NCBI GenBank assembly: GCA_003645255.1
Contig: QNES01000027.1
Coordinates: 1 to 32,637, forward strand
Direction: 5' to 3'
Source: Gammaproteobacteria bacterium
GTDB lineage: Bacteria > Pseudomonadota > Gammaproteobacteria > Beggiatoales > Beggiatoaceae
DNA length: 32,637 nucleotides
Shown here: positions 1-32,637 of the stretch, piece by piece
Numbering within the stretch: position 1 is the stretch's first letter
Layout of the letters: each line of letters opens with the position of its first letter
Translations under genes and position numbers: made by a program
Notes under the pieces: generated by a model
The model's input: only the letters and a program-made list of their open reading frames with translations
What the model was told of the DNA's origin: nothing
Database searches by the model: none

Positions 1-38
1 ATATAGTTACTTATTGAATGGTATTTAATAGTATTCAA

Positions 39-122
39 TCAGCTTTGAAAGCGGCACCATATTGTCCGCTGAGAAATCGTTCTAAAATATTTTGTGCGCC
101 AACAAGGTCAGCGTGTTCTTCA
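39..122 (-). pseudogene. C-terminal remnant of an IS200/IS605-type TnpB
   Basis: Reading the minus strand, an open frame ends at a TGA at 41-39 and encodes NEEHADLVGAQNIL followed by about 15 more residues. TnpB/OrfB proteins end with this pattern: an Ala-Asp, a short variable stretch and a N-I-L helix after the zinc ribbon. The zinc-ribbon cysteines and everything upstream are absent. The frame breaks where an imperfect inverted repeat begins near 140, so this looks like a transposase tail cut off by that element. No transposon end could be defined. Confidence 0.55.
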
Positions 123-139
123 TTATATTTCAGTAATAA

Positions 140-240
140 GTAAGTACACATAAATCTTTTAACATTTTGAAAGCGTCAAAAATACTATTTCTTTTCGAAC
201 TAGTATTTTTTTAAAAGTTAAAAGACTTTTGTGTACCTAC
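140..240. repeat. Imperfect inverted-repeat element, MITE-like
   Basis: The outer arms start GTAAGTACACA on the left and end TGTGTACCTAC on the right, and pairing continues inward through a shared TCTTTTAAC segment, about 25 positions per arm with a few mismatches. Nested inside is a second stem, AAAAATACTA (178-187) with TAGTATTTTT (201-210). There is no coding capacity. The inner stem followed by T residues could also act as a terminator. The element abuts the TnpB remnant. Confidence 0.5.
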
Positions 241-332
241 ATAATATTTCTTCTTTGCGTTCGGTTAATAAACTATTATTTAAATATTAATTTTGAATTA
301 TAGCGTTTTTCGTTTGGGTGAGATACAAAAAA

Positions 333-357
333 GGCAACCATAAAGGATTGCCCCTAC
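333..357. repeat. REP-like hairpin of the GTAGGGGC family
   Basis: GGCAA (333-337) pairs with TTGCC (348-352) around a loop that includes CCATAAAGGA, and the unit ends in CCCCTAC. This is the same unit seen at 17096-17163 and 17264-17286, with one stem arm ending GTAGGGGC. Confidence 0.5.
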
Positions 358-489
358 AAAAAATGTACTTCACTTGATGATGCACAAAACTGCTTTCAAC
401 ATTGCCTCTAAAATTGTACTTTATGCAAACGGGAACCGCTATAACATGTAGTCTTCCTTATAAATTAGCAAGCGTATAGTAATGGTTAA

Positions 490-639
490 TAGACTTATCC
501 GAAAATAAATTCAAAGTCAGCCTTGGACTAAAGTCGGCTAAAGCCGATTAACAAGCTGAACCAAGTGTTTAGTCACCACCACCTGACGGAAGCGCATAGC
601 CTTTGACTGAAATCCAAGGCTTATTTTCGGACAAGTCTA
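490..639. repeat. 150-bp element with 19-bp inverted ends
   Basis: The left end TAGACTTATCCGAAAATAA (490-508) matches the complement of the right end (621-639) at 18 of 19 positions. Further inverted pairs lie inside: GCCTTGGA (520-527) with TCCAAGGC (613-620), and a GTCGGCT/AGCCGAT stem. A fragment related to the inner AGTCGGCTAAAGC part recurs near 1570-1590. Non-coding; it looks like a MITE or a large REP-type palindrome. Confidence 0.5.
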
Positions 640-683
640 ACGATGAGAATAGAATTTTTGGAACGAGGGAAGGGATAATATAA

Positions 684-1361
684 TCAATCCACCTGTTCAG
701 TTTGCCATTGCTGATAAATAGGTAATAAGATTGCAAACATTTCCTCAAGTTCCTCGGTTAATTCTTCCTCTTCTCGTGTATTGAGCCACCAATTTCCAAT
801 GAAGTTGAGTACTTTTTGACGTAAAAGATTTGTTGTGGGCAACGCAATGAGTTGACTAACAGCTTCTCGTTGTATTTCTCCAAGACCGAGTAGCCTCAGC
901 CAAAGTGTATCAATTGTGGTAGGTAGACGATCAATAACAACGATGCCCGTTTTAAAGCCCTCTTCGGTTAAATAAACACCTTGACACCAGTTGAGTGGTT
1001 GGTTTATCGCATTAAAGATATCCAATAACTTATCCGAAACTGATGTTGTTATAATCCACAAATTCGGCAATGCCTCATCCGATAGTGGCTCTTTTTCTTG
1101 ATTTTCTTCAGCATGTTGTTCCTGTAGCTTTTCATGCCAAACAAAGAGTTTTCGTATGCACTTGCAAATTTCGACTTCAATCGGTGACAGCCTAAAGTAT
1201 TCTAACAAACAATGGCTTGATACCATTTTACCCAATAATCCCAAATCGTTAAAATCAATTTCGGGCATAGCGTGGGGCGTAAAGAAAAGTTCGACAGGCT
1301 CTATTTCTTCATTTCTTTCTTCAACAACGCTTAAAGCATGACATGTATCAGTTGATTCCAT
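684..1361 (-). CDS. Conserved hypothetical protein, 225 aa
   Basis: Function unknown. The protein is acidic and soluble-looking, with no signal peptide or membrane helix. Its second half (about residues 100-190) has the pattern LWIITTS, GVYLTEEGFKTGIVVIDRLP, DTLWLRLLGLG and QLIALP, followed by a very acidic tail. From memory this resembles an uncharacterised protein family common in filamentous cyanobacteria and large sulfur bacteria, possibly nuclease- or transposase-related, but I cannot verify that. The N-terminal third is low-information. The start is the ATG at 1361, which lies almost directly behind a TAACTGA heptamer array with no clear ribosome-binding site. It is transcribed divergently from tsaD. 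Confidence 0.65.
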   Translation of the reverse strand: MESTDTCHALSVVEERNEEIEPVELFFTPHAMPEIDFNDLGLLGKMVSSHCLLEYFRLSPIEVEICKCIRKLFVWHEKLQEQHAEENQEKEPLSDEALPNLWIITTSVSDKLLDIFNAINQPLNWCQGVYLTEEGFKTGIVVIDRLPTTIDTLWLRLLGLGEIQREAVSQLIALPTTNLLRQKVLNFIGNWWLNTREEEELTEELEEMFAILLPIYQQWQTEQVD

Positions 1362-1370
1362 TTCGGCTAC

Positions 1371-1404
1371 CAGTTATCAGTTATCAGTTATCAGTTATCA
1401 GTTA
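1371..1404 (-). repeat. TAACTGA heptamer array (about 5 units) upstream of the 684-1361 gene
   Basis: The plus strand reads (CAGTTAT)4 plus CAGTTA, which is (ATAACTG)n in the direction of the gene starting at 1361, nine bases from its ATG. The orientation relative to the gene matches the arrays before tsaD, thrB and the AbiC-like gene. Confidence 0.9.
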
Positions 1405-1717
1405 GAAATATATTCTAAACAACTGATGCAAATAAGCCATTTCTATAAATTTTTATAGTAGGCGCATTCCTATTTTCAAAGTCATTTGAAAAAGGAAGAT
1501 ATATATTTTCCTGCTATCAAAAAAACGCCGTTTTATTCTCTAATCCGTTGTACTCAATTTTAGTTTTAATTAGCTTTAGCCGACTTTAGCTGATAGCATA
1601 GAAATTTATTTCAAAGCTGAGTAATTACAAAAGTTTATTAAAAACTTTACGGTAAAGCCTTATTATAGCCAACACCGTAATAATTTTAACTTTTGAATAG
1701 GCAAGAACTTAACTAAA

Positions 1718-1738
1718 TAACTGATAATTGATAACTGA
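1718..1738 (+). repeat. TAACTGA heptamer array (3 units) leading into tsaD
   Basis: TAACTGA, TAATTGA, TAACTGA run head to tail and end three bases before the tsaD ATG. No Shine-Dalgarno sequence lies between array and start, so the array occupies the place where one is expected. Confidence 0.9.
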
Positions 1739-1741
1739 AAA

Positions 1742-2752
1742 ATGCGTGTATTAGGTATAGAAACTTCTTGTGATGAAACCGGGGTAGCCGTGTACGATTC
1801 AGAACAAGATTTATTGTTAGGGCATGCCCTATATAGTCAAATAGATATACATGCCCAATATGGTGGTGTCGTTCCAGAATTAGCCTCCCGTGATCATGTT
1901 CGCAAACTTGTACCACTGATTAAGCAATTATTAACTGAAAATCAGATAAAGCCTAATGACATTGAGGGAATTGCGTACACCGCAGGTCCTGGCTTAATCG
2001 GGGCATTATTGGTGGGTGCAGCGATAGGGCGTAGTTTAGCTTGGGCTTGGCAAGTACCCGCTATAGGTGTACATCACATGGAAGGGCATTTACTCGCTGC
2101 CATGCTTGAAAAACCTGCTCCCACTTTTCCCTTTCTTGCTCTACTGGTATCAGGGGGACATACCCAATTAGTTCAAGTTGCAGCTAGGGGCAAATACACA
2201 ATACTAGGAGAATCCGTAGATGATGCAGCAGGTGAAGCCTTTGATAAAACCGCTAAATTACTAGGATTAGGCTACCCAGGCGGACCAGCTATAGCACAAT
2301 TAGCGGCACATGGCAACCCTGATGTTTTTCACTTTCCCCGCCCGATGACGCAACGTCCAGGTTTAGATTTTAGTTTTAGTGGCTTAAAAACCTGTGTATT
2401 AACAACTTGGCAAGCGCAAGCGCAAAATGAACAAACTCGTGCCGATATTGCTCGCGCCTTTGAAGATGCCGTTATAGATACTTTAGCTATCAAATGTCGT
2501 CGTGCTTTACAACAGACTGGTTTAAAACGTTTAGTCATTGCTGGCGGTGTAGGTGCTAACCAACGTTTACGTATTCGCTTGACACAATTGGCTAATAAAA
2601 TGGAAGCAAGTGTCTATTATCCCCGCCCAATATTTTGTACTGATAACGGTGCCATGATAGCTTATGCAGGTGCGCTACGTCTGGTAGCCGGTCAATCTGA
2701 CCCCCTAAGTTTTAGCGCATATCCGCGTTGGTCAATGAATGAATTAAGTTGA
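1742..2752 (+). CDS. tsaD: tRNA N6-adenosine threonylcarbamoyltransferase TsaD
   Basis: TsaD (formerly Gcp/YgjD) transfers the threonylcarbamoyl group from TC-AMP to A37 of ANN-decoding tRNAs, working with TsaB and TsaE in the cytoplasm. The 336 residues match the family length. Visible hallmarks are the N-terminal [10 protein letters not shown] nucleotide-binding strand, the HHMEGH metal site (H112 and H116), [24 protein letters not shown], a [10 protein letters not shown] loop and the C-terminal metal ligand D301 in CTDNGAMIA. The gene appears intact and monocistronic. The upstream TAACTGA array, rather than a recognisable ribosome-binding site, precedes the ATG. A GTAGGGGC-type hairpin follows the stop codon. 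Confidence 0.97.
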
Positions 2753-2810
2753 GATACTATAGATTATCAGGTGCCATAAAATTAGATTCCCTAAATACGG
2801 GGTATTTTGT

Positions 2811-2834
2811 AGGGGCAGACCTGCGTGTCTGCCC
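2811..2834. repeat. REP-like hairpin of the GTAGGGGC family after tsaD
   Basis: GGGCAGAC (2813-2820) pairs perfectly with GTCTGCCC (2827-2834) around a 6-base loop. The left arm is preceded by TGTAG and the right arm is followed by TTAATTCAATGGCAT, close to the CTTAACTTAATGGCA ends of the larger elements near 17.1 and 28.2 kb. It could stop transcription from tsaD, but no T run follows. Confidence 0.6.
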
Positions 2835-2897
2835 TTAATTCAATGGCATCGGTGCGACTGAGTGAGACTTATAAATTTTTGCTAGATAGCTCATGAT

Positions 2898-4016
2898 ATG
2901 AAAAAATATTCAGCCCATAAAATTTTACTCATTGCTACCCGACAAATTGGTGACGTGCTACTGGTAACGCCATTATTACGTTCCCTGCGCCGTGCCTATC
3001 CAAAGGCAGTAATAGATATTTTAGTGTATAACAATAAAGGTGGTATGTTGGAAGGCAATCCGGATTATAATACCTTAATCTTCATTGCTGAACATCCAAA
3101 CTTTAGCGAATATCAAATCTTATTCAAACAAATTTTTCGTCGCTATGATTTAGCTATTTCTACGCTTGCTGGTGATAAACCATTAATTTATGCCCTACTA
3201 GCTGCCCCAAAACGAGTCAGCCTGGTTCCCTCCAAACGTTGGCAAGATGTTTGGAAACGAATGATCGTACAGGCTTGGACCGAGTTAGATAATCAAAACA
3301 CGCATACAATTATTCAAAATCTCCGGCTTGCTGATTTATTAGGCATTGCGCGTTGTTATGAGGTAGTGATTCCGCAAGCTATTGATTCTATTGAAAAATT
3401 AAATAAACAGATCCCGTTTGCCTGGCAAAAACAAGCCTTTGCGGTATTGCACCTTTTACCGATGTGGCATTATAAACGGTGGACCCTAAAAGGCTGGAAA
3501 GCATTAATTCAGTATTTAACACAGCTAGGATTGCGTGTCGTACTCACCGGTGGAAACAGTCAAATAGAAAAAGTATATCTTCGTGAAGCCCTATTAAACT
3601 TACCAAACACGGTCATTAATTTAGCAGGGCAATTACGTTTTAGCGATGTAGCTCAACTTATTTGTGCCAGTTCTATCTATATAGGTCCAGATACAGCAGT
3701 CACCCATTTAGCGGCGGCAACGGGTACCACAACTGTTGCATTGTATGGACCCACTAATCCGCGGAAATGGGCTCCTTGGCCCTTTAACTATGCCATCAAT
3801 CAAACACCGTTCCAACAAAAAGGGATACAAAAAGTGGGTAATGTATTATTAATCCCAGGCAAAGGTATTTGTGTTCCCTGTCATAAAGAAGGCTGTGAAG
3901 GACATAAAAAAAGTGACAGTCGCTGTTTAGAAGAATTAGAAGGGGCTTCAGTGATTGAAGTGATAAAAAAATTCTGTAATTATTCAGCTCTGTGTGTTAG
4001 AAATACTATTTCTTGA
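2898..4016 (+). CDS. Glycosyltransferase family 9, heptosyltransferase (WaaQ/RfaQ-like)
   Basis: GT9 enzymes add heptose from ADP-heptose to the lipopolysaccharide inner core at the cytoplasmic face of the inner membrane. The 372-residue protein has the N-terminal ATRQIGDVLLVTPLLRSLRR motif and, near residues 250-300, the donor-site signature GPDTAVTHLAAATGTTTVALYGPTNP followed by KWAPWP. A cysteine-rich segment CVPCHKEGCEGHKK near residue 325 is typical of the WaaQ-like branch. The acceptor position cannot be decided from sequence. The ATG at 2898 lacks a clear ribosome-binding site. The stop codon lies in the loop of a strong hairpin (3999-4031). Confidence 0.85.
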   Translation: MKKYSAHKILLIATRQIGDVLLVTPLLRSLRRAYPKAVIDILVYNNKGGMLEGNPDYNTLIFIAEHPNFSEYQILFKQIFRRYDLAISTLAGDKPLIYALLAAPKRVSLVPSKRWQDVWKRMIVQAWTELDNQNTHTIIQNLRLADLLGIARCYEVVIPQAIDSIEKLNKQIPFAWQKQAFAVLHLLPMWHYKRWTLKGWKALIQYLTQLGLRVVLTGGNSQIEKVYLREALLNLPNTVINLAGQLRFSDVAQLICASSIYIGPDTAVTHLAAATGTTTVALYGPTNPRKWAPWPFNYAINQTPFQQKGIQKVGNVLLIPGKGICVPCHKEGCEGHKKSDSRCLEELEGASVIEVIKKFCNYSALCVRNTIS

Positions 4017-4031
4017 AGAAATAGTATTTCT
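3999..4031 (+). terminator. 14-bp stem hairpin with T run at the GT9 gene end
   Basis: AGAAATACTATTTC (3999-4012) pairs perfectly with GAAATAGTATTTCT (4018-4031), followed by further T residues to about 4035. The TGA stop of the glycosyltransferase (4014-4016) lies in the 5-base loop. Stem plus T run fits an intrinsic terminator, although the stem is AT-rich. Related stems occur at 178-210 and 30604-30622, so it may be a repeat that serves as a terminator. Confidence 0.6.
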
Positions 4032-4106
4032 TTTTCAAAATCAATATTAGAACATTAGCGATTCATTAAATTATAAATTGCTAACTCTTTGATTTTAAAA
4101 AAAAAC

Positions 4107-4135
4107 TTGACAATTTTTGAAATTTTCAGTAGAAT
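4107..4135 (+). promoter_or_regulatory. Sigma-70-type promoter for the secreted Cys-rich protein
   Basis: TTGACA (4107-4112) is followed after exactly 17 bases by TAGAAT (4130-4135), a perfect -35 box and a five-of-six -10 box. The predicted transcript start near 4142 gives a leader of about 75 bases and an AAGGA ribosome-binding site before the ATG at 4217. This is the clearest promoter in the window. Confidence 0.7.
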
Positions 4136-4216
4136 GTTTGTTGTCATTATAGGGTAATCTATTTATGAATGACGACTAAGTAATCCATACACATCCTTAA
4201 TATAAGGAATAAAGGT

Positions 4217-4822
4217 ATGAAAAAAACTCAACTCATTGTTATTTCCATCATCTCCCTATTTTTTATGGGTCAAATAGCCCGTGCTGATTACCAAGAAGAT
4301 TTAAAGGCGATAAAACAGAGCATTGATGCTTGTCTTCCCGTCAGACCACTTCCACCCATACTGACTCTTAATGATATCAAAGTGCTTGAGAGTACTGAAT
4401 ATGGTCCAAAATGGTGTCGGCTCTTATGCCAAATGGGATATCTTTGGCCAAAACCCAGGCAAAAATCGTTGCCTTATGACACTCAACGGGCAGTAGCAAA
4501 TGGTAAACTAGCGGCTGAAAGATCAGCCGAGCAATGTCTAACACGATCTGCCGTCAAGATCCACGTCATTATGAAACATCGACTCATCGCTTATGTGGGT
4601 CACCAATACACCTGCGACCGACTACGCGATCCTGAAGCGTGTCGCCGTGCTAGAACAATCGCAATGGATTTCCTTTATGGGGCACCAACTGATGAAGCCT
4701 TTAAAGTCCGCAAGGCACTCAAAAAACTCATTGATAAGGGCAAGGAATGCAATACAAGAGATACACTTAGGCAGTATTGTGAACAGTTAGGTGTGAAAGG
4801 GGGAGCATGTAACGAATTGTAG
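4217..4822 (+). CDS. Secreted cysteine-rich hypothetical protein, 201 aa
   Basis: No family was recognised. Residues 1-22 form a classical signal peptide (MKK, a hydrophobic core, then a probable cleavage after ARA), so the product should be periplasmic or secreted. The mature part is basic and contains nine cysteines (39, 67, 71, 107, 133, 142, 178, 188, 198), suggesting disulfides, with no CxxCH haem motif. It has its own strong promoter at 4107-4135 and an AAGGA ribosome-binding site, and is flanked by a terminator-like hairpin upstream and 870 non-coding bases downstream, so it is a single-gene unit. The real start is well supported by signal peptide and ribosome-binding site. Confidence 0.75.
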   Translation: MKKTQLIVISIISLFFMGQIARADYQEDLKAIKQSIDACLPVRPLPPILTLNDIKVLESTEYGPKWCRLLCQMGYLWPKPRQKSLPYDTQRAVANGKLAAERSAEQCLTRSAVKIHVIMKHRLIAYVGHQYTCDRLRDPEACRRARTIAMDFLYGAPTDEAFKVRKALKKLIDKGKECNTRDTLRQYCEQLGVKGGACNEL

Positions 4823-5689
4823 TGTTCAAGCAAGTTCAAAATTAACTTGTGAGTTGAAGTAATTTAAGGTAACTCCAAAAAATTAAAATAGCCACACACA
4901 GAATTGGGCTTGCTCCTGATGGGTATTTTATTTTTTTGCGAGTTACCTAAGTATATTGCAGGGCAAGACTGAAGGTTGCCTTGAGTAAATATTTATTAAT
5001 TAATAATATATTGATTTTACAAAATTAATTTATATCAAGTTTGCTTAGTATCAAGTGTATTATTTTTACAACAGGTATTGTGTTTCTGCTACAATGCCAA
5101 TATATACTCAAGGTGGGAACAATCTTAATTAATTATTAATTAATAGCTGTTATGTGAAAAGACTTTGCCTACCTTACATAATTGTTTAAGTTATGCCTGC
5201 ATACAGTATAGACTATATTAATAGCTTTACAAAAAAGTAAATTTATTATTAACATTTTTTTAAAAATTGACTTATAGCATTTTTTTAAATTATAATTTAT
5301 GTTAAAAATATTATTTAGGTTTAGATGTTCAAAAATATTTTTATTAACTGGTATATACTTAGGTTTCAAGATTTAATAAATCCTAAAGTTCTAAAACATC
5401 AAAAGGATTTTATTAAATCTGCATTCCTTATGTAAACAAAAGTATTTTAACATTTTACAATACCTTCGCTTAAATTGTAAAAATAGTTCATTTTTAGCCA
5501 ATGTATCTTTTTAACTTATTGATTTGACTGAAATTAATTTTTTTGAAAATCGCTAAAATTTAAAATTGGCGAAGGTATTAATTTTTTAATCACGTTTTTT
5601 GAAAAAACTTGGTTAATGTCTAAAAATATTTTTAAAAATAGTGTTTATTTTCATTTTGCCTTACTTAACAAATAAGGAGATTATGCCAC
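4823..5689. other. 867-bp AT-rich intergenic region upstream of the nar operon
   Basis: No credible gene was found; the short frame on the minus strand at 5169-5369 is low-complexity AT-rich sequence. Two inverted repeats are visible: AGGTAACTC/GAGTTACCT (4867-4875 and 4940-4948), and AATACCTTCGC (5459-5469) with GCGAAGGTATT (5569-5579). The promoter and regulatory sites of narCGHJI must lie in the distal part. I saw no good FNR or NarL site, and no confident -10/-35 pair. Confidence 0.5.
4867..4948. repeat. 82-bp segment with 9-bp inverted ends
   Basis: AGGTAACTC (4867-4875) and GAGTTACCT (4940-4948) form perfect inverted ends around 64 bases that encode nothing. It could be a small non-autonomous element or a long-range RNA stem in the 3' region of the 4217-4822 transcript. 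Confidence 0.35.
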
Positions 5690-6667
5690 ATGACAATAAG
5701 TGGTTTTTTACGCTTTAGGGCTAAAGTTCCTAAAATGGTATTTTTACCCATTGGTTCATTGATGATTTGGCTACTTTGTTTATCTCATTCAGTTCAAGCT
5801 TCTGAAGGTGAACAAGCTTATCAGCTAAAATGTATGGCTTGCCATACGATTGGTGGCGGTAAATTAGTGGGTCCAGATTTAAAGGGAGTGAACGCTTTAC
5901 GAGATCACGATTGGTTGGTACGTTGGACCGTTGCGCCTGATAAAATGTTGGCTGAGGGCGACGCGCTCGCGAAACAGCTTTTGCAGGAATATAATAATAT
6001 TCCCATGCCAAATCTTGGTGTTTCAGAGGCAGAAGCTAAAAGCATTTTAGCTTATATAGAGGCTAAAAGCGGTGAGGTATCTGAACCGACAACTTCACCT
6101 CAGCCAGTACCCACTTCGTCTCCTGAAAGTGGTGATGAATTGGTTACTAAACCGACAACGTTATCGAAACCAGCTTCTGCTGGACAGGTAAAAGAAGCAC
6201 CTTGGAAGAAACCTGTGCTTACTTCAAGTGACGATACACCAAACTTTGATATTGGTAGAGCGTTATATTTAGGGCAAAGAAGCTTCACCAATGGTGGCAC
6301 AGCTTGTATTACTTGTCATAGAAATACGGACATAGGCGGTTTAGGTGGAGGGACCTTAGGACCTGATTTAACTAAGGTTTATTCACGTTATGGTGGAAAC
6401 ATAGGGCTTACTTCGGTGTTATTAAGTACGCCATTTCCCACTATGCGAGGTGTTTTTGTCAAAAAACCCTTATTAGATTCTGAAGTGGCTCACCTAAACG
6501 CTTATTTTGCTGAAACGGTTAGTTTGGAAGAAGAGCCGGTAAATGTGGTATTTCTTGTAATAGGCATTGGGATGGGCATTGCTGGGTTTATTATCCTTTA
6601 TATTCTTATGCACCTTATCTGGAAAGATCGATTGACCGATGTACGTATAGCTTTAGTTGGGAGATAA
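5690..6667 (+). CDS. narC: Membrane-anchored dihaem cytochrome c (NarC-like)
   Basis: The 325-residue protein has a signal/anchor near residues 16-37 and two c-type haem domains. The first has CMACH at 48-52 with Met106 as likely axial ligand. The second has CITCH at 206-210 with Met252 as likely ligand. A Pro/Ser/Thr-rich linker (about 130-185) separates them, and a C-terminal membrane helix (about 285-310) leaves a short cytoplasmic tail. In Thermus, a dihaem cytochrome NarC encoded first in the nar operon is needed for active nitrate reductase and passes electrons; the same position here suggests the same role. AAGGAG (5674-5679) supports the ATG at 5690. The gene ends 7 bases before narG. 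Confidence 0.85.
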
Positions 6668-6674
6668 AAACAAA

Positions 6675-9600
6675 ATGAGTTGGATTCAAGATATTATTAA
6701 CCCCCAAACTCGCGAATGGGAACAATTTTATCGCAGTCGTTGGCAATATGACAAAATTGTTCGTAGTACCCATGGCGTGAATTGTACTGGGGGCTGTTCT
6801 TGGCGTGTTTACGTGAAATGCGGGGTGATTACCTGGGAAATGCAACAGGTTGATTATCCTAAATTAGAAAAGCGTTTACCCCCTTATGAACCTCGCGGTT
6901 GTCAACGGGGTATTTCTGCGTCCTGGTATGTTTATAGCCCTATTAGGGTGCGCTATCCTTATATTCGGGGTGCATTGATTGATCTGTGGCGCAAAGCGCG
7001 TCAACAGCATGATGATCCGGTTGACGCTTGGGAATCCATCGTCAGCAATCATGAATCTCGCAAAACTTATCAACAAGCACGCGGCAAAGGTGGTTTTCGG
7101 CGGTCTGATTGGCAGGAAGTATTAGACATTATCTCTGCAGCCAATGTTTATACGATTAAACAGTATGGTCCTGATCGTATCGTTGGTTTTTCGCCTATTC
7201 CTGCCATGTCGCAGTTGAGTTTTGCCGCAGGTTCGCGTTATCTAGGACTCTTAGGCGGGCAACTACTCAGTTTTTATGACTGGTATAGTGATCTACCCCC
7301 TGCTTCACCGGAAGTCTGGGGTGAGCAAACCGATTCTGCTGAAAGTGCTGATTGGTACAATGCTAAATTCATTGTCTCAATGGGAGCCAATTTGAATATG
7401 ACTCGGACCCCCGATGTCCATTTCATTTCGGAAGCACGCCATAATGGAGCAAAATTCGTGGTGTTTGCCCCCGATTTTAGCCAGGTTGCTAAATACGCGG
7501 ATTGGTGGGTCCCGGTTCATGCTGGACAGGATGGTGCCTTTTGGATGGCGGTCAACCATGTCATTTTGACTGAATATTATCTTAAGAAGGTAACGCCCTC
7601 TTTCAATGCCTACCTGAAACAGTTTACTGATTCACCTTTCTTGGTGGTATTGAATCAAAGTGAGGATGGCTATAACGCCGGTCGCTTATTACGGGCTAAT
7701 ACGGTTTGTCCTTATCAAAATGAAGAAAATGGTGACTGGAAATTCTTGATGTTTGATGAGAAGGCTCAAAGTCCTAAAATGCCAAAAGGAACGGTAGGAC
7801 ACCGTTGGCAAACCGAAAAGGGACAGTGGAATTTAGAGCTAAAAGATGGTTTAGATGATTCACCTATTGACCCCTTGCTATCTTTCATTGACAATCGTGA
7901 TGAAGTCTTTGAGGTGAATTTTGAAGACTTTTCCAATGAAAATGCGACGGTAAAACGGGGAGTGCCGGTCAAATATATTGAAACGCGTGAAGGTAAAGTA
8001 GCAGTCACCACTATTTTTGATTTGATGATGGCCCATTTTGGGGCAGATCGGGGCTTAGTGGGAGATTATCCTAAGAGCTATGACGAAGCTGATCAACCTT
8101 ATACCCCGGCCTGGCAAGAAAAATTCACGGGCATTGATAAAGCAACTGTTATCAATTTCGCGAACCAATTTGCTACCACGGCTGAAAAAACAGATGGTAA
8201 ATGTACCGTCATCATTGGTGCCGGCATTAACCACTGGTATCATAATAACTTGATGTATCGAGGTCCCATTACAGCTTTGATGTTATGTACTTGTGTTGGC
8301 AAAAATGGCGGTGGTTTAGCACACTATGTAGGACAAGAAAAATTAGCCCCAATTTCTAGCTGGAAATCCGTCTCAAGCGGTGCCGATTGGGGGGCTTCTG
8401 CACGGATGCAAAATGCACCGACCTGGCATTATATCCATTCTGATCAATGGCGTTATGAAGGACCGTTTGCCAAATATGCCAGTTTAAAGGGCGATAATGA
8501 ATGGACTTCTGGTCATGCCGCTGATATTAATGCGCGTGCCGTCCGTATGGGTTGGTTGCCCTTCTATCCTCAATTTGAGCGGAATAGTCTAGAAATTGTC
8601 AAAGATGCTGAACAAGCCGGGGCAAAAACAGACGCAGATACGGTTCAATATGTGGTTGACCAGTTGAAGGACCGAAAATTACGCTTTGCTGCTGAAGATC
8701 CGGATCATCCAAATAACTGGCCGAGGGTTTGGTTTATCTGGCGTGGGAATGCCATCATGGCGAGTGGGAAGGGCCATGAATATTTCTTAGACCACTACTT
8801 GGGTACTCATAGCAATAAAGTTGCCGACGAACAAATCAGTCAAGACATCATAAAGGAAATGGTTTGGCGCGATGAAGCCCCTAAAGGTAAAATGGATTTA
8901 GTGGTGGATATCAATTTCCGTATGGATACCTCAGCACTTTATTCGGATATTGTATTACCGACGGCGCATTGGTACGAAAAGAATGACATCAACACGACGG
9001 ATATGCATTCTTTCATTCATCCCCTGTCAGAAGCGGTGCCACCTAATTGGGAAGCGCGAACGGACTGGAATATTTTCCGCTCGATCGCTAAAAAAGTCAG
9101 CCAATTGGCAGAAAAACACCTGCCTGAACCGGTGAAGGATTTCGTTTGCACCCCGTTAGAACATGATTGTAAGGATGAAATCGCCCAACCCTCTATTAAG
9201 GATTGGGCGAAAGGTGAATGTGAGCCTATTCCTGGTAAAACGATGCCAAAAATGAAGGTCGTCACTCGGGATTACAAAAACTTGTATAACCGTTTCACTT
9301 CATTTGGTCCAGATGCCAGGGAAAAGGGCATTGGTGCTCATGGCGCACACTGGGCAATTGATGACATATACGATGAGACGCTTAAAACACATCCAACCAC
9401 ACAATGGAATGGAAACACTTATCCTTCTTTGGTTGAAATCAATCATGCCATTAATATTGTCTTACGATTTGCGCCTGAGACAAATGGTGAATCAGCTTAC
9501 CGTGCGTTTAGTGAGCAGGAAAAACAGGTTGGGCTGCCATTGAAAGATTTGGGAGAAGGAAGTCGTGACGCAAAAGTGACTTATGAGGATCTTCAGAGTC

Positions 9601-10301
9601 AACCGCGTCGCCTTCTGAATAGCCCCTGTTGGTCTGGTATCATGGATAATGGTCGAGCTTACTCGCCATTTTGTATGAGTGTTGAGCGTAAAGTTCCCTG
9701 GCGCACCCTGACCGGGCGGCAACATTTTTATTTAGATCATGAAGGTTATTTGGCTTTCGGTGAACATTTGCCAACTTATAAGCCTAAAGCTGATCCTCTG
9801 CTATACGGTGATTTTACTAAGACGCAAAAAGGTGAAGCGAATAGTGTCATGCTCAATTACTTGACACCGCATGGTAAGTGGCATATTCATTCTACCTACT
9901 ATGACAATCATCGTATGTTGACTTTATCACGGGGGATTGAACCCTTCTGGATTAGTCCGAAAGATGCTGAAACCATAGGCATTATAGATAATGACTGGGT
10001 AGAAATTTACAATGATCATGGCGTTGTCGTCACGCGAGCTGTGGTCAGTTCACGTATACCAAACGGTGTTGGTATCTGGTATCATGCGCCAGAGCGGACG
10101 ATTTCAATTCCAAAATCGCCCTTGCGGGGTAATAGAAGGGGTGGCGGACATAATAGTCTGACTCGTACCCGCGTTAAACCGGTGTTGATGATGGGTGGTT
10201 ATGGACAGTTTACGTTCCATTTGAACTATTGGGGACCAACGGGAGTCAATCGTGATGCCCATGTCATGGTTCGCAAGCTACAAGGTAAACCTGAGTTTTA
10301 A
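6675..10301 (+). CDS. narG: Respiratory nitrate reductase alpha subunit NarG
   Basis: NarG holds the bis-MGD molybdenum cofactor and reduces nitrate to nitrite with electrons from NarH. I start it at the ATG at 6675, giving [10 protein letters not shown], with GGGAG 11 bases upstream; a TTG 18 bases earlier, overlapping narC, is less likely. At 1208 residues it is close to the usual length. The FS0 cluster ligands H33, C37, C41 and C76 are present, as is the [12 protein letters not shown] segment that carries the Asp ligand to molybdenum in NarG enzymes. No working Tat leader is visible, which fits a cytoplasm-facing enzyme. The gene lies second in narCGHJI, and its stop codon falls inside the first copy of a 77-bp repeat. 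Confidence 0.96.
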
Positions 10302-10441
10302 TAAAATCATAGAAATCCGATTTTTTAAAATCGGATTTCTAAATCATTTCAAGGTGAAAAGGTGAACCGGCGTTTTAATAAAGTCACAGAAATCCGCGTT
10401 TTTTAAAATCGGGTTTCTAAATTATTTCAAGGTAGAATAAA
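10296..10441. repeat. Tandem 77-bp palindromic repeat between narG and narH
   Basis: A unit beginning TTTTAATAAA at 10296 restarts at 10373, a 77-base period, and the second copy runs to the narH start. Each contains an AGAAATCCG hairpin. The first is a perfect 14-bp stem (AGAAATCCGATTTT at 10311-10324 with its complement at 10327-10340); the second (10388-10418) is diverged with a wobble. The narG stop codon is part of copy 1, and CAAGGTAG in copy 2 probably serves as the narH ribosome-binding site. The same hairpin recurs at 26050-26081. Confidence 0.85.
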
Positions 10442-11938
10442 ATGGATGTCAGAGCGCAAGTCTCAATGATGTTCCACTTAGACAAGTGTATTGGTTGTCA
10501 TACTTGTAGCGTCGCCTGCAAAAATATTTGGACAGACCGCCAAGGCACTGAATATATGTGGTGGAACAATGTAGAAACCAAACCGGGTACCGGTTATCCT
10601 ACAAAATGGGAGGATCAAGAAAAATATAAAGGTGGATGGGAGCCTAAAGAGCAAACGATCAAATTACGGGCGACCGATAAATTTCGGGGACTCGCTAATA
10701 TCTTTCATCAACCTCATTTGCCAACCATTGATGATTATTATGAGCCATGGACCTACAAGTACAGTGATTTATTTGATGCCCCGGCTGGTGACGATCAACC
10801 GACCGCTCGCCCAATATCATTAATTACCGGCGAAAATATGGACATCAATGCTGGACCCAATTGGGATGATGATCTCAGTGGTTCAACGGTTTATGCTAAT
10901 AATGATCCGAATTTAGAAAATTTAAGCGACGGTGAAAAACAAGCCTTGTTTGAAATAGAACGCCTGGTCTTTTTCTACTTGCCTAGGATCTGCAACCATT
11001 GCTTAAATCCTGCTTGTGTTGCTTCCTGCCCATCGGGTGCGCTCTATAAACGGGGTGAAGATGGTATAGTTTTGCTTGACCAAAACGTATGTCGTGCATG
11101 GCGTTTTTGTGTGTCAGCCTGTCCTTATAAAAAGACCTACTTCAATTGGAAAACAGGTAAATCAGAAAAGTGTATTCTCTGTTTTCCCAGGTTAGAGACA
11201 GGGCAACCGCCGGCTTGTTTCCATTCTTGTGTTGGTCGTATTCGTTATCTGGGTGTGGTGCTGTATGATGCCGATAAGATTGAAGAATATGCTTCTGCTC
11301 CCAAGGAAGATTTGGTACGCTTACAACGGGAAATGATTTTGGACCCTTCTGATCCCGAAGTCATTAAGCAAGCAGAAAAGAATGGCGTACACTTTTCAGT
11401 CATTGAATCTGCCAAAAAATCGCCTGTTTATAAGTTTGTGAAGGAATGGGGCATGGCTCTGCCATTGCACCCAGAATATCGTACCTTGCCCATGCTTTTC
11501 TACATTCCACCGCTGTTGCCGGTATTAGGGCATGTTGAAAATGGAGTTTATAATGTTGATGCAGAGGGTTACTTCGGCTCCTTAGACAAAGCGCGTGTTC
11601 CCATGCAATACTTAGCAAACTTATTTACGGCTGGAAATGAAGAACAAGTGCGTACTGTTTTGGAAAAACTATTAGCAGTGCGTATGTACAAACGATCTGA
11701 ACAGGTGGATGATATTAAACCGTCTTTGGTCGAAGATATGTTGAAAAAGACAGGTTTAACACCTGAAACCTGTGAAGAAATCTATCGCTTGACCTCATTA
11801 CCCACTTTTGATGAACGTTTTGTGATACCACCTATGCACCGTGAATACGCAGCGGAATTGATGGCAGGTGATCCTTACCTCTTCAAAGCCGAAGCGGGTG
11901 TCGGTGGTTTCAAGGACCGTCCAGATAGGGGTTTGTAG
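10442..11938 (+). CDS. narH: Nitrate reductase beta (iron-sulfur) subunit NarH
   Basis: NarH relays electrons from the haems of NarI to NarG through four Fe-S clusters. All ligand groups are visible in 498 residues: C16/C19/C22/C26; C184/C187/C192/C196; C217, then W220 in place of a cysteine, C223 and C227, which gives the family's [3Fe-4S] cluster; and C244/C247/C259/C263. The C-terminal part resembles standard NarH, so the protein looks complete. It is separated from narG by the 77-bp tandem repeat and from narJ by a palindrome, spacers that are unusual in a nar operon. Confidence 0.96.
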   Translation: MDVRAQVSMMFHLDKCIGCHTCSVACKNIWTDRQGTEYMWWNNVETKPGTGYPTKWEDQEKYKGGWEPKEQTIKLRATDKFRGLANIFHQPHLPTIDDYYEPWTYKYSDLFDAPAGDDQPTARPISLITGENMDINAGPNWDDDLSGSTVYANNDPNLENLSDGEKQALFEIERLVFFYLPRICNHCLNPACVASCPSGALYKRGEDGIVLLDQNVCRAWRFCVSACPYKKTYFNWKTGKSEKCILCFPRLETGQPPACFHSCVGRIRYLGVVLYDADKIEEYASAPKEDLVRLQREMILDPSDPEVIKQAEKNGVHFSVIESAKKSPVYKFVKEWGMALPLHPEYRTLPMLFYIPPLLPVLGHVENGVYNVDAEGYFGSLDKARVPMQYLANLFTAGNEEQVRTVLEKLLAVRMYKRSEQVDDIKPSLVEDMLKKTGLTPETCEEIYRLTSLPTFDERFVIPPMHREYAAELMAGDPYLFKAEAGVGGFKDRPDRGL

Positions 11939-11950
11939 TTTAATGTTTAC

Positions 11951-11980
11951 TGGAGTCCAAAGCTTCAGCTTTGGACTCCA
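11951..11980. repeat. 13-bp stem palindrome in the narH-narJ spacer
   Basis: TGGAGTCCAAAGC (11951-11963), loop TTCA, and the exact complement (11968-11980) fill most of the 57-base spacer. No T run follows, so it is probably not a terminator. Two variants of the same GGAGTCCAAA hairpin form the inside of the element at 28193-28316. Confidence 0.8.
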
Positions 11981-11995
11981 AGTACATACATCACA

Positions 11996-12589
11996 ATGAA
12001 AAATGAAACTCAAGAGAACTGGCAACGGCAAATTTATAGTTGCTTTTCTCAATTATTGGATTATCCCACGCCGAACTTGGTTGAACAAATACGGACAGGT
12101 ATAGACTTACTTAAAAAAAATTATCAAGAAGCAGCGGCTCAGTTGGAAAAATTTCTGTCTTTTGTAGAAAACACCCCAATGGGTCGTTTAGAGGAAGTTT
12201 ATACCGGTACATTTGATATTAACCCGGCGTGTCATATTTTTGCAGGTCATATCTTGTTTGGTGAAAGTTTCAAACGAGGCGCATTTATGGCGAAAATTGA
12301 GGAGGAATATCAGGAACGTCATTTTGATAAGGGCAAAGAACTCACAGATCATATTCCTGTTTTACTTAAGTTCTTAGCGACACTTGATTCAAATGATACT
12401 TTTGCCAAGGAATTGATAAGAGATTGTCTTATCCCTGTGTTTAAAAAAATGAATGCTAACTTTAAGGGTGAGTCATCTAATCCTTACGCGCCTGTGCTTG
12501 ATGTTGCTTTAGTGCTTCTTAAAGCTTGCAATAGTGATGAACCATCACATATATATCCCATCATAGATATTAAACCAATCACTGATTAA
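11996..12589 (+). CDS. narJ: Nitrate reductase assembly chaperone NarJ
   Basis: NarJ is a cytoplasmic TorD-family chaperone that binds apo-NarG, allows molybdenum cofactor insertion and stays out of the final complex. The 197-residue all-helical protein shows the expected N-terminal FSQLLDYPTPNL, and the central LEEVYTGTFDINPACHIFAGHILFGE segment characteristic of NarJ, followed by DHIPVLLKFLATL. The position between narH and narI matches classical nar operons. A weak start region lies directly behind the 11951-11980 palindrome, with no good Shine-Dalgarno sequence. Confidence 0.93.
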   Translation: MKNETQENWQRQIYSCFSQLLDYPTPNLVEQIRTGIDLLKKNYQEAAAQLEKFLSFVENTPMGRLEEVYTGTFDINPACHIFAGHILFGESFKRGAFMAKIEEEYQERHFDKGKELTDHIPVLLKFLATLDSNDTFAKELIRDCLIPVFKKMNANFKGESSNPYAPVLDVALVLLKACNSDEPSHIYPIIDIKPITD

Positions 12590-12617
12590 ACTATTTTGCT
12601 CCAGGAGAAAAAGAATC

Positions 12618-13304
12618 ATGACCGTTGATCAATTACTATACGGGGTTTTTCCTTACGTGTGCATCGTCGTTGCTATTGTGGCAACCCTTTACCGATATTT
12701 GACAGACCGATTTTCTTACTCCAGTTTGTCTTCTCAATTTTTAGAAAATCGCCAACTGTTTTGGGGATCAGTCGCTTGGCATTATGGTATTTTAGGCGTA
12801 TTAACCGCGCATTTAGTGGGTTTTTTAATTCCGCAAAGCATTTTGTGGTGGAATATGGAACCGGTACGATTGTATATCCTAGAAACCACAGGTTTTGTTT
12901 TAGGCTTGCTGGCATTGGTAGGACTTCTTGTACTCATCTACAGGCGGCTTACTAATTCTCGTATTAGAGTCGTGACTTCGCCTATGGATGTCACATTGCT
13001 TGTTGTTCTCTTGATTCAAGTTGTAGCTGGTGTTGGGACTGCGATATTCTACCGTTGGGGTTCCTCCTGGTACTCAGCCTTTGCGGTTCCTTACTTGTGG
13101 TCAATTTTGGCATTCAAACCGGATGTGACTTTGGTCAATAATTTACCTTTCGTGGTACAGGTGCATATTCTAAATGCGTTTGTCCTCGTGCTGATCTTAC
13201 CCTTTACCCGTCTGGTTCACTTTTTATCTGTTCCTATTAAATACATCTGGCGACCTCATCAAATAGTTAGATGGAATCGACGCTCACCCATAATCGGTGC
13301 ATAA
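12618..13304 (+). CDS. narI: Nitrate reductase gamma subunit, cytochrome b NarI
   Basis: NarI anchors the complex in the inner membrane and oxidises quinol through two b haems. The 228-residue protein has five hydrophobic helices and the four haem-ligating histidines in their usual places: H55 (WHYG), H65 (TAHLVG), H183 (QVHILN) and H201 (LVHFLS). AGGAGA lies 10 bases before the ATG. It is the last gene of the operon. No narK transporter follows, so nitrate import must be encoded elsewhere. An 18-bp hairpin lies 7 bases beyond the stop codon. Confidence 0.96.
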   Translation: MTVDQLLYGVFPYVCIVVAIVATLYRYLTDRFSYSSLSSQFLENRQLFWGSVAWHYGILGVLTAHLVGFLIPQSILWWNMEPVRLYILETTGFVLGLLALVGLLVLIYRRLTNSRIRVVTSPMDVTLLVVLLIQVVAGVGTAIFYRWGSSWYSAFAVPYLWSILAFKPDVTLVNNLPFVVQVHILNAFVLVLILPFTRLVHFLSVPIKYIWRPHQIVRWNRRSPIIGA

Positions 13305-13311
13305 GAATTGG

Positions 13312-13363
13312 TAGTCCCTACAAACCAATTGATTACAAGATTACCATTGGTTTGTAGGGACTA
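13312..13363. repeat. 18-bp stem inverted repeat after narI
   Basis: TAGTCCCTACAAACCAAT (13312-13329) pairs perfectly with ATTGGTTTGTAGGGACTA (13346-13363) around a 16-base loop. There is no T run, so it is closer to a repeat element than to an intrinsic terminator, though it could stabilise the 3' end of nar mRNA. The core GTAGGGAC recalls the GTAGGGGC hairpins. Confidence 0.7.
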
Positions 13364-13558
13364 TCCACAGAATAGAAATAAATAAATTCAACATAAGGAT
13401 TAGATTGCTCCATATCATTCAATCTCTAGTGATACATTAATAGGACGCATTAGGTAGGGTGGGCAACGTTTTTTTGGTGCAACGGTCCCTCATTATAAAA
13501 GTTAAATTTGTTCCCGCGCTGAGTATAATTTTTTAAAGAATCAATGAATTAAATTTGT

Positions 13559-14017
13559 TCATCGAATGACAGCGACTGTGTAGTTATAAGTTCCTGGAGA
13601 AACGTTTGAACCATTACTCGTTTTGTAGAACATATTTACATAGTAGATTTTTGTGCCGGTGGGGTGGTTATAAATTGTACCAATGGCAGCATCTGCTAGT
13701 TTAATTCCCCCATCTGCACTATCATAAACTTCAGCATTAGTGGCACCTCCTTCCATACCATCAGAAAAATTCGTTGGAAAAGCGACGCTTAGGCTACAGG
13801 TACCCGTACTCGTAACCTCAATAACAGCCCGTGTTCCCCCTTCCTCTGGCTCAGATGTAAAGATATTATTTACCCAAACAAGAACACCATCACTAATCTT
13901 GGTAATGTTACACCCATTTATCATACCATTAAAGGGTGTATATGTCTCGGAAAAATTGGCACAGCTGACACCCAAAATGCTTGCTGCTACGGCAGCGCGT
14001 AAGATATTGCTTTTCAT
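13559..14017 (-). CDS. Small secreted protein, possible beta-sandwich, 152 aa
   Basis: No family was assigned. The first 20 or so residues form a signal peptide, and the mature protein is rich in Gly, Thr, Asn and Val with two cysteines (C37 in NGCNITKI and one in TGTCSLSV). It ends SPGTYNYTVAVIR. A C-terminal GTY-x-YTV strand and a single potential disulfide are reminiscent of secreted beta-sandwich proteins such as the SCPU/pilin-like group, which is only a guess. The coding strand has AAGGAG (14033-14028) before the ATG, supporting the start. A Crp/Fnr-like palindrome lies about 100 bases upstream. Confidence 0.75.
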   Translation of the reverse strand: MKSNILRAAVAASILGVSCANFSETYTPFNGMINGCNITKISDGVLVWVNNIFTSEPEEGGTRAVIEVTSTGTCSLSVAFPTNFSDGMEGGATNAEVYDSADGGIKLADAAIGTIYNHPTGTKIYYVNMFYKTSNGSNVSPGTYNYTVAVIR

Positions 14018-14112
14018 AATTTATTTTCTCCTTAGAACGATTATTTCTATTTTTTGGCTTCAAGATTATTCCAAAAGGCGTGTCCCTACACTCCCTCCTG
14101 CGATTATGAGAT

Positions 14113-14132
14113 TTTATGATATAAATCATAAA
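14113..14132 (-). promoter_or_regulatory. Crp/Fnr-type palindrome upstream of the secreted protein gene
   Basis: TTTATGAT (14113-14120), ATAA, ATCATAAA (14125-14132) form perfect 8-base inverted arms with a 4-base spacer. The core ATGAT-N4-ATCAT differs from the FNR consensus TTGAT-N4-ATCAA at one base per half-site. It lies about 95-115 bases before the ATG at 14017, a usual place for an activator site. This is a candidate only. Confidence 0.35.
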
Positions 14133-14230
14133 GTGACACTCCATTTTTACGGGGAAATGGCTTGAATAATAGCTCAATTATGAGTAGTTATAAGAGGTTA
14201 AGGTACGCAGTCATTTATAAAAAACAGAAA

Positions 14231-14740
14231 TTAATTTTTAATCCATTTCGACAGGCTAGGCGTACCCCCTACTGGATAGCCGGCGGGATCAAGATCGAGG
14301 CGGTAGGTGCCGGGAGCCACTTGGGTATAAATACCTTGCTTGGTGACTCGAAGCCGAGACTTTTTAGATGAACCAGTACGAGAGTCTATGTCTTCAAAAC
14401 GGTAAACCCCAGAGGAATCTACAAGGGTTTCGGCAATAGCCTGGTCCCCAAATCCTTCGACCAATCGTACTAATGTACCGGGTTCTGCTTCGCCGGTGAT
14501 GGTTCGTGCTACTTGCCAACTTTTCCGACGGAGTGCCTGGTCAAATCCACCTGGAGATGCTTGAAGGGAACTAAAACCACTCCGTTTTACTAGCGTCGCT
14601 CCCCAGTAATTATCACAGTTCTGCCAGAAGGTGGGCTGGGAACCCAGGGCATAATCTGCGGAGCAAACAAATTGATTGCTTAAATCACAAACTATCGCCC
14701 CAATACCCAATAGTAAACCAGTAAAACCACTTTTTGATTG
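14231..14740 (-). pseudogene. Fragment of a large surface/usher-like protein
   Basis: An open frame with no ribosome-binding site or convincing start codon encodes SADYALGSQPTFWQNC, then RRKSWQVARTITGEAEPGTL, LVDSSGVYRFEDI and PGTYRLDLDPAGYP. These pieces resemble, from memory, separated parts of a much larger cyanobacterial-type secreted protein with carboxypeptidase-regulatory or usher-like repeats. Here they lie within 160 residues, so an internal deletion is likely. The N-terminal side runs in frame into the broken transposase upstream, so the boundary near 14740 is approximate. Confidence 0.5.
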
Positions 14741-15263
14741 CTGTTCGCCTCTGGCACAGTCAACTGATAAAATTTCTCCGATGACAGAAGCAAGTATTTG
14801 AACTTTTACAGTATTCGAGGTTCAAGTTTTTTTTCTGGCCAGAATAATATGGTTTTTGACCTTTGACAGGACGTTCTATCGATTGTTCTGTTACGTCTAT
14901 TATCACCGTCTCAGGTGGATTTTCCAGTCGATTTTTGCGATTTGGGAGAGTTTCAACTTTGACAAGAATTCTGGAATAACGAGAATAAATTTTATGACAA
15001 TAAGATTCGCTTATGTCAAAAACATCAGCCAAATTAATAAAAGTTGGATAATGACGAAGATAATAAATTGTTAACAATACACAATCTGTTAAAGAAAGTT
15101 GGGATTTTTTGACACCACGTTGTTTCAGTGGATTACGTTTCTTCTCTTTTTCAATATAAGCTTCTGTTTTATCACATAAATTTTGAAAATCTTCTTTTGA
15201 TATGCCTGTTATTCGTTTGAAATTTTCAGGTGTTTCCATTTCGATTTCTTTATATTTTTTCAT
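14741..15263 (-). pseudogene. IS5-like (DDE_Tnp_4) transposase, truncated and frameshifted
   Basis: The N-terminal part has the transposase helix-turn-helix region (LTDCVLLTIYYLRHYPTF, then FDISESYCHKIYSR) and the first catalytic aspartate segment TVIIDVTEQSIERPVKGQKP followed by YYSGQKK. A run of eight A residues (14831-14838) is the point where the frame is lost. The expected continuation TVKVQILASVIGEILSVDC appears in a different frame just downstream, with stop codons between. The rest of the catalytic domain is missing, because the sequence passes into the usher-like fragment. Confidence 0.75.
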
Positions 15264-15287
15264 GAGTTCTCTTTTTCTGTTGAGGGA

Positions 15288-15977
15288 TTGGATATTTTAA
15301 CACAATTTAACTTCATACGCTATTTAGGAAAGATGTCTTTTGATTACCAAATCATTGAGGAAACTCAAATCGTCAAAAAACAGAATCTTTGTTACAAGCC
15401 CGGTAAAAACACCAAATATGAAGAAAAAACGAAAACAACTTATCGTTTAGAATATCAACTTAACCAAGAAACTTTGAATCAAGCATCACTTCTGGATGGA
15501 ATATTTCCCATTGTTCATAATGTAACTAATCTGAATGACAAACATGTACTAGAAACCTATAAGAAACAATCTGTACTTACAAAACGTCATTCGACGCTTA
15601 AAGGTACCAACAAAGTGGCACCGGTTTATCTAAAAAAGACTATATGTATTGAAACGATGTGATTTCTTCATTTTATCGCATTAATGGTTTTAAGTTTGAT
15701 GGAACGTAATATACGTCTTAGCATGGCCGAACTCAATATCGAAAAGTTGCCTATTTTGCCGCAAGGAATGAACACTAAGACACCGACATGGTCAAATCTC
15801 AAATATTTCTTTCATCAAGTATATGCTTTGATCATTACAGAGGGTCAAGAAGTCTTAAAAGTCACTCTCAAAGGTTTAAGTCACTTACACCAAAAGGTTT
15901 TGAGATGGCTTAAGGTACCTTTATCAGCTTATGAGCTAGTAGATAAAGATTGGTGGCGATTTAGTCTCTCCTCTTAG
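15288..15977 (+). pseudogene. IS1634-family transposase remnant with in-frame TGA
   Basis: One reading frame is interrupted by TGA at 15660-15662. Before it come SLLDGIFPIVHNVTNLNDK, HVLETYKKQS and NKVAPVYLKKTICIE; after it FLHFIALMVLSLMERNIR, with ELNIEKLPILPQG and a C-terminal ALIITEGQ segment. These are the C-terminal landmarks of IS1634/IS4-type transposases. The N-terminal half is absent, so the copy is dead whether or not the TGA is read through. It lies convergent to nothing functional and abuts the IS5-like fragment. Confidence 0.75.
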
Positions 15978-16035
15978 AGTGTTTTTCAAATGTTTTATTC
16001 GATATTTTTTTCCTCTTAACTGCGAAATGTAGGTT

Positions 16036-16215
16036 CTAAGAAAGGGTGATTTTTAACCACGAAATACAAAATTTGCCAAAAAGCACCATCATTTGAGCTT
16101 GCGTCAGCCAAACGGTGTCATGAGCAAAGCTTACCTCAATTACTGTAGAGTTATCATTTGTTTGATAGGTGACAACTTGATCTGCTTTATTTTTTGTATT
16201 GTTAGTTTTCTTCAT
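16036..16215 (-). pseudogene. RhuM-family protein, N-terminal remnant
   Basis: Starting at the ATG at 16215, the frame reads MKKTNNTKNK, then VVTYQTNDNSTVIEVSF and DTVWLTQAQMMVLFGK before it diverges and stops at 16036. The string TVWLTQ-x-QM-x-x-LFGK is the N-terminal signature of RhuM (virulence RhuM) proteins, which are normally over 300 residues. Only about 48 residues remain. Confidence 0.65.
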
Positions 16216-16318
16216 TTTCACGGATTTGTGGTTCAATTTCAGCTTGGTGAGAACGGACATAAGCCCACGCATTGGTTAAATCGTAAGCTAGTAGGCTCGT
16301 AACAATTGGCTTGTTTGA
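16202..16318 (-). pseudogene. DUF433-like antitoxin, C-terminal remnant
   Basis: In a different minus frame, ending at a TAA at 16204-16202, the sequence reads AYDLTNAWAYVRSHQAEIE followed by PQIRENEEN. This matches the C-terminal pattern of DUF433 antitoxin-like proteins (a hydrophobic-Trp-Ala-Tyr helix, then EIE-x-QI-x-ENE). No N-terminal part or start codon was found. It overlaps the start of the RhuM remnant by 14 bases. Confidence 0.4.
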
Positions 16319-16371
16319 ACTTGTTTGAATACGGTCATTTCTTTTGCAAATGTCATCATAACTGAGATAAC

Positions 16372-16455
16372 CTATAACCTATCGTATTCCTCTGGTTCTT
16401 GATTTGGCACTTTGGCTAAAGCCTGTTCAAATTTTTCCAGACTACAGAGTGTCAT
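16372..16455 (-). CDS. Tiny ORF, antitoxin-like remnant, 27 aa
   Basis: The frame encodes MTLCSLEKFEQALAKVPN then QEPEEYDRL and a stop. The ending A-L-x-K-V-P-x-x-E-P-E-x-x-D-R-L recalls short antitoxins paired with PIN toxins. It may be a remnant rather than a functional gene; it follows the broken vapC. Confidence 0.25.
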   Translation of the reverse strand: MTLCSLEKFEQALAKVPNQEPEEYDRL

Positions 16456-16482
16456 TTTTCAGGTGGCTTTGTTGATAAGGGA

Positions 16483-16630
16483 TTAAATCAAATCTGGAAA
16501 TCTGGCGAAATCACGGTCAGTGCTACAAAGCACCAGATCATGTTCAATTGATAATGTGTTGTGGATAATCTGCCACTGTGGCGTAAAGCAACAAGTTAAT
16601 ATCTACCAAAATATATTTTGCATGGCTCAT
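16483..16630 (-). pseudogene. VapC (PIN-domain toxin) with internal deletion
   Basis: The frame starts at an ATG overlapping the vapB stop in an ATGA junction and reads AKYILVDINLLLYATVADYP, the first strand of a PIN domain with its catalytic aspartate, then stops. In the next frame follows EHDLVLCSTDRDFARFPDLI, the last PIN motif. About 80 central residues that should lie between (including middle acidic residues) are missing, and the junction near 16555 changes frame. The toxin must be inactive as encoded. Confidence 0.75.
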
Positions 16631-16878
16631 TTGTACAATTCACTCTCTGTTGCTGCAATGACTTCTGCCACGTTATCCAGATTCGATAACTTTGCACCAA
16701 GATGGACTGGCTTAATTCTGTAAGGTTTATCTTGACGGACAGGCTTGGATTCGATGAGATTAAGGCCTGCCGCCTGTAATACCTCATTAGCCATAAATTT
16801 GAAGCTCTGATTATGCAAGTGACTCAGCAGTTTTAAGCGTGCTGCGATGTTATTGTCTAAAGTAAATGTTGTGTGCAT
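16627..16878 (-). CDS. vapB: VapB-type ribbon-helix-helix antitoxin
   Basis: The 83-residue protein begins MHTTFTLDNNIAARLKLLS with MANEVLQAAGL following, the strand-helix-helix pattern of RHH antitoxins. A C-terminal toxin-binding tail has PYRIKPVHLGAKL and LDNVAEVIAA. VapB proteins neutralise VapC and repress their own promoter. GGGAGGAG precedes the ATG at 16878 closely. The stop codon overlaps the start of the vapC remnant, the usual coupled arrangement. It appears intact, so it is an antitoxin that has outlived its toxin in cis. Confidence 0.75.
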   Translation of the reverse strand: MHTTFTLDNNIAARLKLLSHLHNQSFKFMANEVLQAAGLNLIESKPVRQDKPYRIKPVHLGAKLSNLDNVAEVIAATESELYK

Positions 16879-16879
16879 T

Positions 16880-16936
16880 TTATACTCCTCCCTTGGCGGC
16901 TTGTTTAATGATTTTGAGCAATTCTTCGTTTGTCAT
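16880..16936 (-). CDS. 18-codon leader ORF upstream of vapB
   Basis: MTNEELLKIIKQAAKGGV ends with TAA one base before the vapB ATG, so the vapB ribosome-binding site lies inside its last codons and translation could be coupled. The residues MTNEELL-x-x-I-x-QAA-x-G-V also resemble the N-terminus of bacterial leucine-rich-repeat proteins, so it may only be a remnant. Confidence 0.25.
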   Translation of the reverse strand: MTNEELLKIIKQAAKGGV

Positions 16937-17274
16937 TGGTTTATGTCTTTCGTTTTCAAAGTGAGTTTGATGATTATTTTTGAACAGGATTAAACAGATT
17001 AAAGAATTGACAGGATTAAAAAGTGTTTTTTGATCAATTTAATGCCTATCTCATAAAGTGCTTGGGTACTATGCTTCAATGCCATTAAGTTAAGGGCAAC
17101 CATTCAGTCTTGCCCCTACATGGACCGTGATTTCTCGTAGGGGCAATCCCTTGTGGTTGCCCTTAACTTAATGGCATTGCTACTATGCTTAGGCTTGGTG
17201 GCACTGAGATATCGGGTGAGTCGCTCAAAAATGATTGCCCTTATGAACCGTCAATTCATGTAGTGGGCAATCCT
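16937..17274. other. Intergenic repeats only
   Basis: No gene was found. The stretch holds a direct repeat of CAGGATTAAA-type units near 16988-17020, the composite inverted-repeat element at 17077-17180 and most of the REP pair at 17233-17286. Confidence 0.55.
17077..17180. repeat. Composite palindromic element with 26-bp inverted ends
   Basis: The left arm 17077-17102 begins CAATGCCATTAAGTTAAG and is perfectly complementary over 26 bases to 17154-17179. Inside lie two GTAGGGGC-type hairpins facing each other (CCCCTAC near 17112-17118 and GTAGGGGC from 17137) around a 17-base spacer. The element is bordered by direct repeats TACTATGCTT (17067-17076 and 17181-17190). The arrangement of two inverted REPs around a spacer is that of a REPIN. 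Confidence 0.75.
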
Positions 17275-17286
17275 TTATGGTTGCCC
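17233..17286. repeat. Inverted pair of GTAGGGGC-family hairpins
   Basis: GATTGCCC (17233-17240) and GGGCAATC (17264-17271) are complementary. The second belongs to a complete hairpin GGGCAATCC...GGTTGCCC ending at 17285. The stop codon and last codons of the membrane-protein gene to the right lie inside this hairpin. Confidence 0.6.
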
Positions 17287-17583
17287 CTTAATAATCAGGA
17301 ATCCTCCAATGAAAAGAGTAAACAAGGGTAAAACTATCCATACCCAGGAAACAATTGCAACATATACAGATTGCCCAATATATCCATTTTCATCATAAAT
17401 AAGCACAATCGCCTCCTTAATCGACGAATCCCAAGTGATTATCCGCCGATTCTCCAAAGAAGGTTTATCCTTTATTATAAGCATGATTGTGGGATCATCA
17501 TTAAACATCACTTCAGTCGTATAGAGTTTAATCAAAATACACAATACTGAAACGATTGTCATGGCAAGACTAAGAAGGCGCAT
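17275..17583 (-). CDS. Small two-helix membrane protein, 102 aa
   Basis: Unknown family. One hydrophobic helix spans about residues 4-20 and a second about 75-97; between them is a roughly 50-residue hydrophilic loop (FNDDP, IIKDKPSLENRR, ITWDSSIKEAIV). By helix spacing and the charged tail, the loop would face the periplasm if both ends are cytoplasmic. It overlaps the amidase gene upstream by 14 bases, so the two are probably co-translated. The final codons and TAA (KGQP, stop) are supplied by a REP hairpin, suggesting the original C-terminus was replaced. Roles as an immunity protein, holin-like partner or anchor are all speculative. Confidence 0.65.
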   Translation of the reverse strand: MRLLSLAMTIVSVLCILIKLYTTEVMFNDDPTIMLIIKDKPSLENRRIITWDSSIKEAIVLIYDENGYIGQSVYVAIVSWVWIVLPLFTLFIGGFLIIKGQP

Positions 17584-18136
17584 TCAGTTTAAACTCCTTT
17601 CTCAGATTATCCATGACACTCATTAATAAATTTCCAGGGCAACCAGTGTCTCGTGCTATAAATTCCCTATGCCCTCCCAATTTTTTAATTGGAAACAAGC
17701 TTTTTAATGTAGAAATTAAGCATTTTAGCTTTGACAAATGTTCTCCCGTCAATTCATCGTCATTATCCCACCATTGTTCATCATAATCCCCCAACATCAG
17801 AATACCAATTTTACCTGTATTTTGCCGCGATATATGAGCACCTTTATACATAATCTCTCTACCCTCATATATGCTGCCATCAGGATGAATTAAATAATGA
17901 TAACCCACATCATCCCACTGATGCTCATTAATATGAAATGCCTCTATTTCCACGGGATTCTTCATACCTCTATTTCCAGAATGATGAATGCCTATAGCGG
18001 TATAATGCCAATCTAATACTAATTTTTGATATTTTGGCGTTTGATTTCCCCAAATATGACGACGGATTATCTGATTTGTGTTAATAATCATTTCTTGAAT
18101 TTTAATTCGATCCGCAGATGGAATTACTTCATTCAT
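17570..18136 (-). CDS. PGRP/amidase_2-type N-acetylmuramoyl-L-alanine amidase
   Basis: Zinc amidases of this fold cut the bond between N-acetylmuramic acid and L-alanine in peptidoglycan. The 188 residues contain IGIHHSGNR (His ligand at 51 or 52), DDVGYHYLIHPDGSIYEGR (Tyr near 79), GKIGILMLGDY, KKLGGHREF (H156) and RDTGCPGN (C166), that is the His-His-Cys zinc triad of the PGRP family. There is no signal peptide or membrane helix, so the enzyme must be released by lysis, a secretion machine or the overlapping membrane protein. It could be phage-derived. The ATG at 18136 is the only sensible start. Confidence 0.85.
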   Translation of the reverse strand: MNEVIPSADRIKIQEMIINTNQIIRRHIWGNQTPKYQKLVLDWHYTAIGIHHSGNRGMKNPVEIEAFHINEHQWDDVGYHYLIHPDGSIYEGREIMYKGAHISRQNTGKIGILMLGDYDEQWWDNDDELTGEHLSKLKCLISTLKSLFPIKKLGGHREFIARDTGCPGNLLMSVMDNLRKEFKLNAPS

Positions 18137-18197
18137 AAATTTGGTATCTACATTTTATAATCATTTTTTTGTCTGAATCAGGATTAACGGAATTATC

Positions 18198-18246
18198 GAA
18201 TTTTTCAGAATTTTTTAACGTTATTGTGGTTTATTCTGAAAAATTC
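18198..18246. repeat. 13-bp inverted repeat between htpX and the amidase gene
   Basis: GAATTTTTCAGAA (18198-18210) pairs perfectly with TTCTGAAAAATTC (18234-18246) around a 23-base loop. It is preceded by GTCTGAATCAGGATTAACGG (about 18171-18190), another short motif that looks like a dispersed repeat. It may end htpX transcription, but the flanks are not clearly T-rich in that direction. Confidence 0.45.
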
Positions 18247-18313
18247 TAAAATTTTGTTAATTCTGAGATCAACAATTAAAGATTAGTTAAATAAAGAAGT
18301 CCTGATAAAAAAT

Positions 18314-19171
18314 TTAATAGCGGCTCTGTTGCAAGGCAATAATTCTATCTTCAAGCGGTGGATGGCTCATAAAAATATATTGTATGAAACTTCGAGCCTT
18401 GCTACCCTGAATACCAAAAGCGGCTAATTGATCGGGCAATTGCCCCGCTTGTCCCATTTGTAAGCGTTGCAAGGCGGCAATCATTTTATTCGTTCCAACC
18501 AATCTCGCAGAGCCAGCATCGGCGCGAAACTCTCGTTGTCGTGAAAACCACATCACAATCACACTGGCGAGAATCCCTAGCACTAATTCGGCTACCAGGA
18601 TGCCAAGATAATAACCCGGTCCATTTCCCCTGTCATTTTTAAAGATAGTACGATCAACCAGTTGACCGATGACTCGCGCTAGAACAATAATAAAAGTATT
18701 TATCACACCTTGAATGAGAGCCAATGTCACCATATCGCCGTTAGCAACATGGCTTATTTCATGCGCTAACACCGCCTCAACTTCACGTTGTTCCATTGCC
18801 TGAAGTAAACCGGTACTAACCGCCACCAGTGCGCTATCACGATTCATGCCGGTCGCAAAGGCATTGATAGCAGGGGAATCAAAAATAGCGACTTCAGGCA
18901 TACCAATTCCAGCTGAGTGAGCTTGACGACGTACCGTATCTAATAACCAGGTTTCGGCAGAATTGCTTGGCTCTTCTATTACATGGGCCCCCATCATTTT
19001 TTTTGCCATCCATTTGGAGAGGGCTAACGAAATAAACGAACCACCCATACCAAATATCAGTGCTAACAAGAGCAAAGGCATTGTATCGGTGACACCGAAT
19101 AAGGATAAAGTAAAGCCAAATAAAATTAAAACTGCAAGGTTGGTAGCAAGAAATAATGTGACCGTTTTCAT
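18314..19171 (-). CDS. htpX: Membrane zinc metalloprotease HtpX
   Basis: HtpX is an inner-membrane M48B protease that degrades damaged membrane proteins with FtsH. The 285-residue protein has two N-terminal membrane helices (about 4-25 and 30-50), the catalytic HEISH motif at 137-141, two further helices (about 152-172 and 187-208) and the third zinc ligand E214 in REFRADAG. It ends with HPPLEDRIIAL, typical of the family. It follows thrB after 20 bases that consist of a TTAATGG-type heptamer array, so the two are probably co-transcribed. No clear ribosome-binding site is seen. Confidence 0.96.
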   Translation of the reverse strand: MKTVTLFLATNLAVLILFGFTLSLFGVTDTMPLLLLALIFGMGGSFISLALSKWMAKKMMGAHVIEEPSNSAETWLLDTVRRQAHSAGIGMPEVAIFDSPAINAFATGMNRDSALVAVSTGLLQAMEQREVEAVLAHEISHVANGDMVTLALIQGVINTFIIVLARVIGQLVDRTIFKNDRGNGPGYYLGILVAELVLGILASVIVMWFSRQREFRADAGSARLVGTNKMIAALQRLQMGQAGQLPDQLAAFGIQGSKARSFIQYIFMSHPPLEDRIIALQQSRY

Positions 19172-19176
19172 ATTTT

Positions 19177-19204
19177 TTTAATGATTAATGGTTAATGGTT
19201 AATA
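19177..19204 (-). repeat. Heptamer array, TTAATGG type, at the thrB-htpX junction
   Basis: Four units TTTAATG, ATTAATG, GTTAATG, GTTAATA run head to tail on the plus strand. In gene orientation they encode the last residues I-N-H of ThrB and its TAA stop, and the remainder forms the leader of htpX. The unit differs from TAACTGA, so this is a second heptamer type. Confidence 0.8.
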
Positions 19205-20115
19205 TGCGCTTTTAAAATATCGCGATAAACCGTCGGATCTTTAATATGCGTTATTTCGCCAGAACGTGGAAAATATAAATCTTGTAAGCGCGATAACCAA
19301 AATCGTAATGCCGCCGCTCGTAATATGACCGGCCAATTTTCATATTCAAGCTGACTGAATGTTCGATTTTCAAAGTAACCATCCAACATCGCTTGTACCC
19401 GTTTATCATCTAAACGACTATCAGGTAGGCTACACCAATCATTCACAGTAATCGCAACATCATAAATTAAAACGTCATTGCAAGCATAATAAAAATCAAT
19501 AATTCCAGACAAAATATCGCCCTCAAACAGGGCATTGTCCCTAAATAAATCAGCATGAATAACGCCACACGGTAAGTCCAGATGTCGATAATTGGCTTGA
19601 AACTCTAACTCCGCTTGTAGCAGTACAACATCATCAGGCTCCATAAAGGACAATACCCGCTCTGCGGTTATTTTCCACCAATGGGGACCCCGTCCATTCG
19701 GACGATAATGTGGAAAATGCGGGTTCACCGTATGCAAACGCCCTAGTGCATAGCCCACCGCATAACATTGCGCTAAATTCGGCATCAATACATCTTGACC
19801 ACGGAGACGTTTAACTAAAGCCGCCGGTTTTGAATTCAATTCGCGCGAATAATGTCCCTGTGTATCAGCTAAGGGGTGAGCACTCTGAATATCATGCTCG
19901 GCAAGATAAGCCATTAGTTCAAGAAAATAAGGCAATTCATCACAATCTAAGGATTCAAACAAAGTCAACACAAATTCACCACTCGAAGTGGTCACAAAAT
20001 AATTAGTATTTTCTATGCCGGCAGTGATACCTTGATAGGCAAGTAAATGGCCTAAATCATAATTGGTTAAAAACTTTTCAAGTTGATGGTGTTCAACGAG
20101 TGTATAAACAGACAT
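19192..20115 (-). CDS. thrB: Homoserine kinase ThrB (APH-fold type)
   Basis: This enzyme phosphorylates L-homoserine in threonine synthesis. It belongs to the aminoglycoside-phosphotransferase-like homoserine kinases of proteobacteria rather than the GHMP type. Evidence in 307 residues: GITAGIENTNYFV near 29-41, the phosphotransfer site GVIHADLFRDNALF (D189, N194), and the metal-binding IIDFYYACND (D207). The start codon directly follows a TAACTGA array; the stop codon lies in a second heptamer array. It is the middle gene of a minus-strand run with a DUF2064-type gene upstream and htpX downstream. Confidence 0.93.
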   Translation of the reverse strand: MSVYTLVEHHQLEKFLTNYDLGHLLAYQGITAGIENTNYFVTTSSGEFVLTLFESLDCDELPYFLELMAYLAEHDIQSAHPLADTQGHYSRELNSKPAALVKRLRGQDVLMPNLAQCYAVGYALGRLHTVNPHFPHYRPNGRGPHWWKITAERVLSFMEPDDVVLLQAELEFQANYRHLDLPCGVIHADLFRDNALFEGDILSGIIDFYYACNDVLIYDVAITVNDWCSLPDSRLDDKRVQAMLDGYFENRTFSQLEYENWPVILRAAALRFWLSRLQDLYFPRSGEITHIKDPTVYRDILKAHINH

Positions 20116-20143
20116 ATCAGTTATCAGTTATCAGTTATCAGTT
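20116..20143 (-). repeat. TAACTGA heptamer array (4 units) joining two genes
   Basis: Four perfect ATCAGTT units on the plus strand. Read in gene direction they encode the last three residues T-D-N and the TGA stop of the DUF2064-type protein (stop at 20133-20131), and the rest reaches the thrB ATG at 20115 with no bases between. Confidence 0.92.
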
Positions 20144-20727
20144 GTCATCTGCCAGCGTTCAACATCTTTAGGATAATCAATATCCCATTGTGTTGGTAAT
20201 TCTTTCCAATCCAGTTCTAGCTCACGTAAACGTGTTCGTGTCAAAGTCAATACTTGCGAACTACCCCAGGGCATATCAATAAATAATTCCCCCACCAGCC
20301 GCTGCATACCTATTAACACATATCCCCCATCTTCTGCTGGTGCTAATACAACCGTTTCACCTTGCCGTAAAGCAGCAAAGCCATCTTCTATAGTTTGCAC
20401 CTCTAAACTGGGGCAATCGCTACCAATCAATATAACAGGTGCTGGAGCAACACTGGCTAAAGCATAAGCCATACGTTCTCCTAAATCCACACCCTGTTGA
20501 CGGTGTAAACTCACACCAAAATGCGTTTGACAGGCTTGGAAAAAAGGATGATATTCACTACACCATAACTGTAGAGTGAAAAAATCACAAAATTTTTGCA
20601 AGCAATCTTTGACTAATTGTTGATGTAAATCGCAAGCACCTTGATCACCCAAAACCGGTATCAAGCGCGTTTTAACTTTACCAGGAATTGGGGCTTTAGC
20701 GAATACTTGTAAAATACTTTTTTCCAT
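20131..20727 (-). CDS. DUF2064/TIGR04282-type glycosyltransferase-like protein
   Basis: The fold is that of a small GT-A nucleotidyltransferase or glycosyltransferase. Visible motifs are VFAKAPIPGKVKTRL near the N-terminus, VDLGERMAYAL, the ILIGSDCPSL metal-site segment, VLAPAEDGGYVLIG and the C-terminal WDIDYPKDVERW. I start it at the internal ATG at 20727 (MEKSILQVFAK), because the upstream TTG at 20790 adds 21 residues outside the family's usual start. The substrate is unknown. The gene is followed directly by thrB, with its stop inside a TAACTGA array, so co-transcription with an amino-acid gene is likely coincidental to function. Confidence 0.8.
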   Translation of the reverse strand: MEKSILQVFAKAPIPGKVKTRLIPVLGDQGACDLHQQLVKDCLQKFCDFFTLQLWCSEYHPFFQACQTHFGVSLHRQQGVDLGERMAYALASVAPAPVILIGSDCPSLEVQTIEDGFAALRQGETVVLAPAEDGGYVLIGMQRLVGELFIDMPWGSSQVLTLTRTRLRELELDWKELPTQWDIDYPKDVERWQMTTDN

Positions 20728-21525
20728 TTCTATCCATTTTTTTATTAAAAAAAAGACACCCTTGCTCCCCAAAGTAATAGTTTGAGGCAAAACGATAAGG
20801 GCAAAGTTTCGTTCAGATTTAAAATGCCAACCTGATTAGTTTATACCAAGTTTTAGAAAATGGGAGTCATTTGCGTGAGCTTATCCAAACCTGAAGGTTT
20901 CGACTCCAATCCCTCATTTCGCCTCATTTCTGATGTGATTAATTCATGGATTCTTATATTAATTTCCTGGATATATTCTTGCCTGTTTGCATTTTAGTTA
21001 ATTTAATAAATAATTAATTAATAATATTATAATTTTATTAATTAATTAATAATTTATATTATAATTTGATAAAATAATAATTTTATTATTAATTCTTTAT
21101 ATAAATTAATGACTTAACAATCTTAAATATACAATTTTATAAAAATAAATAATATTAAAATAATAGTAAATTCAATAGATTACAAATATACACTCTATTT
21201 AAAAAATATATATTTTCAATAATGTATAAAAAAGACTTTACATTGCTCATAAAATTTAGTAATATAAGCACCATGTTATTGTCAACCTGAAAATTGAATT
21301 TTAAATAATTTTTATATTGGTTAAAATTTAAAATGAGAATTTGAGGAAGATTTTGGCTGAAACTTATAATTCTTATGTTGTATTTCCCTAAACATAAGAA
21401 AATGGCACAAAGCGGCTAAATAGATATTATCTTTAGCCATTGGTAGGTAGATTCACCCACTCTTAATATTGAGTGCCTATTGTTAACTTATTTCGCTGTT
21501 AACATAAACGAATCGGAGAAATATT
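20728..21525. other. AT-rich divergent intergenic region, about 800 bp
   Basis: No gene was found. Positions 20990-21250 are extremely AT-rich with many ATTAAT and TAATTA repeats. Near 20870-20935 lies a segment (ACCTGAAGGTTTCGACTCC) related to the GGAGTCC hairpin. The region must hold the promoters of the minus-strand thrB group and of the plus-strand molybdoenzyme operon. I could not identify them with confidence. Confidence 0.5.
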
Positions 21526-24327
21526 ATGGCTTGGAAATTTCCAAAGCTCTCACGACGCACCTTTTTAAAAACGACAGGTGCGGGTGCAGCAGGTTTGAGT
21601 TTGCTAAAAGCAAATACCTTGCTCAGTAAACAACCGGATGAACTTTTAAATGTTGATAAAGAAGAAATCAGTTATACGATTTGTAACTTTTGCTCTTCCT
21701 TATGTAATGTCAAAGTGACTAGTCGCACGAGCAATGGTCAAAAACGAGTGGTTAAACTAGACGGTAATCCACACTCCACCCTCAATCGGGGCAAAATGTG
21801 TGCGCGTGGACAAGCCGGTTTGCGTCAAACTTACGACAAAGATCGCTTTAAAACGCCACTCATTCGAGTTGAAGGCTCCAAACGGGGTGAGTGGAATTTC
21901 CGGGAAGCTTCCTGGGAAGAAGCTTGGCAATACATCGAAGAGAAAAGCAAAGGGGCTAATATTCAACCCTGGGAATGGACTTTAATCGGTGGTTGGACAT
22001 CCTGTATTTTCTACATGAATTGGTCCGTGCCATTTGCTATGGCTAATGCAATACCGAATATTGTCGCCTCACCGATGCAGCATTGTGTCACGACCGGTCA
22101 TTTAGGAACCGATGCCGTCACCGGGACCTTTAATGTCCATGATGAAATTTTGCCTGATTATGACAACGCCAAGTATATTATCTATGTAGGTAATAACTCA
22201 TCCATTGGTGCTGTATCAACTAGTCGTGTGGTGCGCTTTGCTGAGGGCATAAAAAATGGGGCTAAAGTCGTTGTTTTAGACCCCCGTTTATCTGAAACCG
22301 CTTCTAAAGCGGATGAATGGGTTCCCATTCGACCGGGTACGGACTTGGATTTCTGTTTAACCATGCTGCGAGAAATGTTGGATAAAGAATATTTTGATGC
22401 AGAATTTCTCAGAGTGCGCACCAATATGCCCTTCCTTCTTTACCAGGATGATAACAAGCAATGGCAGCTTGTTAAGGATAAAGAAGGACGACCCATGGTG
22501 ACTTGGGAAGGAACAACTGATATTCATGTCATACCGGCTTATAGCAATTATAATCGTCAAGATATTAATGGTATGATATCCTGTCCCAGTCTTTACGCGC
22601 CTGAAGGCATGACTGTTCCAGCCGGCGTAGAAGGAGAAGGAAAGCCCGTTAAAACCGTGTTGCAAGCCCAGTTTGAAGAAATCAAGCATTGCACCCCAGA
22701 ATGGGCAGAAAAAGCGACAGGGATTCCAGCTGAAACGATCAGTCGCATTATCCGTGAGTTTGGAACCACACGTCCTGCATTAATTGATCCAGGTTGGCAT
22801 GGGGCGCGTTTTGGCAATATTATGATGACTCGCCGTGTACAGGCTATGATCCAACTTTTAAATGGCGGAATTGACAAAGATGGCGGTTGGATTCTCAGTG
22901 GAGAATATCATCATAAAGCCGCAGAACAATTTGAAGCCAAAGAACATGGTTTTGATCAGCCAGCACCTATGGTGACTAAAACAGGCATGGATTTCGCGCT
23001 TTTTGTCGTGGGTGCCTTTTCTAATGGAAAAAATTTCCCACATGGTCATCCAGGTTGGGCTTGGGTTTATTCTCAACAACAGAAAGCCGAAGGAAAGGAA
23101 GGGGTTGCTTTGCCCGTATTAGCCGATGAAGGTTTGAAAGAATCGGTTGAAGGCAAAGTGAAATTTAATGGTGAACCCTACTTGACTCGTGCTTTTTTTA
23201 TCAATGCAGCTAATCCCGTGCGTCATTATTATCCTGATACCTATTGGAAGGATATAATGGCTAATGGTAACATCGAATTAGTGGTTGCCTTAGACGTATT
23301 GCCTTCGGATACCACGCCTTATGCTGATGTTATCTTGCCACACAGCACTTATCTGGAACGTTCAGAACCCACTTTCTATGGTAATGGTGTCAATCAAGAT
23401 TTAGCGGTGACCACCCGTTATGCAGCTATTGATCCCTTGTATGATTCACGAGAAATACCGGATGTGTTGCTGAAACTCACGGAGATCATCAGTGGTAAAG
23501 AAGAAGCCTTCGATAAATTGACGGGGGCTATGGAACAATTGGCAGGCGTACCCGCTGCACCCACTAAAGAACTCTGGCAAAAGTATACTGCGGAAGGGCA
23601 TAAAAACCCATTTACCCAGGCTTGTCGTGATGTTGGTTTGAAAGTCACCGCGAAGAAACTGCATACCACACCGGAAGAATTGGATAGAACATTGCGGGAA
23701 AAGGGTATTTACCATGAAAAAGATTGGCATGACATCTTAGAAGAACACGCCATACCCCGCAAGTTGCCGACTAATACTGCTTCGGGACGGATTGAATACT
23801 TCAGCAGCTTATTTGACATGCTACGCTCTCAAGGGCATACTTCGCCTCATTTTAGTGTATTAGCCACCTGGTTTCCAGCCGAATGTCGTCAAGACAAGAC
23901 CATGGCTGATGCTTTAGAACAGGATGAATTTTACTTTGCTTATGGCAAGGTCCCCACGGTCTCTTATGGCTCGACTAATAGCAACAATCCCGTATTGGCT
24001 GCTATTAACACACTCAAGAAAGACATTTATATTGGTGTATGGATTCATCCTGATAGAGCAGACAAACTGGGTATTAAAAGCGGCGATAAGATCAAGTTGA
24101 AAAATACCCTATCGGGTCAAGAAGCCGAAGGTCATGCCTATATTACGCGCAAAGTGCGTTCAGATACCTTATTCATCCATTCCTCTTTTGGCGTGGAAAA
24201 CCCGCAGTTAACTCTCAGTTATGCAATGGGGGGAACGGCAACTAACAAGCTCATTCCTCATAATGTTGAGCCGGTGGTAGCCGGGTTCCGTTCTGAAGAA
24301 TTCACCCTTCGCGTCGCTAAGGCTTGA
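21526..24327 (+). CDS. Tat-exported molybdopterin oxidoreductase, PsrA/PhsA/SreA-like catalytic subunit
   Basis: This is a DMSO-reductase-family catalytic subunit of 933 residues. SRRTFLKTTGAGAAGLSLLK (9-28) is a twin-arginine signal, so the enzyme works in the periplasm. A [4Fe-4S] site C53/C56/C60/C92 follows, then the cofactor domains; C187 in MQHCVTTGH is the probable molybdenum ligand. With the Fe-S and NrfD-type partners this fits polysulfide, thiosulfate or sulfur reductases, and also related enzymes that may run as oxidases; the cytoplasmic sulfite-oxidising SoeA lacks a Tat signal. The substrate cannot be read from sequence. GGAG precedes the ATG. It begins a five-gene operon. Confidence 0.88.
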   Translation: MAWKFPKLSRRTFLKTTGAGAAGLSLLKANTLLSKQPDELLNVDKEEISYTICNFCSSLCNVKVTSRTSNGQKRVVKLDGNPHSTLNRGKMCARGQAGLRQTYDKDRFKTPLIRVEGSKRGEWNFREASWEEAWQYIEEKSKGANIQPWEWTLIGGWTSCIFYMNWSVPFAMANAIPNIVASPMQHCVTTGHLGTDAVTGTFNVHDEILPDYDNAKYIIYVGNNSSIGAVSTSRVVRFAEGIKNGAKVVVLDPRLSETASKADEWVPIRPGTDLDFCLTMLREMLDKEYFDAEFLRVRTNMPFLLYQDDNKQWQLVKDKEGRPMVTWEGTTDIHVIPAYSNYNRQDINGMISCPSLYAPEGMTVPAGVEGEGKPVKTVLQAQFEEIKHCTPEWAEKATGIPAETISRIIREFGTTRPALIDPGWHGARFGNIMMTRRVQAMIQLLNGGIDKDGGWILSGEYHHKAAEQFEAKEHGFDQPAPMVTKTGMDFALFVVGAFSNGKNFPHGHPGWAWVYSQQQKAEGKEGVALPVLADEGLKESVEGKVKFNGEPYLTRAFFINAANPVRHYYPDTYWKDIMANGNIELVVALDVLPSDTTPYADVILPHSTYLERSEPTFYGNGVNQDLAVTTRYAAIDPLYDSREIPDVLLKLTEIISGKEEAFDKLTGAMEQLAGVPAAPTKELWQKYTAEGHKNPFTQACRDVGLKVTAKKLHTTPEELDRTLREKGIYHEKDWHDILEEHAIPRKLPTNTASGRIEYFSSLFDMLRSQGHTSPHFSVLATWFPAECRQDKTMADALEQDEFYFAYGKVPTVSYGSTNSNNPVLAAINTLKKDIYIGVWIHPDRADKLGIKSGDKIKLKNTLSGQEAEGHAYITRKVRSDTLFIHSSFGVENPQLTLSYAMGGTATNKLIPHNVEPVVAGFRSEEFTLRVAKA

Positions 24328-24354
24328 TGAGATAAAAAAAGGAGAAAATCGATT

Positions 24355-24981
24355 ATGGCTAATAAACATTATGCTATGGTCATTGACCTCAATACGTGCG
24401 TCGGCTGTAATGCTTGTATGGCGGCTTGCGCGATGGAAAATCAAACGCCTGTGTGGAAAAATAGCTGGCGTACTTATGTTCACGACTTAGAAATCGATCC
24501 AGGTACTGATCATCAAGTACGGCGACGTTTTTTTCCACGCCTTTGTAACCATTGTGATAATCCGCCCTGTATGAGTGTTTGCCCAACGGGTGCGACACAC
24601 AAATTGGATAATGGTATCGTGCTGGTGGATGATGAACTTTGCATGGGCTGTCGTGCCTGTAGCATGGCTTGTCCTTATGATGCTCGCTTCGATGTGAGTT
24701 ATAATGATGTGGAACAGGGTAAGGAATTTTATGGTGAATTACATCATCGTACTCGTCCTGGTGTGGATAAATGTTCTTTCTGTGCCCATCGGGTGATGAA
24801 GGGACTCAAACCAGCTTGTGTAGAAACCTGTGTTGGTTCAGCACGGCTATTTGGTGATCTGAATGATCCTGATGATAAAGTGGCTAAACTGGTTAAAACG
24901 GGTGTGGCTAAGCCGTTAATGGCGCATCTGGGTACCAGACCAAATGTGTACTATATCAGCGAAATAGAGAGGGCAAGATAA
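24355..24981 (+). CDS. Four-cluster Fe-S electron-transfer subunit (PsrB/NrfC-like)
   Basis: The 208-residue protein carries sixteen cysteines in the ferredoxin-like pattern of DmsB/PsrB subunits: C15/C18/C21/C25, C64/C67/C72/C76, C96/C99/C102/C106 and C140/C143/C155/C159, enough for four [4Fe-4S] clusters. It should ride through the Tat system with the catalytic subunit and pass electrons between it and the membrane subunit. It has no signal peptide of its own. AAGGAG lies 10 bases before the ATG. The stop codon overlaps the next ATG by one base (TAATG), indicating translational coupling. Confidence 0.93.
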   Translation: MANKHYAMVIDLNTCVGCNACMAACAMENQTPVWKNSWRTYVHDLEIDPGTDHQVRRRFFPRLCNHCDNPPCMSVCPTGATHKLDNGIVLVDDELCMGCRACSMACPYDARFDVSYNDVEQGKEFYGELHHRTRPGVDKCSFCAHRVMKGLKPACVETCVGSARLFGDLNDPDDKVAKLVKTGVAKPLMAHLGTRPNVYYISEIERAR

Positions 24982-25982
24982 TGGAAGGCATGTTCTATTC
25001 AACACAAAATGTGTGGACTTGGTGGATTGCCATCTATCTTTTTTTAGGTGGTTTAGGCGCCGCTGCTGTTGTGGTCAGTTGTTTGACCAATATGTATATT
25101 AAAACCCATAAAGAACTGGTTTTATGGGGAAATATCTCGGCATTTGTCATGTTGTCAGTTGGCTCACTGTTTTTATTTGTCCATCTGCTTGACCATTTGG
25201 CGGTTATTCATGTGCTCAATCCGTTTGGATTGTTGACCAAACCGGATGCATGGATCATGTGGGGTACCCAATTCATCGTCTGGATGATGGTCTTCAGTAT
25301 GATTTATACTTTGCCTTATATGCTGGAAACGCCTTTTTGGCGTGATATGCCGTTGGTGGGAACTATTCTGGGCTGGTTTGGCTGGTTAGGTAAACTTTCC
25401 CTGAGTTTCCATAAAGTGGTTGGTTGGTTAGCCATTATTAATGGTGTTGGTACGGTTCTTTATACCGGTTTGCTATTGCAATCGTTCCCTGCAGTCGCTT
25501 TATGGCATAATCCGGGGGTCCCATTGCTGTTTATTATTTCAGCATTTTCCACGGCGATGGCTTTTCTATTATTGGTGCTTCATCTGGCGATTAAACGAGA
25601 AGAAGATCATGATATAAAAGTGCTTTATGAACGCACTGATGTGATTTTGATTAGCATCGAGTTGTTGATTATCTTTGTGTTCTTCCACTTCACCACTTAT
25701 GGGCTTGAATCGGCACGTCATACCGCCGACATTTTGTGGAATGACATGGGTTGGATTGTTGGATTTATTGGCTTTGGTCTCATTGTACCTTTCTTGATTG
25801 AATTTCGAGGGGTGACTAAAGGTTGGAATAGCGCAACACCCGTTGTGTTGGCTGCCATATTGGTCCTTTGTGGTGGTTATTTATTGCGCCATTACTTTAT
25901 GTATGCGGGTTCTTACGAGCGTCCCTATCCTGCCATCAATAGTATTCACAGCCAGTCTAATTATAACTTATTGATTGAATAA
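24981..25982 (+). CDS. NrfD/PsrC-type membrane quinol-interacting subunit
   Basis: NrfD-family proteins anchor periplasmic molybdoenzymes and exchange electrons with the quinone pool without haem. The 333-residue protein is almost entirely hydrophobic with about eight to nine helices. The N-terminal WTWWIAIYLFLGGLGAAAVV segment is the family's first-helix signature. Its overlap with the Fe-S subunit gene ties it to that complex. After the stop come a degenerate GTAGGGGC hairpin and an AGAAATCCG hairpin before the chaperone gene. Confidence 0.9.
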   Translation: MEGMFYSTQNVWTWWIAIYLFLGGLGAAAVVVSCLTNMYIKTHKELVLWGNISAFVMLSVGSLFLFVHLLDHLAVIHVLNPFGLLTKPDAWIMWGTQFIVWMMVFSMIYTLPYMLETPFWRDMPLVGTILGWFGWLGKLSLSFHKVVGWLAIINGVGTVLYTGLLLQSFPAVALWHNPGVPLLFIISAFSTAMAFLLLVLHLAIKREEDHDIKVLYERTDVILISIELLIIFVFFHFTTYGLESARHTADILWNDMGWIVGFIGFGLIVPFLIEFRGVTKGWNSATPVVLAAILVLCGGYLLRHYFMYAGSYERPYPAINSIHSQSNYNLLIE

Positions 25983-25999
25983 TTTTTTTGCAGGCGAAA

Positions 26000-26026
26000 G
26001 GGCGAACACTAAAGGGTAGCCCCTAC
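26000..26026. repeat. Degenerate GTAGGGGC-family hairpin
   Basis: GGGCGAACACTAAAGGGTAG followed by CCCCTAC keeps the conserved CCCCTAC end, but the stem is broken. It lies directly downstream of the NrfD-type gene. Confidence 0.45.
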
Positions 26027-26049
26027 GTCAGATATTTTAACCCGTTTTA

Positions 26050-26081
26050 AGAAATCCGATTTTTGGAAAAATCGGATTTCT
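26050..26081. repeat. AGAAATCCG palindrome, 15-bp arms
   Basis: AGAAATCCGATTTTT (26050-26064) and its exact complement (26067-26081) flank GG. It is the same element as the two tandem copies between narG and narH, so both molybdoenzyme operons carry it. In a transcript it would form a stable hairpin about 50 bases before the TorD-like gene. Confidence 0.8.
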
Positions 26082-26129
26082 GCCCTTTTATTTATTTCGC
26101 TAAAATTCAATAAAAATCTATCTATCAAC

Positions 26130-26714
26130 ATGTCATCGAATAAAATCACACCACAACAACTCCGTCTTTTTGCCGGTTTACTTGCGAAGCCTGGCGAAGA
26201 AAGTTTAGCCGCTATAGAAGAAATTGCTCAAGAGCATCATTGGTTATATGATTCTATACAAGAATTGAAAGAAATGTCCTTAGAACATTGGCAAGGTGAG
26301 CATACCCAATTGTTTGTCAATGGGCATCCTAAAACGGTTTGTCCACCCTTTGAATCTGTTTATCGTCATGGGGTGATGAATGGGCGGGCTTGTGATGACA
26401 TTGAGCGTTTATATCAGGAAAGTGGCTTAGAATCTGTTGAAGGTGTGCCATCTGATTATCTTGGAGTTATGCTAGAATGTGCGGCTTATTTATTAGAGCA
26501 GAAATCGACTCCACCTTCAGATATAACAACCCTTCAACCGAACGTGGATGAAAATGATATCATTCATTTAGAAGAAGAAGCCTGGAAAAATTTTCAAACC
26601 TTATGGCAAGAGCATTTAACTAAGTGGGTGCCTAAGTTTGCCAATGATTTACAACAACATAGTGAATTACGCTTATATCAACAATTGGGGTTGAAATTAA
26701 AAGAATTATTTTAA
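26130..26714 (+). CDS. TorD/DmsD-family molybdoenzyme chaperone
   Basis: The 194-residue helical protein has the TorD-family layout: N-terminal FAGLLAKPGEESL, then EHTQLFVNGHPKTVCPPFES, whose hydrophobic-x-x-PP-[FY]-ES segment is diagnostic, followed by YLGVMLECAAYLLEQ. Such chaperones bind the Tat signal of the catalytic subunit and hold back export until the cofactor is inserted. The place in the operon makes the 21526-24327 product its client. The ATG at 26130 has no clear ribosome-binding site; the palindrome at 26050-26081 lies upstream. Confidence 0.88.
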   Translation: MSSNKITPQQLRLFAGLLAKPGEESLAAIEEIAQEHHWLYDSIQELKEMSLEHWQGEHTQLFVNGHPKTVCPPFESVYRHGVMNGRACDDIERLYQESGLESVEGVPSDYLGVMLECAAYLLEQKSTPPSDITTLQPNVDENDIIHLEEEAWKNFQTLWQEHLTKWVPKFANDLQQHSELRLYQQLGLKLKELF

Positions 26715-26743
26715 GTTGTTGAAATTAAAGGAGTTATTTAAAA

Positions 26744-27331
26744 ATGTTTCATTGGCAATTACTGAGTTTTACTAATAATGATGAGGAAGTCGTCAACCGG
26801 GTTATGGAAGTTTTTACCGAACTCTATCAGATTTATTTTCTTGATGAACTTTTGGTTAATCATAATTTACCGATTGAAATTCGCGCCTTTCGTCATACTG
26901 ATATTTGGACCATTTTTTTGCTACTCACGCCTTGGACGTTAGCCCGAGTCTTTTTGCCTGAACGCGATCCTGAATTAGAGCTTCCCCCGGGGTGGCGAGC
27001 CGAAGAACGGGCGACCGCTACTATGAGCGTGATTGGTCCAGCAATGCCCTTAGCCATTTTAGGAGGGCGAGAGCAAGCCCATCTGAATTATCACCCCAAA
27101 CTAGGTCATTATCTAATCCAGCCGCTCATCCAATCAATGGAACAGTTCAATACACCAGATGAAGCTTTCAACGCCTGGAATGAGGTAATTAAAACGCGCA
27201 ACCGGGTGATTGAGGAACAAAACCGACGTTGTGATTGGCATCAAGAAGTCTCCCGACGGGAATTTTTTGCCAAATGCGGCAATCTCGAAAGGATTAAGGG
27301 CAGCCAAAATGGGCATAGGATATTCGATTGA
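26744..27331 (+). CDS. HybE-like assembly chaperone with run-on C-terminus
   Basis: Resemblance is to HybE/HupJ proteins, which escort Tat-exported hydrogenase subunits. Seen in 195 residues: a hydrophobic segment DIWTIFLLLTPWTLARVFLP (53-72), matching the HybE pattern of V-L-hydrophobic-TPW followed by LP, a Pro/Gly-rich stretch, and SRREFF at 170-175, like the RR-x-L-L end of HybE proteins. The assignment is tentative. AAAGGAG precedes the ATG. Residues from about 176 to the stop have no family character and lie antisense to the opposite gene, so the native end was probably lost. As last gene of a molybdoenzyme operon, it suggests a second maturation factor. Confidence 0.6.
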   Translation: MFHWQLLSFTNNDEEVVNRVMEVFTELYQIYFLDELLVNHNLPIEIRAFRHTDIWTIFLLLTPWTLARVFLPERDPELELPPGWRAEERATATMSVIGPAMPLAILGGREQAHLNYHPKLGHYLIQPLIQSMEQFNTPDEAFNAWNEVIKTRNRVIEEQNRRCDWHQEVSRREFFAKCGNLERIKGSQNGHRIFD

Positions 27332-28024
27332 ATCATCATCCTTTTTCAGCATGACGTATAGCAAAAATATTATCATAGATATTATCACTAACAACAATAT
27401 TATTTTATTTTCCAAAAGCGCTACAAATTCTACGAACGATGTTAGTAGTGATATACCGGTAAAAATCAGCAGTAACCAAACGAAAATTTTTTCTATTATA
27501 TTTGGTTTTTTATAGAGAATCTCTGTTTTTTTGTTTCCAGCGTCAGTGGAAGAAGTTTGAAAACGGGTTTCCACAGTACAGGAAATATTCATCATTTCGG
27601 GTGGCTTTGTAATTTCCTTAAAAGGTAAAGGCTGTTCCAAAGTTTGCGAATTTAAAGATAAAGCTTGGAAAGTCGGAAGTAATTCAAAGTTGATTTCTTG
27701 GAAGTCGCCTTTATTATCAAGGTGATATAAAGAAAATGGATGTTTGCTCTGCGCCTCTTCATTTGGCGTTAAAAGACAAACCTGATAATTAGGCGCACCC
27801 ATTTCTTGTCGACACATTTCAATCTGCTGTCTTATTTCCGCTGAATTGTCATTTAGCCTTTGAGCAACAATAATCGCCAGATTATCATTGGGATTTGGAA
27901 CCGTGATTAAATAGTCTACATGAGTCTCCCCTATTTTGGCATTGCAAAAAATACCACTGTTTGGATAACCACGAGACTTTAAAAAGCGAATAAATTCTGT
28001 TTGGAAATCGGGTTTATTGTTCAT
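27134..28024 (-). CDS. Membrane protein with possible nuclease-like N-terminal domain
   Basis: Unknown function. Residues 1-60 (IRFLKSRGYPNSGI, THVDYLITVPNPNDNLAIIV) recall the strand-turn-strand core of PD-(D/E)XK or related restriction-like domains, without a proven motif. A linker follows, then two membrane helices (about 179-199 and 206-225). Just after KKDDDS (about 232) the frame enters the antisense of the HybE-like gene and continues about 65 residues with no independent support. So the authentic protein probably ended near residue 230, and the present stop is accidental. The start ATG at 28024 has little ribosome-binding sequence. Confidence 0.55.
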   Translation of the reverse strand: MNNKPDFQTEFIRFLKSRGYPNSGIFCNAKIGETHVDYLITVPNPNDNLAIIVAQRLNDNSAEIRQQIEMCRQEMGAPNYQVCLLTPNEEAQSKHPFSLYHLDNKGDFQEINFELLPTFQALSLNSQTLEQPLPFKEITKPPEMMNISCTVETRFQTSSTDAGNKKTEILYKKPNIIEKIFVWLLLIFTGISLLTSFVEFVALLENKIILLLVIISMIIFLLYVMLKKDDDSIEYPMPILAALNPFEIAAFGKKFPSGDFLMPITTSVLFLNHPVARFNYLIPGVESFIWCIELFH

Positions 28025-28080
28025 GTTTTTTAAGGAATAAATTCGTAAGCCGTATATGTTTGATTGATAAATTGTCTTAT

Positions 28081-28188
28081 GTAGGGTGCATTATGTGATA
28101 GCGTCATGCACCAAACATGGAACGTCATTTTGAACGACATTTTTTTAATGGATAAATTTGGTGTATGACGCGCAGCGATACACCCTAC
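28081..28188. repeat. REPIN-like pair, GTAGGGTG family
   Basis: GTAGGGTGCATTATGTGATA followed by GCGTCATGCACC (28081-28112) faces GGTGTATGACGCGCAGCGAT followed by ACACCCTAC (28160-28188) around a 47-base spacer. Each half is itself a hairpin (GGTGCAT/ATGCACC on the left, GGTGTAT/ATACACC on the right). Two inverted REPs around a spacer are a REPIN arrangement. Five bases later the 28193-28316 element begins. Confidence 0.7.
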
Positions 28189-28192
28189 GCTT

Positions 28193-28316
28193 CAATGCCA
28201 TTAAGTTAAGCTTTGGAGTCCAAACCTTCAGATTTGGAAGTATTTGATTTTAATGCGAAAAGTCCAAAGCTAAAGTTTGGGACTCCAACTAAATATTCCT
28301 TAACTTAATGGCAGTG
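28193..28316. repeat. Composite element with CAATGCCATTAAGTTAAG ends
   Basis: The ends CAATGCCATTAAGTTAAG (28193-28210) and its complement (28299-28316) match at 17 of 18 positions and equal the ends of the element at 17077-17180. The inside differs: two GGAGTCCAAA-type hairpins (about 28215-28240 and 28261-28287) facing each other. Direct repeats ACCCTACGCTT border it (28182-28192 and 28317-28327). Confidence 0.75.
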
Positions 28317-28344
28317 ACCCTACGCTTGCTTTGGTAACATGAAA

Positions 28345-28370
28345 GGGCGAATACGCAGATTCGCCCCTAC
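28345..28370. repeat. GTAGGGGC-family hairpin at the metZ 3' end
   Basis: GGGCGAAT (28345-28352) and ATTCGCCC (28359-28366) pair perfectly around ACGCAG, followed by CCTAC. It begins two bases beyond the metZ stop codon on the other side, so it would be the first structure after metZ in its mRNA. Confidence 0.65.
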
Positions 28371-28372
28371 TA

Positions 28373-29551
28373 CTAGATTAATCCTCGCAATAAATCCGCC
28401 TGTAAATCTTCAATATCTTCTAAACCCACTGATATGCGAATAAGCCCATCATTAATACCCGCAGCACGACGTTGTTCTGGCGTGATACGGGTGTGAGTGG
28501 TGCTTGCCGGATGGGTGATGGTGGTTTTAACATCGCCTAGATTACCCGTGATGGACATGACTTGGGTTGAATCAATCACATGCCAAGCGGCATCAATTCC
28601 TCCTTTAACTTCAAAAGCGACGATTCCACCAAAGCGGCTTTGTTGTTTTTTAGCTAATTCATGTTGGGGATGCGAGGGCAAGCCTGGATAATAAACACGT
28701 TCCACAGCTTCCTGTTCTTCAAGCCACTGTGCGAGTGCTTCTGCATTATCGCAGTGTTTCTGCATTCGCACATTAAGCGTTTCTAAGCCCTTGAGAAAAA
28801 CCCAAGCATTAAATGGACTCATAGTCGGTCCACCAGAACGAAGTATGGTAAAAATATCTTTACCTACCAGGTTCTCAGGACCTATCACGGCACCGCCTAT
28901 GCATCGCCCTTGTCCATCTAAATACTTGGTAGCAGAGTGAAGCACTATATCTGCACCTAAAGATAGCGGCGTTTGTAATGCAGGGGTGCAAAAACAATTA
29001 TCGACTACTAATAAGCAATCGTGTGCATGGGCTATTTCAGCGATTGCAGATATATCAGCAACCTCCGTTAGTGGATTAGAAGGCGTTTCTAAAAACAAAA
29101 GTTTTGTATTAGCTTGAATAGCAGCTTGCCAACTATCAAGTTCACTTAAATTGACAAATGTCGTTTTTATATCAAACTTTGACAATATGCTATTAAGCAA
29201 TGTCACTGTTGAACCAAAAATACTTTGTGATGCAACAATATGATCAGCGGCTTTAAGTAAACCCAAACAGGTACTAAAAATCGCTGCCATGCCAGATGCA
29301 GTTGCCATACAACGTTCTCCGCCTTCCAGAGTTGCAAGACGTTGTTCAAAATTACGCACTGTTGGATTAGTGAAGCGTGAATAAATATTACCCGGTTCCT
29401 TTTGTCCAAACCGTGCTGCAGCTTGTGCGGCATTTTTAAAGACAAAGCTAGAAGTCGGAAAAATCGCCTCGCTATGCTCGCCTTCATCACTACGCACTTG
29501 CCCCGCTCGTACTGCACGGGTGTTAAATCCAAATTCGTTCCAGTCAATCAT
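28373..29551 (-). CDS. metZ: O-succinylhomoserine sulfhydrylase MetZ
   Basis: MetZ is a PLP enzyme that makes homocysteine from O-succinylhomoserine and sulfide, which suits a sulfide-rich cell. The 392 residues show the Cys/Met-metabolism family layout: YSRFTNPTVRNFEQRLATLE, the ATASGMAAI cofactor loop, FLETPSNPLTEVADI, VVDNCFCTP and the PLP lysine K209 in LHSATKYLDGQGR. The choice of MetZ over cystathionine gamma-synthase or lyase rests on the N-terminal WNEFGFNTRAVRAGQ and general similarity, so the exact substrate is inferred. The ATG at 29551 follows the AbiC-like gene by 19 bases on the same strand. Confidence 0.9.
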   Translation of the reverse strand: MIDWNEFGFNTRAVRAGQVRSDEGEHSEAIFPTSSFVFKNAAQAAARFGQKEPGNIYSRFTNPTVRNFEQRLATLEGGERCMATASGMAAIFSTCLGLLKAADHIVASQSIFGSTVTLLNSILSKFDIKTTFVNLSELDSWQAAIQANTKLLFLETPSNPLTEVADISAIAEIAHAHDCLLVVDNCFCTPALQTPLSLGADIVLHSATKYLDGQGRCIGGAVIGPENLVGKDIFTILRSGGPTMSPFNAWVFLKGLETLNVRMQKHCDNAEALAQWLEEQEAVERVYYPGLPSHPQHELAKKQQSRFGGIVAFEVKGGIDAAWHVIDSTQVMSITGNLGDVKTTITHPASTTHTRITPEQRRAAGINDGLIRISVGLEDIEDLQADLLRGLI

Positions 29552-29570
29552 ATTTAGTCCTCTTTACTGA

Positions 29571-30500
29571 TTATCTATTCCAGGGTTCGTTAATGGCATT
29601 TTTGGGATAAAGCTCATAATGCTCTTTTTTCTTCTGGTTATTATTGGGTAATAGGTATTCTTTTGGGAGACTTTTTAATAGGGGGTAAGCTTCCATCGCC
29701 TGGTAAAACTCCTTTTCTCCACGCTCATATACAAGATATAAACCATTATAAAAAATTAAAACTAACTCAAAACCAGAAAGTTGGGCTCGAATAATGTTCA
29801 AGTAATCTTCTTTTGCTTGTGTACTTATATAAATTTTGTGAGATTCCACAAAAAGAATCATTTGATAAAGATTACGAAAATAATGCTCTAATTTTTCCTG
29901 ATTACCTCTGACATAGAATCTTTTATAAGTTTTTCTAATAATTTCTTGGCTATTGTTTAAAATAGAAGAAAGATCGGCATAAGAAAGGTTATTAGATTTT
30001 CTAATAGCAATCGTTTGCTCAATTTTTTTTATTTCTTCATCATACGCATATTTAAGCGCATGAAAAAAATGAATAAAACAACTTCGTCCTTTAATCAGTT
30101 TTGTACCACTCTCAATAGTTAAACCATTAACGAGACTATGGTGTAAGTTTAAAAGTTGAAAAAAAGTACCTTCAAAATTCTGCCGTTGCAACGCATTTGA
30201 AACATTTTTCAATTCATAAGTTGAATTTTTTAACTCTTGACTTTGAATTATGATCGTTACCAGCAATAAAATCAAAGAAAAAAAACTCAATATTGAGCCT
30301 AATATGCCACCAACATAATCTCCGAGTAAAGCAAGATCGGCTAATTCATCTGGAAGAGTCAATCTGGCATTTTTAACGTAAACATAACCCACCCAAAAAA
30401 TGGAAAAGATCGCAAAAATCAAAATCACAATAAACAGGATAAATGTCCAATTACGTGACCACCAATTTTGCTCATTATAGGTAAGATGTTCTTCCTTCAT
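29571..30500 (-). CDS. Putative phage abortive-infection protein (AbiC-like)
   Basis: The 309-residue protein matches the layout of the putative AbiC family: two N-terminal membrane helices (about 18-41 and 65-86) with a conserved GDYVGGILGSILSFFSLILL segment, a short coiled-coil stretch (QSQELKNSTYELKNVSNAL), then NFEGTFFQLLNLHHSLV (109-124), HYFRNLYQMILFVE (206-219) and IIRAQLSGFELVLIFYNGL (236-254). Members are thought to act in abortive phage infection, with the mechanism unknown. The N-terminus lies in the inner membrane and the rest in the cytoplasm. The start codon directly follows a TAACTGA array. No partner gene is obvious; metZ downstream is housekeeping. Confidence 0.8.
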   Translation of the reverse strand: MKEEHLTYNEQNWWSRNWTFILFIVILIFAIFSIFWVGYVYVKNARLTLPDELADLALLGDYVGGILGSILSFFSLILLLVTIIIQSQELKNSTYELKNVSNALQRQNFEGTFFQLLNLHHSLVNGLTIESGTKLIKGRSCFIHFFHALKYAYDEEIKKIEQTIAIRKSNNLSYADLSSILNNSQEIIRKTYKRFYVRGNQEKLEHYFRNLYQMILFVESHKIYISTQAKEDYLNIIRAQLSGFELVLIFYNGLYLVYERGEKEFYQAMEAYPLLKSLPKEYLLPNNNQKKKEHYELYPKNAINEPWNR

Positions 30501-30502
30501 AT

Positions 30503-30517
30503 ATCAGTTATCAGTTA
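30503..30517 (-). repeat. Short TAACTGA array before the AbiC-like gene
   Basis: ATCAGTTATCAGTTA on the plus strand is two heptamer units, in the same orientation relative to the downstream ATG (30500) as the other three arrays. Confidence 0.75.
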
Positions 30518-30603
30518 CCAATGATATTGGGTAGTATTTATGCACTGGCGCATTATTTATAGTTGATGTTCTAGTTTTTAAAGTCAAAAAGCCTCAAGAA
30601 ATT

Positions 30604-30622
30604 CTATTTTTAGCAAAAATAG
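30604..30622. terminator. AT-rich hairpin with T-rich flank
   Basis: CTATTTTT (30604-30611) pairs with AAAAATAG (30615-30622) around AGC, followed by TATTTTTA. It belongs to the same AATACTATTT-like family as 178-210 and 3999-4031. It lies between divergent genes, so a terminator role is uncertain. Confidence 0.35.
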
Positions 30623-30720
30623 TATTTTTAAAATGAATCCCTTTCTGACGAAATAAAAAAACTTGAACATTGAGTTATAGTTATGCAAATATCATGTACC
30701 AAAAAAAAGTGTGATTATAA

Positions 30721-32514
30721 GTGAAAAACGAATCCAATGCCAGTTATACTTGGCAAAAAATTATCGACATTGCTTTACGCCATAAGCGACAACTCATTTT
30801 GGCGCATCTTATTGCCCTATTAGCTACCCTATTAGGTGTACCCATTCCTTTGCTTTTGCCGTTATTAGTGGATGAAGTTCTACTGAATCAGCCCGCGATG
30901 ATAGTACATACGGTCAATTGGTTATTTCCTATTCATTGGCATGGACCTATTTTAACGGTTGTTGTCGTCGCATTGTTTGCCCTGTTTTTGCGTTTGATGA
31001 ATTTAACATTGGGAATTTGGCAAATGCGTCAATTTACCATCATTGCTAAAGATGTAGTGTATCGCATTCGCAAAAATTTGATAAATCGCCTTCAGCGTGT
31101 TTCGATGGCAGAGTATGAAACCTTAGGGAGTGGGCAAGTTATTTCCCATCTGGTCACCGATTTAGATACACTCGATCAATTTATCGGTGTTAGCATTAGT
31201 CGATTTTTGATTGCCATCTTGAGCATTATCGGTGCCGCTGCGATATTACTCTGGATGCATTGGCAATTGGCATTATTTATTTTATTTGTCAATCCAATTG
31301 TCGTTTATACTACCATTCTATTAGGACGAAAAGTCAAAGAGTTAAAAAGAAAGGAAAATGAAGCTTATGCTGTTTTTCAACAAAATTTGAGCGAAACGCT
31401 CGAAGCCATTCAACAAGTCCGTGCTTATAACCGCGAACGATATTATTTAGGCAAAGTTATTAACAGTGCTGACAAAATTAAAAATTATGCCATTGCTTAT
31501 GCTTGGAAGAGCGAAGCGGCTGGGCGTTTATCTTTTCACGTTTTTATTTTTGGTTTTGAAATGTTTCGTGCGGTGAGTATGTTAATGGTGGTGTTTTCTG
31601 ATTTGACAATCGGTCAAATGTTTGCCGTAATTAACTATCTTTGGTTTATGCTCGGACCCATGCAAGAAATCATTGGTATTCAATATAGTTACCACAGTGC
31701 AAAAGCTGCTTTGCAGCGCGTTAATAAACTTTTTGCCCTCTCAAAAGAGCCAAATTACCCTCACAAAAAAAATCCCTTTCAAAATCAATTAACAACATCA
31801 ATACAACTAGAGAAAGTTCGTTTTTCTTATAATCAATTAGATTGGGTGCTGGATCAAATCTCGCTGAACATCAAAGCCGGTGAAAAAGTTGCCCTGGTAG
31901 GTGCCAGTGGGGGAGGTAAAACGACATTGGTACAAGTGATACTCGGTTTATACGCACCACAGTCAGGCAACATCTATTTTAATCAGGTGCCAATGACGCA
32001 AATCGGGATGGATATTGTGCGTGAGCATGTAGCCACTGTGTTACAACACCCTGCTCTCTTCAATGATACGCTCCGTATGAACTTAACCCTGGGGCGCGAA
32101 TTATCCGATGAACTCGTCTGGAAAGCAATTAGAATAGCACAACTAAGTGAGGTCGTCAATAAACTTCCAGATGGTTTGGATACCCTGGTAGGGCAACGTG
32201 GTATACGCCTATCTGGTGGACAACGGCAACGAGTAGCCATCGCACGGATGATACTCGCTAACCCTAAAATTGTCATTTTAGATGAAGCAACATCTGCCCT
32301 TGATACGGAAACCGAAGCTAAACTTCATGTTGCATTAAATGAATTTTTAAAGGGCAAAACCACTATTATTATTGCCCATCGCTTGAGCGCAGTTAAACAA
32401 GCAGATCGTGTTTTTGTTTTTGAAAAAGGGCAAATTATTGAAGAAGGGCATCATGACTATTTAATTCGTGGGAATGGCTTATATGCTAAACTGTATGGTG
32501 GGCAAGGGCATTAA
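30721..32514 (+). CDS. ABC exporter half-transporter (MsbA/MDR type), 597 aa
   Basis: The N-terminal membrane domain (about residues 20-330, six helices) is fused to an ATPase domain, the arrangement of MsbA-type exporters that work as homodimers or heterodimers. ATPase motifs: Walker A GASGGGKTT (about 394-402), the Q-loop VLQHPALFNDT, the signature LSGGQRQRVAIAR (about 497) and Walker B IVILDEATSALD, then the H-loop IIAHRLS. The substrate is unknown; lipid, peptide and drug are all possible. I accept the GTG start at 30721, since the ATG-initiated frames just upstream stop at once; the ribosome-binding site is weak. Confidence 0.9.
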   Translation: MKNESNASYTWQKIIDIALRHKRQLILAHLIALLATLLGVPIPLLLPLLVDEVLLNQPAMIVHTVNWLFPIHWHGPILTVVVVALFALFLRLMNLTLGIWQMRQFTIIAKDVVYRIRKNLINRLQRVSMAEYETLGSGQVISHLVTDLDTLDQFIGVSISRFLIAILSIIGAAAILLWMHWQLALFILFVNPIVVYTTILLGRKVKELKRKENEAYAVFQQNLSETLEAIQQVRAYNRERYYLGKVINSADKIKNYAIAYAWKSEAAGRLSFHVFIFGFEMFRAVSMLMVVFSDLTIGQMFAVINYLWFMLGPMQEIIGIQYSYHSAKAALQRVNKLFALSKEPNYPHKKNPFQNQLTTSIQLEKVRFSYNQLDWVLDQISLNIKAGEKVALVGASGGGKTTLVQVILGLYAPQSGNIYFNQVPMTQIGMDIVREHVATVLQHPALFNDTLRMNLTLGRELSDELVWKAIRIAQLSEVVNKLPDGLDTLVGQRGIRLSGGQRQRVAIARMILANPKIVILDEATSALDTETEAKLHVALNEFLKGKTTIIIAHRLSAVKQADRVFVFEKGQIIEEGHHDYLIRGNGLYAKLYGGQGH

Positions 32515-32637
32515 AAAGGGTGTGTCCCACCTATCCAACGGGCTAGATTTCATAAATAATTGATTTTTAATGAAAAAATACCGTTTTGGCTCGAATTTGC
32601 AACCTCTCAAAAAATGGGACTGCAAATTTTTCTCAAT

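Follow-up and report, generated by a model that had tools for sequence, protein, structure and literature searches.

Tandem heptamers beside start codons in a Beggiatoaceae genome as candidate translation-initiation elements

Heptamer arrays in the window

Why does one seven-nucleotide word, TAACTGA, stand in tandem and in one orientation directly before the start codons of unrelated genes? The question arises from the window, the whole 32,637-nt stretch of DNA analysed here, in which a preliminary description had reported such arrays before four genes, reading in the direction of translation and leaving no room for a Shine-Dalgarno (SD) sequence. We found all four in the sequence, sense-oriented, with ends -1 to 9 nt from the ATG, and in each case there is indeed no space for an SD between array and start codon. 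The array at 1371–1404 (minus strand; 4.9 units) lies 9 nt from the ATG of a 225-aa open reading frame (684–1361, minus strand) that was without a Pfam match, and TAACTGA-TAATTGA-TAACTGA at 1718–1738 (plus strand), termed split because its middle unit is the variant TAATTGA, lies 3 nt from the ATG of tsaD (1742–2752, plus strand; tRNA N6-adenosine threonylcarbamoyltransferase; Pfam TsaD, E=2e-99). At 20115–20143 (minus strand), 4.1 units run into the ATG of a thrB-like, homoserine-kinase-like gene for an APH-type phosphotransferase (19192–20115, minus strand; Pfam APH, E=2e-33), taking in its A (distance -1), with the last full unit 1 nt away. The shortest array (30502–30517, minus strand; 2.3 units) lies 1 nt from the ATG of a putative AbiC-like gene (29571–30500, minus strand; Pfam putAbiC, E=4e-17), its last full unit ending 3 nt from that codon. 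Exact TAACTGA doublets occur six times in the window and not once in 100 dinucleotide shuffles.

A fifth heptamer array, overlooked in the preliminary description, is built of TTAACCA with a last unit TTAATCA (19178–19203, minus strand; class II, see below), and is placed as the TAACTGA arrays are, 6–14 nt from the ATG of an htpX-like gene of the M48 peptidase family (18314–19171, minus strand). The window holds other repeats as well: a 77-bp tandem duplication (88% match) with a ATCGGATTT palindrome at 10282–10433, directly before a gene at 10442, and imperfect AT-rich repeats with units of 11, 28, and 32 nt at 20994–21171, in the long intergenic region before gene 21526. A short palindromic element, GGGCAACC..GGTTGCCC / 'aggggcagacctgcgtgtctgccc', recurs in the region 2810–2840 and in two leaders elsewhere in the genome (C3:47112 and C14:26964).

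Placement across the genome

TAACTGA doublets number 254 (overlapping) in the whole 4.41-Mb genome (G000), against 0 for the reversed pattern. Placement was analysed in a 789-kb sample, 18% of the genome, made up of the window and the longest contigs (C1–C15), in which a hexamer model called 607 genes; the starts are those of our own gene caller, with which ortholog N-termini mostly agree. The sample contains 58 exact runs, 49 of them pointing toward the start of the next gene, 4 toward a stop, 3 inside genes, and 2 at contig ends. The preliminary description had named random orientation or random distance to starts as the outcome that would speak against it; in this sample 35 of the 58 runs end -3 to 10 nt from a start in the forward orientation and none does so in reverse, while random placement in non-coding DNA brought a mean of 1.2 and a maximum of 6 in 500 near starts. 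The arrays lie outside the open reading frame, and the longest in G000 has 10 units. Distances to the ATG depart from uniformity (chi2 p=8e-5), TAACTGA-N-ATG being the mode, and single AACTRA units in array-free genes likewise peak 0–4 nt from the start (21 versus about 2 per bin). Unit fidelity drops outward from the proximal unit with distance from the start, a gradient to which the method itself contributes, since each array was anchored on its last perfect unit.

Array genes seldom carry an SD (4/45, versus 172/554 of the other genes and 7–9% in controls), in a genome where SD use coexists, at about 29% of genes versus 8% in the control. TAACTGA does not pair with the 16S 3' tail as an SD does: its duplex with an assumed E. 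coli-type tail has -3.5 kcal/mol, compared with -12.2 kcal/mol for AAGGAGGU, and 24% of shuffled units pair at least as well. A search for the 16S gene in this metagenome-assembled genome found none. Complementarity of the heptamer units to 16S rRNA was rejected as an explanation, being no better than that of shuffles. All eight units tested as 5-mers have a predicted minimum free energy of 0 on the sense strand, and several are predicted to be structured in antisense. Array leaders are predicted to fold less than shuffled leaders, and the structure gap between array and non-array genes is modest (p=0.01). Codon adaptation in the sample did not differ between array genes and other genes and so gave no sign of an expression effect; a link with high expression by this measure was rejected.

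Period seven and exchangeable units

The preliminary description took TAACTGA itself as the feature; the word is present as described, but this proved too narrow: the feature is a periodicity of 7, and several units can stand in for one another. Exact tandem repeats of period 7 occur at 3.29 per kb at starts, versus 0.084 in coding DNA and 0.57 in other non-coding DNA (a 6-fold difference); periods 6 and 8 show no such enrichment. In 80 of the 607 genes an exact run of period 7 ends no more than 25 nt from the start. We divided the units, after the unit list had been seen, into class I (TAACTGA-like; n=50, median 2 nt from the start) and class II (the G-free TTAACCA, TTAACAA, TTCACAA, and TTCCCAA; n=35, median 14 nt), and the distances of the two classes so drawn differ (p=5e-6). 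Class II also has a polarity, 35:5 forward to reverse. A unit of reverse polarity, (TTAATGG)n, was seen in three G000 leaders (C12:7944, C5:19636, and C4:33662), one of them in the infB-truB-pnp region, and a recurrent palindrome of the type GAAATCCGATTTTT..AAAAATCGGATTTC, to all appearance a dispersed REP-like element, lies just 5' of heptamer arrays in several G000 leaders, for example before C14:4293, C10:11905, and C2:60707.

The dominant unit differs between congeners. Doublets of TAACTGA and TTAACCA number 254 and 86 in G000, 11 and 55 in G033, and 28 and 105 in G034, all of one genus, and 46–108 and 0 in genus g24. The period-7 excess is weaker in G034, G039, and G040, and the densities for G034 and G039 are not unbiased because their stretches were picked from contigs in which arrays had already been seen.

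Orthologous leaders

For 58 array genes we identified orthologs in the congeners G033 and G034 by best hit and aligned the leaders at the start; gene names ending in "-like" were read from the N-terminus and not all family-checked, whereas rpsA, pnp, fusA, rplV, and rplC were checked. The array is kept in orthologs of fusA, pnp, infB, rplV, and an hflK-like gene, and is degenerate in rpsA. A single unit stands at the ATG in orthologs of thrB (congener leader 'aattaataactgaat-ATG'), an ndk-like gene, gene 684–1361 ('taactgataactaataactgt-ATG'), and others. In further cases the array has been swapped for another heptamer family, as in gene #48 (TTAACAA to TAACTGA), a clpS-like gene (TAACTGA to CACCATT in G033), and genes #54 and #55, and in the M48 peptidase gene the leader 'gaactgataaccaaac-ATG' replaces the TTAACCA array. 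An SD takes the place of the array in orthologs of lysC-like, yfgM-like, and metK-like genes and, in G034, of a dnaK-like gene, while the leaders of truB-like and dnaJ-like orthologs have no recognisable signal. AACTRA or ATAACT was found in the last 20 nt of 13/24 class I orthologs in G034 and 12/21 in G033, against a small baseline of 0/32 for orthologs of genes that lacked both array and unit. An exact array and an SD are both absent from many orthologs (28–30 of about 44–49), which means that a gene can do without the array. Retention appears higher in translation genes (5/8 versus 4/42 of the others, p=0.003), which is only suggestive since genes were assigned to the groups manually once the table had been seen.

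Deeper comparisons were made for two genes. Among the rpsA leaders of 30 genomes, (TAACTGA)n-T-ATG is found in three genera, with TAACTGAT-ATG identical in seven genomes and the distal units variable; one genus with almost no arrays has a degenerate TAGCTGATT-ATG, and most of the remaining genomes have a differing leader, GTCAGGGGTTTGGA-ATG, upstream of which genus g24 also has a TAACTGA array. GTCAGGGGTTTGGA-ATG is strongly conserved in many array-free family members (rpsA leaders L426–L436) and is in itself a candidate rpsA regulatory leader. Before pnp, TAACTGA doublets lie 15, 12, 12, 28, and 2 nt from the start in G007, G010, G012, G013, and G025, respectively (distances from coordinates alone); in G010 and G012 this doublet is the only one in the genome, and G039 and G040 have degenerate arrays.

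Outside the family, in cyanobacteria, Bacteroidetes, and other phyla, an open reading frame starts within 30 nt of 27 of the 112 arrays listed in the forward direction and of 0 in reverse, against 7.5% in a shifted control; these loci are a sample of at least 112 arrays, drawn for four or more units, several of them from one genus (Okeania). Many of the 27 read TAACTGA-A-ATG, with a 1-nt register. Cyanobacterial arrays have the same polarity and the same TAACTGA-N-ATG register as the G000 arrays.

Comparison with known systems

MacGregor (2015; PMC4679880) described 169 sets of TAACTGA in the genome of the Orange Guaymas 'Maribeggiatoa'. Most of these are forward and none has more than 6 units; the commonest distance to the start is 1 nt, about 10% have an SD, and stops fall in all frames. 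The paper put forward a role in regulating translation, with S1, Csp, and Csr named as possible factors. The polarity, the start contact, the SD absence, and the proposal itself all stand in that paper, so the corresponding finding of the preliminary description is sound and was already known; action on translation initiation is still the best-supported reading. The G000 arrays resemble those repeats in being built of the identical heptamer in forward polarity, most often 1 nt from the start and mostly without an SD, and share some of their genes (rpsA, pnp, fusA, and rplC); the tandem units are mostly intergenic (3/58 runs in genes), forward near starts, and in G000 as well the SD is mostly absent. 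They differ in that here we find further heptamer families, unit swaps between orthologs and congeners, retained single proximal units, and 10-unit arrays; given that greater maximum, G000 is probably related to the 'Maribeggiatoa' assembly and not identical with it. The same paper reports single-base-variant heptamers to be rare as direct repeats, and mixed orientation in a small Microcystis sample. Other heptamers are not rare here (86 TTAACCA doublets in G000 and 105 in G034, with several other units at starts), but TTAACCA and its like are not the single-base variants surveyed there, so our result extends that survey and does not contradict it. What is new is the generality of period 7, the retention of single units and the swaps in orthologs, the conservation of the motif in rpsA and pnp leaders across several genera, and the cyanobacterial polarity and register.

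Three other systems invite comparison. In Flavobacterium johnsoniae (PMC6847099), SD-independent initiation depends, as we propose for G000, on low structure and the bases just 5' of the AUG without SD pairing, though the Kozak-like leaders of Bacteroidetes are position preferences, whereas G000 has tandem heptamers and uses SDs alongside. The heptameric repeat of Xanthomonas and Nostoc (PMC4692102) is tandem and abundant with period 7, as in G000, but is G-rich and quadruplex-forming, whereas our units are G-poor, unstructured by prediction, and strand-oriented to start codons. Standby sites and S1-assisted loading (PMC3936740, PMC3858243) involve, as would the arrays, single-stranded leader segments that aid 30S loading, but standby sites sit 5' of the SD, whereas class I arrays occupy its place.

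A proposed initiation element and its alternatives

We favour, with somewhat more than even confidence, the reading that the arrays are tandem-amplified copies of a translation-initiation element adjacent to the start codon, of which the proximal unit would be the functional one. This draws on features read from the sequence, namely polarity, start contact, register, replacement of the SD, specificity for period 7, proximal retention with distal loss or exchange, and a predicted lack of structure. The functional core would be the unit nearest the start, positioned as AACUGA-N(0-3)-AUG, acting on the mRNA at initiation and presumably with a positive effect, and the extra units upstream would have been made by 7-nt slippage. 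Their persistence would be explained by their effect on the leader, which they keep single-stranded and devoid of SD-like sequence. Such a leader probably allows the 30S subunit to load without an SD helix, the likely contact being S1 or the mRNA track of the 30S; the rpsA array retained across three genera is only an indirect pointer to S1 as the putative binder.

The main rival is that the arrays are bound in trans by a regulator of translation whose pitch is 7 nt (Csp or another OB-fold protein, S1 as a repressor, or some other RNA-binding protein), their genes forming a regulon. The fixed spacing of 7 with neighbouring periods not enriched would suit such a protein, the longest-conserved arrays precede rpsA, pnp, infB, and fusA, typical targets of autogenous control, and Csp-, S1-, and Csr-type binders were proposed in PMC4679880, which cites heptamer binding by B. 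subtilis CspB. We nevertheless consider this unlikely: unrelated heptamers replace the units at orthologous starts (#48, #25, #54, and #55) and the dominant unit changes between congeners, both hard to reconcile with one sequence-specific protein, and relatives often retain a single unit while cyanobacteria show the same register. The preliminary description had also suggested that arrays block upstream ribosomes, which is arithmetically true of TAACTGA, with its two stops per unit and UAA or UGA in every frame beside the AUG. A stop cassette of this kind, serving insulation or termination-reinitiation, is consistent with the overlap of some arrays with the stop of the upstream gene, and among 60 necklaces with this composition only 2 combine a lack of structure with two stops. 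As a general role it fails, since the stop-free TTCACAA and TTCCCAA also precede starts, array genes are no more often directly behind a close co-directional gene than others (12/49 versus 89/348, or 24% versus 26%), and 15 of the 49 are divergently transcribed; we judge it improbable, and termination-reinitiation as a general rule was rejected for want of that enrichment.

Neutral slippage products might instead pile up wherever they are tolerated, their location mirroring constraint only. Array presence and copy number do turn over between congeners, heptamer repeats are widespread in some bacteria (Mrazek 2007, as cited in PMC4679880), and period 7 is in 2-fold excess in other non-coding DNA of both G000 and G034. 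A genome-wide slippage bias to 7 was rejected as the sole cause, however, because the excess over the geometric mean of periods 6 and 8 is about 2-fold elsewhere in non-coding DNA versus about 19-fold at starts; the polarity (35:0 with TAACTGA, 35:5 with the G-free units), the non-uniform register, the 6-fold start density, and the proximal units retained by orthologs make a neutral origin very improbable. That the arrays are DNA-level promoter elements yielding leaderless mRNAs is scarcely plausible. They are AT-rich, lie within 10 nt of starts, and contain GATAAC, which by inspection partly resembles a -10 box, yet they occur inside conserved operons (infB/truB/pnp, and fusA with the S10 operon genes rplC and rplV), can overlap the upstream gene, and in several cases enter the ATG, where there is no room for the distance between -10 and +1.

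Implications

Beyond the initiation element favoured here, we offer as a speculation, with rather low confidence, that a class of tandem heptamer leaders, and not any one fixed sequence, marks the start codon through period 7, sense polarity, and lack of structure, the AUG register being kept while the word changes from species to species, possibly in parallel in giant sulfur bacteria and cyanobacteria, and that the OB-fold repeats of S1 may read the 7-nt pitch. In many bacteria most genes have no SD, which raises the question of how the start is chosen in such genes. Here, orthologous genes form a natural series of single unit, short array, long array, swapped unit, and SD, and cyanobacteria, some of them culturable, have a motif with that register too; together these make the proposal of 2015 directly testable.
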